Both the position numbers and the translations under genes were made by a program. Shown here piece after piece: positions 1-64,000 of a stretch of 64,000 nt of DNA. This DNA comes from an uncultured bacterium (GTDB lineage Bacteria; Verrucomicrobiota; Lentisphaeria; Victivallales; UBA1829). Each line of letters opens with the position of its first letter. Within the stretch, counting starts at the first letter, position 1. The notes below the pieces were generated by a model. It made no database searches, was not told where the DNA came from, and was given only the letters and a program-made list of their open reading frames with translations. The DNA lies in contig CASFTV010000002.1 of the NCBI GenBank assembly GCA_949297765.1, positions 124,001-188,000 on the forward strand, read 5' to 3'.

Positions 1-433
1 ATATACGGAGGTCCTGATCCCCTTCCGGAACGGGACCGCGCTTGCGGAGAGCATCCCGTACGGGAAAGGAAAGATTCTGCTGTTCGGCGCCTTTATCGGT
101 GCATCGGCCGCATCGGCCCGGGATCCCGGACTGGAGGATTTTCTGAACACTCTGCTGAACGCCGTGGCTCCGAAGATCAATCTGATCAGCCGGAACTGCC
201 GCGCTGTGACCGGCTTCTCCGGAAAAAACCGGGTCCTGTTCCTGTTCGGATCGGAACCGGTGGAGAAAATAGAAATCCATTTCCGGAAGACCTTCTGGAA
301 GAAACAGGCATTGCGCGATCTGATCTCAGGCCGGCGCATCGCTGTTTCCACGGACGGAAATATCCGGAAACTCAAATTCACTCCGGATCCCTCCGGCGTG
401 GCGGTGCTGACGGAGGACGGCGCGGGCGGATGA
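1..433 (+). CDS. C-terminal part of a probable glycoside hydrolase (GH42/GH35-like), truncated by window edge
   Basis: An open frame runs from base 2 to the stop at 431-433 (143 residues), so the gene begins outside the window. It reads GKGKILLFGAFIGAS, then an amphipathic stretch ending in LNTLLNAV, then a short beta-rich tail with RVLFLFGSEPVEKIEIHF and a final GVAVL. This order (a strand closing an amidotransferase-like trimerisation domain, then a small C-terminal beta-sandwich) resembles the ends of GH42-type beta-galactosidases. No catalytic residue lies in the visible part, so the family is a guess from fold pattern alone. An internal ATG at 164 is not a gene start because the frame is open and protein-like upstream of it. 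Confidence 0.45.
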   Translation, partial: YTEVLIPFRNGTALAESIPYGKGKILLFGAFIGASAASARDPGLEDFLNTLLNAVAPKINLISRNCRAVTGFSGKNRVLFLFGSEPVEKIEIHFRKTFWKKQALRDLISGRRIAVSTDGNIRKLKFTPDPSGVAVLTEDGAGG

Positions 434-505
434 TTCCGCTCCCTCCCGCGGAACCGGGCAGAAGAGATGAACTATGAAAAACGATTTTGAAGGAGCACAA
501 GAACA

Positions 506-1867
506 ATGAGCAATGACGCATTCCTGATTCTGTTTATGATCCTGATTACGCTGATGGCGGTGATGCCGCTGTTCCTGCGCCGGTTCAAGATACCTCAGGT
601 GATTTCTCTTCTGATTGTCGGAATGCTGATCGGGCCGAATGGATTCGACCTGATCGGGAAGCTGGCGCCGGTGCTTTCGTTCCTCGGGGGCAACCAGAAG
701 ATGATCGAAGACAACTCCTTCACGCTGATCAATTCGCTCGGATCGCTCGGACTGCTGTTCCTGATGACGCTCGCCGGAATGGAGGCCGACTTCAAATTGA
801 TCCGAACCTCGAAGCGCCCGGTGGTGGCGTTGAGCATCCTGACGTTTCTGGTGCCGGCGGTTTCGGGATTCCTGGTGTACGGATTTTTCCGTGCGGAGGA
901 TTTTCCGGGGAAACTGCTGTATGCGTCGCTGTTCGCCTCGCACTCGGTGGGCATCGTGTTTCCGATCATCCGGGAGCTGAAGATCACGAAGACGATTTTC
1001 GGATCGGCGGTGCTGATCTCCACCGTGATTACGGATGTGGCGAGCATCGTGCTTCTGGCGGTCAGCGTGCAGATGAAGAAGGTTTCCGTGGAAACGGCGG
1101 GTCTGCAGAAAACGCTTTCGCTGTTTGATTATATTGATCCTTCCATTTTCGGGAGCTTCTTCACCGTGGTGTTTCTGTTGCTGGTGCTTGTGTATTTTGC
1201 GCTGGTTCTGTATTTTGTCCCGAAGGTCGGAGGACTCATTTTCCGTTCTCTGAACAACGGCGAGGACATGATTATGACCTGTTTCATTTTCCTGATTCTG
1301 GCGGTGGTGCTGGCCGGCGAGTTTCTCGGGATCAATCTTGTGGTCGGCGCATTTCTTGCGGGACTCGGACTTTCGCGCGTGATGCAGGATCCGCGCTACA
1401 ACACCGCGCTGGAGGTGTTCCATAAATTCGAAGGAATCGGATACGGTTTCCTGATTCCGTTCCTGTTCATCTCAATCGGAATGAAGACGGATCTCCGGAT
1501 GCTGTTCGACTCGGTGAACAATCTGAGCATTATTCTTCTGACGGTCGGAGGACTGGTCGGGAGCAAGGTGTTTTCGGGATGGCTTGCGCTGCGTCTTTGC
1601 GGTTTCTCCCATCTGAAGGGCCTGTGCGCCGGAGTGATGACCGTTCCGCAGCTTTCCGCCACGCTTGCCGCGGCGGCGATCGGAAAAGATCTCGGAATGC
1701 TCGACAACCATTTCTTCAATGCGATCATCGTGCTTTCGATTGTCACGACTCTTCCCGTTCCGAATCTTGTCCGCTGGCTGATCGAACACTATCATTTGAA
1801 GTTCCATGCGCAGGATGAGGAACATCCGCAGGATCCGCGGCGCGAAATCCAGGACCAGTTTCTCTGA
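506..1867 (+). CDS. Monovalent cation:proton antiporter, CPA2 family
   Basis: A 453-residue integral membrane protein with about 12 hydrophobic segments. The N-terminus contains IPQVISLLIVGMLIGPNG, the typical second helix of CPA2 exchangers (KefB/NapA type). Small-residue-rich helices follow, including GINLVVGAFLAGLGLSR and GFLIPFLFISIGMKTDL, which match the family's C-terminal half. Such proteins exchange Na+ or K+ for H+ across the inner membrane. The protein stops soon after the last helix with a short charged tail and has no TrkA-N or USP regulatory domain. The start is supported by GAAGGAG about 10 bases upstream. It stands alone between the glycosidase tail and the rex promoter. The ion transported cannot be read from sequence. 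Confidence 0.85.
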   Translation: MSNDAFLILFMILITLMAVMPLFLRRFKIPQVISLLIVGMLIGPNGFDLIGKLAPVLSFLGGNQKMIEDNSFTLINSLGSLGLLFLMTLAGMEADFKLIRTSKRPVVALSILTFLVPAVSGFLVYGFFRAEDFPGKLLYASLFASHSVGIVFPIIRELKITKTIFGSAVLISTVITDVASIVLLAVSVQMKKVSVETAGLQKTLSLFDYIDPSIFGSFFTVVFLLLVLVYFALVLYFVPKVGGLIFRSLNNGEDMIMTCFIFLILAVVLAGEFLGINLVVGAFLAGLGLSRVMQDPRYNTALEVFHKFEGIGYGFLIPFLFISIGMKTDLRMLFDSVNNLSIILLTVGGLVGSKVFSGWLALRLCGFSHLKGLCAGVMTVPQLSATLAAAAIGKDLGMLDNHFFNAIIVLSIVTTLPVPNLVRWLIEHYHLKFHAQDEEHPQDPRREIQDQFL

Positions 1868-1906
1868 TCTCCGGCCCCGGAACGGACATCTTCCTGCGCA
1901 GACCGT

Positions 1907-1926
1907 AAAAAAGATCATCTTTTTTT
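1907..1926 (+). terminator. Weak A/T-stem terminator candidate after the antiporter
   Basis: Arms AAAAAAG and CTTTTTT face each other around ATCAT and continue into a seven-T run. The stem is A/T only, so it is a weak hairpin. Its position, 40 bases after the antiporter stop and just before the rex promoter, fits a terminator. Confidence 0.35.
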
Positions 1927-1937
1927 GTCCCGGCCCC

Positions 1938-1966
1938 TTGACGTTTGCGGGTTTGGAGATTATACT
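1938..1966 (+). promoter_or_regulatory. Sigma70-type promoter of rex and the hydrogenase-like operon
   Basis: TTGACG at 1938-1943 and TATACT at 1961-1966 are separated by 17 bases, which is near-consensus. It lies 54 bases before the rex start codon, and the Rex-type operator begins four bases after the -10. Confidence 0.75.
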
Positions 1967-1969
1967 TCA

Positions 1970-1987
1970 CTGTGAACAATCTCACAA
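1970..1987. promoter_or_regulatory. Rex operator (ROP) at the transcription start of rex
   Basis: CTGTGAACAATCTCACAA matches the Rex consensus TTGTGAA-N4-TTCACAA in 12 of 14 arm positions. It sits directly over the expected +1 of the promoter at 1938-1966, where a bound repressor would block initiation. The same TGTGA-N6-TCACA layout is also the CRP pattern, but the next gene is rex itself, which makes autoregulation by NADH-sensing Rex the simpler reading. Confidence 0.75.
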
Positions 1988-2019
1988 ACAATCTTTCAAC
2001 GGATGGTGCAGAGGCGCAA

Positions 2020-2661
2020 ATGAAACTGACGAAAAACATTCCGGCCCGGACGATCGAACGCATGGTTTTGTATAAGAGACTTCTTTCGGATCTGCTTTCC
2101 AAAGGTCAGAAAACACTTTTTTCACACCAGCTCGCCGCCCTGGCCCACAACACGCCTGCGCAGGTGCGGCGGGACATTATGACAATCGGGCATGAGGGCA
2201 GTCCGCACAAGGGATACGACATTGCCAGTCTCATCACGCGGATCACGGTCATTCTCGACGGATCGAAGGACCGTTCCATCGCGCTGGTCGGGGTGGGGAA
2301 CCTCGGACGGGCGATCCTGTCGTATTTCACCTACCGCCATCCCGGACTGACGATTGTCGCCGCGTTCGATACCGACGACAGCAAAGTCGACCGCGTCATT
2401 TCCGGCTGCCGCTGCTACCACATCCGCGACTTTGAACGCAAGGTCAAGGAGCTGGATATCAACGTCGGAATCATCACGGTCCCCGCGGGGCAGGCGCAGG
2501 CGGTGGCGGATATGATGGTCTCCGCCGGAATCAAAGGCGTGCTGAATTTTGCACCGGTCCCGCTCAAAGTGCCGGAAACGGTCTGCGCAGACCGGATCGA
2601 CATTGCCAGTTCGCTCGAAAAACTGGCCTATTTCGCCGATCATCTGAAACAGCGGGAATAA
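2020..2661 (+). CDS. rex: Redox-sensing transcriptional repressor Rex
   Basis: A 213-residue protein. Residues about 1-75 form the winged-helix DNA-binding part (IPARTIERMVLYKRLL, then a stretch with AQVRRDI and the HKGYD end of the domain). The rest is a Rossmann fold with the dinucleotide motif GVGNLGRAIL and a C-terminal helix SSLEKLAYFAD. Rex is released from DNA when NADH is high and commonly controls fermentation and hydrogenase genes. I chose ATG 2020 because the family begins a few residues before IPARTIER; a TTG at 1945 is also in frame but lies inside the promoter. The next gene starts 14 bases after the stop, so rex probably shares a transcript with the hydrogenase-like trio. Confidence 0.93.
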   Translation: MKLTKNIPARTIERMVLYKRLLSDLLSKGQKTLFSHQLAALAHNTPAQVRRDIMTIGHEGSPHKGYDIASLITRITVILDGSKDRSIALVGVGNLGRAILSYFTYRHPGLTIVAAFDTDDSKVDRVISGCRCYHIRDFERKVKELDINVGIITVPAGQAQAVADMMVSAGIKGVLNFAPVPLKVPETVCADRIDIASSLEKLAYFADHLKQRE

Positions 2662-2675
2662 GCGGACGTCCGGCC

Positions 2676-3155
2676 ATGAACAGAGAACAGGAGATCGACG
2701 CCATTTTCGACCGGTATCCGCCAGGCGTGCGCGAAAATCTGACCGCGATTCTTCAGGATGTGCAGGAGGCGCAGGGACACCTTTCCCGCGACACGATCGT
2801 GCGGATCGCCCGTCATCTCGGACTGCCCGCCGGAAAGGTCTACGGCGTGGCCACATTCTACAATCAGTTCCGCTTCGAAAGCGCAGGCAAATATCATATC
2901 ATGCTCTGCAGAGGAACCGCCTGCCATGTGAAAGGATCCGCGGCGGCTCTGGAATTCCTCGAAAAGTATTTGGGCATCCGTCCCGGAGAAACCTCGGCGG
3001 ATGGTCTTTTCAGTCTTGAAATCACCTCGTGCCTCGGTGCATGCGGACTCGCGCCCGTCATGAGCATCAACGGAGAAATTCACGCGTGCGTGGACGAAGA
3101 CCGCATCCGTTCCGTGCTGGACGCGATCCGGAAAGCGGAAGGAGCGGATGTATGA
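2676..3155 (+). CDS. NuoE/HndA-like [2Fe-2S] subunit of a hydrogenase-type complex
   Basis: A 159-residue thioredoxin-fold ferredoxin of the complex I 24 kDa family. An N-terminal helical bundle (residues 1-75, with GKVYGVATFYNQF) precedes the cluster domain. Four cysteines are in the family spacing: LCRGTAC (Cys-x4-Cys) and SCLGAC (Cys-x3-Cys). In HydABC/HndABCD complexes this subunit passes electrons next to the NADH/FMN subunit. Its stop overlaps the next start as ATGA (3152-3155), so translation is coupled. All expected ligands are present, in contrast to the third gene of the operon. Confidence 0.92.
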   Translation: MNREQEIDAIFDRYPPGVRENLTAILQDVQEAQGHLSRDTIVRIARHLGLPAGKVYGVATFYNQFRFESAGKYHIMLCRGTACHVKGSAAALEFLEKYLGIRPGETSADGLFSLEITSCLGACGLAPVMSINGEIHACVDEDRIRSVLDAIRKAEGADV

Positions 3156-5125
3156 ATCCCGCGCCTCTGGACTGGAAACAGGAACTCCTTTCCGTTCTTA
3201 CGCACGACGGAATCAAACAGGAGATTTCCGGACGGACAAAAGAGCTTTCCGCCCGGCTTCTCCGTCTGAATCCGCCGCATCCGGTGTTCATGGTCGGAAC
3301 CGCGACCTGCGGACTCGGTGCGGGGGCCGCGCGGACCGTGGACGCCATCCGGAAATTCCTGGAGGTACACAATCTGGAAGGAGAGGTGCTGGAAACCGGG
3401 TGCATCGGACTCTGTTCCGAAGAACCGCTCGTGACTGTGCAGCTGCCGGGCCGCGCCCGTCTGCTGTTTTCCGGAATGGTGCATGAACTGACGGCCCCTG
3501 TTCTGAATGCCCTCCTGATTGAGCGGAGAACGCCGGATTCGAATCTTCTGGGACAGATCGTTCTGGAAGGACAGAGTCCGTGGGAGGGAATCCCGCTGCT
3601 GAGCGAACATCCGTTTTTCCGGAAGCAGACCCGCCGCGTACTCCGGAACTGCGGCATCCTTGATCCGGGGTCGATTGAGGAATATCTGGCGGGCGGAGGA
3701 TACCGCGCCTTCGCAAAGTCTCTGCATACGATGACACCGTCCGAAATCTGTGACGAGGTCGAGCGGAGCGGTCTGCGGGGACGCGGCGGCGGAGGATTTC
3801 CCGCCGGAACAAAATGGAAATACGCCCTGAACGGTGCCAGCGATCAGAAATACATGGTCTGCAACGCCGATGAAGGCGATCCCGGAGCGTTCATGGACCG
3901 CGCACTGATCGAAAGCGATCCGCACCGCCTGATCGAAGGACTGGCGATCGCCTCCTATGCGATCGGAGCGGGTTGCGCATACATCTACATCCGGGCGGAA
4001 TATCCGCTGGCAATCCGCCGTCTGGAACGCGCGATCGAACAGGCAAAAGCATACGGACTGCTCGGAGAAAATATTCTCGACAGCGGTTTCGATCTGAAAA
4101 TTGTGATCCGGAAAGGCGCCGGAGCGTTTGTCTGCGGCGAGGAAACCGCGCTGATCCGGAGCATCGAAGGCAAACGGGGAATGCCGAGTCCGCGGCCTCC
4201 CTATCCGACGGAAAAGGGACTTTTCGGAAAACCCACCGTCATCAATAATGTTGAAACGATTGTCAATGTTCCGGGGCTGATCCTCAACGGCCGCGACTGG
4301 TTCGCCTCCGCCGGAACGGAAACCAGCAGAGGAACAAAGGTCTTCGCCCTTTCCGGAAAGAGCGCCCGGACGGGGATGATCGAAGTCGAAATGGGCATTT
4401 CCCTGCGCGAAATCATCGAAGAGATCGGCGGAGGAATGGCGGGCGGAAAACAGTTCAAGGCGGTCCAGATCGGAGGGCCTTCCGGCGGATGCATTCCCGC
4501 TTCGCACTGCGATATTCCGGTTGATTATGAAACGCTCCGGGATTTCGGCGCGATCATGGGGTCCGGCGGACTCGTCGCCATGGACGAGAATACCTGCATG
4601 GTGGATGTGGCGAAATTCTTTGTGGAATTCCTGCAGAATGAAAGCTGCGGGAAGTGCACTCCCTGCCGGGAAGGAACCCGTCAGCTCCGGGAAATTCTGG
4701 AACAGATCACCCGGCCGCGATCCGCCGAGCGCGGGGACGATGCGCTGCTCCGCTTCAAATCGGTGCTTCGCCTGCGGAATCTTGCGGGCGTGATCCGCGC
4801 GACCAGTCTTTGCGGTCTCGGACAGACTGCTCCGAATCCGGTCCTTTCCACACTCCGCTGGTTCCGAGAGGAATACGAGGCGCATGTGTTCGACCGCAAA
4901 TGCCCCGCCGGGGTCTGCAAGGGACTGGTCCGCTGCCGGATTGTTCCGGAGCTGTGCAAGGGATGTACCGCATGTGTCCGCGTCTGCCATCATGACGCGA
5001 TTCTGGGAGCGCCCCGTCAGCCGCACCGGATTGATCCGGGAAAATGCACCGGCTGCGGAGCCTGTCTGAGTGCCTGTAAATTCCATGCCGTCCAGCTGGC
5101 GGATGACGATGAAAGGGGAGGGTGA
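3152..5125 (+). CDS. NuoF/HndC-like NAD(P)H- and FMN-binding subunit with C-terminal ferredoxin domain
   Basis: A 657-residue flavoprotein subunit. An N-terminal thioredoxin-like domain has Cys53, Cys84 and Cys88 (GTATCGLG, TGCIGLC). The FMN/NADH core follows, with glycine-rich GLRGRGGGGFPAGTKW near residue 208 and NADEGDPGAFMDR. The NuoF [4Fe-4S] site is ESCGKCTPCREGT plus the later SLCGLGQ. The C-terminus carries two ferredoxin motifs, CKGCTACVRVC and CTGCGACLSAC. This layout is that of HydB/HndC of bifurcating [FeFe] hydrogenases rather than plain complex I. I took ATG 3152 because it overlaps the preceding stop; longer in-frame reading upstream has no family similarity. The stop overlaps the next gene's GTG start. 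Confidence 0.93.
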   Translation: MNPAPLDWKQELLSVLTHDGIKQEISGRTKELSARLLRLNPPHPVFMVGTATCGLGAGAARTVDAIRKFLEVHNLEGEVLETGCIGLCSEEPLVTVQLPGRARLLFSGMVHELTAPVLNALLIERRTPDSNLLGQIVLEGQSPWEGIPLLSEHPFFRKQTRRVLRNCGILDPGSIEEYLAGGGYRAFAKSLHTMTPSEICDEVERSGLRGRGGGGFPAGTKWKYALNGASDQKYMVCNADEGDPGAFMDRALIESDPHRLIEGLAIASYAIGAGCAYIYIRAEYPLAIRRLERAIEQAKAYGLLGENILDSGFDLKIVIRKGAGAFVCGEETALIRSIEGKRGMPSPRPPYPTEKGLFGKPTVINNVETIVNVPGLILNGRDWFASAGTETSRGTKVFALSGKSARTGMIEVEMGISLREIIEEIGGGMAGGKQFKAVQIGGPSGGCIPASHCDIPVDYETLRDFGAIMGSGGLVAMDENTCMVDVAKFFVEFLQNESCGKCTPCREGTRQLREILEQITRPRSAERGDDALLRFKSVLRLRNLAGVIRATSLCGLGQTAPNPVLSTLRWFREEYEAHVFDRKCPAGVCKGLVRCRIVPELCKGCTACVRVCHHDAILGAPRQPHRIDPGKCTGCGACLSACKFHAVQLADDDERGG

Positions 5126-6858
5126 ACGTGTTTTCCATTACCGTGAACAACCGGACCATCGAAGCGGCGGAAGGTGAAAGCATTCTTTCCGCGCTGACGC
5201 GGGTCGGCATCCGGATTCCGACGCTGTGCAATCTTCCGGATCTTCCGCCGACCGGCGCATGCCGCATCTGCATCGTGGAGCTGGAGGGCGCTCCGGGCGA
5301 CGGACTGGTCCCCGCCTGTTCCCATCCGGTGAAGGAGGGAATGAGAATCCTCACCAACTCGCGGAAGGTGATCAATGCGCGTAAAACGGTTCTGGAACTG
5401 CTGCTTTCCAACCATCCCGACGATTGTCTCTACTGTCCGAAAAGCAGCGACTGCCGTCTGCGGAAACTCGCGGAGGAGTACGGTGTCCGGGAACGGGTCT
5501 CCTCCGGAAAGCGGCTCCGGGAGAAACTGCGCGATCTGACCAGTCCGGCCCTGATCCGCGATGCATCAAAATGTATTCTCTGCGGACGGTGTGTCCGTGT
5601 GTGCGGAGAGATTCAGAATGTTTCCGCGGTGGAATTTGTCGGCCGGGCAGTCCGCACCGCGGTGGCGCCCGCGTTTCATCAGAGCATGAATGTATCGAGC
5701 TGCGTGAACTGCGGACAATGCACGCTGGTGTGTCCGACGGGGGCGCTGGTGGAACATTCGTCACTGAAGGAGGTGACGGAGGCGATCGGCGATCCGGACT
5801 GCTGTACGGTGATTCAGCATTCGCCGTCGGTGGTGCTCGCGGCGGCGGAGGAGTTCGGGCTTCGGAACGGCGTCGATGCGGCGGGGCTTCTCAATGCGGC
5901 GCTCCGTCAGATCGGTTTCAAGAAGGTGTTCAACAGTTCGTTCGCGGCGGATGTTTCCATTATGGAGCAGTCGGCCGAGTTCGAGGAACGGCTGAGAAGC
6001 GGGATGCGTCTGCCGATGATCGCCAGCTGCTCCTCCGCATCCATCAAGTATATTGAGGAGTTCTATCCGGAATTCATCCCGAATCTTTCCACCTGCCGGA
6101 GTCCGCAGGGGATTCTGGCGGCATTGATCAAAACCCGTCTGGCGGAGCTGGAGGCCGTGGCGCCGGAACGCATCTTCAGCGTTGCCGCGGGCTCCTGCAC
6201 CGCACGGAAATTCGAGGCCACACGAATGGAGCTCGGACGGAACGATCTGCCGGATATCGACGCGGTCCTCACTTCCCGGGAACTGCTGCGTCTGATTAAA
6301 CTGTACGGAGTCGATTTCAGCACCCTGACTCCGGAACCGGCGGATCCGCCGTTTTCGGTCCGCAGCACGGCGGGAAAACTCTTCGACGTCTCCGGCGGCG
6401 CGAGCGAGGCAATCCTCCGCACGACGCATCGCCTGATTACCGGACGGGAACTCAAATCCATGAAGATTGAAGCGGTTCGGGGACTGGAGGGAATCAAGGA
6501 AACCTCCATCCGGATCGGCTCGTTTGAGATCGGAGTCACCGTGGTCAGCGGACTGGGCAACGCCCGCCAGGTCCTCGATCAGATCAAATCCGGCGGAAGG
6601 AAAAATACGATGCTTCTGGAGATCCGCGCCTGTCCCGGCGGATGCATCGCCGGAGGCGGACAGCCCTTCGACTCCTCCCCCGAACGGATCAAAGCCCGCA
6701 TGCAGGCGCTCTATTCCATCGATCAGAATGAGCATCTGAGGACCGCGCATATGAATCCCGATGTGAAAAAACTCTATGAACAGCTCGGCGGACCCGGATC
6801 GGACGGAGCCAGAGCGCTCCTGCATACGGAATACCGGAAACGCAAAGTCTTTCTCTGA
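5122..6858 (+). CDS. [FeFe]-hydrogenase-like large subunit (HydA/HndD family) with altered H-cluster motifs
   Basis: A 578-residue protein starting at GTG 5122, overlapping the previous stop. The electron-relay part is complete: [2Fe-2S] (Cys36, 47, 50, 66), His-ligated cluster (His98, Cys102, 105, 111), and two [4Fe-4S] motifs (Cys151-161 and Cys194-204). The hydrogenase domain follows colinearly (FAADVSIME, EFYPEFIPNLST, IDAVLTSREL, AVRGLEGIKE, NEHLR). However, motif P1, normally TSCCPxW, reads ASCSSAS at 301-307. The proton-relay Cys303 remains, but the H-cluster ligand position is Ser304. P2, normally MPCxxK, reads GSCTAR (357-362). P3 keeps Cys504 and Cys508 but reads IRAC instead of VMAC. 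The frame is intact on both sides. It could be a hydrogenase with an unusual ligand or a complex that lost H2 chemistry. No HydE, HydF or HydG maturase is in the window. Confidence 0.88.
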   Translation: MNVFSITVNNRTIEAAEGESILSALTRVGIRIPTLCNLPDLPPTGACRICIVELEGAPGDGLVPACSHPVKEGMRILTNSRKVINARKTVLELLLSNHPDDCLYCPKSSDCRLRKLAEEYGVRERVSSGKRLREKLRDLTSPALIRDASKCILCGRCVRVCGEIQNVSAVEFVGRAVRTAVAPAFHQSMNVSSCVNCGQCTLVCPTGALVEHSSLKEVTEAIGDPDCCTVIQHSPSVVLAAAEEFGLRNGVDAAGLLNAALRQIGFKKVFNSSFAADVSIMEQSAEFEERLRSGMRLPMIASCSSASIKYIEEFYPEFIPNLSTCRSPQGILAALIKTRLAELEAVAPERIFSVAAGSCTARKFEATRMELGRNDLPDIDAVLTSRELLRLIKLYGVDFSTLTPEPADPPFSVRSTAGKLFDVSGGASEAILRTTHRLITGRELKSMKIEAVRGLEGIKETSIRIGSFEIGVTVVSGLGNARQVLDQIKSGGRKNTMLLEIRACPGGCIAGGGQPFDSSPERIKARMQALYSIDQNEHLRTAHMNPDVKKLYEQLGGPGSDGARALLHTEYRKRKVFL

Positions 6859-6869
6859 AAGGTTCAGCC

Positions 6870-7340
6870 ATGACGGATGAAAACAACAATCTTTTCCGCG
6901 GACTGCGCGCACTGGCGGTGGATCCGGATCCAGTCTTTCTCCGCACCATGAAGGAGCATCTGGAAGCGTTCGGTTTCGAGGTCCGGACCGCGACCACCCG
7001 CAGAGAGGCCGAAAAACTGGCGGAGGAGATCTCCTTCCAGCTCCTGATCAGTGAGATTCTGCTGGAAGAACCGGACGGCGGATTTGTGCTGACATATCAT
7101 CTCCGCAGCCGCTGTCCGTCCATGCGGATTGTTCTTGTTTCAGGAGTCTCATTCCGGACCGGATTTCATTTTGATCTGTCGGATCCCGAGTCCAGAGCAT
7201 GGATCCGGGCCGATGAAATCCTCGACAAGGAAATCCGTTTTGAACAGCTGGAACATTTGCTGGCCCGGTTCTTCCGGGAGAAAAACGCGGCTGCGGAAAA
7301 CGGATCGGCGCAGGGATTCGGATCCCCCGCGCCGGATTGA
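6870..7340 (+). CDS. Degenerate response-regulator receiver protein (phospho-Asp replaced by Glu)
   Basis: A 156-residue single-domain receiver. Its acidic pair is in AVDPD (residues 16-20), Ser91 occupies the Thr/Ser switch position and Lys120 is in ILDKEI. Where canonical proteins have the phosphorylated Asp in DxxMPxxDG, this one has EILLEEPDG, so Glu62 takes its place. Glu can mimic a phosphorylated Asp, so the domain may be fixed in one state, or it may act through protein contact only. There is no output domain; the C-terminus is a short polar tail. It starts 11 bases after the hydrogenase-like gene with GAAAGG as ribosome site and probably belongs to that operon. Confidence 0.8.
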   Translation: MTDENNNLFRGLRALAVDPDPVFLRTMKEHLEAFGFEVRTATTRREAEKLAEEISFQLLISEILLEEPDGGFVLTYHLRSRCPSMRIVLVSGVSFRTGFHFDLSDPESRAWIRADEILDKEIRFEQLEHLLARFFREKNAAAENGSAQGFGSPAPD

Positions 7341-7390
7341 CAGAAGACTTTGCGTGAACGATCAAAACCCGAAAGAAAGGTGGGTGTGGC

Positions 7391-7747
7391 ATGGATACAA
7401 TTTTCATCCGCGATCTGCGTCTTCCCGTGATTGTCGGGACTCTGGAACATGAGCGGAAATACCCGCAGAATGTGACATTCAATCTTGCACTCGGCTGCGA
7501 CATGCGCCGCCCGGGACTCAGCGACGAACTCTCCGACGCGGTGGATTACAGCATGGTGGAACAGAAGGTTGTCGATTACATTTCCAATTCCTCTTTCCGC
7601 CTTCTGGAGGCTCTGGCGGAAGGGATCGCCGCCCTCTGCCTGAACTGCGACCGGAGAATCGAATCCGTAAAGGTGACGGTGGAAAAGCCCGCGGCCGCCC
7701 GGCGCGCCCGGTCAATCGGAATTGAAATCGAACGGAGAAGAGGATGA
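7391..7747 (+). CDS. folB: Dihydroneopterin aldolase
   Basis: A 118-residue protein of the FolB/FolX family (tetrahydrofolate pathway, conversion of dihydroneopterin to 6-hydroxymethyl-dihydropterin and glycolaldehyde). It shows the N-terminal strand IFIRDLRLPVIVGTLEHER, the middle motif AVDYSMVEQKV, the helix FRLLEALAEGIA with the conserved Glu, and the C-terminal strand VKVTVEKPAA. The length is normal. The ribosome site is AAAGGTGGG about 10 bases before ATG 7391. Its last codons overlap the next start (ATGA at 7744-7747). No other folate gene is near. FolX epimerase activity cannot be excluded from sequence. Confidence 0.88.
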   Translation: MDTIFIRDLRLPVIVGTLEHERKYPQNVTFNLALGCDMRRPGLSDELSDAVDYSMVEQKVVDYISNSSFRLLEALAEGIAALCLNCDRRIESVKVTVEKPAAARRARSIGIEIERRRG

Positions 7748-8478
7748 AAAACAGTCTGCCTGTCTGGAAGGAAGAGTTCCGGGTCCGCCATGCGGAAGCC
7801 TCCCGGGACGGTGTCGTTCGTCTTGACACGCTCTTCGATTATATGCAGGAGGCCGCGGCAAATCATGCGGCCAATCTCGGCTGCGGTTTGACGGCTTTGA
7901 ACGAACACGGGATGATGTGGGTGCTGTCGCGTCTGAAACTCTCGATCCGGCGGACACCCCGTCTGGGAGAGACCGTGACGGTTGAAACATGGCCGTCCGG
8001 CGTCGAAAAACTGTTTGCAACCCGTGAATTCATCCTTTTCTGTGGAGAGGAATCCGTGGCACAGGGCTCCAGTTTCTGGCTTCTGCTGGATCAGGTGAAG
8101 ATGCGGCCTCTGCGGGTTCTGGAGACTCTTGCCGGACTCCTCCCGGACAACTCCTCCCGCGGACGGATCTTTTCCGGCCTTGACAAACTTTCCCGCTGTT
8201 CCTGTTCCTTCCCGATGGAGGTCGATGTACACGAATCCATGATTGACGTGAACCGCCATATGAACAATGCCCGCTATATTACGCAGCTGTTCGACTGGCT
8301 TTCCCTGCGTCTTTCCCATGCTCCCGAAGTCGGTCTGATTCAGGCAAATTTCATCGCAGGGACCGCGCCGGGAAGCAGAGTCACCGTTTCCGGAGCATCC
8401 ACCGGTGAAGGCGCCTGGTATATTGAGGAGTGTGTCGCCGGCCAGCCGCACTTTCAGGCCGGCGTCCAGATCCGGTAA
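7744..8478 (+). CDS. Acyl-ACP thioesterase (FatA/FatB-type double hotdog)
   Basis: A 244-residue protein with two hotdog halves. The N-terminal half has the typical central helix segment (TLFDYMQEAAANHAANLG) and WVLSRLKLSI, and the C-terminal half has VDVHESMIDVNRHMNNARY, holding the Asn-x-His catalytic pair of the plant-type family. These enzymes release fatty acids from acyl carrier protein. The start overlaps the folB stop by four bases. The stop at 8478 faces the stop of the minus-strand pseudopilin gene only six bases away, so the two operons converge tightly and no separate terminator hairpin is visible. Confidence 0.88.
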   Translation: MKNSLPVWKEEFRVRHAEASRDGVVRLDTLFDYMQEAAANHAANLGCGLTALNEHGMMWVLSRLKLSIRRTPRLGETVTVETWPSGVEKLFATREFILFCGEESVAQGSSFWLLLDQVKMRPLRVLETLAGLLPDNSSRGRIFSGLDKLSRCSCSFPMEVDVHESMIDVNRHMNNARYITQLFDWLSLRLSHAPEVGLIQANFIAGTAPGSRVTVSGASTGEGAWYIEECVAGQPHFQAGVQIR

Positions 8479-8484
8479 TCCGGC

Positions 8485-9168
8485 TTATTCCACCAGTTCG
8501 TTGAATGCCTTCGGTTTTCCGTTGAAGCGTACAACAAGCGGATAATATTCGCTGGAGACATCGGAGACGTTTCCTGCTGCATCCACTTTCCCGTCCCGCA
8601 GACGGAGAAGAATCGCGTTGGGAAACTTGTCGGTCATGCCGTCGGGACGGAAGACAATATAATTGTCGATATTCGCCGTTGTTCCCGATTCGCTGTAGGA
8701 ACGTCCTCCGATGTTGCAGGAGAGGTTCGGCGACTGGATGTTTATATCATTTTCCTTTGTTTTTTCGTCGCTGTTTTTTGCCTGAACCAGAGATTCCGCT
8801 CCGGAAGAAGAGTGTCCCAGGATGATTCCGGTCGGGAAATACTGCCAGTTTTCGCCGGGAATCCAGCGGAGAAAGTTGTACCCCGTTCCGGTCGGAGTCA
8901 CTTCGCAGACCCGGTAGGCACGGTAACTGAAGCGTTCCCTGAAATCGCCTGAGGTCGAGGTCCCGGGAAACACAAGCGCCGTATACGCTCCATTCGCCAC
9001 CGCGTAGGAACGCGCCGCGTTGATCTTTCCCATCAGTTCCCGCACGGCAATGCCCGATGCGGAACCTTTGATCATCCGCGAAAACGCCGGAACGGCAACG
9101 GAGAGCATCACTCCGGCAATCGAAATGACCAGCAGAAGTTCAAGAATGGTGAACAGCGATTTTTTCAT
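8485..9168 (-). CDS. Type II secretion-like pseudopilin (GspH/GspG-like)
   Basis: A 227-residue protein with a class III prepilin N-terminus: MKKSL, then FTILELLLVISIAGVM, with Glu at +5 of the mature form. The -1 residue is Leu instead of the usual Gly. A helix (AVRELMGKINAARSYAVANG) leads into a beta-rich C-terminus. The AARSYAVANG region matches GspH/FimT minor pseudopilins, where it precedes the beta domain. It is the last gene of the minus-strand operon and its start overlaps the previous stop by four bases. It would be processed by a PilD-type peptidase, which is not in the window. Confidence 0.82.
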   Translation of the reverse strand: MKKSLFTILELLLVISIAGVMLSVAVPAFSRMIKGSASGIAVRELMGKINAARSYAVANGAYTALVFPGTSTSGDFRERFSYRAYRVCEVTPTGTGYNFLRWIPGENWQYFPTGIILGHSSSGAESLVQAKNSDEKTKENDINIQSPNLSCNIGGRSYSESGTTANIDNYIVFRPDGMTDKFPNAILLRLRDGKVDAAGNVSDVSSEYYPLVVRFNGKPKAFNELVE

Positions 9169-9824
9169 TGGAGAGTCCTTCTTTTCTGTTCCAGACGCTG
9201 AATTTGTCTTTGGCGGGCAAGTTTGCGTTTAACGGTGTTCCGGTCTCTCAGCTGTTCCAGCTGCGAGGCGGGAATGCGGATCGGTCTTCTCAATGTCTTC
9301 TGCAGCGTTTCCGCCCGTTTCCGGTATTCCTGAAGATCGGCTGCATAGTGAAGCGTGTTCATTGTTTTCCGCGCCTGATAGATCGCATTCAGCGGCTGAT
9401 ACAGGGCGACAAAGTCCTGCCCGACCTTGTTGTACCACTGAAGAGAAATCCCCGTTGCCTCCTCCACTTCCGGATCTTTCAGGAGCGTGCTGAACTGTTT
9501 GGCAAGCGCCCGCAGATACATCGGCGTCGGAAAGGTTTTCAGATCGGCCAGCTGCTCCGGAAAATTGAATTCAACAAAATCTTTCCGCATGGAAGTTGTG
9601 ATATTTTCCATCCGCGCCGGGGAAAACAGCGGAAGCCGCACATCCCGGAGCGCCAGGGCGCGGATTTGCCGCTGAATGGAGTCCGCAGTCTCCTTCCGTT
9701 GCGGCTGAACCGTTTTTTTCACCGGAGGCGGAGTGCTCTTTTCCGCTGTGGTGGTTGTCTGCGCTGCCAGAGGGAGCGCAAGGACCGCCGGCAGAAAGAT
9801 GCGCAGCATCTTAGTAGTCAACAT
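9165..9824 (-). CDS. Secreted coiled-coil protein of unknown function within the pseudopilin operon
   Basis: A 219-residue protein with a signal peptide (LRIFLPAVLALPLAAQ) followed by a Thr/Pro/Lys-rich linker and long charged helices rich in Arg, Lys, Gln and Leu, ending in a very basic tail. I do not recognise a family. The start at 9824 has AGAGGTG about five bases upstream, although it overlaps the preceding stop by 14 bases; a second ATG at 9809 lacks such a site. The position between the GspK-like and GspH-like genes suggests a periplasmic part of the same apparatus. GspM- or PilO-like roles are conceivable but unsupported because the visible sequence has no inner-membrane anchor beyond the signal. 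Confidence 0.75.
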   Translation of the reverse strand: MLTTKMLRIFLPAVLALPLAAQTTTTAEKSTPPPVKKTVQPQRKETADSIQRQIRALALRDVRLPLFSPARMENITTSMRKDFVEFNFPEQLADLKTFPTPMYLRALAKQFSTLLKDPEVEEATGISLQWYNKVGQDFVALYQPLNAIYQARKTMNTLHYAADLQEYRKRAETLQKTLRRPIRIPASQLEQLRDRNTVKRKLARQRQIQRLEQKRRTLQ

Positions 9825-12800
9825 ATTTCACCTCTTTGATGGTCCATTTCGGATGGTAGGCGGCGGAGGAGTACGGCTGTGTGGCATAGCTGCGCTCCAG
9901 AACGGAAAACACTTTCTGTTCTCCGGTGATCTGATCCGCGCCGATATCATAGGTATTGAATACAGCTGTTTCATCCGAAATGGTTCCGGAACTCGGAACC
10001 TGAGCCGGAGAAACCTTGACTCCTTCCGGAGTCTGGAAACCGGAGGAATACCAGTAATCGCTTCCCCAGTTTTTGGAATAGGTTCCGCTGACATCTTTGA
10101 TTGTCTGGGCAATTCCGAGAACGTAGACCCTGCGGGGAAGAACGGTAGGTTCCGCATCCAGGAGGAAGACCAGCGAGGGGAAGATCTTCGCCTTGTCGCT
10201 CTCCGAAACGCCCGCCCACAGATCCACGCCTCCGAGCGAGTGGAAGATCTGAACTCGGGAGGTGAACGGTGTCGAAGAATTGGCCTTCTGCTGAAAGTAG
10301 GAAACCAGGTTGCTGAGGGTCACTTCGTCGTAGGTGGTTCCCGCCTGCGGGATGTTCTTGTCGGGACGTGCATTCTGAAGAAGAGCATTGAAGGCATAAT
10401 AGTTCTTGTCGGTCAGCTCATTGACATTCAGTTTCCCGTAGGAGTAGAGTTTGGGAGAATCGGTTTTTTCCTTTTCCTCCGAGCTGGTTTCCTCGGCGGA
10501 ATCGGTATACCAGGTCAGCTTCAGCTGATCGAGGAGTGCGAGGTCTCCGGCCGTGTAGCTGGTGCCGCCCTTGTTGGCGATGCTTCCATCCGCATTGGCG
10601 GCATAGGTGGTGAAGTTGAGGTTCTCCCATGCCGATGCACGATGGATGAACGCAAGTTCCCATGCTTCAAACGAGGTTCTGTCCCCGATCGGGGAGCCCC
10701 GCAGATAGACATTCGCCCGGTTCGCTTCCGGAATGTCGATTTTGGTTGCCATAAATCCGGTGGACGGATCTGCCGTTGTCGGATAGGTGTCGGCATAAAT
10801 GCGGTCAGCATAAATGCGGTCGGCATCGGTACTGGTCGTTCCTGCGACCGCTCCGTTCAGGAGTTCCGCCGGGATAAACAGAGTGTCGGTGAGTTCTTTG
10901 GCACATTTCCAGTCTCCGTTCCATGCAGTGGAGGGAAGGTTGTGACGCGGATCGGATGCGCGCCGGGCCGCTCCGATGTAATAGGTCTTTTTCCCCGCGA
11001 CTTTGGTTTCGGTCGTAAATGCGACGCCTTCAGTCGCCGACAGATTGGCAAAGTCGACCGGAACGTCATTCCATTTCAGCCGGATCAACGGTTTCAGGGT
11101 GATCGAATTAATCTTCAGCGCAGCTTCCTGCCCGCTCGGAAGCGTGGAGCTGGTCGACGTGAACAGTGTTCCGTCCGCATTGCAAACGTAATAAGGTCCT
11201 CCCGTTCCGATCAGCGAGGTATCCGCAATGTTCTGGATGAAGTACTGACGGGTTACGGTGCCGTCTGTGGTCTCCATCTTGTCCGCGTTCGCGGAATTCG
11301 GTATTGCGATATCAATATCAATATCAACCGTCGGTGCCGTTCCAGCGAGCGTTCCGCTGATGCCGAGCGTTCCGCTGATGCTCAGAGTTCCTCCTGCGAG
11401 AATTTCCTGCGTGGTCGTTTCTCCCAGATTCGCATACATGTTGATCAGTTCGGTGAAGAAGTCAATCCTCGCGTTCAGATCGACTTTGTATTTATAAAGA
11501 ATGTTTCCGGCTCCGTCGTCGCTTTCCACTTCCTCCGCATAGGTCGGTGTGATCGCGAGCAGTGCTCCCGTTCCGCAGATATAGGGCGATTTTTTCAATC
11601 CGGTATACGTCGGCGGCGTATTGGACCCGTCCACGCTCCAGTTGTTCGGATCGACATCCGAGGTCGGCCCAATCTTCGTTCCGTCGTCGGAGGAGAGCGG
11701 TGTGAAAAAGTCGAGAAGATTCGCCACAATCTGATTGCGCTTGGTGTCACTGTTCGCAAATCCGGAGAGGTCCGACGTGTTGAATTCCTTGAACCACGGA
11801 ATCTGCGGATAGGCAAACGGTCCTTCTCTGCTTTCCCCGTTGGAGATCCGGTACGGACGGTTGGCTTCGGAAAACGGCGATTCCTTCGGATTGGGAATCT
11901 GCATGCTTTTCCCGTCATTGACAATCGCTTCCAGTGCCAGTTTACGCTTTGCATTGTCTTTCAGAACGGAAATCTTTTTGGAAAGCGCAACCAGGTCAAT
12001 CCGGTGATAAATATCTGTCGTTCCCGGAAGCATGAAAATTTCCGGATACTGGAAGGACGAGGACGCAAACGCTTTGACAAAATAGTTGTTGAACTGTTTC
12101 ACCTCATCTGCCGTGGCGGTACTGGGCGGAGAAATGTAGCGCTGGATGTCGTCATAAGTGGAGAAACGGTCCTGATTGGCTCCGGTTTTCGCTTTGTCCA
12201 GATTGTTTCCGAAGAAGCTGTTGTAGTTATCCGCTTCGCCCGTTTCTTTCGGAATCTGGTCGTACAGTGTCTTCGGATCCACTTCTCCGCAGATGGAGAT
12301 TCCGCGCCGGGTGTAGGCCGTGGGTTGAGAACCGTCCTCCATCAGGAGGGTCGAATTCAGGTCGATCAATCCCGGCGAGGGAACTGCAACGTAGGCAATC
12401 CGGGCCACGATCTTGTTCGTCCCATTCTCGTTATGGCTGATGAACTGCCAAGTCGGTTGGTCGTTCGATGAGGAATAATTCAGAATGTCCATCTGGTAAA
12501 TTGCCGATTTCAGGCTGGTGTCCCGGATTGCGAGCTTCCAGATCCAGTCGTAGTAGGCTGTTGTTGTTCCGGACTGCGTTTTCGAATAAAGCGGTTCCCG
12601 CGCCCGGGCCGGAGAGGCGGCGGCCGTGAAGTAGGTGTCCTGATACATCAAAGCGGCAATATGAGTGGGTATGCTGGATGCCAGAAAACGGGCGGATGCC
12701 TTCTGGGTCGCATTCTTCGCAATCTGCTGGCTTGTCATGGATACGGAGGCAAAGGTCAGTGCCAGAACGGTCATCAGCCCCAGAATCCCCAGTGAAAAGA

Positions 12801-12846
12801 GAAGCGCAACTCCTTTTTCCCGATGATTTCGTTTGAGTGCAGACAT
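9811..12846 (-). CDS. Very large GspK/PilX-like minor pseudopilin
   Basis: A 1011-residue protein with an N-terminal membrane helix of the pseudopilin type (GVALLFSLGILGLMTVLALTF) preceded by a basic stretch and followed by the amphipathic SQQIAKNATQKASARFLASS, as in GspK and PilX. Typical GspK proteins are about 300-350 residues, so this one is roughly three times as long. The extra part is polar, rich in Thr, Ser, Asp and Asn, and contains short internal repeats. ATG 12846 has GGGGAG upstream. It lies third in the operon after I- and J-like genes, which is where GspK normally stands. The long exported domain could be a tip adhesin or a substrate-binding part; this is inference. Confidence 0.72.
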   Translation of the reverse strand: MSALKRNHREKGVALLFSLGILGLMTVLALTFASVSMTSQQIAKNATQKASARFLASSIPTHIAALMYQDTYFTAAASPARAREPLYSKTQSGTTTAYYDWIWKLAIRDTSLKSAIYQMDILNYSSSNDQPTWQFISHNENGTNKIVARIAYVAVPSPGLIDLNSTLLMEDGSQPTAYTRRGISICGEVDPKTLYDQIPKETGEADNYNSFFGNNLDKAKTGANQDRFSTYDDIQRYISPPSTATADEVKQFNNYFVKAFASSSFQYPEIFMLPGTTDIYHRIDLVALSKKISVLKDNAKRKLALEAIVNDGKSMQIPNPKESPFSEANRPYRISNGESREGPFAYPQIPWFKEFNTSDLSGFANSDTKRNQIVANLLDFFTPLSSDDGTKIGPTSDVDPNNWSVDGSNTPPTYTGLKKSPYICGTGALLAITPTYAEEVESDDGAGNILYKYKVDLNARIDFFTELINMYANLGETTTQEILAGGTLSISGTLGISGTLAGTAPTVDIDIDIAIPNSANADKMETTDGTVTRQYFIQNIADTSLIGTGGPYYVCNADGTLFTSTSSTLPSGQEAALKINSITLKPLIRLKWNDVPVDFANLSATEGVAFTTETKVAGKKTYYIGAARRASDPRHNLPSTAWNGDWKCAKELTDTLFIPAELLNGAVAGTTSTDADRIYADRIYADTYPTTADPSTGFMATKIDIPEANRANVYLRGSPIGDRTSFEAWELAFIHRASAWENLNFTTYAANADGSIANKGGTSYTAGDLALLDQLKLTWYTDSAEETSSEEKEKTDSPKLYSYGKLNVNELTDKNYYAFNALLQNARPDKNIPQAGTTYDEVTLSNLVSYFQQKANSSTPFTSRVQIFHSLGGVDLWAGVSESDKAKIFPSLVFLLDAEPTVLPRRVYVLGIAQTIKDVSGTYSKNWGSDYWYSSGFQTPEGVKVSPAQVPSSGTISDETAVFNTYDIGADQITGEQKVFSVLERSYATQPYSSAAYHPKWTIKEVKYVDY
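10787..10835 (-). repeat. Short in-frame repeat (DRIYA units) inside the GspK-like gene
   Basis: About three copies of a 15-base unit, two of them near-perfect (TCGGCATAAATGCGG and TCAGCATAAATGCGG), encode repeated Asp-Arg-Ile-Tyr-Ala. Confidence 0.6.
11300..11392 (-). repeat. Low-complexity repeats (Asp-Ile and Gly-Thr-Leu units) inside the GspK-like gene
   Basis: A six-base unit ATATCA repeats about three times near 11310 (encoding alternating Asp-Ile). A 15-18-base unit containing GCGTTCCGCTGATG repeats between 11347 and 11390, encoding SGTL-like steps. Such repeats are prone to length change by slippage. Confidence 0.55.
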
Positions 12847-12864
12847 GGTAAAATCTCCCCGGAA

Positions 12865-13599
12865 TTAGTTTGTCGCATTGACGTAGATGATCCGCCGGAA
12901 CGTCCGCAGCAGAGCTTCGCGGTCGGCATTGGTTGCCGCGTTCTTGAAGCGTGTGATGGTCCGTTCGTCGTTGTCCAGCACCTTCAGCGTGACGATCACT
13001 GCGGCCGGAAGATCCGAGATCGTATTGGAATTGATGTATTGCAGCTGACCGGCAGAGTCTTTTGAAAATGCTTCAATGGAAAACGTCTGGACATTGTCAA
13101 GCATCGGAACAAGGTTGGTTCCCGTTCCCGTATCCAGTGTACTGCGGGCGCTGGAGTTTGTCCGGAAATCCAGATTCGTGGACGCGCTTACCGAGGTGTC
13201 TTTCGCATAACCGAATTTCAAGGTCCCGAGGGTCTGTCCGGAAGGAATGTCGAGCTTGAAATAATATTCCGCCTCGCCGGAGATGGCACTGCTGTCCAGA
13301 CGGATCGTTGTCATGGTCGGAAACCAGAGTTCGGAATTGGTCTTGTTGTAGTAAAATTTTTCTCCTGTGGAAGCGTTTGTTTTGATCGCGTTTTCCAGGC
13401 CGTTTCCGAGCAGTTCCAGTACAACCCGGGCGGATTCGTAGGCGTCGGTTTTTCCCGATGAACTTCGCCAGACATTCTGGGTTGCGCTGAAAATCTGCAT
13501 CAGAATCAGCATGAGTATGGCGAAAATGGACATCGCCACGGCGATTTCGATCAGGGTGAACCGTCTTCTTCCGGTCATACGGCGCTGTTGGTTACGCAT
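12865..13599 (-). CDS. GspJ-like minor pseudopilin
   Basis: A 244-residue protein with the prepilin signature FTLIEIAVAMSIFAILM after a basic leader (RRMTGRRR). Glu is at +5; the -1 residue is Arg rather than Gly. The helix continues into the exported part (QIFSATQNVWRSSSGKTDAYESARVVLELL), a layout typical of GspJ/PulJ. It begins eight bases after the stop of the I-like gene, with GAGG upstream. GspJ packs with GspI and GspK at the tip of the type II secretion pseudopilus, and all three neighbours are in that order here. The long leader is unusual but common for this family in PVC bacteria. Confidence 0.83.
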   Translation of the reverse strand: MRNQQRRMTGRRRFTLIEIAVAMSIFAILMLILMQIFSATQNVWRSSSGKTDAYESARVVLELLGNGLENAIKTNASTGEKFYYNKTNSELWFPTMTTIRLDSSAISGEAEYYFKLDIPSGQTLGTLKFGYAKDTSVSASTNLDFRTNSSARSTLDTGTGTNLVPMLDNVQTFSIEAFSKDSAGQLQYINSNTISDLPAAVIVTLKVLDNDERTITRFKNAATNADREALLRTFRRIIYVNATN

Positions 13600-13607
13600 G
13601 ATGGTCC

Positions 13608-14201
13608 TCAGGGTTGATTGGGAAAGCAGTCATAGATCACAATTCGTTTCTGGCGGGCGCTCCATGCGGCAGTGACGGGCCAGCTGAAAATCATACTGAT
13701 CCGGTATCCTTCCAGCTTGCCGCTCAAGTAGGTCAGCGTGGAGGCACCAAGACCGACGTTCTCGATCGGAAGATCCTGTTTGTAAAGCAGGACATGGACC
13801 GCGGACGCCGTCTCCCCGTCGTCAGAATTGAGATAGTAGACATTCCCGTCCCGGAAAATCCGGAACAGGTTGTGCAGGTCCGTATTGGAAAACAGTTTTT
13901 TGGTTTCCATGGTCGCGGGGCTGTATGTCGCGGGAAAATTGTTCACATCGGATTCGGAAAAGCTGCCCGATTTCATATAGTTCCCGTTTTTGACATAGGA
14001 GTTGAAATTCGGTTCAAAAAAAGTCTTGAACAGCAGACGCATCTTGGAGATCGCCTCATCCACGAACACATCATTCACCGTATCCCGGTTCGCATTCAGC
14101 GCGGGGGGAAGGAGCGCCATGACCCCGGTGATGCCGAAAGCGACAACTCCGATCGCCAGAACGATTTCCACCATATTAAAGCTGTGAAATATCTTCCGCA
14201 T
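13608..14201 (-). CDS. GspI/PilV-like minor pseudopilin, first gene of the pseudopilin operon
   Basis: A 197-residue protein with a short leader and the hydrophobic start FNMVEIVLAIGVVAFGI. Glu is at +5 of the predicted mature chain and Ser at -1. FNMVE differs from the usual FTLIE/FTLLE but keeps the key Glu. VVAFGITGVMALLPPAL resembles GspI/PilV. ATG 14201 has AAGGAG 10 bases upstream. The 227-base gap to the divergent kinase gene contains A/T-rich sequence; a possible -10 (TATTAA near 14221-14226 on the minus strand) lacks a good -35, so I do not annotate a promoter. Confidence 0.8.
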   Translation of the reverse strand: MRKIFHSFNMVEIVLAIGVVAFGITGVMALLPPALNANRDTVNDVFVDEAISKMRLLFKTFFEPNFNSYVKNGNYMKSGSFSESDVNNFPATYSPATMETKKLFSNTDLHNLFRIFRDGNVYYLNSDDGETASAVHVLLYKQDLPIENVGLGASTLTYLSGKLEGYRISMIFSWPVTAAWSARQKRIVIYDCFPNQP

Positions 14202-14380
14202 AGTTCTAACTCCTTCAGTCTGTTAATACCATATACAACAGTTTTTAAAAAAAGCTAGCGCGGAATCGGAAAAAAACAGATAATTTTTTTGCAATCTTCC
14301 CCATTCGGCAGCTCTTCCGGAAAAGACCAGCGGTTTTGCTTCGGAGTTCCGCTTTCCCGGAAAAAAATTCCGCCTCCGCC

Positions 14381-14409
14381 TTGTTTCAGAAGGTTTGCGG
14401 GTGTATATT
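14381..14409 (+). promoter_or_regulatory. Promoter of the Ser/Thr kinase gene
   Basis: TTGTTT at 14381-14386 and TATATT at 14404-14409 are separated by 17 bases and end 19 bases before the start codon, giving a very short leader. Confidence 0.6.
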
Positions 14410-14428
14410 GCGCTGAACCAGAGGAAGG

Positions 14429-16654
14429 ATGTCTGATCGTATGCGGTTCCGCTGCCCGTTCTGCTATTACACGATCTCCGTGGACGACATGTCGCGGGGA
14501 TATCCCGTTGTCTGCGCCGGGTGCGGAAAAGAGGTCCTGATCCCCCCCGGCCGCTTCGATGCCGGCTGCATCGTCGGCGATTTCGTGATTCTTGAGAAAC
14601 TCGGCGCGGGATCCATCGGAACCGTCTACCGCGCGACACAGCTTTCGCTTGACCGGCAGGTCGCCTTGAAAATCCTTTCTCCCGAATACACGACATCAAA
14701 AGGAATCGACGATTTTCTGCGCGAAGCGCGCGCGGCGGCAAAACTTTCCCACACCAATCTGGTGCAGGCGTACGCGGTCGGAGAGGATGACGGATTCTGC
14801 TATCTGGCGATGACCTATGTCAACGGGGAAAATCTGAGGACCCGGCTGCGGAAGGAAGGACGGATTCCCGTTGATGAAGCCCTCCATATCGTCCAGCAGG
14901 TTGCGGAGGCGCTCTATTACGCATGGGACGAAGCCGGGCTCATCCACCGCGACGTCAAACCCGACAATATCATGATTACCGACGACGGAATCGTCAAGCT
15001 CACCGACCTCGGACTCGCCATGAACCAGTCGGAATGGTCCGAGGATATGGAAATATCCGGCAGTCCCTCGTACATGAGTCCGGAGCAGTTCCGCGGCGAG
15101 AAACTCGATCCCCGGAGCGATGTATACAGTCTCGGCGTCACCTTGTTCCAGATCATTTCCGGCCGCCTGCCGTTCGAAAGCGATTCCGTGAAGAAACTGG
15201 CGCAGATGCATCTCGAAAAGGAACCGCCGTCGCTGCGGCATCTGGTTCCCGGCGTGCCGATGGCGGTCGATGCGCTGGTGAAAAAGATGATGGCGAAACG
15301 CCCGGAAAACCGCTACGCCTCCATGGAGGAGGTCCTCAAATCAATCTGGACCATCCGCCAGAAAACCGCACCGAACCGGAGTCTTGTGCCGGATGTGCAT
15401 ACGATCTCCATCAAACGACTTGATTACGAGATTCAGAACGAATCGTCGGAACTGAAGGCGAAGGTCGCGGAAAAAATCGTGGTGCGCGCGTCGTGGATGG
15501 ACCGTCTGATGACCGGATTCATCACGGCGGTCGGGGCGGTGATCCTGATGCTGATCCTGTTCGCCGCATTCGGCGGAAAGGAAAGCTCCCTGCGGACGTA
15601 TGACAAAATCACTTATTTCGAAAAACTTTCCGGGGACAGAAGTCTGGATGCCGCCGCCGTCCTCGAAGAAGGACGCAAAATCCTGGAGGAGCTGCCGAAC
15701 CGCGGAAGCGCCGAACAGGAATTCAACGCCGCAAAACTGAAAATGCTCCTCGCCTCGGTGGAACTGAACGCTCTGCGCAATGAATCGCTGCAGCTGAAAC
15801 AGGAAAACGCCTCCCTGAAACAGCGGAATGCCCAGATGGAAAAGGAAGAAAAACGTCTCTCCCAGCGGAACACGCAGCTGGAACGCATGGTCGGAGAATA
15901 TTCCAATTACGGAGAACTGAAACGCCGTCTGGAGGAAAAGAATTCCAGAATCCGGACTCTGGAACAGAAGTCTGCCGGATTCGAACAGGAGATCACCCGT
16001 CTGAAGGACTCCCTGGCCTCCATGCGGAAAGAGGAACTTGTCAGGACGCAGGACCGGATCCGTCTGAGACTTTTCACGCTCCAGATGGAACGCCGTTTCC
16101 GGATGGCGGAGGCGCTGATCCGTGCAGGGAAAAAGAATTTTCCGCCGCTGGACACCTGGCTTTCCGCCAAAGAACGCGAAAACAGTTTTCTGGAGAAGAT
16201 TTATCTGCTGCTGACAGACAGCGGAACCCGTTTTGCCGGATATCCGCTCGGATATGCGAAGGGGATGTCGATCCTGAACATCAACAGCGGGACGATCAGC
16301 TACAAGGATGCGCTCGGCCGCACGTTTCTGAAGGAGTGGCGGGAATTTCTGCCGCGCACGCTCTACCGGCTGCTGCAGTACGATTCCGAAATGAAACACA
16401 ATCTCAAGGCGGCGGAGGCGGGATGCGAACTGCTGCAGGAACGGATCGGCGCGGCCTGCAAAAAAAATCCGGACGACAGGGAACTTCAGGCACTTGCGGC
16501 TGTCTATGCGGATAACAAGGTGAAGGAGCTGAAATACATCTCGGCCGCCGATCCGGAAAAAGGACGAGAGGCCATCCGGAACTTCCTCCGGAATATGGAG
16601 GGGGCGGGGATTTACGAGAAGCTGGAGCGGGAGCTGAATCCCCTTTTGCGATAA
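14429..16654 (+). CDS. Membrane Ser/Thr protein kinase with N-terminal zinc ribbon and C-terminal coiled coil
   Basis: A 741-residue Hanks-type kinase. Residues 9-32 form a four-Cys ribbon (CPFC, CAGC). The kinase domain spans about 50-320 with LGAGSIGTVY, Lys81 in VALKIL, catalytic HRDVKPDN (173-180), DLG in place of DFG at 193-195, and SPEQ. A single membrane helix lies at about 362-383, so the kinase is cytoplasmic and the C-terminus lies outside. The outer part starts with a long heptad-type coiled coil (about 440-560; QLKQENASLKQRN style) and a helical tail. The start is ATG 14429 or 14441; GAGGAAGG immediately before 14429 fits neither perfectly. The receiver gene 15 bases downstream is probably a partner. 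Confidence 0.9.
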   Translation: MSDRMRFRCPFCYYTISVDDMSRGYPVVCAGCGKEVLIPPGRFDAGCIVGDFVILEKLGAGSIGTVYRATQLSLDRQVALKILSPEYTTSKGIDDFLREARAAAKLSHTNLVQAYAVGEDDGFCYLAMTYVNGENLRTRLRKEGRIPVDEALHIVQQVAEALYYAWDEAGLIHRDVKPDNIMITDDGIVKLTDLGLAMNQSEWSEDMEISGSPSYMSPEQFRGEKLDPRSDVYSLGVTLFQIISGRLPFESDSVKKLAQMHLEKEPPSLRHLVPGVPMAVDALVKKMMAKRPENRYASMEEVLKSIWTIRQKTAPNRSLVPDVHTISIKRLDYEIQNESSELKAKVAEKIVVRASWMDRLMTGFITAVGAVILMLILFAAFGGKESSLRTYDKITYFEKLSGDRSLDAAAVLEEGRKILEELPNRGSAEQEFNAAKLKMLLASVELNALRNESLQLKQENASLKQRNAQMEKEEKRLSQRNTQLERMVGEYSNYGELKRRLEEKNSRIRTLEQKSAGFEQEITRLKDSLASMRKEELVRTQDRIRLRLFTLQMERRFRMAEALIRAGKKNFPPLDTWLSAKERENSFLEKIYLLLTDSGTRFAGYPLGYAKGMSILNINSGTISYKDALGRTFLKEWREFLPRTLYRLLQYDSEMKHNLKAAEAGCELLQERIGAACKKNPDDRELQALAAVYADNKVKELKYISAADPEKGREAIRNFLRNMEGAGIYEKLERELNPLLR

Positions 16655-16669
16655 CAAGGGAGAGCGGAG

Positions 16670-17074
16670 ATGACAAATAAATTGAATTTGCCGGGAGGAT
16701 CGGAGACGATTCTGATCGTCGACGACCAGGAGACCGTTTGGGATTTTTTGATCGAAGCGCTTCAGAAACTCGGATATTCCGTTCTGCTGGCCGAAAACGG
16801 ACTCGACGCCGTGGAGATCTATCAGAACAATCCGGGGCAGATTGATCTTGTTCTTCTCGATATGATTATGCCGCATCAGGGGGGGCATTCGACATTCTAC
16901 AAGCTGAAAGAGCTGGATCCCGGAGTCCGGGTGCTGCTCTCCAGCGGATTCGTCTCCCATGACGAGGTGGACGACCTGCTCGCAAACGGCGCGGCCGGCT
17001 TCCTCCCGAAACCCCACCGCATCTCCACCATGGCCGCGGAAATCCGACGGATTCTCGACCAAAAAAAGAAATAA
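16670..17074 (+). CDS. Single-domain CheY-like response regulator
   Basis: A 134-residue receiver with every canonical site: Asp18-Asp19 (IVDDQE), phospho-acceptor Asp64 (LLDMIMPHQGG), Ser91/92 switch (LLSSGF) and Lys114-Pro115 (PKP). There is no output domain. It follows the Ser/Thr kinase after 15 bases with GGGAGAG upstream and so should be co-transcribed. Its phosphodonor is unknown: no histidine kinase is nearby. The contrast with the Glu-substituted receiver at 6870-7340 is clear, because this one can be phosphorylated in the normal way. Confidence 0.9.
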   Translation: MTNKLNLPGGSETILIVDDQETVWDFLIEALQKLGYSVLLAENGLDAVEIYQNNPGQIDLVLLDMIMPHQGGHSTFYKLKELDPGVRVLLSSGFVSHDEVDDLLANGAAGFLPKPHRISTMAAEIRRILDQKKK

Positions 17075-17077
17075 GAT

Positions 17078-17106
17078 TTGAATTGTTCCCGAACAAGGTG
17101 TAAATT
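17078..17106 (+). promoter_or_regulatory. Promoter of the riboflavin operon
   Basis: TTGAAT at 17078-17083 and TAAATT at 17101-17106, spacing 17. Initiation about 17114 places the FMN aptamer at the 5' end of the transcript. Confidence 0.65.
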
Positions 17107-17132
17107 AAATCCCGTAAAGAGTCAAAAAGAGC

Positions 17133-17258
17133 GATCTTCGGGGCGAGGTGAGTTTCCGGAATATGGAGACGATTCCCGACCGGCGGTAAAAGTCCGCGAG
17201 CCGGAAGGCTGATACGGTGCAAGTCCGTAACCGACAGTAAAGTCTGGAAGGGAGAGGG
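17133..17258 (+). promoter_or_regulatory. FMN riboswitch (RFN element)
   Basis: The conserved RFN blocks occur in order: GATCTTCGGGGCGAGGTGAG, ATTCCCGACCGGCGGTAAAAG, TCCGCGAGCCGG, CGGTGCAAGTCCG, CCGACAGTAAAGTCTGGAAG and a closing GGGAGAG. The element lies directly upstream of ribBA, the expected place. FMN binding should lower expression of the following riboflavin genes. Confidence 0.95.
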
Positions 17259-17297
17259 TCGACCGCAATGCTGTCTGATTGAAATCTGGCTGATGCG

Positions 17298-17350
17298 CGC
17301 GCCTGTAACGCTCTGTCGTACAGTGAAACAACAACAGAAGGAAAGGCGCG
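17298..17350 (+). promoter_or_regulatory. Possible SD-sequestering helix of the riboswitch expression platform
   Basis: CGCGCCT at 17298-17304 is complementary to AGGCGCG at 17344-17350, which lies in the ribosome-binding region just before ATG 17355. No U-tailed terminator hairpin follows the aptamer, so control of translation start is more likely than transcription attenuation. The intervening loop holds a small hairpin (CTGT-CGT-ACAG). Confidence 0.4.
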
Positions 17351-17354
17351 GAAA

Positions 17355-18575
17355 ATGAGCAGTATGTTTGATTCCGTCGAAGAAGCAGTCGAAGACATCC
17401 GCAACGGAAAAATGGTCATTGTGACCGATGACGAGGGCCGGGAAAACGAAGGCGATCTCGTCTGCGCGGCGGAGAAGATCACCCCGGAACACATCGTTTT
17501 CATGGCAACCCACGCACGCGGACTGATCTGCACTCCCATTCCGGAGGCGCGTGCGAAAGAATTGGGAATCGCCCGGCCGCCCTCCACGGATATGTTCCAT
17601 ACGGCGTTCACGGAGAGCGTCGATTCCAAAATCGGAACCACCACCGGGATCTCCGCGTTCGACCGGGTGAAGACGGTCCTGGATTTGATTGATCCGGCAC
17701 GGAAGGCATCCGATTTTGCCCATCCGGGGCATACGTTTCCTATCGCGGCGCGTCCGGGCGGCGTGCTGCAGAGAACAGGACATACCGAGGCGGCGGTCGA
17801 TCTGGCCCGTCTCGCCGGACTTACGCCCGCCGGCGTCATCTGCGAAATCATGAACGACGACGGGAAGATGGCGCGCCTGGATTCTCTGATCGAATTCAAA
17901 AACCGCTTCGGGCTGAAAATCGTCTCGGTGGCGGATATCATTGCCTACCGCAGAAAGACCGAGAAGCTGGTCGTCTGCGAGGAGACGGTCGATTTCCCGA
18001 ACAAGCACGGACATTTCAAGCTGCATCTCTACCGTTCGCTGATCGACGGATCCACCCATCTTGCGCTGACCTGCGGCGATGTCGCGGGAAAGGAGGATGT
18101 GCTGACGCGCGTTCACAGTGAATGCCTCACCGGAGACGTGTTCGGGTCCTGCCGCTGCGACTGCGGAGAACAGCTCGATGCCGCCATGGACATGATCGCT
18201 CAGGAGGGCTGCGGCGTCCTGATCTATCTGCGCCAGGAAGGACGCGGAATCGGGCTGGCGAACAAAATCAAGGCCTACAAACTGCAGGAAGAAGGATGCG
18301 ATACGATTGAGGCAAATGAACGTCTCGGCTTTCCCGCGGATCTGCGGGAATACGGGATCGGCGCGCAGATGCTGCTGGATCTCGGCGTGAAGGGCGTCCG
18401 CCTGCTGACCAACAACCCGAAAAAACTGGTGGGCATCGACGGATACGGACTGCGGATCAACGGCAGAGTTCCGATCGAAATTGTTCCCCAGAAGTACAAC
18501 GAACGGTATCTTGCCACCAAGAAGCAGCGGATGGGACATCTCTTTCAGAATACAGCATTGGACAGCATTAAATAA
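17355..18575 (+). CDS. ribBA: Bifunctional 3,4-dihydroxy-2-butanone-4-phosphate synthase / GTP cyclohydrolase II
   Basis: A 406-residue two-domain enzyme making both precursors of riboflavin. The N-terminal RibB domain (about 1-200) has DDEGRENEGDL, the loop GGVLQRTGHTEAAVDL and the end motif VICEIMNDDGKMAR. The C-terminal RibA domain has the zinc-binding cysteines in SECLTGDVFGSCRCDCG, then LRQEGRGIGL and LLTNNPKK. Both active sites look complete. It is the first gene after the FMN riboswitch, and ribH starts 15 bases downstream. Confidence 0.97.
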   Translation: MSSMFDSVEEAVEDIRNGKMVIVTDDEGRENEGDLVCAAEKITPEHIVFMATHARGLICTPIPEARAKELGIARPPSTDMFHTAFTESVDSKIGTTTGISAFDRVKTVLDLIDPARKASDFAHPGHTFPIAARPGGVLQRTGHTEAAVDLARLAGLTPAGVICEIMNDDGKMARLDSLIEFKNRFGLKIVSVADIIAYRRKTEKLVVCEETVDFPNKHGHFKLHLYRSLIDGSTHLALTCGDVAGKEDVLTRVHSECLTGDVFGSCRCDCGEQLDAAMDMIAQEGCGVLIYLRQEGRGIGLANKIKAYKLQEEGCDTIEANERLGFPADLREYGIGAQMLLDLGVKGVRLLTNNPKKLVGIDGYGLRINGRVPIEIVPQKYNERYLATKKQRMGHLFQNTALDSIK

Positions 18576-18590
18576 ACAGGGAGAAAAAGT

Positions 18591-19073
18591 ATGAGCAAAC
18601 GACCCGGTAAGATTTTTGAAGGCGATCTGAACGCGAAAGGTCTTCGCATCGGCATTGTGTGCGCCCGGTTCAACGAATTTTTCGTCGGGAAACTGCTGGA
18701 CGGGGCAATCGACGCGTTTGTCCGTCACGGAGGCGATGCGGAACAGCTGGAAGTTGCCTGGGTTCCCGGAAGTTTCGAACTGCCGTTCGCCGTTTCCCGC
18801 ATGCTCGCCCGCGGCGGATATGATGCGGTGATTGCGCTCGGCTGCGTGATTCAGGGAGCCACCACCCACGCATCCCAGATCAACAATCAGGTGTCGAAAG
18901 GACTCGGACAGCTCGGCATGGAGAGCGGAATCCCGGTAATCTACGGACTCCTGACGACGGAGAACATTGAACAGGCCATCGAACGCAGCGGCACCAAGGC
19001 AGGAAACCGCGGTTTCGATGTGACCGTTTCCGCCATCGAAATGGCGAATCTGAACAAAGCACTGAAGAACTGA
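18591..19073 (+). CDS. ribH: 6,7-dimethyl-8-ribityllumazine synthase
   Basis: A 160-residue subunit. Family marks are ARFNEFFVGKLLDGA, VPGSFELPFAV, ALGCVIQGATTH and the late EQAIERSGTKAGNRG with the catalytic-site Arg/His neighbourhood. It condenses the RibBA butanone product with the RibD pyrimidine product. The start ATG 18591 has AGGGAG upstream. The length is that of icosahedral or pentameric homologues. The RibD and riboflavin synthase partners are 3-4 kb further on in the same operon. Confidence 0.96.
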   Translation: MSKRPGKIFEGDLNAKGLRIGIVCARFNEFFVGKLLDGAIDAFVRHGGDAEQLEVAWVPGSFELPFAVSRMLARGGYDAVIALGCVIQGATTHASQINNQVSKGLGQLGMESGIPVIYGLLTTENIEQAIERSGTKAGNRGFDVTVSAIEMANLNKALKN

Positions 19074-19092
19074 TGGAAAACGGAGAAGCGCA

Positions 19093-19614
19093 TTGATGAA
19101 TCCGATGAATCCGAACAGAGGACATGCGGCAAAGGTTTCCTCGCATTCGCACTTCAAGCGTCTCGGGCGCGAACTGGCGATGCAGTACCTTTATCTGTGC
19201 GACATGGGGGAGGGAAAAGATGATCCCGAGGCCCGGCGGATGTTCTGGGAACAGGCGGACGAAGCCGATCTGGCCGACGATGAACGCACCTTCAAAAAGG
19301 CGCGCGCCTATGCGGAAAAAATCATCGACGGCGTGTTCGGAAATCTTCCGGAAATCGACGGGGAAATCCGGGCGTTTTCTGAAAAATGGGATCTCGCACG
19401 GATCGCCGCCGTGGAACGCAACATCATCCGCGTCGCGGTCTACGAACTCAAATACTGTCCGGATATTCCGGCGCTGGTGAGCATCGACGAAGCCATCGAA
19501 ATCGCCAAGACATTTGCATCGGAAAAATCGGGAATTTTCATCAACGGTATTCTCAACGGCGTGAAGGATGCCCTTCCGCCGGATGCCAAGCAACGTCCCG
19601 GGGGCGGCGCATGA
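19093..19614 (+). CDS. nusB: Transcription antitermination factor NusB
   Basis: A 173-residue all-helical protein. It carries the NusB N-terminal helix (RLGRELAMQYLYLCDM) and the C-terminal signature ERNIIRVAVYELKYCPDIPALVSIDEAIEIAKTF, here about residues 115-150, ending in SGIFINGILNGV. NusB binds boxA RNA with S10 during rRNA transcription. ribH-nusB linkage is widespread in bacteria. The stop overlaps the ftsY start (ATGA at 19611-19614). The tail after NGVKDAL is poorly conserved. Because it lies behind an FMN riboswitch, its level may vary with flavin supply unless internal promoters exist; none is obvious. Confidence 0.93.
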   Translation: MMNPMNPNRGHAAKVSSHSHFKRLGRELAMQYLYLCDMGEGKDDPEARRMFWEQADEADLADDERTFKKARAYAEKIIDGVFGNLPEIDGEIRAFSEKWDLARIAAVERNIIRVAVYELKYCPDIPALVSIDEAIEIAKTFASEKSGIFINGILNGVKDALPPDAKQRPGGGA

Positions 19615-20537
19615 TTTCTCTCTTTTCATCGTTTCAGAAGGGACTCCAGAAGACCGCAACGGCGATCGAACGGGGAATCTCCAGTCTGTTCAAAGAGGTG
19701 AAACGGTGGGACGAATCTTCGTTCCGGACGCTGGAAAACGCCTTGATCGAAGCCGATTTCGGCCCCTCCGCATCCGCCGCGATCGTCCGCGACGTCCGGG
19801 ACCGGTATCAGCGCGGTCTGCTTTCCGGTTCCGATGAGATCCTTTCCGTCGCCGGAGAGGATCTCACGGCGATGCTGGAAAAGGACGCCCGGCCGTTGAA
19901 CATGGCGCCGGAGGGACTGACCGTCATTCTGATGGTCGGCGTCAACGGAAGCGGAAAGACCACGACTGCCGGAAAACTCGCCCATCGCTGGATCCGGGAA
20001 GGAAAGAAGGTCACTCTTGCCGCGTGCGACACGTTCCGTGCCGCCGCCGCGGAACAGCTCCATCTCTGGGCCGAACGCACGGGCGCGCAGATCGTCTCTT
20101 CGCGGACCGGCGCCGATCCTTCGGCCGTCGCGTATGACGCCGTCCAGTCCGCGCTCGCAAGGAATGCCGACATCCTCCTGATCGACACCGCCGGCCGCCA
20201 GCACAATAAAAAGGGATTGATGGATGAACTGGCGAAGATGCGCCGCATCATCGCGAAACTTCTTCCCGGCGCACCGCAGGAAACGCTTCTGACCCTTGAT
20301 GCGAGCATCGGGATCAATGCGGTTTCCCAGGCACGGGAATTCGCGGCCTCCTCCGGAGCAAGCGCCCTGGTGCTGACCAAACTCGACGGAACAGGAAAAG
20401 GCGGAGCCGCTGTTCAGATTCAGACGGAATTCAAACTGCCGATCCTGTTTGTCGGACTCGGGGAACAACCGGATGATCTGCAGCCCTTCGATCCCCGACA
20501 GTATGCGTCTGCGGTTCTCGGCCTTCCGCAGTCCTGA
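19611..20537 (+). CDS. ftsY: Signal recognition particle receptor FtsY
   Basis: A 308-residue NG-domain GTPase that docks SRP-ribosome complexes at the membrane. It shows the helical N domain (GISSLFKEVKRWDESSF), G1 GVNGSGKTTTAGKLAH, DTFRAAAAEQL, G3 DTAGRQHNKKGLMDEL, G4 TKLDGTGKGGA and the C-terminal GLGEQPDDLQPF. There is essentially no acidic A domain, as in many short FtsY proteins; membrane binding would rest on the N-terminal helix (MISLFSSFQKGL). ATG 19611, overlapping the nusB stop, is the natural start although the frame is open further upstream. Confidence 0.95.
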   Translation: MISLFSSFQKGLQKTATAIERGISSLFKEVKRWDESSFRTLENALIEADFGPSASAAIVRDVRDRYQRGLLSGSDEILSVAGEDLTAMLEKDARPLNMAPEGLTVILMVGVNGSGKTTTAGKLAHRWIREGKKVTLAACDTFRAAAAEQLHLWAERTGAQIVSSRTGADPSAVAYDAVQSALARNADILLIDTAGRQHNKKGLMDELAKMRRIIAKLLPGAPQETLLTLDASIGINAVSQAREFAASSGASALVLTKLDGTGKGGAAVQIQTEFKLPILFVGLGEQPDDLQPFDPRQYASAVLGLPQS

Positions 20538-20563
20538 ACCCCCAGAAAAAGAAAGGAAGCCGG

Positions 20564-21898
20564 ATGTTCAGATTCTCTCTTCTTCCGCTTCTCCTCGGTT
20601 TCTGCATGGCCGCGGCGTCCACCGCGGAGTATGATCTGCAGAAAACGCTCGGAGAGAACAACGAATTGTTTTCCGCCTCGGCAAACACGTTTGTCCTGAA
20701 AAACCGGATCTTCCGCTGGGTCTCGTCCAAACGGGATGCCGCGCGGTATTCCTCGTTCCGCAATCCGGTCCGCGCGACCTTTCTGGGGTTTCCCGTTTAC
20801 GAGGCAATCGTTTCGTTTGAAGGAAATCGGCCCTCCAAATTTTATCTTTCGCTGTACAACCGGGGCGATGCGGGCTCCATGGACTACGAGACATTCGAAA
20901 AACTGGTGGAGTCCTTCAATTCCGCCGTATCCAAATGGACCGGGGAAAATGGCGAGGAAATGGATGGCCGTCTCGCCAATAATATGATGCTCAATGCAAA
21001 TTTCCGGGTCGCGGGCGGATATCTCTACACGGTCAAGTGGAGCGCCAGCGGACGGAGCAAGCGGAACTATAAACCGGAATATCTCCAGTTCGAAATCGAA
21101 AAATTCGATCCGCAGAACGATCCCCGGAAACGTTCTCTGGTCCGGGTGGACCGGAGCAGAATCGAACGGTCCGCGGATCTCCCCTCCAATGTGGAGAAGC
21201 GTCCGGACGGAACGGTCTGGATCGCCAATATCCCGATGGTGGACCAGGGCGCGAAAGGCTACTGCGTCGCCGCCGTTCTGGAACGGGTCCTGCTCTATTA
21301 CGGAATCGAAAACGTCAATCAGCATACGATCGCCCAGCTGACCGGAACCACAAACGCCGGGACCTACTCGGAGGCTATGCTGGAGGCGCTGCGGAAGGCC
21401 GGAAGCAAATTCGGAATCCGGGTCCGCTCCCGCTACTCCGCCGAGATCGAATCGGTGGACGATCTGGAAAAAATGGTTTCCCGGTACAACAATCTGGCGA
21501 AAAAGGCAAAGAAAAAACGGATTGCCATGGTGCAGCGCGGAAACTATGTCTTTGTCGGGCCGACAATGGCGCAGATGGATCCCCAGCTGTTCCGGAAACT
21601 CCGCTGTGATGGCGAAAGCCGCGCGATGAACTCCTTCCGCAAAGAGATCCGGAACCGGGTCGACGAAGGTCTGCCGACCGTCTGGTGCGTTCTGCTCGGA
21701 CTCGTCAATGAAAAACAGAAAACCCTTCAGCCTTCCGGCGGACACATGCGCCTCATCATCGGCTACAACGAGGCCGACGACACCATCGTCTACACCGATA
21801 CCTGGGGCGCAGGACACGAATACAAGGTCATGCCGTTCGAAGACGCATGGGTCATGACCATGCGGACCATCGCCATCAATCCGAGGAGCGCCCGATGA
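20564..21898 (+). CDS. Secreted C39-like (papain-fold) cysteine peptidase family protein
   Basis: A 444-residue protein with a signal peptide (FSLLPLLLGFCMAAAST) and an N-terminal region of unknown fold. From about residue 225 there is a peptidase_C39_2-like domain: IPMVDQGAKGYCVAAVLERV with the probable nucleophile Cys, then near the end GGHMRLIIGYN with the probable His and a following VYTDTWG that could supply the third residue. The substrate is unknown. It begins 26 bases after ftsY with GGAAG upstream, and its stop overlaps the ribD start (ATGA at 21895-21898), so an exported protein is tied translationally to riboflavin synthesis. The assignment rests on these motifs; it could be a non-catalytic relative. 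Confidence 0.75.
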   Translation: MFRFSLLPLLLGFCMAAASTAEYDLQKTLGENNELFSASANTFVLKNRIFRWVSSKRDAARYSSFRNPVRATFLGFPVYEAIVSFEGNRPSKFYLSLYNRGDAGSMDYETFEKLVESFNSAVSKWTGENGEEMDGRLANNMMLNANFRVAGGYLYTVKWSASGRSKRNYKPEYLQFEIEKFDPQNDPRKRSLVRVDRSRIERSADLPSNVEKRPDGTVWIANIPMVDQGAKGYCVAAVLERVLLYYGIENVNQHTIAQLTGTTNAGTYSEAMLEALRKAGSKFGIRVRSRYSAEIESVDDLEKMVSRYNNLAKKAKKKRIAMVQRGNYVFVGPTMAQMDPQLFRKLRCDGESRAMNSFRKEIRNRVDEGLPTVWCVLLGLVNEKQKTLQPSGGHMRLIIGYNEADDTIVYTDTWGAGHEYKVMPFEDAWVMTMRTIAINPRSAR

Positions 21899-22914
21899 CC
21901 GATGAATTCTACATGCTCCGCGCGGCGGAACTCGCACGGCGGGCGCTCGGGGAGACCACGCCGAATCCGATCGTCGGCGCCGTGATCGTCCGCGACGGAA
22001 AAATTCTCGGCGAGGGCTGGCATGCAAAAGCCGGCTGCCCGCACGCCGAAATCGAAGCGATCCGCTCCGCCGGAGAGAACGATCTGAAAGGAGCGGTTCT
22101 CTATGTGACGCTCGAACCGTGTTCATCGTGGGGACGCACGCCGCCGTGTACCGATGCGCTGATCCGCGCCGGATTCTCCCGCGTGGTGATCGGCTGCACC
22201 GATCCGAATCCGAAACACGCGGGAAAGGCGGCCGGACTGCTGCGCGAACATGGAATCGAGGTCTGCTGCGGCGTCGCGGAAAAAGAGTGCCGGAAACTCA
22301 ACGAGGCATTTTTCAAATGGATCACGACCGGGAAGCCGTTTGTCCTGCTCAAACTGGCTCTTACTCTCGATGGAAAAATCGCAACGCATGACGGACACTC
22401 CCGCTGGATCACCGGGCCGGAGGCGAGGGCACGGGTCCAGCATCTCCGGCGCTGGGCGGATGCGGTTATGGTCGGAGGGGGAACCTTCCGAGCGGATTCG
22501 CCGCGTCTCACCGTGCGCGACGAGGCGGGGACGGTGCTGAAAACTCCGTGCAGAATCGTGCTTTCCGATTCCGCGGACCCCCTGCCGGATGGCTGGGAAC
22601 GGGTTTCCCTGCATTCTCCGGAAGAGTGGGAGGCGTTTCTTCTTGAACTCGGGAAGCGGCCGTTTGTCTCGCTGCTTCTGGAAGGGGGAGGGGAGCTTGC
22701 CGCGTCGGCGCTGAATGCGGGGGCCGTGGATAAAATCGAATTTCATTATGCACCGAAGATCCTCGGGGGAAGAGGGAGCCGTCCCGGTGTGGGCGGTGCC
22801 GATCCGTCGGATCTTGCGGAGGCGTTTGCCGTGGACGGGATGGAGATTGTCCGTCTCGGAACAGATTTCGCGGTGACCGGATACGTCCGGAAACCGCAGA
22901 AGCGGAGGAGTTGA
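21895..22914 (+). CDS. ribD: Riboflavin biosynthesis deaminase/reductase
   Basis: A 339-residue bifunctional enzyme. The deaminase half (1-145) has ARRALGETTPNPIVGAVIV, the zinc His-Ala-Glu motif (PHAEIEAI) and EPCSSWGRTPPCTDALI. The reductase half has KLALTLDGKIATHDGHSRWITG, AVMVGGGTFRADSPRLTVR, the LLLEGGGELAASAL motif and the closing GTDFAVTGYV. It converts the GTP cyclohydrolase II product to the ribityl-pyrimidine. I chose ATG 21895, which overlaps the peptidase stop; an in-frame ATG at 21847 would add residues unlike the family. The ribE start follows at once. Confidence 0.96.
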   Translation: MTDEFYMLRAAELARRALGETTPNPIVGAVIVRDGKILGEGWHAKAGCPHAEIEAIRSAGENDLKGAVLYVTLEPCSSWGRTPPCTDALIRAGFSRVVIGCTDPNPKHAGKAAGLLREHGIEVCCGVAEKECRKLNEAFFKWITTGKPFVLLKLALTLDGKIATHDGHSRWITGPEARARVQHLRRWADAVMVGGGTFRADSPRLTVRDEAGTVLKTPCRIVLSDSADPLPDGWERVSLHSPEEWEAFLLELGKRPFVSLLLEGGGELAASALNAGAVDKIEFHYAPKILGGRGSRPGVGGADPSDLAEAFAVDGMEIVRLGTDFAVTGYVRKPQKRRS

Positions 22915-22916
22915 CG

Positions 22917-23567
22917 ATGTTTACCGGACTGGTGGAATCGACCGGCGTGATCCTTTCCCGGAAAATGAGCGGAGAATCGGGGCGGATCGTGCTGGATGCG
23001 GAAAAGCGTTTCCCGGATCTGACGGCCGGAGAGAGCATCGCCGTCAACGGGGCATGTCTGACGCTCGAAGACGGGATGAAGGGCGGACCGCTGACGTTTT
23101 ATGTGATGCGGGAAACGTTCGAACGGACCAATCTTGGGTCGCTGCCGGTCGGAAGCACGGTGAACATGGAGCGCGCGCTGCCGGCAAACGGAAGGCTCGG
23201 CGGACATCTCGTTGCGGGGCATGTGGATGCCACCGGACGGATCCTCTCGTTCCATCGGCGCAAGTCCGACCTGGAACTGGAAATCGAACTGCCGGAAAAT
23301 CTGCGGGAATATTTTGTCGAAAAGGGATCCGTCGCCGTGGACGGGATCTCCCTGACCCTGGAAACCGTTTCGGAAAGGAGTTTCCGCATCGGAATCATTC
23401 CGACCACCTGGCGCGAAACCGCAATCCATACCCGGAAACCCGGGGATACGGTCAATCTTGAAACCGATCTGATCGGGAAATATGTGATCTCTTATCTGAA
23501 GGGCGGAGAACGGAAGAAGGAATCCGGAATCACGATGGAGACACTCGCGGGAGCCGGATTCCTATGA
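22917..23567 (+). CDS. ribE: Riboflavin synthase (alpha chain)
   Basis: A 216-residue protein with two lumazine-binding barrels. It starts with MFTGLVESTGVI, followed by ESIAVNGACLTLE in barrel one and GSVAVDGISLTLETVSERSF in barrel two, with GGHLVAGHVD between them. It dismutates two lumazines to riboflavin. ATG 22917 is chosen because the family starts MFTG and GGAGGAG lies seven bases upstream; a TTG at 22911 is also in frame. The stop overlaps the next gene as ATGA. Confidence 0.96.
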   Translation: MFTGLVESTGVILSRKMSGESGRIVLDAEKRFPDLTAGESIAVNGACLTLEDGMKGGPLTFYVMRETFERTNLGSLPVGSTVNMERALPANGRLGGHLVAGHVDATGRILSFHRRKSDLELEIELPENLREYFVEKGSVAVDGISLTLETVSERSFRIGIIPTTWRETAIHTRKPGDTVNLETDLIGKYVISYLKGGERKKESGITMETLAGAGFL

Positions 23568-24409
23568 AACGGATTCTCCCGACTCTTCCGGAAATCGCGG
23601 CGGAGGCGTCGTTCGGCATGGCGCTGGCGTCGTCCGGCGTTCCGGTGGACAAACTCGCGGACTTTCTGGTGCTGCCCGATGCGTTTTCCGCGGTGGAACT
23701 GCCCGTGGAACTGCTCGAACGGAAGGAGGCGTCCTATCTGCTTGCACGGGTGCTGCGGGGATTCCGCTCGGTCCAGATCGGGTCAATCATCGACAGCGAC
23801 GTCGCCCGGAATCTTCCCTTCTCCTCGGAGTCCCTGTTTCAGGAGTTCGCCGCCTATACGGAAAAAATGCTGACACTGTTTCATTCGATCGGCATCCGGA
23901 CCGTCACATTCGATCCCCGGATGAACGATATTCTCAACGACAGCCGGACTCTGAATGCGACCCTTCATCTTCTGAAGCTCATTGCACCGGTCCTGAACCG
24001 GACCGGAATGACCCTCCTTCTCCCGTTCTCTCTGCCGTGTGCGGATTCGGAACTTCCGGGCCGCCTGGTGCAGTTCCTCCGTCGTTCGATGATTCCGGAG
24101 CTGAAGGTGCGTCTGGACATCAAACCTCATGAGATTCCGCGCAAACTGACCGTTCCCTCCGTTCTCGCCGGAACGCTGCTTCTGGAAGTGCGTTCGGTTC
24201 TGTTCCGGTACGATGCGGATGCCGGAAATGTGCTGCTTCCCGCCCATCTTCTTCCGTGGCTGGAGGCGCTGGGAATCCGCGGCTTTTCCGGCTCGTGGCT
24301 GGTTGCGCCTTCGTCGAAGGACGCCGCCCGTCTTCCCGCCGAAGCCCTCCATTTTGCGGACGTCCTGGAGGAGCTGCGGAAAAAGGACGGAGGCGGAACG
24401 GTTCCCTGA
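23564..24409 (+). CDS. Conserved hypothetical protein with TIM-barrel (AP-endonuclease-like) pattern, last gene of the rib operon
   Basis: A 281-residue soluble protein without signal peptide. Repeating strand-helix pieces (LFHSIGIRTVTFDPRMND, LLKLIAPVLNRTGMTLLLPFS, PELKVRLDIKPHEI, GTLLLEVRSVLFRYD, LEALGIRGFSGSW) look like a sugar-isomerase or AP-endonuclease-type barrel. The metal-ligand His/Glu set of active members is not obvious, so it may not be catalytic. It overlaps the riboflavin synthase stop by four bases and so is the distal gene of the FMN-riboswitch operon. A flavin link is only by position. I do not recognise a named family. Confidence 0.65.
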   Translation: MKRILPTLPEIAAEASFGMALASSGVPVDKLADFLVLPDAFSAVELPVELLERKEASYLLARVLRGFRSVQIGSIIDSDVARNLPFSSESLFQEFAAYTEKMLTLFHSIGIRTVTFDPRMNDILNDSRTLNATLHLLKLIAPVLNRTGMTLLLPFSLPCADSELPGRLVQFLRRSMIPELKVRLDIKPHEIPRKLTVPSVLAGTLLLEVRSVLFRYDADAGNVLLPAHLLPWLEALGIRGFSGSWLVAPSSKDAARLPAEALHFADVLEELRKKDGGGTVP

Positions 24410-24493
24410 ACGTTCTTCACCGGTCCGCCGGACGGACTCTCCGGCGCGCGGTTCAACGATCCGACAACACCTCATAACAGAAAGGACCCGAAA

Positions 24494-25216
24494 ATGAAAC
24501 TGGGTGTGAACATTGATCATGTGGCAACGCTGAGACAACTTCGCGGAGTGACGTATCCCTCCGTTCTGAAAGCCGCGGAACTGGCGATGCGCGCAGGCGC
24601 GTCGGGCATTACGGCGCATCTGCGGGAGGACCGCCGGCATATGAACGATGCCGATCTGGAACAGCTCGCCGCATCCGGGTACCGCCTGAACATGGAAATG
24701 GCGGTGACGGAGGAGATGGTGGCCATCTGCTCCCGTCTGAAACCGGCGGCGTGCTGTCTGGTGCCGGAAAAACGGCAGGAGCTGACAACCGAAGGCGGAC
24801 TGGATGTCGTCGCTCATTTCGCCTCCGTGAAAGCCGCGGTGGAGACTCTTTCCGCCCGGGGGGTGGAGGTCAGCCTGTTCATTGATCCGGATCTGGAGCA
24901 GATCCGCGCCGCGAAGGAGTGCGGAGCTCCGTTCATCGAACTGCATACAGGCGCGTATGCGAACGCCGGAACGGAACGGGTCGCCGCCGAACTGAAACGT
25001 CTTGCGGAGGGCGCCCGGTATGCCGATTCGCTCGGAATCCGTGTCAATGCCGGTCACGGAATTGATTATGAAAACATCCGGCCGCTGCTGGCGGAAGTGC
25101 CGCATCTGAACGAATTGAACATCGGTCACAGCATTGTCTGCGAATCGGTCTATTACGGACTGGAAGCGGCGGTGAAGAAAATGCTTGAGCGGATGGCCAC
25201 CTATCAGCTCGGCTGA
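24494..25216 (+). CDS. pdxJ: Pyridoxine 5'-phosphate synthase
   Basis: A 240-residue TIM-barrel enzyme of the DXP-dependent vitamin B6 route. Family marks are the N-terminal LGVNIDHVATLRQ, the phosphate region ITAHLREDRRHM, LNMEMAVTEEM, CLVPEKRQELTTEGGLDV, FIELHTGAYA, VNAGHGIDYEN and LNIGHSIVCESVYYGLE. The catalytic His and Glu positions are all there. AAAGGAC lies upstream of ATG 24494. There is an 84-base gap to the rib operon without a clear promoter, so read-through from it is possible. An intrinsic terminator follows at 25283-25311. Confidence 0.96.
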   Translation: MKLGVNIDHVATLRQLRGVTYPSVLKAAELAMRAGASGITAHLREDRRHMNDADLEQLAASGYRLNMEMAVTEEMVAICSRLKPAACCLVPEKRQELTTEGGLDVVAHFASVKAAVETLSARGVEVSLFIDPDLEQIRAAKECGAPFIELHTGAYANAGTERVAAELKRLAEGARYADSLGIRVNAGHGIDYENIRPLLAEVPHLNELNIGHSIVCESVYYGLEAAVKKMLERMATYQLG

Positions 25217-25282
25217 TCCGCAGAAAACGGACGGGGCATGCACGTCCCGTCCGTCCCGTTCCGCGGGGGCTTTTCCACGGAT

Positions 25283-25311
25283 CGCCGATCGGGAAAAACC
25301 GGGCGTTTTTT
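25283..25311 (+). terminator. Intrinsic terminator after pdxJ
   Basis: CGCC-GAT-CGG pairs with CCG-GGCG around GAAAAA with a three-base bulge, followed by six T. A second, perfect 9-bp hairpin (ACGGACGGG/CCCGTCCGT) without T tract precedes it at about 25228-25256. Confidence 0.6.
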
Positions 25312-25348
25312 CTCCGGAAAATAATCGTCCAAAACACATTTCCGAGCC

Positions 25349-25376
25349 TTGAAAATCGACTCTTTTATAGTATATT
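25349..25376 (+). promoter_or_regulatory. Promoter of gyrB
   Basis: TTGAAA (25349-25354) and TATATT (25371-25376) are 16 bases apart, giving a leader of about 90 bases before gyrB. Confidence 0.7.
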
Positions 25377-25382
25377 GCCTAG

Positions 25383-27974
<2,592 letters not shown>

Positions 27975-27983
27975 TCAAATACT

Positions 27984-28018
27984 GCGCGGACGGCTGTGTT
28001 CCGTTCCGGCGTCCGCGC
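27984..28018. other. Strong intergenic hairpin between gyrB and recA
   Basis: GCGCGGACG (27984-27992) and CGTCCGCGC (28010-28018) form a perfect 9-bp stem. No T tract follows, so it is not a standard terminator; it may stabilise a 3' end or affect recA read-through. Confidence 0.5.
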
Positions 28019-28045
28019 CTCAATCAACAATGTATGGAGAAAACA

Positions 28046-29152
28046 ATGGCAGACGATCCGAAAATCAGAAGAACAGGCATTGATCCGAACACCCGGGATA
28101 AAAATCTCGGCATCGCGCTCGGAATGATCGAAAAGGAATTCGGCAAGGGCGCCATCATGAAACTGGGAGACAACAACGTTGCCTCCGATGTTTCCGTGAT
28201 CAGCACAGGCGCGCTTTCTCTTGACATCGCTCTCGGAATCATGGGAGTTCCCCGCGGAAGAATCGTGGAGATTTTCGGTCCCGAATCCTCCGGAAAGACC
28301 ACGCTCTGCATGCACATCATCGCGAATGCCCAGCGCGCCGGGGGCGTGGCGGCGATCATCGACGCGGAACATGCGGTCGATCCGGTGTACGCTGCCAAGA
28401 TCGGTGTCAATGTGGACAATCTGCTCATCGCGCAGCCGGACTGCGGCGAAGATGCTTTGAACATCGCCGATATGCTGGTGCGCAGCAATGCGGTCGATGT
28501 TCTGGTGGTTGACTCGGTGGCGGCTCTCGTGCCCCGCGCCGAAATCGAGGGTCAGATGGGCGATTCGTTTGTCGGTCTTCATGCCCGCCTGATGTCTCAG
28601 GCGCTCCGCAAGCTCACCGGAGCCATCAGCCGCAGCCGCACCTGCTGCATCTTCACCAACCAGATCCGTGAAAAAATCGGCGTGATGTTCGGAAATCCCG
28701 AAACCACCACCGGCGGTAACGCAATGAAGTTCTACAGCTCCATCCGGATGGATATCCGCAGAATCGGGACCATCAAGGAAGGGGATGAGGTTGTCGCCGC
28801 CCGGACCAAGGTCAAAGTGGTCAAAAACAAACTCGCGCCCCCGTTCCGCACCGCGGAATTCGATATCAACTGGAACGAGGGAATTTCCAGAGTCGGTTCG
28901 ATCATCGACGTGGGATGCGATCTCGGCGTGATTGAAAAGCGCGGTTCGTGGTTCTCGTTCGACGGCGAACAGCTCGCCCAGGGCCGTGAACAGGCAAAGG
29001 CCGTGATCGGCGAGAAAAGCGATCTTGAAGCGCGGATTCTGGCCAGAATCCGGGAAAAACTTGCGGAACGCCGGGCTGCCGCTTCTCCGACCGCTGCTCC
29101 CGCACCGGAGAAAACCGCCGCGGAGCCGCCGGCCGCTCCCGCTGCAAAATAA
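28046..29152 (+). CDS. recA: Recombinase RecA
   Basis: A 368-residue RecA. It has [15 protein letters not shown], Walker [11 protein letters not shown], the catalytic Glu region [23 protein letters not shown], Walker [13 protein letters not shown], the L1/L2 region [19 protein letters not shown] and [18 protein letters not shown]. The C-terminal tail is rich in Ala, Pro and Lys rather than acidic. I chose ATG 28046 because GGAGA sits six bases before it; the ATG at 28034 has no ribosome site. No LexA-type palindrome is evident upstream, so transcription may continue from gyrB across a hairpin. Confidence 0.97.
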
Positions 29153-29171
29153 CGACGGATGAAGCCGGACG

Positions 29172-31706
29172 ATGAAGACGGGATGGGCGGAAAACGGATC
29201 GTTGCGGGCGCGGTTCTTCGCGTTCTCGCTCCTTCTGGCTCCCGCCGCCGCGTTTTCGTTCGGAGATCTGGCGTATAAGAGCAAACTTTCCGGCGATGAG
29301 GCGTTCACGGCGGGGGATTATCCAGCTGCCGCCGGATTCTACGCGGTCTACGCAAAGGACGCCGCGGGCGCGGAGGACAAGGACGCTCTCCGCGATGCCA
29401 GGGAACGCCGGCTGGACGCCCTCCTGCTCGCCGGAATGACGAAGGAGGCGGAACAGGAGTTCGCGGATTATGAGCTCAAATATCCCGGCGTCAATTCGCT
29501 TTCTCTTTCGATGTGGAAGGCCGATCTCCGGATTCTTCAGGGACGGTACCGGGAGGCGCTGACCATTATCCGCCGGATTCTTCCGGGCATGACCGGAGAC
29601 GATCCCCGCCGGCTCCGGACTCTGGCGGCACTGGCGCGCGCCGAAGAACTGGAGAAAAATTATACCGGCGCTGCCAACGCCTACGGAGAACTGGTCCAGG
29701 CCGCAGGGAAGACTCGGCTGGCTCTTTCCGCGTTTGCCCGGAAAATTTTCTGTCTGGCGAACTCAAACACTCCGCGCGATGCGATGACCGGACTGCTGTC
29801 CGCTCCTTCTCCCGAAACGGAGGCGGAAGCGGAGGTGCTCCGCCTTCTCGCGTTTTATACGCATTTGAAAATGGAGGGCGCGAAGGATTTGAAGGCCGCA
29901 TGGCTGGCGTTGGAAAAACAGGGACGGCGTACGGAACTGCCGATCGTCTATACGCTCTATTCCGCGATTGGTGACGAGGCGGCAAGACGTCAGGACCGTG
30001 AACTTGCGGTGGCCGCCTACCGGCTCGCATTCGCCTCCGCACCGACCAAGCAGGCATCGTTCGACACTCTGGGCCGGATCATTCTCCTGCTGGAGCAGCA
30101 GAAGAGCAACGAGGAGGCGGCTCTGCTCGCCCTGCGGGCACTGGATCTTTTCAAGGGATCGTATGCCACGCCGGAAACCAAACTGCGTCTGGCGCGGATT
30201 CTGCGTTCCGCCGGGAAGAACCTTCCGGCCATTGAACTTTATCTGAGTCTGATTCAGGAGGAAGGCGCGCCGCATGAACTGCGGAAAACGGCGGTCCGCG
30301 AATGTGCGTATCTTCAGAATTCGATGAACGACGAGGCCGGCGCCCAGAAAACAATCCGATCCTTCTTCAACACCGATGCCATGCAGCCCGAAGCGGAGTT
30401 TCTCCTTGCCGATCTCCTGTTCCGCGACAAACGGTATCAGGAGGCCGCGGAAGCGTTTCAGGAGACCGCCGCCAAATATCCCTCCATTGCCGGTCAGGCA
30501 CTTTATCAGAGCGCTCTTGCGTGGCTTTCCGCAGAGAAGACCGGTCCTGCGGAGCAGCAGGTGGACCGGCTTCTGAAAATGGTCGGGAACGATCCTGCGG
30601 CGTATTCCCGTGCATTGTACCTGAAAGCGATGATTCTGGAGGCCGCGCGGAAATTCCCCGAGGCGCAGAAATGCTATACGGATTACGCCGCCCGGAAACT
30701 GGTGGACCCGAAACTCGCCGCTCAGGCGCTGTTCAAAGCGGCAAAGATAGCGTTTTCCCGAAAAAATCTGCTGGAGGCGGAAGGGCTGTTCGGACGTATT
30801 CTGAACGACTATCCGCAGAGTGAACTTGCGCCGCTGGCAGCGTACTGGCGGATCTATTCGTTCCAGTCCCGGGGGGATGATCTTCTTGCGGAACGGGAAA
30901 CGTGGCTTCTGGTGGACCGCTATCCCGGTTCTCGTCATGCGACCGACGCACTGTTCAATCTGGCGACCCATTATGCGGATGCCGGCGCCTCAACGCGGGC
31001 CAACGCCGTGCTGGATACGCTGCTGAACCGGGTCAAATCCACGAAACTGTATCCGAAAGTTCTTCTGGAGAAGGCGAATCTCGCCTTTCAAAACAAGGAT
31101 CCGGAAACCGCACTGGAACTGCTGGGGCAATTATACAATACCAATCCCGATTCTTCGCTTCTTGCGGAGGCGTTGTATCTCCACGGAGATGTGCTGAAGT
31201 CGAAAAGCGAGTATGAGCAGGCGATCGCCTGTTATACGAAGGTTCTGGAACAGCACCCGCCATCGCTGATCGAACTGGCGACGATCGGGTCAATCGCGGA
31301 CTGCCAGTTCACCATCGCATCGCAGCGGAATTCCGCGGAACTTTTCCGGGATGCGATGAGGCGCTATGATTCGCTCCTCGAAAGAGTGGATCTTCCGGAA
31401 GCTTTGCGGGTCATGCTGCATTACAAGAGCGGCCGCTGCGCGGAAGAGCTGGATCTGACCGACACCGCGTTGAATCACTACAAGGCCGCCACCTATGCGC
31501 TGGTTTCGAAAGCCTCGTCGAGCGTGGCTCTGTGGGGGACGAAGGCGGTGGAGGCAATCGTGAACATTGCGGAGAAGGCTCCGCTCAAAGCTCATGTGGA
31601 GGATGCGGTGCGCGCCCTTCAGCGCCTTGCCGATGCCGAACTCATGGAGCAGGAAATGGTGGATGAACGGATCCTGAAACTTGAAAAAATGAAATTCAAA
31701 CCGTAA
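29172..31706 (+). CDS. Exported tetratricopeptide-repeat protein
   Basis: An 844-residue protein with a signal peptide (FFAFSLLLAPAAAFSFG) followed almost entirely by TPR-type helix pairs, for example GDYPAAAGFYAVYAKDA, GRYREALTIIRRILPG, KRYQEAAEAFQETAAKYP, NLLEAEGLFGRILNDYPQSE and SEYEQAIACYTKVLEQHPPS. No enzyme motif is seen. The periplasmic location and position before an ExbB/ExbD pair suggest a scaffold or YbgF/CpoB-like coordinator of a TonB- or Tol-type energy-transducing system. The start codon has only a weak ribosome site and lies 19 bases after the recA stop. The large size, about three times CpoB, is unusual. Confidence 0.82.
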   Translation: MKTGWAENGSLRARFFAFSLLLAPAAAFSFGDLAYKSKLSGDEAFTAGDYPAAAGFYAVYAKDAAGAEDKDALRDARERRLDALLLAGMTKEAEQEFADYELKYPGVNSLSLSMWKADLRILQGRYREALTIIRRILPGMTGDDPRRLRTLAALARAEELEKNYTGAANAYGELVQAAGKTRLALSAFARKIFCLANSNTPRDAMTGLLSAPSPETEAEAEVLRLLAFYTHLKMEGAKDLKAAWLALEKQGRRTELPIVYTLYSAIGDEAARRQDRELAVAAYRLAFASAPTKQASFDTLGRIILLLEQQKSNEEAALLALRALDLFKGSYATPETKLRLARILRSAGKNLPAIELYLSLIQEEGAPHELRKTAVRECAYLQNSMNDEAGAQKTIRSFFNTDAMQPEAEFLLADLLFRDKRYQEAAEAFQETAAKYPSIAGQALYQSALAWLSAEKTGPAEQQVDRLLKMVGNDPAAYSRALYLKAMILEAARKFPEAQKCYTDYAARKLVDPKLAAQALFKAAKIAFSRKNLLEAEGLFGRILNDYPQSELAPLAAYWRIYSFQSRGDDLLAERETWLLVDRYPGSRHATDALFNLATHYADAGASTRANAVLDTLLNRVKSTKLYPKVLLEKANLAFQNKDPETALELLGQLYNTNPDSSLLAEALYLHGDVLKSKSEYEQAIACYTKVLEQHPPSLIELATIGSIADCQFTIASQRNSAELFRDAMRRYDSLLERVDLPEALRVMLHYKSGRCAEELDLTDTALNHYKAATYALVSKASSSVALWGTKAVEAIVNIAEKAPLKAHVEDAVRALQRLADAELMEQEMVDERILKLEKMKFKP

Positions 31707-31722
31707 CACAGGGGTGCGAAGG

Positions 31723-32355
31723 ATGGAATATGTGCAGATGATTAAAAACGGCGGTCCGGTCATGATGATTCTGGTCGGATGCAGTATTGTGGCGGTTTTT
31801 ATTTTTGTGGAGAAATGGTTTCAGTTCCACCGGTCGCAGGTGAACGTGAAGGAGCTGGTGAACGGACTGATCAACGTTCTCAAACGGGACGGAATGATCG
31901 AGGCGATCACCCTCTGCGACCATACCCCCGGACCTGTGGCGCGGCTGCTCACGGCGGCGATTCAGGCGCATCAGAACGACGATGACATCCGCCAGTCGAT
32001 CGAGGATGCTTCGATTGTGGAAGTGCCGCGTCTGGAGTCGCACCTGAACATTCTGGCGACCATCGCTTACATTGCGCCTCTGCTCGGACTGCTCGGAACG
32101 GTGGTCGGAATGGCGGATGCGTTTCAGGCGATCGAGACCAAGCAGGGGATTTCGATGACGCTTGCCGATCTTTCCGGCGGCATCTATCTTGCGCTTGCAA
32201 CCGCGGCGGCCGGACTCTGTGTGGCAATTCCGTGTTATGTGGCGTACAATTATCTGGTTTCCCGCGTCCAGTCGCTCTGCGTTGATATGGAAAAGGCGTC
32301 GTCGGAAATTCTCTACTTCTTTCAGCATCATACGAAAAGCGATTTGAAGAAATGA
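31723..32355 (+). CDS. ExbB/TolQ-family proton channel
   Basis: A 210-residue membrane protein with three helices. GGPVMMILVGCSIVAVFIFVEKWFQFHRSQ is near the N-terminus, then a cytoplasmic loop, then the signature LNILATIAYIAPLLGLLGTVVGMADAF and ISMTLADLSGGIYLALATAAAGLCVAIPCYVAYNYL. The conserved Thr and Pro/Gly positions of the channel are there. With ExbD it uses proton flow to move a TonB- or TolA-like partner. ATG 31723 preceded by GAAGG is preferred over an in-frame GTG at 31714. The stop overlaps the exbD start as ATGA. TolQ versus ExbB cannot be decided from sequence alone. Confidence 0.92.
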   Translation: MEYVQMIKNGGPVMMILVGCSIVAVFIFVEKWFQFHRSQVNVKELVNGLINVLKRDGMIEAITLCDHTPGPVARLLTAAIQAHQNDDDIRQSIEDASIVEVPRLESHLNILATIAYIAPLLGLLGTVVGMADAFQAIETKQGISMTLADLSGGIYLALATAAAGLCVAIPCYVAYNYLVSRVQSLCVDMEKASSEILYFFQHHTKSDLKK

Positions 32356-32819
32356 AACAGTTCGGCAATCGGATCAGAATTCAGACCCGTCTGAAAATTT
32401 TTCAGGGACGTCCCGATCTTGTCCCGTTTCTCGGGGTGTTTTTTCTCCTGCTGATCTTTTTCATGCTGGGCAGTTCGTTCATTCAGGTGTCGGGGATCCC
32501 AGTGGATCTCCCGGAGGTGCAGGTGCGCAACAGTTTCGGAGCCAAAAAGATCATCGTCACGGTGGACAAGCGCGGACGGATCTTTCTGAATGATATGGAA
32601 ATCAAGGAGATGGGCGCATTGAAGACCCGCCTTCTGGACATTGTCAACACCTCGGCGGAGGACCGCACCACGATCATCCTCCGCGCCGACGCCGCAACGG
32701 ATTACGGGACGGTCGCACGGATCATGTCCCTCGCGGAGGATCTGAAGATCAATGTATTCCTGCTGACGACCTCACCCGCCGCGCCGCGGAACTCCGTCAA
32801 CTATATCGAACAGGAATGA
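32352..32819 (+). CDS. ExbD/TolR-family protein
   Basis: A 155-residue single-span protein. After the cytoplasmic N-terminus comes the helix DLVPFLGVFFLLLIFFMLGSSF. The Asp at its start (PDLVPFLGV) is in the position of the essential proton-binding Asp. The periplasmic part has KKIIVTVDKRGRIFLNDMEI and IILRADAATDYGTVARIM, the normal ExbD beta-alpha fold. It pairs with the ExbB-like gene just upstream (four-base overlap) and precedes the TonB-like gene by 12 bases. Confidence 0.92.
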   Translation: MKQFGNRIRIQTRLKIFQGRPDLVPFLGVFFLLLIFFMLGSSFIQVSGIPVDLPEVQVRNSFGAKKIIVTVDKRGRIFLNDMEIKEMGALKTRLLDIVNTSAEDRTTIILRADAATDYGTVARIMSLAEDLKINVFLLTTSPAAPRNSVNYIEQE

Positions 32820-32831
32820 CAGGATTTCTTC

Positions 32832-33641
32832 ATGGAAAACGGATCGGCCAGTTATGCCAGAGGCGGAGAACGGACATGGGCGGTGTTCGCGGCCGCCCTG
32901 CTGTTTGCCCTGCTGGTCCATGCGCTGCCTCTGCTCTGTTTCCGTCCTCTGGAAAAACGGTCCTCGACGGTGGAAACCGGTCGGCGTTTCACAGTCATGG
33001 TCGGTCATGAACCCACTCTCCGGGATGATCCGTTCGATCTGTACTACTGGCTCCATTACGGCAATCCCTCCGATTTTTCAAGACCCGATTACGAACACGG
33101 ATTCTCCTCCCATCTGCGGGTCCGGGAAGATAAAACCATGAATCTTCATCCGATCCCGCCGTTTTCCGTTTCCCTGACAAGGAAGTATGCGGACCCGGTC
33201 AACCGGTTTTTCCCCTCTGCCCGCGCACCGGAAGAGCTGATGCCGGAACTGCGGCCCTTCCTCCGGCATTTGAATGCGAAGAACGGAGAAGGAAAACGGA
33301 TTCCGCAGGAGACGTCGAACCGTCCGCTCTGGACCATGGCGGACGGAACGGAGATCGGCGATCTGTTCGCGGATGCACCCGATATCATGCGTCACATTAT
33401 CCGTTCGGCGCCCGCCCGGGGAACGGTTCTGCGTCTGACGCCGTCCGGGAAGGAGGATCTTCCTCCCCAGATCAAAGTGGTGCAGTCCTGCGGGGATACG
33501 ACACTTGATATTCAGGCGGCGGGGGCGCTGGCCGCCTATGCCGGTGCAGGATTGTCCGCCGATCAGCTGAGCCGCCTGAACTATGTGATCGTCGACTGGC
33601 GCGCGCGTCCGGCGAAAACGAAGGAGACGGTAAAACCATGA
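32832..33641 (+). CDS. TonB-like energy-transducer protein (divergent)
   Basis: A 269-residue protein with one N-terminal membrane helix (WAVFAAALLFALLVHALPLL), a Pro/Arg-rich spacer and a C-terminal piece IKVVQSCGDTTLDIQAAGAL followed by NYVIVDWR. The latter resembles the TonB C-terminal motif (valine-rich strand, S-G, L-D-x-A-A-L, then a final strand). The match is weak but gene order (ExbB, ExbD, this gene) is that of TonB or TolA. No receptor gene is in the window. It overlaps the next gene by four bases. Alternative: a protein specific to this lineage that replaces TonB. Confidence 0.6.
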   Translation: MENGSASYARGGERTWAVFAAALLFALLVHALPLLCFRPLEKRSSTVETGRRFTVMVGHEPTLRDDPFDLYYWLHYGNPSDFSRPDYEHGFSSHLRVREDKTMNLHPIPPFSVSLTRKYADPVNRFFPSARAPEELMPELRPFLRHLNAKNGEGKRIPQETSNRPLWTMADGTEIGDLFADAPDIMRHIIRSAPARGTVLRLTPSGKEDLPPQIKVVQSCGDTTLDIQAAGALAAYAGAGLSADQLSRLNYVIVDWRARPAKTKETVKP

Positions 33642-33883
33642 TTCCTCTTCCGCTCGGAGATCTGTTTTCCCTGTATCTTTCCCTGTTCATCATCACGCTT
33701 GCCTATCTGTGGTTTCGCGATGAGCGGCGCCGCGCGCCGGACGACTGGACAATTGCAAAGGAACGTCTTTACATCTGTCCGCGCTGTCATCTTTCGTTTC
33801 TGGCGAAGGACGACAGCGCGAACATCACCCGCTGTCCGCGCTGCAACGAGATGTGTTTCCTGAAGAAAAAGAAGCGCTTTTGA
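33638..33883 (+). CDS. Small membrane protein with C-terminal zinc ribbon
   Basis: An 81-residue protein: one N-terminal hydrophobic helix (LGDLFSLYLSLFIITLAYLWF), a basic joint (RDERRRAP), then a four-Cys ribbon (CPRCHLSF...CPRCNEMC) and a basic end KKKKRF. Start 33638 overlaps the TonB-like stop as ATGA. Function unknown. The last codons are part of the terminator stem at 33865-33896, so its C-terminus is shaped by that RNA element. It is the final gene of the TPR/ExbB/ExbD/TonB-like operon. Confidence 0.78.
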   Translation: MIPLPLGDLFSLYLSLFIITLAYLWFRDERRRAPDDWTIAKERLYICPRCHLSFLAKDDSANITRCPRCNEMCFLKKKKRF

Positions 33884-33896
33884 GCGCTTCTTTTTC
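33865..33896. terminator. Bidirectional terminator between the Ton-like and secretin operons
   Basis: GAAAAAGAAGCGC (33865-33877) and GCGCTTCTTTTTC (33884-33896) form a perfect 13-bp stem with loop TTTTGA. Each strand ends in a T run (TTTTT), and genes converge on it. The stop codon of the zinc-ribbon gene lies in the loop. Confidence 0.85.
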
Positions 33897-33918
33897 AAAG
33901 GGGTTTCCGGAGAGGGAA

Positions 33919-35802
33919 TCACCGTTCCGGATCAAGTCCGAACTGACGGTATCCGTAGGTGTTGAAGGTGCTGTTTCCGCTGGATTCAACACTTTCCCTG
34001 ACCGAGATGATATCTCCCTGAATGTCTTTCGGAACGGGAGTCGCCGGGGTGAGCAGCTCGCATTCCGCGACAATCACAAGACGGGAATTTTTTGTGGACT
34101 CGCTTTCTGTCGAGAACAGCCATCCGATCAGCGGAAGATCCTTCAGAAGCGGAACGCCGGTCGAAGAACGGACAAGTTCGCTTTTCGTGATGCCGCCGAT
34201 GACGAAACGGTTCGCGTGTTCATTCCCGATCATGATCTGGTTTTCCGAGACGCTGCTGTTCAGACGGGGTGTGCCGCTGGAGGCATATCCGAGAAGCGAG
34301 GTCGCTTCAACGCCGACCTGCAGCGTGGTGGCTTTCTCCGTGACCGAGGGAACTACCGAGAGACGGAAGGAAAAACCGTTGGCGACGACGGTGTTGACCG
34401 TCGGTCCTCTTCCGGGATCGGCCGGAACGTTCGTGTGGAAGGTGATGGAGGAATCGTCCTTGATCAGGGCTCCTTCAACGGTTTTGCATGTTCCGCTGTC
34501 ACCTTCCACGGTGAAGACGGTTCCGTTGACCCCCTGCAGGTCATAGTTTTTGGTGGAGGGAGTCTGAATTTTCACGACGGCGAACGGCCCGCTTGCCGTG
34601 ACCTTGTATCCGTTCTTGTCCGTGATGGAGAGCTGGGAGGGATCTTTGACGTAGCCGGAGGAGATCGTGGTCGCGGCGCCTTCGTTTTCCTGTGCGTCGA
34701 CAACGAAGAGTCCGGTGTCGCGGCGGATCACGGTTTCCTGATTGTTCCGTGCGCGCAGTTCGCCGGTCACGGCGATTTTCGCCTTGCTTTTGGAGACCAG
34801 GAAGTCAAGATAGCGCGTGTTCCATTTCGGATTGAAGTTGATGAACTGGGCGTTGTTGGTTTTCCCGTTCCGGAGCATGCCGCCGGCGTAGGTCGATGAC
34901 CAGTTGTCGCGATAGGTTCCTCCCATGGAGAAGAAATTGGCGCCTTCGTTGTTTTTCCATGCCTGGAAGTCGGCACCGATTTTCCCGTCGTTTTCCGCGT
35001 TCAGTTCGTAGACGGTGTAACGGATGCGGACCTGCGGATGCGGAACGTCATAAAGTTTCAGCATGGCTTCAATATTTTTTCGTGAATAGAGGGCGGTGTT
35101 GAAGAAGAGGACATTCAAGTCGCTGTCTTCGCGGACCTTGTCTTTTCCTCCGATCAGCTCCACGGTGTCGTTGGAGAGATTGGCGCCGACCGCTTCGACC
35201 ATCGTTTTCAGTTCGGAGGCCGGACGGTTTTTCGGAAAGTAGACGTATTTCGGCTGACCCGAGGAGTTTTTGATTCCTTTTGCGTCCAGTTTTTCCACGA
35301 CGGAGTCGATGCCCATTCCGTTTGTGCTGTCCCGGAAGCGGTACTCCTCCGCCGAGATGATGAGCAGTGCGGTGCCGTCCATGAAGACCATGCATTCCAC
35401 GCCCGCCGGCGCACGGAGATACTGATTGTAGTAATGGGAAAGCGGAATCGGCGAAGAGGTCGTCATGAAATTGACCGGATTGGCGGAAACGGCTTTGTTT
35501 GCACTTCCGTTGAACACGCCCGGATTCGTGCGCATTGTCTGAACCATATTCCGGAGATAGGGACGGATCTCATAGGGATTGGCATGTTTCAAGACATAGG
35601 TCTTTGTGATGATTTTCGAATCGGAGGTGTCCCGGACGAAGTGGACTGCCTCCGTTCCCGGCGCAATGCCGACCTGAAGCTGCGCCTGAACATTGGACGG
35701 AAAATAGGCCGGATTCAGATTCCCGGTCGGCAGCTCGTTTGCCGACGCTCCCGCGGCGGTGCAGACCGCTCCGAAAATCAGCGTTTTCATGCTTCTGTTC
35801 AT
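33919..35802 (-). CDS. Secretin-domain outer-membrane protein (GspD/PilQ-like), paralogue A
   Basis: A 627-residue exported protein (signal peptide TLIFGAVCTAAGASA). An early N-domain contains ITKTYVLKHANPYEIRPYLRNM, and AMLKLYDVPHPQVRIRYTVYELNA marks the start of the secretin core. The C-terminal part shows GNEHANRFVIGGITKSE, then GVPLLKDLPLIGWLFSTES and SRLVIVAECELL, the classic secretin signature order. It should form an outer-membrane ring. The ribosome site is AAGGAAG 9 bases before ATG 35802. It follows paralogue B by 18 bases. No GspC, E, F, L or M gene is adjacent, so its partners, possibly the pseudopilins at 8.5-14.2 kb, are separate. Confidence 0.85.
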   Translation of the reverse strand: MNRSMKTLIFGAVCTAAGASANELPTGNLNPAYFPSNVQAQLQVGIAPGTEAVHFVRDTSDSKIITKTYVLKHANPYEIRPYLRNMVQTMRTNPGVFNGSANKAVSANPVNFMTTSSPIPLSHYYNQYLRAPAGVECMVFMDGTALLIISAEEYRFRDSTNGMGIDSVVEKLDAKGIKNSSGQPKYVYFPKNRPASELKTMVEAVGANLSNDTVELIGGKDKVREDSDLNVLFFNTALYSRKNIEAMLKLYDVPHPQVRIRYTVYELNAENDGKIGADFQAWKNNEGANFFSMGGTYRDNWSSTYAGGMLRNGKTNNAQFINFNPKWNTRYLDFLVSKSKAKIAVTGELRARNNQETVIRRDTGLFVVDAQENEGAATTISSGYVKDPSQLSITDKNGYKVTASGPFAVVKIQTPSTKNYDLQGVNGTVFTVEGDSGTCKTVEGALIKDDSSITFHTNVPADPGRGPTVNTVVANGFSFRLSVVPSVTEKATTLQVGVEATSLLGYASSGTPRLNSSVSENQIMIGNEHANRFVIGGITKSELVRSSTGVPLLKDLPLIGWLFSTESESTKNSRLVIVAECELLTPATPVPKDIQGDIISVRESVESSGNSTFNTYGYRQFGLDPER

Positions 35803-35820
35803 ACGAATGAGCTTCCTTTC

Positions 35821-37344
35821 TTACTTTTCATTTGCAACGAGTTCCGTGATTTCGGTCAGTTTTCCGGAAATCGCGGAGATGTCGGAATCGGGATGGACGA
35901 AATGGGCTTCGGCGGTCAGGAAGAAATGCGTGGTTTCCGCATTCCGGGTTGTGGTGCCGAAGATGTATTTCAGAATCGGAAGTTCGCAGAGGAACGGAAC
36001 GCCGATCGTCTGCTCCACATCCATTCGCCGGGACCAGGAGGCCAGAAGCGATTCCTGCTTCATGCGGATGGTTCCGAATCCCTGCAGCGTCGAGGTTTCC
36101 GTCAGTTCATTGCCGTAGTTGTTGCGCTCGGTGACGCTGGTGTTGGCAAGTTCATACTGAAAATCGAAGATCCCGGAAAACTTCTTTTCGTAATCTTCCG
36201 CGGAGCAGGGGAGAAGTCCGTTTTTATCGTGCTTCACATCATTGAAGCAGATCGTCGGCGAACTGATGTTCAGAGTCAGATTCGCGGCGGTGGAGGGGTC
36301 CACATAGGTTTTGTCGTTCTCCTTTTTGAGGATGTTCTGATAATCCGGCGTCAGCGAGGTCGATGCGCTCTTCCCGTTGCGGAGCGTGAGGCTGACCTCG
36401 GAAAGCTGACGCGCTCTGCCGTTCTGCTGGAGAAGACGGAGAAAGCTCATGTCAAATGCCGGAGCAAAAAACAGGGAACCGTATCCCCAGCTCATGCTGT
36501 CGGAGATGAACGGCATCAGTTTGTTTGCCACTTCCGCAACCTGAACGGTTTCGTTCCAGCGTCCGGCGAACAGATCGGCGCCGAATCCGGCAATCTGAAG
36601 ACCGGGCCCGTTCTTCCAGGCGGCATAGTCGATGCCGATGTCCCGGAGATCGCTGTCCCGGATCTCGTACAGTCGGAAGGAGACGATCACCTGCGGAACC
36701 GGACGGTCCAGCCAGGCAAGATATTTCAAAAGATCGCTGCTCTTGTTCGCGGAATCCTTCCAGTAGATCAGGTTGGAGGCCGAATCGTAAAGCACGCGGG
36801 CGTCATATTTCCCGGCGGAGGTGTCTTCCGTATCCGCGGAGTAGTTGTACCCGGAGGCGTCGGCCGGGATGCCCGCTTTGATCATCAGCGTGACCATCTC
36901 CTGCGAAGAACGCCATTTCGGATTGTAGACATACCGGGTGATGCCGGTTCCCCGGACAATCGAACCGTTGATGTCTTTGATTCTGCTCGGCCGGTCCATT
37001 TTGGCGACCATGTCGTCCACATACGGCATCATTGCCACAGGAGTCGTGACTGCGATCCACTGCTGCTTTGCCGCGGAATAATTGATCCGGTCCACTTTTG
37101 AATTCGTCGAATAGCGCATGACCGCGCCGAGAACAAACGGAACAATGTCGTTTGCCTTGATGTGCTTGAGAGAGTAGACTTTGGTGACCATGTAATCCTG
37201 TGCATCATCCTCGATGAAACGGATTCTTCTGGTCTTTTCGGGCGCGGCTCCCGCCGCCTGACTCGCAGGATCGAAGGCTTCCACGGAGCCGACCGCTCCG
37301 AGAAACGCCGCAGCAAATCCCGCCGTCTTCCATGCTTTGTTCAT
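35821..37344 (-). CDS. Secretin-like protein, paralogue B (shorter and more divergent)
   Basis: A 507-residue exported protein (signal KTAGFAAAFLGAVGSVEA) colinear with paralogue A: VTKVYSLKHIKANDIVPFVLGAV matches the A N-domain; VPQVIVSFRLYEIRDSD...DIGIDYAAWKNG matches A's PQVRIRYTVYELNAEND...KIGADFQAWKNN; and GVPFLCELPILKYIFG occupies the secretin loop. The strand before that loop lacks the usual IGG motif seen in A. The pair may form a mixed ring, or B may be an accessory. It is the first gene of a two-gene operon behind a long leader with a hairpin at 37366-37397. Confidence 0.75.
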   Translation of the reverse strand: MNKAWKTAGFAAAFLGAVGSVEAFDPASQAAGAAPEKTRRIRFIEDDAQDYMVTKVYSLKHIKANDIVPFVLGAVMRYSTNSKVDRINYSAAKQQWIAVTTPVAMMPYVDDMVAKMDRPSRIKDINGSIVRGTGITRYVYNPKWRSSQEMVTLMIKAGIPADASGYNYSADTEDTSAGKYDARVLYDSASNLIYWKDSANKSSDLLKYLAWLDRPVPQVIVSFRLYEIRDSDLRDIGIDYAAWKNGPGLQIAGFGADLFAGRWNETVQVAEVANKLMPFISDSMSWGYGSLFFAPAFDMSFLRLLQQNGRARQLSEVSLTLRNGKSASTSLTPDYQNILKKENDKTYVDPSTAANLTLNISSPTICFNDVKHDKNGLLPCSAEDYEKKFSGIFDFQYELANTSVTERNNYGNELTETSTLQGFGTIRMKQESLLASWSRRMDVEQTIGVPFLCELPILKYIFGTTTRNAETTHFFLTAEAHFVHPDSDISAISGKLTEITELVANEK

Positions 37345-37365
37345 ACAAACTCCTTGTTCGTGTTG

Positions 37366-37397
37366 AAGCAGGGTCCCCGCGGGGCTTCTCCCTGCTT
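37366..37397 (-). promoter_or_regulatory. 5'-leader hairpin of the secretin operon
   Basis: On the minus strand AAGCAGGG and CCCTGCTT form an 8-bp stem enclosing the self-complementary CCCCGCGGGG, 21 bases before the start codon of paralogue B. There is no T run after it, so it may affect translation or mRNA stability rather than terminate. I found no convincing promoter upstream. Confidence 0.5.
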
Positions 37398-37510
37398 TCC
37401 CGATACTGTACAGGCGGAGTTTTGATCCTTTGTGCGCCGAATGTTCGATTTCCGTTAAACCGCAGATCCGTGGACGGTGGGTTGAAACAAGAGATCCCGC
37501 GGCGGAAAAT

Positions 37511-37552
37511 GAAAAGGCCCGCCGGAATCCCAGAGGATTTTCCGGCGGGCCT
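37511..37552 (-). terminator. Intrinsic terminator of the sialate O-acetylesterase gene
   Basis: On the minus strand a 13-bp stem, AGGCCCGCCGGAA with TTCCGGCGGGCCT, is followed by TTTTCATTTT. It lies 22 bases after the stop codon. Confidence 0.9.
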
Positions 37553-37573
37553 GAAGAACGGATGCGGAAGAAC

Positions 37574-39694
37574 TTATTTCTTTTTCTTCAGCAGATAGTC
37601 CGGAGTGTCGGTCCGGAACGGACAGGCGGGGAACCCGTCCAGATTGTACAGATTCGGGTTGCCCGGATAGTTCGCCCATGCGTACCGGACGGCAACCGGA
37701 TTCTTCACGGAATCCGCCCAGACCAGGACGCTGTTGCCTTCCACGCGGGCGTTGGCCCAGACAAATTTTCCGTCCTTGCCTGCGATGGCAAAGCTGTTCA
37801 GCTTTTTCCCTTTGACATAGAGGCCTTTGCCGACGTTGGTGAAGCCGAGACGGATCTTGTCGCCTTCGATCTTCATGGATTCATACATCGGTCCGGCGGT
37901 GACGCCCTTCCAGTTGTAGGCGAGGCGTTCCGCTTCACGGGCGGCGCGGTAGCCGAGGGTCTGTTTATCGGCGGGATGAATGTCCGAATGGTCACCGATA
38001 TCAATGGCAACCGCCATGCCCGTGTTCGGCACGTTCAGTGTGGCGGTCTGCACTTCCCGCAGCATGGCCCAGTCGCTGTCCGCAGGCGGACGGTTTTTCC
38101 AGAAGTCATCGACAAGACGGATTTTCGGATTGTGCCGCTCGAATGCCGCAAGCTGAGCAAAAATGAACGGCATATTCGGGTTCTTCCATTTCGCGCGCCA
38201 GTCTTTGATCAGCAGCGGGTGCAGAACCATGTAGTCCTGATAGGCTCCTGCGTTGGATTCGCCCTGGTACCAGAGAATGCCCTGAATGGGATAGACCGTC
38301 CACGGAGCAATCATGGAGTTGTAGAGCGTTGCGGGGAACTGCGGCGAGGTCAGCGAGTAGTTCGCCGTTACGCTCGGACGGCGGCCGATCTTTTTCGGAT
38401 CGACTTTGAATTCCACTTTGGTCTTCCAGGTCCCGTCGAGAGAGCGGCGCTGAACCTGGTCGTCGCCGACCTGAATGTAGATCTGGTTCGACGGGGAGGT
38501 GAATCCTCCGTTGCTGAACGTGTCGATCACGCGGACCGCCAGCGTGTTGCGTCCCGCCTTCACAAGAGAGCCGGGGATCGTGTACAGACGTTTGTATTCC
38601 CAGTAGTTCGGAACGTCGGGACCCGTTGCGCCGACCTTGACGCCGTTGAAGAATGTTTCGTCGCAGTCATCCACCGCTCCGAGCGAGAGGCGCAGGTCTT
38701 TGCCTGCCCAGCTCTTGGGAATGTCGATGTCGCGGCGGAACCAGACCACGCCGTCCATGTTCGGATCAATCACGCCGGGGACTTTAGCGTTCTCCCAGGA
38801 GGAAACGTCGAAATCAGGATCTTTCCACTTTTCCGCAGCCTTGGTTTCGGCGGCATACGTTGAAAGGAACTTCTGATACCAGGCATTGAAAAGAGCATTG
38901 AGTTTTTCATTGCCGCGTTTGATTTTTTCTTTTTCCCGGCTGACGGAGGCGGGATCTTCAGCAACACGGATCTGAGAGAGTTCCGCTTTCCGGTCGGCGG
39001 ATTTGAATCCCTCTTTGCTGATCCATGCCTCAATGCGGGTTCCTCCCCAGCTGGAGTGAATCAGCCCGATCGGAATCTTGAGATCCCGGAACAGCTGGCG
39101 TCCGAAATAGAAGCCGAAGGCGCTGAAGTCCTTTACGGTTTCCGGCGAGCAGACCACCCAGCCGGGGCCATTGGTCGCGGTGCGCGCAACGCCGGGCGAG
39201 ACAATCCGGGCGGTATTGTAAAGACGGATTTCGGGATAGTTGGCGCGCTTCGCCTCTTCCTGTCCGTTTTTGCTGCTCCAGTACGGTCCGCTGCTCCAGA
39301 CCGGCATCTGCATATTGGACTGGCCCGAGCAGAGCCACACCTCGCCGATCAGAACATCGGTGAAGGTAATGGTTTTCGCCCCTTCCGCTCCGGTCACGGA
39401 AACGGTATAAGGGCCGCCAGCCTCCATCGCGGGGAGGACCGCCTCCCACACGCCCTCTTTATTTGCGGTCGCGCAGACGGTGCTGTCCGCAATCGTCACA
39501 TTGACGCTTTTTCCCGCCTCGGCCGTTCCGACAATCCGGATCGGCACATTGCGCTGGAGCACCATATGGTCTCCGTAAATGTTGTTCACCGCGAATTTTT
39601 CCGCATTTCCTTTCTGACAGGTCTGGAACATGGCGCAGGCGCCAAGGACAAACGCTGCCGAAACGGAGAGTGCGAAGTACAGTAGTTTTTTCAT
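37574..39694 (-). CDS. Sialate O-acetylesterase-family lipoprotein with jelly-roll insert
   Basis: A 706-residue SGNH-type esterase. The N-terminal lipobox VLGAC predicts a lipid-anchored, probably outer-membrane, protein. A beta domain (HMVLQRNVPIRIVGTAEAG) precedes the catalytic core with nucleophile Ser in WLCSGQSNMQMPVW, IGLIHSSWGGTRIEAWIS, and the Asp/His pair in DIGDHSDIHPADKQTLG. Between the two halves of the core, about residues 290-420, there is a sugar-binding jelly-roll like GH2 (DGVVWFRRDIDIPKSWAGKDLRLSLG, KAGRNTLAVRVID). The family removes acetyl groups from sialic acids or xylans; which one cannot be told here. Own promoter and terminator make it a single-gene unit. Confidence 0.9.
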   Translation of the reverse strand: MKKLLYFALSVSAAFVLGACAMFQTCQKGNAEKFAVNNIYGDHMVLQRNVPIRIVGTAEAGKSVNVTIADSTVCATANKEGVWEAVLPAMEAGGPYTVSVTGAEGAKTITFTDVLIGEVWLCSGQSNMQMPVWSSGPYWSSKNGQEEAKRANYPEIRLYNTARIVSPGVARTATNGPGWVVCSPETVKDFSAFGFYFGRQLFRDLKIPIGLIHSSWGGTRIEAWISKEGFKSADRKAELSQIRVAEDPASVSREKEKIKRGNEKLNALFNAWYQKFLSTYAAETKAAEKWKDPDFDVSSWENAKVPGVIDPNMDGVVWFRRDIDIPKSWAGKDLRLSLGAVDDCDETFFNGVKVGATGPDVPNYWEYKRLYTIPGSLVKAGRNTLAVRVIDTFSNGGFTSPSNQIYIQVGDDQVQRRSLDGTWKTKVEFKVDPKKIGRRPSVTANYSLTSPQFPATLYNSMIAPWTVYPIQGILWYQGESNAGAYQDYMVLHPLLIKDWRAKWKNPNMPFIFAQLAAFERHNPKIRLVDDFWKNRPPADSDWAMLREVQTATLNVPNTGMAVAIDIGDHSDIHPADKQTLGYRAAREAERLAYNWKGVTAGPMYESMKIEGDKIRLGFTNVGKGLYVKGKKLNSFAIAGKDGKFVWANARVEGNSVLVWADSVKNPVAVRYAWANYPGNPNLYNLDGFPACPFRTDTPDYLLKKKK

Positions 39695-39727
39695 ACAGAA
39701 CCTCTCCCTGTTGTTTGGTGATATATA

Positions 39728-39755
39728 AAAATACTGGTATTTCAGTTTATTTCAA
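39728..39755 (-). promoter_or_regulatory. Promoter of the esterase gene
   Basis: Minus-strand TTGAAA (39750-39755) and TATTTT (39728-39733), spacing 16. It overlaps an inverted repeat. Confidence 0.65.
39729..39742. promoter_or_regulatory. Inverted repeat overlapping the esterase promoter, possible operator
   Basis: AAATACTGGTATTT has 6-base arms around TG and covers the -10 and part of the spacer. A repressor here would block transcription; no regulator gene is nearby. Confidence 0.4.
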
Positions 39756-39835
39756 GTTGAATGCGATGAAATTTCCGTAAAATCGCCGGGCGAATGTCCT
39801 CTTTTCCCCGTTGCATGGCCGGACAGGACCGCGTC

Positions 39836-40246
39836 TTATTCTTCCGCCCGCTGGAAGAGAAGGTTGAGCCTGCGGGTGCGGGGACCGTCATATTCGCAGA
39901 AATAGACCCCCTGCCACCGGCCAAGACGGAGACTTCCGTTCACGACCGGGAGCACGACCGAAAATCCGGTCAGAACGGCTTTCAGATGAGCGTCGCTGTT
40001 GCCTTCGCAGTGCCGGTAGAACGGTTCGCTGCGCGGAATCAGTTTTTCCAGTTTTGCAAGCAGGTCGTGGCGGACGTCCGGATCGGCATTTTCATTGATT
40101 GTCACGCCCGCCGTGGTGTGCGGACAGAAAACATGGCAGATCCCGCATGCCAGATCGTTCGGAATCCGGGCCTGGATCAGATCCGTGATGTCGAGAAGCT
40201 CACACGGCTTCCGGGTTTGAAGAACAAGTTCCGCCATAAGATTCAT
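39836..40246 (-). CDS. yjbQ: YjbQ/UPF0047 family protein
   Basis: A 136-residue protein with the family core GICHVFCPHTTAGVTINENADPDV, the middle HCEGNSDAHLKAVLTGFSVVLPV and the C-terminal LGRWQGVYFCEYDGPRTRRL. The conserved His, Thr and Glu positions surround a metal site. The E. coli member can act as a weak thiamine-phosphate synthase, but the physiological role of the family is unsettled. It overlaps the tlyA stop by four bases and is last in the operon that begins with the secreted protein at 42975. No terminator hairpin is clear after it. Confidence 0.92.
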   Translation of the reverse strand: MNLMAELVLQTRKPCELLDITDLIQARIPNDLACGICHVFCPHTTAGVTINENADPDVRHDLLAKLEKLIPRSEPFYRHCEGNSDAHLKAVLTGFSVVLPVVNGSLRLGRWQGVYFCEYDGPRTRRLNLLFQRAEE

Positions 40247-40980
40247 CCTTTCTGAAAAACGGTAATGTACTCCTGGTTGCCCTTCGGTCCTTTGATGGCC
40301 GACGGGGTCGTTTCAAGAAACGTCCAGCCGAGACGTTCCACGGCAAACCGTTTCACCTTTTCGACGCACGCTTCCCGGACCGCCGGATCCGTGACAACTC
40401 CGCCGGGAGGCACATCTTTCCGGTCTGCTTCGAACTGCGGTTTCACCAGAATGAAGGCTTTCGCCCCCCGCTTCATCACGACGTCGGCTGCCGGCAGAAT
40501 CCGGGTGGCGGAAATGAAGGAAACATCCATCACCGCCAGATCCACCTCTTCCGGAATCACGGACCGGTCCAGCGAGTGGGCGTTGACCCCTTCCAGACAG
40601 ACCACGCGCGGATCATTCCGCAGCTTCGCATGGAGCAGCCCTTTGCCGACATCGACCGCGTAAACCCGTTCCGCTCCGCTGCGGAGCATCACATCCGTGA
40701 ATCCGCCCGTGGATGCGCCGATGTCGACAGCGACCATCCCCGTCAGGTCCGGGAGAAGACGTTCGAGCGCCGGCCGGAGTTTCTGCGCTCCGCGGCTGGC
40801 GAAGCTCTCCTCCGTATCCACCAGCAGGGCCGCTTCGAACGGAACGGTCTCCGATGCCTTGCGGACCGGCATATCCGGATTGTGCCGGACGCGCCCTTCC
40901 AGAATCATGCGGAGCGCTTCCTCCCGGTCGGAACAGATGCCGTGGGCGGTGAGCCAGTCGTCTACCCGGATCTTCTTCAT
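40243..40980 (-). CDS. tlyA: TlyA-family rRNA methyltransferase/hemolysin-like protein
   Basis: A 245-residue protein. An N-terminal S4 RNA-binding domain (RVDDWLTAHGICSDREEALRMILEGRV, residues 4-30) precedes an FtsJ-type SAM domain with RGAQKLRPALERL, VAVDIGASTGGFTDVML (SAM-binding loop), DLAVMDVSFISATRIL and LVKPQFEADR. The family methylates 2'-O of cytidine in 16S and 23S rRNA in mycobacteria; the haemolysin label is historical. It is coupled by ATGA to both neighbours: mtnA upstream and yjbQ downstream. Confidence 0.92.
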   Translation of the reverse strand: MKKIRVDDWLTAHGICSDREEALRMILEGRVRHNPDMPVRKASETVPFEAALLVDTEESFASRGAQKLRPALERLLPDLTGMVAVDIGASTGGFTDVMLRSGAERVYAVDVGKGLLHAKLRNDPRVVCLEGVNAHSLDRSVIPEEVDLAVMDVSFISATRILPAADVVMKRGAKAFILVKPQFEADRKDVPPGGVVTDPAVREACVEKVKRFAVERLGWTFLETTPSAIKGPKGNQEYITVFQKG

Positions 40981-42038
40981 ATCGAGGAGCAGACCCCCTT
41001 TTCCGTAATATAGCCGGTGATCAGGGAGGCCGGTGTCACATCGAACGCCGGGTTGTAGACCTTTATCTTCTGCGGCGAAATGCGCAGTCCGTTGATCGTG
41101 GTGATCTCGGATTCGTGGCGCTGTTCGATCGGGATGGCGGATCCGTCCGGTGCCGCCCGGTCGATCGTGGAACTCGGAATCGCAACATAGAACGGAATAT
41201 GATGGTAGTTGGCCGCGATTGCAAGCTGATAGGTTCCGATCTTGTTGGCGGCATCTCCGTTTGCCGCGACCCGGTCGGCCCCGACAATCACCAGATCGAC
41301 GCGGCCTTCCCGCATCACCTGCGCCGCCATCGAATCACAGATTGTGGTCACGTCGATTCCGCTGTACAAGAGTTCCCATGCGGTCAGGCGCGCTCCCTGA
41401 AGCAGCGGACGTGTTTCGTCGGAATAGACGCGGATCCGCAGTCCCGCCTCCTGGGCCGCATAGATCGGGGCAAGCGCCGTTCCGCATCCTCCGGTCGCCA
41501 GTGCGCCGGCATTGCAGTGGGTCAGGATCCCCATGCCGTCCCGGATCAGGGTCCGTCCGTTCTGGCCGATGGCGCTGCACATGGCGATGTCCTCGTCGAG
41601 AATTTCGAGCGCTTCCGTGAGAAGGATCTTCAGCAGTCCGGCGACTGTTTTCTCCTGAGCCGAGACCGTCCGTCCGCAGCAGCGGCGCAGCGCCCACGAA
41701 AGATTGACCGCGGTCGGGCGCGACGATTCCAGATACTCCGCCGTCTGCCTCAGTTTCCGGAGAAATTCCGCGCAGTCTTCCGTTCCGAATCTCTGCGCGC
41801 AGGCGGCCAGCCCGAGCGCCGCCGCACAGCCGATGGCGGGTGCTCCGCGGACCGCAAGACGCTGAATGGCGTCGTAGATGGTTTCCGGTGTGGAAAGAGT
41901 GATCCGTTTCAGCGAACCGGGAAGCAGGGTCTGGTCGATGATGTCGACGCCGCCGGGAGTCAGCGGATCCAGCGACGGATCCGGCTTCAGATAGAACCTC
42001 CCGTCCGCCGAACGCCACTGGACGGTGTTCGGACGCAT
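40977..42038 (-). CDS. mtnA: Methylthioribose-1-phosphate isomerase (MtnA/eIF2B-alpha-like)
   Basis: A 353-residue isomerase of the methionine salvage pathway. It starts MRPNTVQW and has AIQRLAVRGAPAIGCAAALGL, ILTHCNAGALATGGCGTAL (active-site Cys), VYSDETRPLLQGARLTAWEL, LVIVGADRVAANGDAANKIGTYQLA (catalytic Asp) and YNPAFDVTPASLITGYITEKG. These are the MtnA-specific motifs of the eIF2B-like fold. ATG 42038 is chosen with GAGGAGG upstream; longer in-frame reading to 42137 lies inside the preceding gene. No other salvage gene is in the window; activity on other aldose-1-phosphates is possible. Confidence 0.93.
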   Translation of the reverse strand: MRPNTVQWRSADGRFYLKPDPSLDPLTPGGVDIIDQTLLPGSLKRITLSTPETIYDAIQRLAVRGAPAIGCAAALGLAACAQRFGTEDCAEFLRKLRQTAEYLESSRPTAVNLSWALRRCCGRTVSAQEKTVAGLLKILLTEALEILDEDIAMCSAIGQNGRTLIRDGMGILTHCNAGALATGGCGTALAPIYAAQEAGLRIRVYSDETRPLLQGARLTAWELLYSGIDVTTICDSMAAQVMREGRVDLVIVGADRVAANGDAANKIGTYQLAIAANYHHIPFYVAIPSSTIDRAAPDGSAIPIEQRHESEITTINGLRISPQKIKVYNPAFDVTPASLITGYITEKGVCSSI

Positions 42039-42042
42039 GAAA

Positions 42043-42975
42043 TCAATCCTCCTCGCTGTTGTTTTTCGAACTGCCGAAGACATCTTTTGTTTCGGTTTTC
42101 CCTTCTTCGAGGAAGGGGAGTTCCTTGAGTTCTTCATAGTCGATGTCTTTACGGGCCATGCGTCCGCCGTTGATGCTTACCCGGGCGGTCTTGGGATCCC
42201 GTACAAGGAATGGAGTCGTGGAGGTCCGCATGTAGACGGTCCGGTTTTCAAGAACTCCGTTGTGGTCGTAGATATAGTGTGCATAAACTTTCGGCGAAAC
42301 CGCCACCATGATGTGGATGCGCGCCAGAGCGTCGATTTCCAGCTGCGGCTTCAGATTCGGTCCGATGTCGAACCCGATCCGCCGGACCGCGTAAACGTGA
42401 TGTTCGTCGTCAATCATCAGATAGTAATAGATATTGCGTCCGTCGGAGAAGGAGAGCAGCTTGTAGGTCCGGCTTTCGATCTTCTGGCTGACCTTTTTTC
42501 CGGTATAGTCAGGCAGTCCGAATTTCCGGCTCCACAGGACGCTGCCTTTCCGGACCCGGAAGGTCGATTCGTTCGATTCATACGCCGCTTTGAGCTGCGG
42601 ATGCCGGACAATCGCGCGCACCGTGTAAAGACCTTCGTCCTGCAGCGAGTAATAGGAGGCGAGGTTGAAGGTGAAGGTCCGTGCCTCTCCGGGCGCGAGA
42701 ATGATTCCCTCCAGCATCGGCCGGACGGAAGAATTCATCAGATTCGCCAGTCGTCTTTCCGGCGTCAGAATGCGGAATGTGATCTCTCCCTGAAGATTTT
42801 TCGAACTTCCGAATGCTATCGGATGGGAGGTGTAGTTCCGAAGCAGAACACGCATCGGAATGGCATCGTACTTCATGCAGACCGGATACGCCGGTTCGAT
42901 TTTCACCGCAATCTGTGCAAACAGCGGAATGCCCGCCGACAGAAACAGCAGCGGAAGAAGATTTCGGATTCTCAT
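42043..42975 (-). CDS. Exported protein of unknown function
   Basis: A 310-residue protein with a signal peptide (NLLPLLFLSAGIPLFAQ). The mature part opens with an immunoglobulin-like beta domain (IAVKIEPAYPVCMKYDAIPMRVLLRN, LAPGEARTFTFNLASYYSL), followed by a region with IYYYLMIDDEHHVYAVRRIGF and HIMVAVSPKVYAHYIYDHNG, and an acidic tail. I recognise no family. The layout suggests a periplasmic or surface beta-rich protein. It has its own promoter at 43008-43037 and is followed by mtnA after a four-base gap. Confidence 0.7.
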   Translation of the reverse strand: MRIRNLLPLLFLSAGIPLFAQIAVKIEPAYPVCMKYDAIPMRVLLRNYTSHPIAFGSSKNLQGEITFRILTPERRLANLMNSSVRPMLEGIILAPGEARTFTFNLASYYSLQDEGLYTVRAIVRHPQLKAAYESNESTFRVRKGSVLWSRKFGLPDYTGKKVSQKIESRTYKLLSFSDGRNIYYYLMIDDEHHVYAVRRIGFDIGPNLKPQLEIDALARIHIMVAVSPKVYAHYIYDHNGVLENRTVYMRTSTTPFLVRDPKTARVSINGGRMARKDIDYEELKELPFLEEGKTETKDVFGSSKNNSEED

Positions 42976-43007
42976 AAACTTGATTCCTTCCGTTAAAGTG
43001 TTGTGGT

Positions 43008-43037
43008 ATCATACATCGGACTGCCGCCGATTGCCAG
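43008..43037 (-). promoter_or_regulatory. Promoter of the exported protein-mtnA-tlyA-yjbQ operon
   Basis: Minus-strand CTGGCA (43032-43037) and TATGAT (43008-43013) with 18-base spacing, 32 bases before the start codon. Confidence 0.5.
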
Positions 43038-43044
43038 TGCTTTT

Positions 43045-44070
43045 TCAGAGAGCCAGCAGTTTTTCCATGGATTTTTTCACATTTTCCGCGGGAATTGCCC
43101 GATGACATCCGCCGTCGGCGCACTCCCGTTTGAAGCATCGGAGGCAGGGCAGGTCCGGCGTCAGGATTTCCGCACGTCTTGTGAAAGGTCCGGTCAGGAC
43201 CGGGTCGGTCGGTCCGAACAGTGCCGTCACCGGGGTCCCGAGAGCGGCGGCAATGTGCATCGGCCCGCTGTCGTTGCAGAGCAGAAGATGCGATTTCCGG
43301 ATCGCCTCCACCAGTTCCGGCATGCCGGTCAATCCGGTCAGGTTCACGCAGGGCGCCCGCAGATGTTTCCGCACCTCTTCTCCAAGAGCTTTTTCGTTCG
43401 GTGAGCCGAGAATGAGAAACGAATATTCCGGATGACTCTGATAGAACAGGTTCAGCGCTTCCGCAAAAAATTCCGGCGGCCACTGCTTGGAATTCCAGCG
43501 TGCGCCCGGAGCAAGCGCAATGAGTTTTTCTTTTCCGAAATTGCGGAGGAGAGTTCCCACCTTCTGCGTTGCCGCGGAATTGACCGGCAGTTCAAATACG
43601 GCATCTTCCGGTTCCGGAATTCCGAGGAATTCCGCCATCATCGCCAGATTTTTCCGGACGGCATGGCGGGCCGGTTCTCCCGCATTCAGTTTTTCCCGGT
43701 AGAAGATCCGCGATGCCCATTCGCGGGCGGCGGCCGGACCGGCGACGGTCCGGGTCTTCGCCAGACGGGCGATCAGCGCGCTGCGGAGCAGTCCCTGCAG
43801 GTCGATGACCGCGTCATAGCGGGAGCGCCGGATTGAGGAGAACAGTTCCGCAAACGCCTTCGGAAACCTGGGAATCTGCCCCATTTCCTTGCGCCGGAAT
43901 GGAATGATTTTCCTGATCGCGGGGTGATACTGGACAATCGGGGCAAAAGCCGGAACCACCAGCCAGTCGATCTCCGCTTCCGGTTCATGGCGGGCGAGCA
44001 GGGAGACCGCCGGGAACGCATGAATCACATCTCCGAGACTGCTGGGTTTGACAATCAGAAACCGCTTCAT
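43045..44070 (-). CDS. Glycosyltransferase family 9 (heptosyltransferase-like)
   Basis: A 341-residue GT-B enzyme. The N-terminal half has FLIVKPSSLGDVIHAFPAVSLL, typical of WaaC/WaaF, and EIDWLVVPAFAPIV. The C-terminal half has IALAPGARWNSKQWPPEFF, FLILGSPNEKALGEEV, the acceptor/donor motif LLLCNDSGPMHIAAALGTPVTALFGPTDP and a final Cys pair region DLPCLRCFKRECADGGCHR. Such enzymes add heptose to lipid A-linked core sugars. It sits 17 bases after the phosphoesterase stop. Sugar specificity is not readable; the distal Cys-rich segment is common in the family. Confidence 0.9.
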   Translation of the reverse strand: MKRFLIVKPSSLGDVIHAFPAVSLLARHEPEAEIDWLVVPAFAPIVQYHPAIRKIIPFRRKEMGQIPRFPKAFAELFSSIRRSRYDAVIDLQGLLRSALIARLAKTRTVAGPAAAREWASRIFYREKLNAGEPARHAVRKNLAMMAEFLGIPEPEDAVFELPVNSAATQKVGTLLRNFGKEKLIALAPGARWNSKQWPPEFFAEALNLFYQSHPEYSFLILGSPNEKALGEEVRKHLRAPCVNLTGLTGMPELVEAIRKSHLLLCNDSGPMHIAAALGTPVTALFGPTDPVLTGPFTRRAEILTPDLPCLRCFKRECADGGCHRAIPAENVKKSMEKLLAL

Positions 44071-44087
44071 TCCGCCGCCTCCCGCGG

Positions 44088-44885
44088 TCAGACGCCGCGT
44101 TCCAGGCGCGCCGCAAGGCGCTCGGGAAGATGCGCTTCCCGGATTTTCCTCTGTGTGGCCGCAATGTCATAGGGAAGACGATAGCGTGTCAGGAGCTTCT
44201 GCTCATTGTCGTATATGCAGAAGGAGGCCCGGGAATCGCGGTTGCGCGGCTGGCCGACGCTCCCGACGTTGATCAGATATTTGACACTCTGTTCCACAGG
44301 GAGCTGGATCATGTCGGCGGTTTTGACATCCGACCCGTCGTTGTCGGACGCCCAGAGCGGAATCTCCTCGATCGGGCGCGCCCCCATTGCGATCGGACGC
44401 TTGCTGAAGGCCAGTGGAACATGGGAATGGCCGCAGAAGCAGAGCTGGGTGAACTGATAGGAAAAATTATCGGCGGCGTTGTGGACGTCGAAGATATATC
44501 CCCATGCGTCCGGCCCGTCGAGGGTCGCATGGACGATGGTCATGTTGGCCCCTTTGATTGTCAGCCGCATCGGCAGTTCCGAGAGCCAGCGGAGGTCGTC
44601 GTCCGTCAGCTGAGCCCGTGTCCAGAGAACGGCGGCTTTCGCGTGCGGATTGAATCCTTCCATTTCGTTGTCGCCGTTGGAGGCGTATTCGTCGTGGTTT
44701 CCTTTGACGATCGTCAGGTTCGGAAGCTCCCGGACGATATCCAGGCACTCTTTCGGATTCGCATTGTATCCGACCACATCGCCCAGGCAGATATACTGTT
44801 CCACACCCTCATCCCGGCAGAGCTGGAGAACCACCTCCAATGCTTCCAGATTCCCGTGAATGTCACTGAAAATTGCATATTTCAT
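44088..44885 (-). CDS. Calcineurin-like metallophosphoesterase
   Basis: A 265-residue enzyme with the five metal motifs: FSDIHGNLEAL (residues 6-16), CLGDVVGYNANP, VKGNHDEYAS, IVHATLDGPD and FCGHSHVP. The family includes protein phosphatases and Ap4A-type hydrolases; the YfcE-like length and single domain point to a small-molecule or protein phosphatase. Start 44885 is 21 bases after the apt stop, so it is co-transcribed with apt and the GT9 gene. No membrane part. Substrate unknown. Confidence 0.88.
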   Translation of the reverse strand: MKYAIFSDIHGNLEALEVVLQLCRDEGVEQYICLGDVVGYNANPKECLDIVRELPNLTIVKGNHDEYASNGDNEMEGFNPHAKAAVLWTRAQLTDDDLRWLSELPMRLTIKGANMTIVHATLDGPDAWGYIFDVHNAADNFSYQFTQLCFCGHSHVPLAFSKRPIAMGARPIEEIPLWASDNDGSDVKTADMIQLPVEQSVKYLINVGSVGQPRNRDSRASFCIYDNEQKLLTRYRLPYDIAATQRKIREAHLPERLAARLERGV

Positions 44886-44906
44886 GAATCGCTCTCCGAC
44901 AGTTTT

Positions 44907-45443
44907 TCATGGATAGGTAAGCAGGCTGCGGACCGTCCCGCAGGAACGCAGATTCTCCCGCGGATGAAGGAAGCCCAGCTCGATAATGAAATCCGATGCG
45001 ATTACAACAGCTCCGAGCCGGTTTGCCAGCCGCGCGGCCGCGTTGACGGTTCCTCCGGTTGCGAGAAGATCGTCCATCAGAATGATTCTGCTTCCCGGCG
45101 CGAGAGCGTCCTTCTGCATTTCGATGGTTGCTTCCCCGTATTCCAGCTGGTATGTTTCGCGGATTGTTTCACGCGGAAGTTTTCCGGCTTTCCGGACCGG
45201 GACGAATCCGCACCCCAGGGCTTTGGCGAGCGCTCCTCCGAAAATGAATCCCCGGGATTCGATCCCGACAACGGCATCAGCGGAGTCCTGTTCATGAAAG
45301 CGGGCGAGAGTGTCGATGATGTCCCGGAAAAGTTCTCCGTCGGAGGAAACCGGCATGATGTCCCGGAAGATGATTCCCTTTTCGGGATAATCGGGAATGC
45401 TGACCACCCGTTCCGCTATGCGTTCGCTCAACTGCTTTGTCAT
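44907..45443 (-). CDS. apt: Adenine phosphoribosyltransferase
   Basis: A 178-residue purine salvage enzyme converting adenine and PRPP to AMP. It has the N-terminal IPDYPEKGIIFRDIMPV, DAVVGIESRGFIFGGALA, RKAGKLPRE, and the PRPP loop RIILMDDLLATGGTVNAAA. Length and motifs are those of standard Apt. ATG 45443 has GAAGGAAC upstream; the longer frame to 45584 runs into the RNase P RNA. The start is 43 bases from the 3' end of rnpB and no separate promoter is obvious, so it may be made by read-through from rnpB. Confidence 0.95.
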   Translation of the reverse strand: MTKQLSERIAERVVSIPDYPEKGIIFRDIMPVSSDGELFRDIIDTLARFHEQDSADAVVGIESRGFIFGGALAKALGCGFVPVRKAGKLPRETIRETYQLEYGEATIEMQKDALAPGSRIILMDDLLATGGTVNAAARLANRLGAVVIASDFIIELGFLHPRENLRSCGTVRSLLTYP

Positions 45444-45485
45444 TCGTTCCTTCTCCGCTCCGCTGTAAGAGGTTCGTAAAAAGTC

Positions 45486-45822
45486 AGGGATGCGGCATAA
45501 GCCGGATTCTGTTCCCTTGCGGGTGGCGATCATCTGTCTCTGCGGCCAGAACCCGGAATTCAAACGCCGCGGGCCGCGGCTCATTCCCTATTTGGCCTTG
45601 CTCCGGGAGGGGCTTGCACTGCCGGCTCAATTACTTGAAACCGCGGCGGGCTCTTACCCCGCCTTTTCACCCTTGCCGGATTGCTCCGGCGGTTTGTTTT
45701 CTGCTGCGCTTTCCTTCCCATGGAATCTGGTCCATGGCATCCTTATTTTATAAAGGACTCCTTGCCCTGTGGGGTCCGGACTTTCCTCTCCGTTTGCACG
45801 GAGCGACCGCCGCCGCATCCCT
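45486..45822 (-). ncRNA. rnpB: RNase P RNA (class A)
   Basis: On the minus strand the ends AGGGATGCGGC (5') and GCCGCATCCCT (3') form the P1 helix. The conserved core blocks appear in order: GAGAGGAAAGTCCGGAC near the 5' end, then a segment with GTAAGAGCCCGCCGCGG, GGAGCAAGGCCAAATAGGG, and near the 3' end GGAACAGAATCCGGCTTATG. The length of about 337 nt is normal for class A. It processes the 5' ends of tRNAs together with RnpA, which is not in the window. The exact ends are set by the P1 pairing only. A T5 run follows P1 on the minus strand. Confidence 0.95.
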
Positions 45823-45831
45823 AAACTCCGA

Positions 45832-45860
45832 AATATACACCCTTCTCTTCGGAAAGTCCA
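45832..45860 (-). promoter_or_regulatory. Promoter of rnpB
   Basis: Minus-strand TGGACT (45855-45860) and TATATT (45832-45837), 17 apart, ending 9 bases before the P1 5' end. Confidence 0.6.
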
Positions 45861-45935
45861 GCTCCGGAAGAAAAAAATGATGATCTTCTTTCTTCTCCCG
45901 GCCGTCCGGGCTTTGCCGGTTTCCGGGACGGATTC

Positions 45936-47501
45936 TCAGCGGTGTTTTTCGAGCATTTTTTCCGCAAGACGGATTCCGTCGACTGCGGCGGAAACGATCC
46001 CTCCCGCCATCCCGCCGCCTTCTCCGCCGAGATACAGATTGCGCAGGGAACTCTCCAGCGTTTCCGGATTCCGATGAAAGCGGACCGGACTCGACACTCT
46101 TGTCTCAAGCCCGATCAGAACGCCTTCCCGGACAAAGCCCGGCGCAAGACGGTCGAACCGGCGCAGCGCGCCTGTCAGCGCCGACAGAACCGGCTCCGGA
46201 AGAAGACGGTCCAGACGCGACGGACACACTCCGAAGCGATAGCTTGTCTTCTCCGGCGTCTTTCCGCCTCTCCGCGCAAGAAAATCCTGTGCTTTCTGTG
46301 CCGGCGCACTGTAATTCTCTCCACCTCTCCGGAACACCTCTTCTTCCAGTTTCCTCAGGAATCCGAATGCCTCCGCAGGGGAGGGGAAGATCCCGGGGCC
46401 GAGCGTCGAAACAATCGCCGAATTTGCAAATTCTCCCGCGCGGGCGGATTCGCTCATCCCGTTGGTCGCCAGCGTTCCTGTTTCGCAGGTCGCCGGGAGG
46501 ATCTCGCCGCCGGGACACATGCAGAAGGTGGTCGCCCCCTGCACCGTTCCGTTTCCGTTTGTTGAAAACAGATATTCCGCCGCTCCCAGCGGCGGCGCGG
46601 GAATCTCCGATCCGTACCGGTCCCGGTTGATGAAGCTCTGCGGGTGTTCGATCCGGCAGCCGATCTGGAAGCCTTTCATCGAAAACTCCAGATGCTCCGT
46701 CAGATGTCCGATCAGCTCCCGGGCGCTGTGGCCGCAGGCGATCAGGGCGGCGGGCGCTTCGATCCGTTCTCCGCCGGCAAGACGCAGTGCCCGGAAGGAG
46801 TCCGTCCCTTCGATTCCTGTCACTTTGGAGTTCCAGAGAAAGGTCCCCCCGAGGGCGATGATCCGTTTCCGGATCGCCGCGATTACGCCCGGCAGACGGT
46901 CGGAACCGATGTGCGGATGTGCATAATAAAGAATTTCCGGAGGCGCTCCCGCCCGGACAAATTCGCGCAGGACACAGGCTCCGCGCGGATCGCGGATCCG
47001 GGTGTAGAGTTTGCCGTCGGACCAGCTTCCGGCCCCGCCTTCGCCGTACAGAAGATTGCTTTCGGGATTCAGACGGCGGGTTGCGAAAAAGGAGTCGATG
47101 TCCTTTTTGCGCTGTTCGACGCTGCATCCCCGTTCGATCACGACCGGTTCCGCTCCCGCCTCCGCGAGCACAAGGGCGGCAAAAAGTCCGGCGGGTCCCG
47201 ATCCGACCACCAGCGGATGATGCAGTCCCGCGCGGTTCCCGGGAATCCGGAAGGCGGCGGGTTCCTCCGGCGGAGCTTCCATCCGCGCCGGAACGACTCC
47301 CTCCCGGATTTCCGCTACAATCTGGTACAGCAGTTTTATGTGCGGTTTCTTCCGTGCGTCGAGACTGCGTTTGACAATCCGGCAGGAGAGAAGATTCTCT
47401 TCGGAAATTCCGAGGGCTTTTGCGATCCGCGGCGCAAGAACCTGGTCGGCGTTTGCGGGGAGGGTGTGCGCATCAAGTTCAAGATGGAGTCCGGCTTTCA
47501 T
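45936..47501 (-). CDS. FAD-dependent oxidoreductase (COG2509-type)
   Basis: A 521-residue flavoprotein. The first 95 residues form a small alpha-beta domain (KRSLDARKKPHIKLLYQIVAEI). The FAD-binding motif VVGSGPAGLFAALVLAEAGAEPVVIERG follows. Further marks are ESNLLYGEGGAGSWSDGKLYTRI (a family signature), AALIACGHSARELIGHL and the late LYLGGEGGGMAGGIVSAAVDGIRLAE. These proteins are widespread and often called uncharacterised FAD-dependent dehydrogenases; the substrate is unknown. It is the last gene of the pheS-pheT-der operon, beginning three bases after the release-factor-like stop. A GC-rich hairpin-like region follows, but no clear T-tailed terminator. Confidence 0.88.
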   Translation of the reverse strand: MKAGLHLELDAHTLPANADQVLAPRIAKALGISEENLLSCRIVKRSLDARKKPHIKLLYQIVAEIREGVVPARMEAPPEEPAAFRIPGNRAGLHHPLVVGSGPAGLFAALVLAEAGAEPVVIERGCSVEQRKKDIDSFFATRRLNPESNLLYGEGGAGSWSDGKLYTRIRDPRGACVLREFVRAGAPPEILYYAHPHIGSDRLPGVIAAIRKRIIALGGTFLWNSKVTGIEGTDSFRALRLAGGERIEAPAALIACGHSARELIGHLTEHLEFSMKGFQIGCRIEHPQSFINRDRYGSEIPAPPLGAAEYLFSTNGNGTVQGATTFCMCPGGEILPATCETGTLATNGMSESARAGEFANSAIVSTLGPGIFPSPAEAFGFLRKLEEEVFRRGGENYSAPAQKAQDFLARRGGKTPEKTSYRFGVCPSRLDRLLPEPVLSALTGALRRFDRLAPGFVREGVLIGLETRVSSPVRFHRNPETLESSLRNLYLGGEGGGMAGGIVSAAVDGIRLAEKMLEKHR

Positions 47502-47504
47502 CTG

Positions 47505-47993
47505 TCACCTTTCGGGGGATCGGAGCGGAGGCAGATTGTTCCGGGTCCGCAGCGTGCGCGCCTCCGTCCAGAGCGCGGGATCGCGATACAGAAGTTTGAT
47601 CAGTTTCGTCGTGCTGATTCCGAGTGCCGCCGCACCGGATTTCGGATCGCATCCGTGGAAGAGGAACACATCGAGAAGTTTCGCTGCAAAGAGCGGATAT
47701 CCCGCATTGCGCATGGAGACGGGCGGTTCTCCGATCCGGAAATCCGGATCCGGGTCCGCCCGGAAAGTGAGCGCGATCTTCATCCGCAGAAGGCCGAGTG
47801 CAAGGCGGCGGTTTTCATGCTGGCTCCGGCTCTCGGCGGAGCTGACTGAAAGGCCGCTCGGCGCGTGGATCAGCCGGACCGCGGAGGAGGTCTTGTTGAC
47901 TTTCTGACCGCCGTTTCCGGAGGCTTTGTGAAAGTCGAGCCGGCAGTCCCGGAGAAGGAGGTCGTCGGGAGCGGAGAGCCACTCGTCACGCAT
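47505..47993 (-). CDS. Peptide chain release factor-like protein (GGQ domain only)
   Basis: A 162-residue protein carrying the RF catalytic motif in KASGNGGQKVNKTSSAVRLIH, near residues 24-44, followed by a helix with ESRSQHENRRLALGLL, as in class I release factors. It lacks the stop-codon recognition domains and also the Lys/Arg-rich tail of ArfB. Instead it ends with a helical segment (AALGISTTKLIKLLYRDP) that resembles a small helix-turn-helix. It probably hydrolyses peptidyl-tRNA in some ribosome-rescue setting, but this is inference. It is three bases downstream of der. Confidence 0.85.
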   Translation of the reverse strand: MRDEWLSAPDDLLLRDCRLDFHKASGNGGQKVNKTSSAVRLIHAPSGLSVSSAESRSQHENRRLALGLLRMKIALTFRADPDPDFRIGEPPVSMRNAGYPLFAAKLLDVFLFHGCDPKSGAAALGISTTKLIKLLYRDPALWTEARTLRTRNNLPPLRSPER

Positions 47994-47996
47994 GGT

Positions 47997-49460
47997 TCAG
48001 TCGCGCTCCCCGTCGTCGGGACGGTCAACCCGGTAGGGGCGGATGCGCTGTTTCCTGCCTTTTTTGCGCCGGTCGACTTTCGGAAAGACCAGTTCCCGCC
48101 GTTCCCGTTCCTTGAAGATCAGGCGGACCGGAAGTCCGGTGAGTTCAAACGCCTTGGTGATGTACTTTTCCAGATAGGTTTTGTAGTTGTCCGGGCAGAG
48201 TTTCGGATCGTTCACGAACAGCTGGAAGGTCGGCGGCGGATTCGCGGTCATGGTCCCGTAGTAGACTTTGAACGCCTTGACGCCGACGCGCTGCGGAGCG
48301 GTTTTGACAAATGCGTCCGCCACGACCCGGTTGACCATCGCGGTGGAGAGTTTGACCGCCATCCGCGCCCGGAGTTCCGCAATGACACGGTAAAGTTCCC
48401 GGAAGTTGTAACCGGTCTTTGCGCAGGTGAAGACGACCGGGGCAAAGGAAAGATGCGGGAGCGTATAGCGGATTTCGGCGAGAACTTCCTGCGCTTTGCG
48501 TCCCGTGCATTCATCCCATTTGTTGGAGACGATGATGACCGGTTTGCCGGAATCGACGATCATGCGGGCGATGGTTTTATCCTGCGAGGTCGCACCGGTC
48601 GGGCTGGATTCGATCACGAACAGGATGATGTCGCTGTTCCGAAGAGTCTCTTCCGCGCGCATGGTACTGTAACGTTCGACGGCGCCGTCGACTTTCGAAC
48701 GTTTGCGCAGTCCCGCCGTGTCGACCAGAAGGGCGGGAATCTGTTCCTCGGCGCTGTTGAGCGTGAATTCCACGTCGATGGAGTCGCGGGTGGTTCCGGC
48801 GACGTCGCTGACGATCACCCGCTCCTCCCCGAGCAGCTTGTTCACCAGCGAGGATTTGCCGACGTTCGGTCGTCCGAGCACCGCAATCTTCAGGCGCGGC
48901 TGTTCCTGCACATCGGTCGATCCCGTGAATTCCCGGAGAGCTTCGCTCATCAGCGCCGGAATGCCGCGGCGGTGGAGCGAGGAGACTTCGAAGGTCCGCT
49001 GGAACCCGAGGCGGTCGAACTCGTGAAGATGAGGGGTTGCCGCATCTCCGTCCACCTTGTTGATGACCAGAATAACGGGTTTCCCGGTCGAGCGGAGCCG
49101 TGCGGCCGCCTCTTCGTCAAGACCGGTCAGGCCGCAGGTGACGTCCACGACAAAAAAGATGACGTCGGCGTCTTCGATGGCCAGTTCCACCTGTTTTTCG
49201 ATGGAGCGGTCCCAGAAATCGACGCCCCGTTTTTCTCCTTTTCCCATGCCGAGTCCGCCGGTGTCGACCAGACGGAAGCGCCGGCCTTCGAAGACTCCGG
49301 TGGAGGAGACGCGGTCGCGCGTCACTCCGCTGTCGAAGTGGACGATTGCGTGGCGCCTCTTCAGAATGGAGTTGAATAGCGAGGATTTCCCCACGTTCGG
49401 ACGGCCGACAATCGCAATGGTCGGCAGACACACGGTGTTTTCCGGCTGTTGTTCCTTCAT
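47997..49460 (-). CDS. der: Ribosome-associated GTPase Der (EngA)
   Basis: A 487-residue protein with two tandem GTPase domains: G1 GRPNVGKSSLFN (about residue 17) and GRPNVGKSSLVN (about 200), G3 DTGGLG and DTAGLR, and G4 NKVD and NKWD. The C-terminal KH-like domain includes RVGVKAFKVYYGTMTANPPPTFQLFVN. It is needed for 50S maturation. A basic tail rich in Arg and Lys extends it beyond E. coli Der. Its ATG overlaps the stop of the TM2-like gene (49457-49460). Confidence 0.97.
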   Translation of the reverse strand: MKEQQPENTVCLPTIAIVGRPNVGKSSLFNSILKRRHAIVHFDSGVTRDRVSSTGVFEGRRFRLVDTGGLGMGKGEKRGVDFWDRSIEKQVELAIEDADVIFFVVDVTCGLTGLDEEAAARLRSTGKPVILVINKVDGDAATPHLHEFDRLGFQRTFEVSSLHRRGIPALMSEALREFTGSTDVQEQPRLKIAVLGRPNVGKSSLVNKLLGEERVIVSDVAGTTRDSIDVEFTLNSAEEQIPALLVDTAGLRKRSKVDGAVERYSTMRAEETLRNSDIILFVIESSPTGATSQDKTIARMIVDSGKPVIIVSNKWDECTGRKAQEVLAEIRYTLPHLSFAPVVFTCAKTGYNFRELYRVIAELRARMAVKLSTAMVNRVVADAFVKTAPQRVGVKAFKVYYGTMTANPPPTFQLFVNDPKLCPDNYKTYLEKYITKAFELTGLPVRLIFKERERRELVFPKVDRRKKGRKQRIRPYRVDRPDDGERD

Positions 49461-49780
49461 TCTCCGTCTTCCTTCTGTTGTTTCGTGTTCCGGAATCCGT
49501 CCGCGAGGCCGACGCCCCAGAGAAGGACTACGAGTCCGAAACAGACAAATACTTTTGTCAGCTCAATCTTGTATTCTGTTGGACTTTCGGCTCCGTCGAG
49601 CAGTTCCCGGATCATGGCAAACAGCGGAGAGAGCGCGTAATAGACTCCGAGAAAGAAAAAGACCAGGGCGGAGAGCAGAATCGCACCGCCCGCGATCCAG
49701 CGCCCGGAAACAATCTGTCCCAGACCCGGAAGAATCAGGTTCAGCGTGAAGACAAATCCTTTTCCCGGCGCGTCTTTCAT
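49457..49780 (-). CDS. Small TM2-like membrane protein
   Basis: A 107-residue protein starting MKDAPGKG, with GAGGAAATC upstream of ATG 49780. Two or three hydrophobic spans are seen: LNLILPGLGQIVSGRWIAGGA, LLSALVFFFLGVYYALSPLF and VFVCFGLVVLLWGVGL. The PGLGQIVSGR element is typical of TM2 and related domains. A longer in-frame reading reaches 49861 but would lie inside pheT. It stands between pheT (stop 49788) and der and is likely in the same operon. Function unknown. Confidence 0.78.
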   Translation of the reverse strand: MKDAPGKGFVFTLNLILPGLGQIVSGRWIAGGAILLSALVFFFLGVYYALSPLFAMIRELLDGAESPTEYKIELTKVFVCFGLVVLLWGVGLADGFRNTKQQKEDGE

Positions 49781-49787
49781 GATTTCC

Positions 49788-52193
49788 TCAGCGGAGTTCG
49801 ACGCCGAGTCCGTGCTCCAGTTTGGACCGGAGTTTCTCGTGCGCCTTGTTGACCTCTTCATCCGTGAGAGTGCGTTCTCCGCTCCGGAAGGTCAGCGAAT
49901 AGGCCATGCTCTTCCGTCCGTTCATGGAATCGTTCGTGAAGATGTCGAACAGCTGGATTCCTGTCAGATTGGGAACTTTTGCCCGTTTGATGAAGGCGAT
50001 CACGGTTTCATTTTCCATGTCGGCCGGCGCGAGGAACGCCACGTCGCGCGTGACCGGCGGGAACGGGGAGACCGGCTGATAGTAGACCGGTTTCCGCGAG
50101 GCAGTCAGAAGATTCGAAAGCTGGAAAATCGCCACATAGAGCGGCGTCTGAAGGCGCATCCCCTTCACAAGCGACGGATGGATCCTTCCGAACACGCCCG
50201 CTTTTTTCCCGTCCAGCACCAGTTCGGCGCATTCTCCCTTTGCAAAACGCCTGTCCTCGCTCTTCCGGATGGTGTAGTGCGGATTGCCGCGTTCCTCCAG
50301 GAAGGTCTCGATCAGGCCTTTGAGATCGTAGAAATCGTAGAGTTCGGCGCGTTCACCGGAGAACCGTTCCGGATGGCGCTGTCCTGTGAGCGCAAGGATG
50401 ACTTCGCCGCGCTCCTCCGGATATTTCTCCGGCGTTTTACAGAAGCAGGTCCCGATTTCGAACAGCGCAAGATTCGTGTTCTTGCGGGAGATGTTGCGTT
50501 TCACCGTTGCGAGCATTCCGCCGAGCAGGGATGGGCGCAGAACCGCAAGATCCAGACTGATCGGATTGACCGGGGCGACCAGATCCTCTTTCGTGAAATC
50601 CGAGTCGAGCAGAGCGGTCTTTTCGTCGATCATGCTGGTGCCGAGGCATTCGTAGAGTCCGGTGCTGACGAGCGCATTGCGGATCGCGGCGACCGGCGCA
50701 AAGGTATCGGCCGAGAAATCTGCGCATTTGACGGCACGGACCGCGGTATCCGGGATCTTGTCGAGTCCGTGAATCCGGGCGACCTCCTCTGCAAGATCCG
50801 CCTCTTCCAGAACATCCGCCCGGTAGGTCGGGGGGATGACCCGGCAGGATTCGTCGTTGAGCGGTTCGACCTCCATGCCCAGCTTCGAGAAGATGGTGGA
50901 AATCTCCAGATCGCCGACCTCCATTCCGAGAAGGCTCCGGATCCGTCCGTAGCGGCAGAGAATGTGCGGCTGCGGGACCGGCGGCTCCGCAACGGAAACC
51001 AGATCGGAGACCAGCTCTCCGCCCGCAAGTTCCAGAATCAGCGATGCGGCGCGTGCGCTCGCTTTCTCCACCATTCCGATGTCCGCTCCGCGTTCATAGC
51101 GGTGGGAGGCGTCGGAAGAAAGATTCAGTCTTGCGGAGGTCGTGCGGACGCTGGTCTTATTGAAGTATGCCGCTTCCAGAACCACTTCGGTGGTGGAATC
51201 CAGCACGCCGCTGTATTCGCCGCCCATGACGCCCGCGATGGCAATCGGTTTTTCCGCATCGGCAATGACCAGCATTTCCGGTTCCAGATCGTATTTCTTC
51301 CCGTCGAGAGCGGTGATGGATTCGCCTTTTGCCGCGCGGCGGACGACGATCCGTCCCTCTTTGAGCAGGGAGCGGTCGAACACATGCAGCGGGAGTCCGA
51401 GTTCCATCATCACATAGTTTGTGATGTCCACGATGTTGTTGATCGGACGGATTCCGATGGCCTCAAGGCGTTTCCGCATCCATTCCGGGCTTTCGGCGAC
51501 TTTGACGCCGCGGATGACGCGGGCCGTGTATTTCGGACAGAGATCCGGCGCTTCGACCCGGACCAGATCCGGAAAGGGTTCCGTCCCTTTGACCGGAGGA
51601 AGATCGGCAGCCGGGAATTTCAGTTCGCCGCCCTGGAGCGCATAGACGTCGCGCGCCACGCCCCAGTGACTGAGCCAGTCCGGACGGTTCTGCGTGAGTT
51701 CGAGGGAGTAGACCGTATCGCCTTTGAACATCTGCGCCACGGAGAGTCCGAGCGGAGTGTCGGGCGGAAGAATCATCAGTCCTTCATGATCGTTGCTGAG
51801 TCCGAGTTCGCGGGCGCTGCACATCATGCCGAACGATTCGACTCCGCGCAGTTTGCCTTTCCCGATGGTGAAATCCTTTCCTCCGTCGGGATCTTTGAAC
51901 GTTGTCCCGATGGTTGCGAGCGGGACGATTGCGCCGGCGTCGCAGTTCGGCGCTCCGCAGACGATCTGGAGCGGCTCGCCCGTGCCGGGATCCACCTTGC
52001 AGATCGACAGATGATCGGAGTTCGGATGCTTTTCGCGGGAGAGAATTTTCGCCGTCACCACCCCTTCCGGAACGGTTGCGGTAGAAACAATTTCCTCCAC
52101 TTCCAGTCCGGCGCGGGTCAGTGTCGCCGCAAGCTCCTCCGGCGTGGTGTTCAGCGTAATGTAATCGGAAAGCCAGTCAAGGGAAATTTGCAT
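49788..52193 (-). CDS. pheT: Phenylalanine-tRNA ligase beta subunit
   Basis: An 801-residue subunit with the full domain order: B1 (MQISLDWLSDYI), tRNA-binding OB-fold (ILSREKHPNSDHLSICKVD), B3/B4 editing domain (MMELGLPLHVFDRSLL), B5 (ILCRYGRIRSLLGMEVGD), catalytic-like B6/B7 (PVNPISLDLAVLRPSLLGGML) and the FDX-ACB anticodon-binding end (PVSPFPPVTRDVAFLAPADM). It forms the alpha2-beta2 enzyme with PheS, which is encoded just upstream. The length is usual. Ribosome site GGAA lies before ATG 52193, 24 bases after the pheS stop. Confidence 0.97.
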   Translation of the reverse strand: MQISLDWLSDYITLNTTPEELAATLTRAGLEVEEIVSTATVPEGVVTAKILSREKHPNSDHLSICKVDPGTGEPLQIVCGAPNCDAGAIVPLATIGTTFKDPDGGKDFTIGKGKLRGVESFGMMCSARELGLSNDHEGLMILPPDTPLGLSVAQMFKGDTVYSLELTQNRPDWLSHWGVARDVYALQGGELKFPAADLPPVKGTEPFPDLVRVEAPDLCPKYTARVIRGVKVAESPEWMRKRLEAIGIRPINNIVDITNYVMMELGLPLHVFDRSLLKEGRIVVRRAAKGESITALDGKKYDLEPEMLVIADAEKPIAIAGVMGGEYSGVLDSTTEVVLEAAYFNKTSVRTTSARLNLSSDASHRYERGADIGMVEKASARAASLILELAGGELVSDLVSVAEPPVPQPHILCRYGRIRSLLGMEVGDLEISTIFSKLGMEVEPLNDESCRVIPPTYRADVLEEADLAEEVARIHGLDKIPDTAVRAVKCADFSADTFAPVAAIRNALVSTGLYECLGTSMIDEKTALLDSDFTKEDLVAPVNPISLDLAVLRPSLLGGMLATVKRNISRKNTNLALFEIGTCFCKTPEKYPEERGEVILALTGQRHPERFSGERAELYDFYDLKGLIETFLEERGNPHYTIRKSEDRRFAKGECAELVLDGKKAGVFGRIHPSLVKGMRLQTPLYVAIFQLSNLLTASRKPVYYQPVSPFPPVTRDVAFLAPADMENETVIAFIKRAKVPNLTGIQLFDIFTNDSMNGRKSMAYSLTFRSGERTLTDEEVNKAHEKLRSKLEHGLGVELR

Positions 52194-52217
52194 TTGAAGA
52201 TTCCTTTCAGATGGAAA

Positions 52218-53237
52218 TTAGAACTGTTCCAGGAAGCGGACGTCGTTTTCGGAGAAAAGACGGAGATCCTCGATCCGGTGCTTGATCATCGTGAGACGCT
52301 CAATTCCCATGCCGAATGCGAATCCCTGGCACTGTTCCGGATCGTAGCCGACGTTCCGGAGCACGTTCGGGTTGACCATGCCCGCTCCGACGCATTCGAT
52401 CCAGCCGGAGTTCTTGCAGACCTTGCATCCTTTCCCTCCGCACATCACGCAGGTGAAGTCGCATTCCACGCTCGGTTCCGTGAACGGGAAAAAGCTCGGG
52501 CGCATCCGCACCCGGATGCCTTCGCCGAAAAACTCCGCGGCAAATGCCATCAGTGTGCTTTTGAGGTCGGCCAGCGAGACGTCGGTGTCGATGTAGAGTC
52601 CCTCGATCTGATGGAAGTAGACCCCGTGGGTCGCATCCGGCGTGTCGCGCCGGTAGCAGCGTCCGGGCGCCACAATCCGGACCGGCGGTTTCTGCGCCAG
52701 CATCGTCCGGATCTGGACCGGGGAGGTGTGCGACCGCATGATTCTCCCGTCCGCAAAGTAGAAGGTGTCCACCATGCTTCTCGACGGATGGTCGGCGGGT
52801 GCGTTGAGGGCGTCGAAGTTGTTGAAGACCGTTTCAATTTCCGGTCCGCTGGTCGCAATGAATCCCATCCGGCGGAAGATGTCGCAGCATTCGTCGAAGG
52901 TCTGGCAGACGGGATGTTTGCGTCCGGCGTGCCATTTGCGTCCCGGAAGCGTGACGTCGATCGTTTCGCCCGCACTTTCCGCGGCGGAATCGGCGATGCG
53001 GTTTTTCGTCTCTTCGATCTTTGCCAGGAGGGTCTGCTTGGCTTCGTTGAACGCTCTGCCTGCAACCGGCTTCTCCTCCGGCGGGATTTTTCCCATCAGC
53101 GGACCGAGTGCGGTGAATGCTCCGTTCCGGCCGATCGTTTTCGCCCGGATGGTTTCCACATCATTTTCTGTTTTGGCGGAAGCCAGCGCAGTCTCAGCTT
53201 CCCGGACAATGGATTGAATTTGATCCAGCAGTTCCAT
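52218..53237 (-). CDS. pheS: Phenylalanine-tRNA ligase alpha subunit
   Basis: A 339-residue catalytic subunit. An N-terminal coiled coil of about 80 residues is followed by class II motif 2 (SHTSPVQIRTML, GRCYRRDTPDATHGVYFHQIEGL) and motif 3 (GFAFGMGIERLTMIKHRI). The Cys-rich piece CVMCGGKGCKVCKNSGW is the usual loop. It charges tRNA-Phe with PheT. ATG 53237 has GAGG upstream. It lies 75 bases after a terminator hairpin that follows rplT, and no clear promoter is seen in that gap, so expression may depend on partial read-through. Confidence 0.97.
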   Translation of the reverse strand: MELLDQIQSIVREAETALASAKTENDVETIRAKTIGRNGAFTALGPLMGKIPPEEKPVAGRAFNEAKQTLLAKIEETKNRIADSAAESAGETIDVTLPGRKWHAGRKHPVCQTFDECCDIFRRMGFIATSGPEIETVFNNFDALNAPADHPSRSMVDTFYFADGRIMRSHTSPVQIRTMLAQKPPVRIVAPGRCYRRDTPDATHGVYFHQIEGLYIDTDVSLADLKSTLMAFAAEFFGEGIRVRMRPSFFPFTEPSVECDFTCVMCGGKGCKVCKNSGWIECVGAGMVNPNVLRNVGYDPEQCQGFAFGMGIERLTMIKHRIEDLRLFSENDVRFLEQF

Positions 53238-53312
53238 AAGAAAATCCTCAATTTTAATTCGGCTGATTTCAGAACCTCTTGCGGAAGCGGTTTTGAAAGC
53301 AGCCGGAAAAAC

Positions 53313-53347
53313 AAAAAAGCGCGGAACTCTCCTGAAAGAGCCCGCGC
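53313..53347 (-). terminator. Intrinsic terminator after rplT, before pheS
   Basis: On the minus strand GCGCGG and CCGCGC close a stem with an inner CTCT/AGAG pair, followed directly by six T. It could also act as an attenuator of pheST, since those genes follow and lack a visible promoter of their own. Confidence 0.8.
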
Positions 53348-53374
53348 AGGGGGTCCGATTCCTCAGACGGTGGT

Positions 53375-53725
53375 TCAGCAGGCTGCTTTGGCTTTTTCGA
53401 CCAGAGCAGTAAATGCCGCCGCGTCGTTCACGGCAAGATCGGCAAGAACTTTACGGTTCAGCGTGATTCCGGCCTTCTTCAGACCGTTGATGAATTTGCT
53501 GTAGTTCAGTCCCTGCTGACGGCAGGCCGCGTTGATCCGGATGGTCCACAGACCTCTGTACTGACGCTTTTTCTGCTTGCGTCCGACATAGGCATGGGCA
53601 TCGGCCTTGTCAATTGCATCATAAACGGTACGAATCCGCTTGGAACTCGCCCCGTAGAATCCTTTCGCGCGCTCCAACGCTCTGTTGCGGCGTTTTCTGG
53701 AAGGTACTGCACATGTGACTCTCAT
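53375..53725 (-). CDS. rplT: 50S ribosomal protein L20
   Basis: A 116-residue basic protein with [63 protein letters not shown] and [21 protein letters not shown], all standard for L20. It binds 23S rRNA early in assembly and in many bacteria represses its own operon (infC-rpmI-rplT). The order here is the same. The first residues (MRVTC) differ a little from the usual MRVKRG. Stop at 53375, then the terminator. Confidence 0.98.
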
Positions 53726-53752
53726 GATATTTCTCCGTTTCTCTGGTTAAAC

Positions 53753-53950
53753 TCAGCCGTAGGGCAGAGCCTTCTTGATCCGCTGATCCATGCAGGGCTG
53801 AAGAACGCCGTCTTTTCTCATCTGACGTTTTCTCTTTCCGCCTTTGCCGGTCATGAGGTGACGGCGGCCCGGCTTCGTGTACGTGTACTTGCCGGTCGCG
53901 GTGCGCTTGACACGCTTTGCAATACTTTTCCTTGTTTTCAGCTTTGGCAT
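53753..53950 (-). CDS. rpmI: 50S ribosomal protein L35
   Basis: A 65-residue basic protein: MPKLKTRKSIAKRVKRTATGK, then the GRRHLMTGKGGKRKRQMR region and an end with DQRIKKALPYG. This is the normal L35 pattern and length. It is between infC and rplT, 27 bases upstream of the latter. Confidence 0.98.
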   Translation of the reverse strand: MPKLKTRKSIAKRVKRTATGKYTYTKPGRRHLMTGKGGKRKRQMRKDGVLQPCMDQRIKKALPYG

Positions 53951-54028
53951 CGTTTCACTCCTTTCGAGAGATGTTGTTTTGCTCCGTCACGGCAGACGCC
54001 AATCAGCCGCTCCCGGAGAGGGTGCGTT

Positions 54029-54541
54029 TCACTTCACTGGACTATAGGAAACGCAGATATTCCGACCAAGAAGTTTTCCGGGAGCGTCCAGTACGCCCTT
54101 GTCCTTCAAACTTTCTGTGATTTTATCGACCAGCTCAAACCCTTTCTCCGGATGCGCCATTTCGCGTCCTTTGAACATAATGGTGACTTTGAGCTTGCTG
54201 CCATCCTGAAGAAACTCAATCCCGTGCGCAATCTTGAAATCATAGTCGTGTGTGTCAATGTTCAGCCGGAACTTGATTTCCTTGACCTTCTGCGCCTGAT
54301 TGTGCCGCTTCTGATCCTTCATCTTCTTTTTCTGTTCATAGCAGAGCTTGCCGAAATCCATGATCCGGCAGACCGGAGGATTGCTTCCCTCCGCAACCAT
54401 GACAAGATCCAGTCCCGCATCCTTCGCCCTCTGACAGGCCGGTCCCAGCTTCAGAACCCCGAGCTGTTCCCCCTGCGGTCCGATCACAAGAAGATCCGCG
54501 TCGGCATACGCGCGATCATTATATTTCAGCAGCCTAGCAAT
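54029..54541 (-). CDS. infC: Translation initiation factor IF-3, apparently starting at AUU
   Basis: A 170-residue protein if read from ATT 54541. The N-domain begins IARLLKYNDRAYADADLLVIG, then GEQLGVLKLGPACQRAKDAGLDLV, the linker PPVCRIMDFGKLCYEQKKK, and the C-domain FRLNIDTHDYDFKIAHGIEFL and ITESLKDKGVLDAPGKLLGRN. A start at the first ATG/GTG (GTG 54487) would cut away the first 18 residues of the N-domain, which are conserved in pattern (N-x-R-A-x-x-x-x-x-L). The strong ribosome site GGGAGGG lies seven bases before the ATT. In E. coli infC also starts at AUU, which lets IF-3 repress its own translation. It has its own promoter, ahead of rpmI and rplT. Confidence 0.88.
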   Translation of the reverse strand: MARLLKYNDRAYADADLLVIGPQGEQLGVLKLGPACQRAKDAGLDLVMVAEGSNPPVCRIMDFGKLCYEQKKKMKDQKRHNQAQKVKEIKFRLNIDTHDYDFKIAHGIEFLQDGSKLKVTIMFKGREMAHPEKGFELVDKITESLKDKGVLDAPGKLLGRNICVSYSPVK

Positions 54542-54584
54542 AGGAGTACCCTCCCTTTCGTTGTTTTTTTATGCGAATTCGTGT

Positions 54585-54612
54585 AATATAGCACGTCAAA
54601 TCTTATTGTCAA
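54585..54612 (-). promoter_or_regulatory. Strong promoter of infC-rpmI-rplT within the end of thrS
   Basis: Minus-strand consensus TTGACA (54607-54612) and TATATT (54585-54590), 16 apart, overlapping the last codons and the stop of thrS. Confidence 0.8.
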
Positions 54613-56314
54613 CTTCATCTTGAAGTTTTTTCACGAGCGTGTCGAAATCCATTGTCCCGAGCTGGTCTTCGCGGCGGGAGCGGACCGAGAAACTTCCCGA
54701 CTCCATTTCCCGGTCTCCGACGACCGCCATGAACGGAATGCGCAGATTGCGGGCATCTTTGATTTTCGCGCCCATGCTGCCGGCTCTTGTGTCGCAGTCC
54801 ACGCGGAACCCGAGCTTTCTGAGCTTTTCCCGCATGGCAAGGCAGTGGTCGTTGTGACGCTCGTTCACCGGAATCAGGCGCAGCTGCTCCGGCGCAAGCC
54901 ACAGCGGGAACACTCCGGCGTAATGCTCCACCAGAATCCCGAAAAACCGTTCCAGAGAACCGAACAGCGCGCGATGGACCATGTACGGCTGATGGCGCTG
55001 GCCGTCCTCGCCCACATACTGCAGATTGAAACGCTCCGGAAGATTAAAGTCGAACTGAATGGTCGAAGTCTGCCATTCGCGCCCGATCGCGTCTTTGATC
55101 TTCAGGTCGATCTTCGGCCCGTAGAAGGCGCCGCCTCCTTCGTCCACTTCGTATTCCAGTCCGCACTTCTCAATGGCCTGGACCAGCGATTTCTGCGCCT
55201 GTTCCCACCGGGCGGGATCGCCCACCGCCTTCGCCGGCTTCGTGGAAAGATACGCTTTGATCTCCGGGAAATGGAAGGTCTTCCAGATCGAAAGACAGAA
55301 GTTCAGAACTTCCATGATCTCATGTTCAATCTGTTCCGGTGTGCAGATGATGTGCGCATCGTCCTGCGTGAAGCCGCGGACGCGCATCAGTCCGTGCAGA
55401 ACACCGCTCTTCTCGTAGCGGTAGACGGTTCCAAGTTCCGCCCAGCGGCAGGGCAGTTCGCGGTATGACCGCGTCCGGCTCTTGTAGATCTCAATATGGA
55501 ACGGACAGTTCATCGGTTTGACATAATAGTCATATCCGTCAATATCCATATTGGAATACATGCTCTCCTTGTAGAACGAGAGGTGTCCGCTGGTTTCCCA
55601 CAGTTCGGAACGTCCGATGTGCGGGGTATAGAGCAGATCGTATCCGTTTTTCATGTGTTCCGAGCGCCAGAAGGTCTCGATGATGTTTCGGATCAGCGCT
55701 CCGCGCGGATGCCACAGTACCAGTCCCGGGCCGACCGTCTCCGAAATGCTGAACAGATCCAGCTCCTTGCCGAGCTTGCGGTGATCGCGCTTCTTTGCCT
55801 CTTCGATGCGCTGGAGGTATTCCTGAAGTTCTTTCTTCGCGGGGAATGCCACTCCGTAGATCCGCTGGAGCATCGGATTGGTCTCTTTGCCCCGGTAGTA
55901 GGAGCCCGCCACGGAGAGCAGTTTGAAGGCGCCGATCTGCGAGGTCCTTTCCACATGCGGCCCCCGGCAGAGATCGACAAAGTCCCCGCACCGGTACAGC
56001 GTGATGATTCCGTCTTCGGGAATATCCGCGAGCCGTTCCAGTTTGTATTTCTGGTCCACGAGGATTTTCTTTGCCTCTTCGCGGCTGACTTCGATTCGTT
56101 CAAAGGGGAAATCGGCCTTGACGATTTCCTCCATTTTCGCTTCGATCGCCGGGAGTTCTTCGATCTTCAGGTGTTCGGGGAGATCGAAATCGTAATAGAA
56201 TCCGTCTTCCGTGCTGGGCCCGATGTCGAATTTCGCCTCGGGATAGAGCTGCTGCACCGCCGCCGCCATCACATGGGAGGCGCTGTGGCGGATCGTTTCA
56301 ATCGGAAACTGCAT
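54596..56314 (-). CDS. thrS: Threonine-tRNA ligase lacking the N-terminal TGS domain
   Basis: A 572-residue class II synthetase. It begins in the N2 editing domain (ETIRHSASHVMAAAVQQLYPEAKFDIGP with the editing His pair, and later GDFVDLCRGPHVERTSQIG), then the catalytic core (RNIIETFWRSEHMKNGYDLLYTPHIG, MNCPFHIEIYKSRTRSYRELPCRWAELG with the zinc Cys, motif 3 RALFGSLERFFGILVEHYAGVFPLWL) and the anticodon-binding domain. The usual TGS (N1) domain of about 60 residues is missing. The promoter at 56361-56389 leaves no room for it upstream, so the loss is real. All residues for charging and editing seem present. Confidence 0.96.
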   Translation of the reverse strand: MQFPIETIRHSASHVMAAAVQQLYPEAKFDIGPSTEDGFYYDFDLPEHLKIEELPAIEAKMEEIVKADFPFERIEVSREEAKKILVDQKYKLERLADIPEDGIITLYRCGDFVDLCRGPHVERTSQIGAFKLLSVAGSYYRGKETNPMLQRIYGVAFPAKKELQEYLQRIEEAKKRDHRKLGKELDLFSISETVGPGLVLWHPRGALIRNIIETFWRSEHMKNGYDLLYTPHIGRSELWETSGHLSFYKESMYSNMDIDGYDYYVKPMNCPFHIEIYKSRTRSYRELPCRWAELGTVYRYEKSGVLHGLMRVRGFTQDDAHIICTPEQIEHEIMEVLNFCLSIWKTFHFPEIKAYLSTKPAKAVGDPARWEQAQKSLVQAIEKCGLEYEVDEGGGAFYGPKIDLKIKDAIGREWQTSTIQFDFNLPERFNLQYVGEDGQRHQPYMVHRALFGSLERFFGILVEHYAGVFPLWLAPEQLRLIPVNERHNDHCLAMREKLRKLGFRVDCDTRAGSMGAKIKDARNLRIPFMAVVGDREMESGSFSVRSRREDQLGTMDFDTLVKKLQDEVDNKI

Positions 56315-56360
56315 AATCTGTTTATCCTTTCTTGAAAAAAATACCTTCCATCATCCTTGT

Positions 56361-56389
56361 AATATATATGCCTTTCTGCACCGGCGCAA
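56361..56389 (-). promoter_or_regulatory. Promoter of thrS
   Basis: Minus-strand TTGCGC (56384-56389) and TATATT (56361-56366), spacing 17, 46 bases before the start codon. Confidence 0.65.
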
Positions 56390-56483
56390 GTTCTTTTGAT
56401 GAGATTGTAGTTCGTATTTTTGATTTTTCGGTTGATTTCCCTTTCCCGGAGAGCTTTTCTTCCGTCGGACGGCATGCGGAGGG

Positions 56484-56511
56484 TTGAAAAAAGCGCAATC
56501 GGTGGTATGAT
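56484..56511 (+). promoter_or_regulatory. Promoter of the ferredoxin-hcp operon
   Basis: TTGAAA (56484-56489) and TATGAT (56506-56511), spacing 16. A small GGAG-GAAA-CTCC hairpin lies in the leader. No HcpR-type or FNR-type palindrome is evident. Confidence 0.65.
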
Positions 56512-56579
56512 ACCGGAGAGAGGGGAGGAAACTCCTGTTTCTTTGCCCGGTCCATGAACAGAAAAACAGGATGTGGAAC

Positions 56580-57416
56580 ATGTTGCGGAAAATCATTGAA
56601 ATTGATGCGGAGCGATGCACCGGATGCGGCCTCTGCATCCCGAACTGCCCGGAAGGGGCGATTCAGCTGATCGACGGAAAAGCCCGCCTGGTCGGCGATC
56701 TCTTCTGCGACGGACTCGGCGCCTGCATCGGAAACTGCCCGGAAGGGGCGATCCGGATCCTCGAACGTGAAGCCGAACCCTACAATGAACGGAAGGTGAT
56801 GGCCAATGTGATCGCTCAGGGGGAGAATGTCATCAAAGCCCATTTGAAGCACCTGAAGGATCACGGCGAGTTCAAACTGCTGGAGACCGCTCTTGATGTC
56901 CTCCGGGAGAACAATCTGCCTGCGCCGTCTCTGGACTCCGGACCGGAAACGATCCCGGGGGGATGTCCGGGAAGCCTTGCCCGGCGATGGAAAGCCTCCT
57001 CCGTGGAGCCCGCTGCCGGCGGAGCTTCCGCTCTGCGCCAGTGGCCGGTTCAGCTCAAACTGGTGAATCCCGCCGCGGAGTGCTTCCGGAATGCCGATCT
57101 GCTGGTGGCGGCCGACTGCGTCGCGTGTGCCTTCGGCAGTTTTCACCGCGATCTGCTGAGCGGACGCGTCCTGGTGATGTTCTGTCCGAAACTGGATGCG
57201 GATCTGGATGGCTATGTGGAGAAGCTGGCGGAAATCTTCCGCTCGGGGAACGTCCGTTCCGTTACGGTTGCCCGGATGGAGGTCCCCTGCTGCGGCGGGA
57301 CAGCCGCCGTCGTCGAGCAGGCGTTGAAAAAGGCCGGCGTGAAAATGAAGATCCGGGTCCGGATCATCGGGATTGACGGAGCCATGCAAAATTCAGAAGA
57401 AAGGGAAATTCAATGA
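56580..57416 (+). CDS. [4Fe-4S] protein of the Hcp-linked ferredoxin family
   Basis: A 278-residue protein. A ferredoxin domain at the N-terminus holds [18 protein letters not shown] and a second, three-Cys set [17 protein letters not shown]. After a helical linker comes a separate domain with [40 protein letters not shown] and [17 protein letters not shown], whose cysteines may bind another cluster. This two-part family often lies beside hcp in anaerobes and may supply its electrons; the detailed role is not established. ATG 56580 is nine bases after an AGG; ATG 56571 is also in frame but has no spacing. The stop overlaps the hcp start. Confidence 0.8.
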
Positions 57417-58951
57417 AAATGTTCTGCTTCCAGTGTCAGGAGACGGTCCGGAATACCGGTTGTACCGCGGGCGGCGTCTGCGGAAAAAATATGGAACTCG
57501 CCAACAAGATGGATGAGCTGATTCATCGTCTCAAGCTCCTGGCTTTGACGAAACAACCGGACCGGAAACTCGGCCGTTTCACGATTCAGTCCCTGTTCAC
57601 GACAATCACCAATGCCAATTTCGACGAGGCAAGAATCGACGAACGGATCCGGGAGGCGGAGGCCCTGACCGGTCCGACGTCCGCCACGGCTCCGCTCGGA
57701 GTCCTCTCCTGCGGCGATGAGGATCTGCGCTCTCTCCGCGAACTGCTGACCTGCGGTCTCAAGGGCATTGCCGCATACGCTGAACACGCCGCCGTGCTTG
57801 GATACGAGGATGACGCCATCTATGAATTCATGTTCAAGGCGCTGGCCGCCGCGGCCCGCGATCTTTCCGCCGATGAACTGACCGCTCTCGTGCTCGAATG
57901 CGGATCCGTCGCGGTCAAAACGATGGCGCTTCTGGATTCCGCCAACACCGGAACGTATGGAAATCCGGAAATCACTCCGGTGAAGACCGGGGTCGGAACG
58001 CGTCCGGGCATCCTGGTTTCCGGACACGATCTCCGGGATCTGAAGGAGCTTCTTGAGCAGTCCGCGGATGCGGGAATCGATATCTACACGCACTCCGAAA
58101 TGCTGCCGGCTCACGCGTATCCCGAACTGAAAAAGTATCCGCATCTGTACGGCAACTACGGCGGCGCATGGCACCGTCAGAATGTGGAGTTCGCCGCGTT
58201 CAACGGTCCGATCCTGATGACGACAAACTGCATTACACCCGTCCAGCCCGCCTACCGGGACCGGATTTTCACCACCGGAATGGCCGGATTTGCCGGAATC
58301 CCGCACATCGCGGAACGCAGAGACGGGAAGCCGAAAGATTTTTCTGTGATAATCGAACGGGCGAAAAACTGTCCGCCGCCGACTCCGCTGGAGGATGGAA
58401 CCGTGATGACCGGATTTGCCCATGCTCAGGTGCTTGCCCTCGCCGGAAAGGTCGTGGAGGCGGTGAAGTCGGGCGCGATCCGGCGCTTTGTCGTGATGGC
58501 GGGGTGCGACGGACGGCAGGCGGTCCGCTCCTATTTTACGGAGGTCGCGGAAAAACTCCCGGGCGATACGGTCATTCTGACCGCGGGCTGTGCGAAATAC
58601 CGTTACAACAAACTTCCCCTCGGAGAGATCGGCGGCATACCGCGTGTCCTCGATGCCGGACAGTGCAACGACTGCTACTCTCTTGCGGTGATCGCGCTGA
58701 AGCTCAAGGAGGCGTTCGGACTTGAGGATGTGAACCGTCTTCCGCTTTCGTTTGACATCGCCTGGTACGAGCAGAAGGCGGTTGCGGTGCTGCTTGCCCT
58801 GCTGTCGCTCGGGTTCAAGAATATTCGTCTCGGGCCGACGCTTCCGGCGTTTCTTTCGCCGGGCATTGTGAAGGTCCTTTCAGAGGCGTTCGGGATCCGG
58901 GGAATCACCGATCCCGCGACGGACGTCGATGCCATGATGGAAGGGAAATAG
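57413..58951 (+). CDS. hcp: Hybrid cluster protein (hydroxylamine/NO reductase)
   Basis: A 512-residue protein. The N-terminal cluster motif Cys5-x2-Cys8-x8-Cys17-x5-Cys23 is the spacing of strict anaerobes. Hybrid-cluster residues are found in [40 protein letters not shown] and [12 protein letters not shown]. Hcp reduces nitric oxide or hydroxylamine and protects anaerobes against nitrosative stress. It overlaps the ferredoxin gene by four bases. A 7-bp hairpin (CGGAGAG/CTCTCCG, 58962-58990) follows the stop but has no T tract. The separate Hcr reductase of enterobacteria is absent; the linked ferredoxin protein probably takes its place. Confidence 0.96.
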
Positions 58952-59038
58952 GCTTTTCTTCCGGAGAGAAAACCGCACACTTCCTCTCCGCGCGCAGGCT
59001 GAAGCTGTTTCCCCGGGGAGGGGGGCGGCGGAGCCGGA

Positions 59039-59539
59039 TCAGAACAGACCGCGTTTTTCCAGTTCTTCGAGTTCCAGAAGAAGATTCGGGGTGCAGGCGG
59101 AGCGGATGGCGTTCAGTTCTTCGCGGGTGAAGAAGCGGACCTCGTCGATTTCCGACTCCTGGAACTGGAACGGCCCCTCCGAGACCAGTGCGAAGACTCC
59201 GACATTTTCCGATTCCACGGAATTGCGGATTCTGGAATGAAACAGAAAACGGAGGGGCAGATCGGGATCGAGTCCCAGCTCCTCCTTCATTTCGCGCCGA
59301 GCTGCCGCTTCGAACTCCTCGCCGGAATTGAGATGCCCGCCGACGGCGGTATCCCATTTCCCGGGCTGAATGTCTTTGGATTTCGTGCGGAGCTGAAGCA
59401 GGATCCGTTTTCCGTCGGGATGGAAAACGGCCACATGCGCGGTCCGGTGGATCAGCGAGGGATCCCCGTGACAGCGGGAACGCGGTGCCTGTCCGATCAC
59501 GCGTCCGGTTTCATCCACGATGTCGAAGAGCTCCTCCAT
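59039..59539 (-). CDS. Nudix hydrolase
   Basis: A 166-residue protein with the Nudix box from GGHLNSGEEF through AARREMKEELG (GX5EX7REUXEEXGU pattern complete). The N-terminus LFDIVDETGRVIGQAPRSRCHG and HRTAHVAVF resemble the IDI-like/YfcD branch, which includes pyrophosphohydrolases with isopentenyl-diphosphate isomerase-like folds. The substrate is unknown; IPP isomerase-specific Cys and Glu residues are not evident. It starts 10 bases after the clpC stop, so it is the second gene of that operon. Confidence 0.9.
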   Translation of the reverse strand: MEELFDIVDETGRVIGQAPRSRCHGDPSLIHRTAHVAVFHPDGKRILLQLRTKSKDIQPGKWDTAVGGHLNSGEEFEAAARREMKEELGLDPDLPLRFLFHSRIRNSVESENVGVFALVSEGPFQFQESEIDEVRFFTREELNAIRSACTPNLLLELEELEKRGLF

Positions 59540-59549
59540 CGGAATGGCC

Positions 59550-62153
59550 TCAGGCTTTCGGCGGATCGTTTTTTTTCGTCCGGGCGGTTCTCTTTCGTCC
59601 TGCCGCAGTTTTTTTCGGGGCGGTTTTCTGTTCCGGTTCGGGGGAGGGGGAGTCCTCCGGTTCGGGGAAGAAGACCACTTTCCGGTTGTCCAGACGGGCG
59701 ACGATCCGGGGGGCGTCTGCCAGGAATCCGCGCAGGATGCTGTCGGCGAGTTCGTCTTCGATGTGCCGTTCGATCGCTCTGCGCAGCGGCCGCGCTCCGA
59801 ATTCCGGCTGGAATCCTTTTTCGATGATGAAGTCGATCACCGGCTGTTCGACGATCAGCTCCTTCCCGGTCTCCTTCAGGCGGTCCTTGACCTTTTTGAG
59901 TTCCAGATTGACGATTTTCAGGATATCTTCGCGTTCCAGACGGCGGAAGACGATCACATCGTCGATGCGGTTGATGAATTCGGGCTTGAAACGTTTTTTG
60001 GCCATTTCGATCAGACGGTCGGCGATTTTCTGGAACGATTCTCCGGCTTTGAGAGCGCCGTCGAAGCCGAGTCCGGATCCTTTCATGACCTGTTCCGCTC
60101 CGAGATTGCTGGTCATGATGACGATGGTGTTCCGGAAGTCGATGCGCCGGCCGAGACTGTCGGTGAGTTTGCCCTCCTCCAGAATCTGGAGCAGAAGATG
60201 CATGACGTCCGGATGGGCCTTCTCAATCTCGTCGAACAGCACGACGCTGTACGGATGGCGGCGCACCCGTTCGGTCAGTTCCCCGCCTTCTCCGTGGCCC
60301 ACATAACCCGGAGGCGAACCGACCAGACGGCTCACGTTGAATTTCTCCATATATTCGGACATATCCACCTGAATGAGCGAATCCGCGTCGCCGAAGATGA
60401 ACTCCGCAAGCGCTTTTGCCAGCAGCGTTTTCCCGATGCCGGTCGGACCGAGGAAGATGAAGGAGCCGATCGGCCGGTTCGGATCCTTCAGATCGGCGCG
60501 GGAACGGCGCAGCGCTCGCGAGACGGCGCTGACCGCATCCGCCTGTCCGATGACCGTATTGGAAAGCTCTTCCTCCATCCGGAGAAGACGGGCGGTTTCC
60601 CCCTCCTGCATCTGCGAGACGGGGACGCCGGTCAGCTTGGAGATGATGACCGCGATCTCCGGCGTATCAATGACCGGACGGCGGCTTTTGCAGAAATCGA
60701 TCCACTCCTGCCGTTTCTTCTCGAGTTTGGCGCGGAGGGCGCGTTCGCGGTCGCGGCATTCGGCGGCTTCCTCGTAGTTCTGCTCGGCGATGGCGTTGTC
60801 CTTGTCGTGACAGACTTTTTTGATTTTTTCTTCGAGCGGGGAAAGATCCGGGGGACGGGGCGTGTCGATGATGCGGGCGCGCGCACCCGCCTCGTCGATG
60901 ACGTCGATCGCCTTGTCGGGAAGAAAGCGGCCGGTGATGTAGCGGTCGGCAAGTTTGGCTGCCGCGCTGAGGGCGGCGTCGGTGTAGACCACGTTGTGAT
61001 GTGTCTCGTACGGTCCCTTGAGTCCGTGCAGGATTTTGATGGTGTCCTCGACGGAGGGCGGCTCCACCATGACCGGCTGGAAGCGGCGTTCGAGCGCGGC
61101 GTCTTTTTCGATCCCTTTGCGGTACTCGTCCAGCGTGGTGGCTCCGACGCACTGAAGTTCTCCGCGGGAGAGCGCGGGCTTGATGATGTTTGCCGCATCC
61201 ATGGCTCCTTCGGCTCCGCCGGCTCCGACGATGGTGTGCAGCTCGTCGATGAACAGAATCACGGCTTTGGAGTTGCGGACCTCGTCGATGACCGCCTTGA
61301 TCCGTTCTTCAAACTGCCCGCGGTATTTCGTTCCCGCGATCATCAGCGGGAGATCGAGGGCGAACACATGCTTGGTTTTCAGGATTTCCGGGACCTCTTC
61401 CGCGGCGATCGCCCGGGCGAGCCCTTCGATGATCGCCGTCTTTCCGACGCCCGCTTCTCCGATCAGAACCGGGTTGTTCTTGGTCCTGCGGCAGAGAATC
61501 TGGATCACCCGTTCGATTTCGTTTTTCCGGCCGATCACGGGATCCAGCTTCCCCTGCCGGGCTATTTCGGTCAGATCGCGCCCGAAGGTGTTGAGCGTCT
61601 GAAAGCGCGGATCGCCGCCGTTCTGGGAATCCGGCTGTGCGGGAAACGGTTCGTCGGCGTCGCGCGGGGCGTCCTCGCCCGGAATGAAGTTCGGGTCCAG
61701 TGCGCGGATCACCTCTTCGCGCACGCGTTCCGCGTCCACTTTCAGACTCCGCAGAATTTGTGCGGCCGCGCTCTTCCCTTCCCGCAGAAGGGCGAGAAGA
61801 AGGTGTTCCGTGCCGATGTAGTTGTAGTTCATCGACTTCGCTTCATTGGCGGACATCATGATGATGTTTTTCAATCGTCCGGTGAGAGGGGCGGGACCGT
61901 CCTGTTTTGTCTGGCCTCCGGTTCCGAACTGCCGCTCCACCTCAAAGCGCAGCGTGTTCAGGTCCAGACCCATCGAGCGGAGAACTGAGACCGCAACGCC
62001 TTCTCCGAGCGAAATCAGGCCGAGAAGCAGATGTTCCGTCCCTACATAGTCGTGATTGAGCCGTTCCGACTCTTTCTGCGCAAGGGCGAGTACATGTTTC
62101 GCCCGCGGCGTGAAGTTTTTGAGCCAGGGCGTCAGATCATCCATATCAGCCAT
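59550..62153 (-). CDS. clpC: ATP-dependent Clp protease ATP-binding subunit ClpC
   Basis: An 867-residue class I Clp/Hsp100 ATPase. Two Clp_N repeats ([19 protein letters not shown] and [17 protein letters not shown]) are followed by AAA domain 1 (Walker [27 protein letters not shown] region), a UVR-type middle segment ([20 protein letters not shown]), and AAA domain 2 ([41 protein letters not shown]). A ClpP-docking loop is likely in GLGFDGALK. The C-terminus has an unusual Lys/Arg/Pro-rich tail of about 30 residues. It unfolds substrates for ClpP; ClpP and adaptor genes are not in the window. GGAGG lies upstream of ATG 62153. Confidence 0.97.
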
Positions 62154-62197
62154 AATAAAAAAACCTCCGGTCTGTTTCCTGTTGTCATGTCTGACGG

Positions 62198-62227
62198 GAT
62201 TGTAATTCCGGTTCGCGGAAAATTCAA
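62198..62227 (-). promoter_or_regulatory. Promoter of clpC
   Basis: Minus-strand TTGAAT (62222-62227) and TACAAT (62198-62203), spacing 18. No CtsR-type heptad repeat (GGTCAAA) or CIRCE element is seen nearby. Confidence 0.65.
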
Positions 62228-62323
62228 GTCGAAAGGGAAAAATACCGTGAGAAAAATTCGCAAAAGCGCTGTCCCCGGTGTATTTTACGTCAGACGAATA
62301 TCCGCAGCAGAAGGAGAGATCTC

Positions 62324-63844
62324 ATGAAATCATATTCCGCCGCGCGTATGCGCGAACTTGATCGCCGGACCGTGGAAGAGTACGGAATTCCGGGTGCGGC
62401 TCTGATGGAAAATGCGGGAAGCGCCCTTGTCCGTTCCGTGCTGCGCTTCGCCTCCGGATTTGTCTCTCCGGAGTTTGTGATTCTGGCGGGGAAGGGGAAC
62501 AACGGAGGCGACGCCTGTGTCGCCGCGCGTCAGCTGGATCAGCGCGGGTATCCGGTCCGCCTGTTCATGGCCGCCCGCCCCGATGAACTGACCGGAGACG
62601 CCGCCGAAATGTTTGAAGCCCTGCCGCAGAAACTGAAAAACGAACTCCGGTTCGACTTTACGCCGGAGGATCTTCAGGAGTCGTCGATCGTGATTGACGG
62701 TCTTCTTGGAACGGGCGTCCGGGGAGAGCTCCGGGAGCCGTTTGCCTCCTGGATCCGGACGGTCAACGATTCCGGTGCGCCGGTCGTTGCCGTGGACATC
62801 CCCTCCGGACTGAATGCGGACGACGGATCCGCCGGGCTCTGCATGCTGGCGGATCTCACGGTCACCATGGCCGGCGTGAAGACCGGGATGCTGCTGGGAC
62901 GGGGGCCCGCTGTTTCCGGACGCATCGAAGTCGCCCGGATCGGAATCCCCGAACAGGAGCTGGTGGAAGCCGCGGACGGACTGCCGGTCTTCACCAATCT
63001 CGATGCCCGCGCTCTGCTTCGCCGGGAGCCGTTCGACACGTTCAAAAACCGTCGCGGTCACCTTGCCGTGATCGGCGGGTCGCGTGCGTATTCCAACGCT
63101 CCGTTTCTTTCCGCGGAAGCCGCTCTGCGGACCGGAAGCGGACTGGCGACGGTCTTCCTTCCCGATTCGGCCGAAATTCACTGCACGGTCCGGAAAGCGC
63201 TGATTCTGCGGCGTCCGGGAACCGGCGGATCGCCTGCGTTCACCGCTTCTTCCCTTGCGGAGATGGAGCTGGTCGACAAGGCCGCTCTGGCGGTCGGCCC
63301 CGGAATGATGGACCGGGAGGAAACTCTGCCGTTTCTGGCGGGACTGATCCGTCTGGAAAAACCGCTTGTGCTGGATGCGGACGCACTGAATCTGATCGCG
63401 CGGGATCCTGAAATTCTGGCGTCGCACGGGGAATCGGTGATTCTGACCCCGCACCCCGGCGAGATGCGCCGTCTGCAGCGTGCGTTCGGGCTTGACGGCG
63501 GAAAATCCCGCGAGGATCAGGCGATGGAACTGGCCGACTGCACCGGATGTACGGTGATCCTGAAGGGCTGCCGTTCGGTGGTTGCTTCGCCGGAGGGCGC
63601 GTACAGTCTGAACTTGAGCGGCTGCCCCGCTCTGGCAACGGCGGGAAGCGGCGACACGCTCACGGGAATCTGCGGTTCCCTTCTTGCCCAGGGTTATTCC
63701 GCGTTCGACGCCGCCCGCCTCGGCGCCTATATTCACGGACTTGCGGGAGAGATTCTGGCTCCCTGCGGTTCCCGGGGTGTGATTGCGGACGATCTCGCCG
63801 CGGCCGCCGCGCTTGCCATTCGCCGCATTCTGCCGACCGCGTGA
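62324..63844 (+). CDS. nnr: Bifunctional NAD(P)HX epimerase/dehydratase
   Basis: A 506-residue fusion. The YjeF_N epimerase half (1-215) has EYGIPGAALMENAG, GKGNNGGDACVAARQL and VDIPSGLNADDG. The carbohydrate-kinase-like dehydratase half has RRGHLAVIGGSRAYSNAPFLSAEAALRTGSGLATV, AVGPGM, LVLDADALNLIA, ILTPHPGEMRRL and ATAGSGDTLTGICGSLLAQG. It repairs hydrated NADH and NADPH. ATG 62324 has AAGGAGAG upstream. A weak promoter (TTCGCA-18-TATTTT ending at 62286) may serve it. The gene converges on the helicase gene with a 16-base gap. Confidence 0.96.
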   Translation: MKSYSAARMRELDRRTVEEYGIPGAALMENAGSALVRSVLRFASGFVSPEFVILAGKGNNGGDACVAARQLDQRGYPVRLFMAARPDELTGDAAEMFEALPQKLKNELRFDFTPEDLQESSIVIDGLLGTGVRGELREPFASWIRTVNDSGAPVVAVDIPSGLNADDGSAGLCMLADLTVTMAGVKTGMLLGRGPAVSGRIEVARIGIPEQELVEAADGLPVFTNLDARALLRREPFDTFKNRRGHLAVIGGSRAYSNAPFLSAEAALRTGSGLATVFLPDSAEIHCTVRKALILRRPGTGGSPAFTASSLAEMELVDKAALAVGPGMMDREETLPFLAGLIRLEKPLVLDADALNLIARDPEILASHGESVILTPHPGEMRRLQRAFGLDGGKSREDQAMELADCTGCTVILKGCRSVVASPEGAYSLNLSGCPALATAGSGDTLTGICGSLLAQGYSAFDAARLGAYIHGLAGEILAPCGSRGVIADDLAAAAALAIRRILPTA

Positions 63845-63860
63845 CAGCGGAAATTCCGGA

Positions 63861-64000
63861 TCAGAAATACTCCACCGGACACGGCGGAATGGAGTCGAGA
63901 AATCTTGCTCCGTAGGCTTTCGTGACGATGCGCCGGTCGAGAACGACGATGATGCCCTGATCCGTTTTGCTGCGGATCAGCCGTCCGATGCCCTGACGGA
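63861..64000 (-). CDS. C-terminal end of a DinG-type DNA helicase, cut by the window edge
   Basis: The minus-strand frame (codons from 63998) reads RQGIGRLIRSKTDQGIIVVLDRRI followed by YGARFLDSIP and the stop at 63861. This is helicase motif VI (QxxGRxIR) and the following strand of XPD/DinG superfamily 2 helicases, which unwind DNA, R-loops or G4 with 5'-3' polarity. Only 45 residues are visible, so the Fe-S domain or exonuclease part cannot be checked. Confidence 0.8.
   Translation of the reverse strand, partial: RQGIGRLIRSKTDQGIIVVLDRRIVTKAYGARFLDSIPPCPVEYF

Follow-up and report, generated by a model that had tools for sequence, protein, structure and literature searches.

How nutrients cross the outer membrane of bacteria that have no TonB receptors is a question on which a tandem gene pair of an uncultured bacterium may bear. 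The pair lies in a stretch of 64,000 nucleotides, referred to here as the window, and was initially annotated as an operon of two unequal secretin paralogues, A and B. Known secretin rings are homo-oligomers; what, then, is the role of two different secretin-like proteins encoded side by side? The open frames of A and B have exactly the coordinates given in the initial annotation (Table 1). B is promoter-proximal and A downstream, the gap between them is 18 bp, and both N termini look, by eye, like signal peptides. Downstream of the pair and convergent to it is a row of TPR, ExbB and ExbD genes (29172-32819).

Table 1 Features of the paired-secretin locus in the window.
Feature	Position	Strand	Description
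A, second gene of the pair	33919-35802	-	627 aa; exported secretin with C-terminal helix and tail
B, first gene of the pair	35821-37344	-	507 aa; exported protein of the secretin family
Promoter region of the pair, intergenic	37345..37573	-	5' part has an inverted repeat and a T run past the upstream esterase gene (by eye)
Pho-box-like site 5' of B	37431..37458	-	three units with an 11-bp period: TTAACG-N5-CGAACA-N5-CGCACA
ExbB and ExbD genes	31714-32355, 32352-32819	+	convergent neighbours of the pair; putative link only

Both proteins are homologues of secretins. A matched the Pfam family Secretin (PF00263) with 67.1 bits over residues 445-582, whereas B, with 27.9 bits over residues 408-477, barely exceeded the cut-off of 27.5. 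Comparison of the two profiles gave a colinear alignment with a probability of 100, an E value of 8e-46 and 19% identity, and each profile also matched solved secretins. The AlphaFold models of A and B were matched to secretins by Foldseek with best values of 5.7e-15 and 1.4e-20, respectively. The predicted secretin core of B is complete, with strands at 390-407, 413-427, 431-448 and 463-483 and the motif VPFLCELPILKYIFG. Thus, the earlier view that A alone carries the full C-terminal secretin signature is not supported: B is over the cut-off, has the entire core and resembles secretins in its predicted structure. What only A has is a long helix past the barrel (592-610), at the place expected for an S-domain. 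The Pfam matches of A and B are confined to secretin families, with no porin or TonB-receptor domain, and neither protein comes near the NCBIfam cut-offs for GspD, PilQ, MshL and SctC (A, best 67 bits against 351 for GspD; B, best 34 against 284 for PilQ).

The description as tandem unequal secretins in one operon was borne out, and throughout the order of the window's genome the two genes form a fixed pair. Looked for across genomes, as had been proposed, B was followed by A in 138 of 141 distinct B genes and in 50 of 51 cases of a second set, drawn from other families of the order and overlapping in part with the first; all exceptions are at contig ends. Strong matches to the B profile (E < 1e-60) were found in 47 of 194 genomes of the phylum, all within the order; outside it the best E value among the phylum genomes was only 5.6e-12. 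The distances in the A tree and the B tree correlate with r = 0.96, a raw value that includes the signal of the species tree. By the terms of the initial annotation, its reading would fall if B were a recent, decaying copy. An ordinary duplication that left B without function would fit the marginal Secretin score of B. However, B is intact, is paired with A in all testable cases, has 19 invariant columns among 70 diverse sequences and is predicted to have the full secretin fold. This conservation refutes the decaying copy, to which we assign a negligible probability.

The distribution of the pairs coincides with that of a missing receptor. The TonB-receptor barrel (PF00593) was found in none of the 47 genomes with a strong B match and in one of the seven members of the order without such a match, compared to 120 of 140 genomes of the phylum outside the order. 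Six members of the order have neither the pair nor a TonB receptor. In the family of the window, none of 36 genomes has the TonB-receptor barrel, and Porin_4, OprB and BBP2 were each found in 0/36 as well, whereas Omp85 was present in 36/36. Since loss of the receptor and presence of the pair coincide in a single lineage, they are not independent.

Inspection of the genes next to related pairs revealed solute systems beside several subfamilies: Pst, PiT, Feo, Amt, Kdp, ABC importers, urea use and decarboxylase-antiporters. The Pfam neighbours include PstS, FeoB, an NMT1-type solute-binding protein, a Pyridoxal_deC decarboxylase with an amino acid permease, Amt (twice), P-II, SBP_bac_3, Asp-Al_Ex, an Orn/Lys/Arg decarboxylase, KdpA/C/D, PHO4 with polyphosphate kinase, and a biotin-dependent carboxylase with allophanate hydrolase; a PstS of another family also lies beside a pair. 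The majority of pairs have no recognisable adjacent transporter, and there is none beside the pair in the window. A crude test for any polytopic membrane protein in the operon was mostly negative, with 16/60 pairs versus 6/35 control genes (p 0.33) and, in a second count, 20/81 versus 11/47 (p 0.52); the sole weakly positive count was that of clusters, 13/87 versus 20/287 (p 0.03). By identity, 14 of the 20 polytopic matches of pairs are solute systems, as judged from the gene's own Pfam family or that of a gene in its cluster (L281 by eye). The 11 control matches, classified by eye, include two clear transporters of solutes, an ABC exporter and an NMT1-type system; this enrichment is post hoc. 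The NMT1-type system counted with the controls is actually part of the operon of a pair. Pfam tallies near and far from the pairs cover the first 25 of 97 and 25 of 127 families and were kept out of the testing.

In two subfamilies, sites of the kind expected for nutrient control lie upstream of B. A Pho-box-like 11-bp direct repeat, in common with the pst genes of relatives, is present 5' of B in the window, weaker than in the relatives. A matrix for the repeat unit was trained on six sites 5' of B genes, chosen by eye from the upstream regions, one of them from L072; it ranked the window site 22nd of 1847 gene upstreams. This score was reached by 11 of 2000 dinucleotide shuffles, and at periods of 8-10 and 12-14 the site scored at most 0.7. 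The 21 higher-ranking upstreams belong to ten B genes (four from training loci), one pstS and ten other genes. At the top is the pstS of L304, an upstream not used in training; the B gene of L304 is 7th, and the pstS of L236 is within the top 45. Scores of 9.5 or more occur only in the clade of the window and in two other groups, those with other Pst-linked pairs or with Victivallis-type pairs. With a longer, 28-bp matrix, used before the unit-based one, the window scored poorly (4.7; rank 30 of 186), and no Pho-like site precedes the pair linked to PiT, L307. A second motif, the DtxR-like TTAG-N6-CTAA, precedes 10 of 177 B genes; of 1675 other genes, 12 have it, including feoA (L273) and the gene of a DtxR-type regulator (L120). 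Nine of these ten B genes are in the iron clade and the tenth, L138, is nearest to it; on the tree, the box is found in 11 pairs, all in one clade of 27 members (support 1.0), and in 0/141 others. Variants of the box were found 0 times (spacer of five), twice (spacer of seven) and 0 times (inverted order), a canonical Fur box gave no signal over background, and no riboswitch reached the gathering score in 16 pair loci (one tRNA only) or near the pair in the window. An Amt-linked pair, L079, sits in the iron clade, which counts against the nutrient reading.

Taken as a whole, the neighbours and the control sites suggest uptake of nutrients more than secretion, with a few exceptions. The main rival is that each pair is a regulated export pore, through which a reduced type II-like system that borrows a shared inner-membrane T2SS or Pil motor would release enzymes across the outer membrane. 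A and B are, after all, true secretin homologues, and such a shareable T2SS, with a GspE-type ATPase and pseudopilin-like genes, is encoded in the genome. Pho-like control would also be compatible with the export of phosphatases; the Hxc system exports phosphatases in a Pho-regulated manner under phosphate limitation. The initial statement that no other secretion gene is adjacent is correct within the window, and three other secretin loci of the genome sit with their own machinery (Tad-like, PilM and T2SS genes; this count leaves out a fourth locus, L002). Elsewhere, secretion genes are near pairs in rare cases: in four Victivallis-type loci (L110/L289, L113/L282, L296 and L302) a divergent PilM gene is 2.7-2.9 kb away, accompanied by PilN/PilO where the available stretch reaches, L092 has PilM 6.4 kb downstream, and at L301 the pair is followed on the same strand by a T2SS cluster with GspL/PilM-, GspC- and GspE-like genes (phmmer, genes of its own genome). 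These genes lower the odds of a nutrient channel and raise those of export. However, of the pair loci scanned, L301 alone has secretion genes on the same strand at a distance of a few genes, and a frame of its own, of 772 aa, occupies the GspD position of that cluster. In the first set, no pseudopilin was found in the pair operons. An N0 domain, by which a T2SS secretin docks to the inner-membrane platform, is present in the GspD of the genome and was not reported, at E values up to 1, in A and B, nor in the Pil-type and Tad-type secretins. Moreover, FeoAB, KdpABC, Amt and decarboxylase-antiporters as partners need passage of solutes and not of proteins. We therefore consider export unlikely, albeit a serious contender.

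We slightly favour that A and B are co-inherited secretin-fold subunits of an outer-membrane channel for small solutes, multiplied into versions dedicated to different nutrients; from these features we infer the ring in the outer membrane, its mixed composition, the passage of solutes and the ligand. The pair in the window is probably the phosphate version, because of its relatives and the 11-bp repeat. Each version would be switched on when its nutrient runs short, or would share a transcript with the inner-membrane transporter that matches it. When phosphate is limiting, the repeats 5' of B would be bound by a PhoB-like regulator, and the two proteins would be synthesised, exported and assembled in the outer membrane as a ring or rings that admit phosphate or phosphorylated solutes to the periplasm. 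A conserved lipoprotein is encoded next to the pair in some subfamilies, where it may act on the ring in the manner of a pilotin, by targeting or plugging it. Instead of a mixed ring, there may be two separate homo-oligomeric rings, or B may assemble or gate a ring of A, a variant compatible with uptake as well as export. It has an almost even chance: it would match the composition of known secretins and the restriction of the helix past the barrel to A, whereas the one-to-one pairing in a constant order and the parallel evolution of A and B speak for some physical partnership between them, without being decisive for a mixed ring. The subfamilies without a transporter neighbour could also suggest an envelope role other than a channel, such as a scaffold or attachment ring under stress, but separate subfamilies have nutrient-specific neighbours and control sites, which makes this role improbable.

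With GspD, PilQ, SctC and phage pIV, A and B have the fold and the C-terminal core in common (best values of 1e-14 to 1e-20 by profile and structure), but they form a fixed unequal pair, usually without linked inner-membrane machinery. PhoE and OprP let phosphate into the periplasm, and PhoE and OprP/OprO resemble the window pair in Pho-type control and in the role expected at low phosphate; they are, however, trimeric porins unrelated to A and B. SusC-SusD-type complexes are also two-gene units with substrate-dedicated copies and sometimes a lipoprotein, but there is no homology. A secretin through which a small nutrient enters, the role proposed here for A and B, is described in PMC6449446: a gonococcal PilQ mutant that admits heme (Chen et al. 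2004, as described there), which is a pilus secretin with a point mutation and not a dedicated family. Among the matches listed from a literature search that excluded subscription papers and preprints, titles and abstract openings do not describe a paired-secretin family.

If secretins were entry channels under regulation and dedicated to particular substrates, export and pili would be too narrow a textbook role for the superfamily, unequal secretin subunits would become a directly testable question, and labels such as 'secretion protein' for such genes in this order would be misleading. It is tempting to go further and to assume that hetero-oligomeric secretin channels replaced TonB receptors and classical porins across the whole order, with versions for phosphate, iron, ammonium, potassium, urea and amino acid exchange, some of them with a pilotin-like lipoprotein; the ExbBD-type genes, which have stayed where the TonB receptor has not, might open these channels. 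This we regard as rather doubtful. A link to ExbB-ExbD would draw on locus L170 and on the genes convergent to the pair in the window, too little for a claim; at L170, ExbB- and ExbD-like genes lie directly 5' of the pair in the same operon.

The window derives from an assembly of 4.2 Mb in 92 contigs, to which Victivallales/Lentisphaeria MAGs are closest among public genomes. Its genes B and A both encode signal-peptide-like N-terminal sequences. The Pfam secretin core is clear in A and barely above the cut-off in B; family alignments of 70 relatives of A and 70 of B match each other over most of their length, and both match solved secretins. Structure prediction gave moderately confident models (A: mean pLDDT 73, pTM 0.49; B: 77.5 and 0.62) that match GspD, SctC, PilQ and pIV. 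Because full-length secretins reach only low global TM-scores (0.12-0.38, normalised by query length), it is the alignments and E-values that place both proteins in the secretin fold. Long C-terminal barrel strands are predicted in both proteins, followed by a long helix in A only. No dedicated Pfam or NCBIfam family exists for the pair, which is matched by generic secretin models only, and titles and abstract beginnings in the open literature revealed no paper on this family; we count it among the secretins, as a new variant. A 555-aa open frame runs antisense to the pair. Similar long frames (29 in one cluster, from 21 related loci in the first gene call) overlie A or B in those viewed on maps and are probably a by-product of codon usage.

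The pairing is fixed. Among loci fetched by A matches and by B matches there are 141 distinct B genes, 138 of which are followed by A on the same strand; the other three (in loci L188, L219 and L232) all lie at contig ends. Under stricter automatic gene calling, 127 of 137 were direct pairs; the shortfall comes from start calls that overlap, from split frames and from contig ends. A second set drew on other families of the order and shares some members with the first; of its 51 B genes, 50 are paired and the remaining one is at a contig end. When trees were built separately for A and for B from 131 full pairs, their distances correlated with r = 0.96, which still includes shared species history, compared to 0.05 or less in 500 permutations. 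All 36 genomes of the family have matches to both A and B, many at several places per genome. In one pair, A is broken into three consecutive frames (L117:8001-9761, the same contig fetched again as L224:10173-11933), either by local decay or by sequencing error.

The simplest account of the A-B pairs is an entry channel. Shortage of phosphate (or iron) would cause a regulator to switch on the pair that it controls. Both proteins would be exported and form an assembly in the outer membrane through which the solute would enter, to be taken over by an inner-membrane system. In the versions with decarboxylase and antiporter, one pore could serve both amino acid entry and product exit. There is a precedent for a secretin passing a small nutrient: a gonococcal PilQ mutant is reported to admit heme (described in PMC6449446).

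The neighbouring genes vary by subfamily and include the solute systems listed in the table. Representatives were checked by Pfam; the names GadB, AspD, PstS, KdpB and urea carboxylase are our own reading. Pairs could not be told from control genes by how often a polytopic membrane protein of any kind lies within three genes in the operon. The argument from neighbours thus depends on which systems occur and recur, a post hoc judgement, and requires independent evidence from regulation.

Features of the window and solute systems beside B-A pairs at fetched genomic loci (L numbers)
Feature	Location	Strand	Remark
Gene B	35821-37344	-	upstream member of pair
Gene A	33919-35802	-	starts 18 bp after B
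Pho-like site, putative	37458-37431		upstream of B; unit matrix
Antisense 555-aa frame	35434-37101	+	
TPR protein, ExbB, ExbD, unassigned 269-aa protein, small cysteine-rich protein	29172-33883	+	in a row
FMN riboswitch	17130-17263	+	
RNase P RNA	45482-45822	-	
pstS	L071-L074, L236, L304		mostly with permease genes
pstS	L121		alone fits on contig
PHO4, polyphosphate kinase	L307		
FeoA-FeoB	L082, L086, L088, L090, L093, L097, L136/L273		before or after pair
Amt	L125, L079		with P-II in L125
KdpA-B-C-D	L306		
NMT1-type ABC system	L150, L158, L281, L283 and others		
Amino-acid-type ABC system	L212		
Urea-type carboxylase, allophanate hydrolase	L310, L311		
Glutamate-type decarboxylase, permease	L122, L124, L129, L133, L141		
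Aspartate-decarboxylase-type enzyme, AspT	L116		
Orn/Lys/Arg decarboxylase, permease	L203		

Relatives of the window pair carry three YTRACA-like units with 11-bp spacing upstream of B. A unit matrix from six such sites was applied to 1847 gene upstreams, and the top rank went to pstS of L304, which belongs to another family and lies outside the training set; B of L304 ranked 7th, B of the window 22nd and pstS of L236 within the top 45. Because 10 of the 21 upstreams outranking that of the window belong to other genes, the putative window site is suggestive, not decisive. Its score was reached by 11 of 2000 dinucleotide shuffles, and other periods gave 0.7 or less. On a tree of 168 distinct full pairs, Pho-like scores of 9.5 or more are confined to the window clade, a Victivallis-type group (L110, L296) and L075, L077, L102, L105, L121, L215, L304 and L305; the decarboxylase, NMT1 and MarR-linked subfamilies have none, nor does the iron subfamily.

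TTAG-N6-CTAA is the pattern expected for DtxR-type iron regulators. It is present upstream of 5/14 Feo-labelled B genes, 5/163 other B genes and 12/1675 other genes, two of which are feoA (L273) and the gene for a DtxR-type regulator (L120). Four of the B genes not labelled Feo (L103, L104, L123, L139) belong to the same clade and L138 is nearest to it. With a spacer of 5 or with inverted order there were 0 matches, with a spacer of 7 there were 2. The tree places the 11 pairs that have the box in a single 27-member clade (0/141 elsewhere). Thus, the Pho-like repeat and the DtxR-like box give two subfamilies two different nutrient signals that match their neighbours. A sigma-54-like pattern, TGGCAY-N5-TTGC, lies upstream of B in L093, L084, L083, L086, L080, L140 and L085, pairs of the iron clade without a DtxR-like box near B; one further match is in L121.

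A B profile run on 194 genomes of the phylum gave strong matches (E below 1e-60) in 47, every one within the order of the window's genome. Seven order members (G059, G070, G080, G083, G095, G151, G178) have none, nor does any of the 140 genomes outside the order, a count that takes in 22 match-less genomes absent from the list and placed outside by its ordering. The TonB-receptor barrel is found in 121 of the 194 genomes: 0/47 with a strong B match, 1/7 (G151) and 120/140 outside the order; six order members lack both. Porin_O_P is present in 82 of the 194, none of them within the order. Porin_4, OprB, BBP2 and TonB receptors were each detected in 0/36 family genomes (the BBP2 control was weak, with one of 14 genomes, below the cut-off) and Omp85 in 36/36. 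So an outer membrane is present, this secretin family is too, and the usual entry proteins are not seen among the families tested; porins of other families may exist. Receptor absence and pair presence coincide in one lineage, not in many independent events. If secretins did take the place of receptors and porins, that would amount to a new type of system. In the genome that carries the TPR-ExbB-ExbD row of the window, no TonB-dependent receptor was detected.

Many pairs adjoin a conserved lipoprotein, before B or after A, that matches no Pfam or NCBIfam family. Its lipobox cysteine is invariant in 21/21 aligned sequences, 35/36 family genomes have a copy, and 45 of its 58 matches have one to A or B no more than 0.8 kb away. 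The first set holds 49 sequences, some fetched twice; L130:9877-10380, L122:6022-6561 and their relatives have the motif WKxxFER...LFRxVxG. No copy lies alongside the window pair, and the single one found in its genome is elsewhere (G000:C21).

The main rival to an entry channel is a regulated export pore, for which rare links between pairs and secretion machinery count. Three other secretin loci of the window's genome have such machinery, namely a T2SS (GspE-type ATPase, pseudopilin-like genes), PilM, and Tad-like genes including a T2SSE ATPase. Thirteen T2SS, Pil and Tad genes from this genome served as queries against every pair locus and found GspL/PilM-like, GspC-like and GspE-like genes following the L301 pair on the same strand, a divergent PilM 2.7-2.9 kb from the pair in four Victivallis-type loci (two fetched twice), a divergent PilT/TadA-like ATPase at 1.2 kb in L093 and PilM at 6.4 kb in L092; the remaining matches lie farther away. 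An operonic pseudopilin was not seen in the first set of pair loci. The link to secretion machinery is rare, not absent.

In L301:6971-17500 the pair directly precedes a T2SS cluster, in which the position of GspD is taken by a large frame of the cluster's own. A second, different secretin tandem of 841 and 900 aa with TPR matches (L243:7739-12963, G000:C24) stands behind PilM and two further Pil-like genes, so that unequal tandem secretins occur twice in the window's genome.
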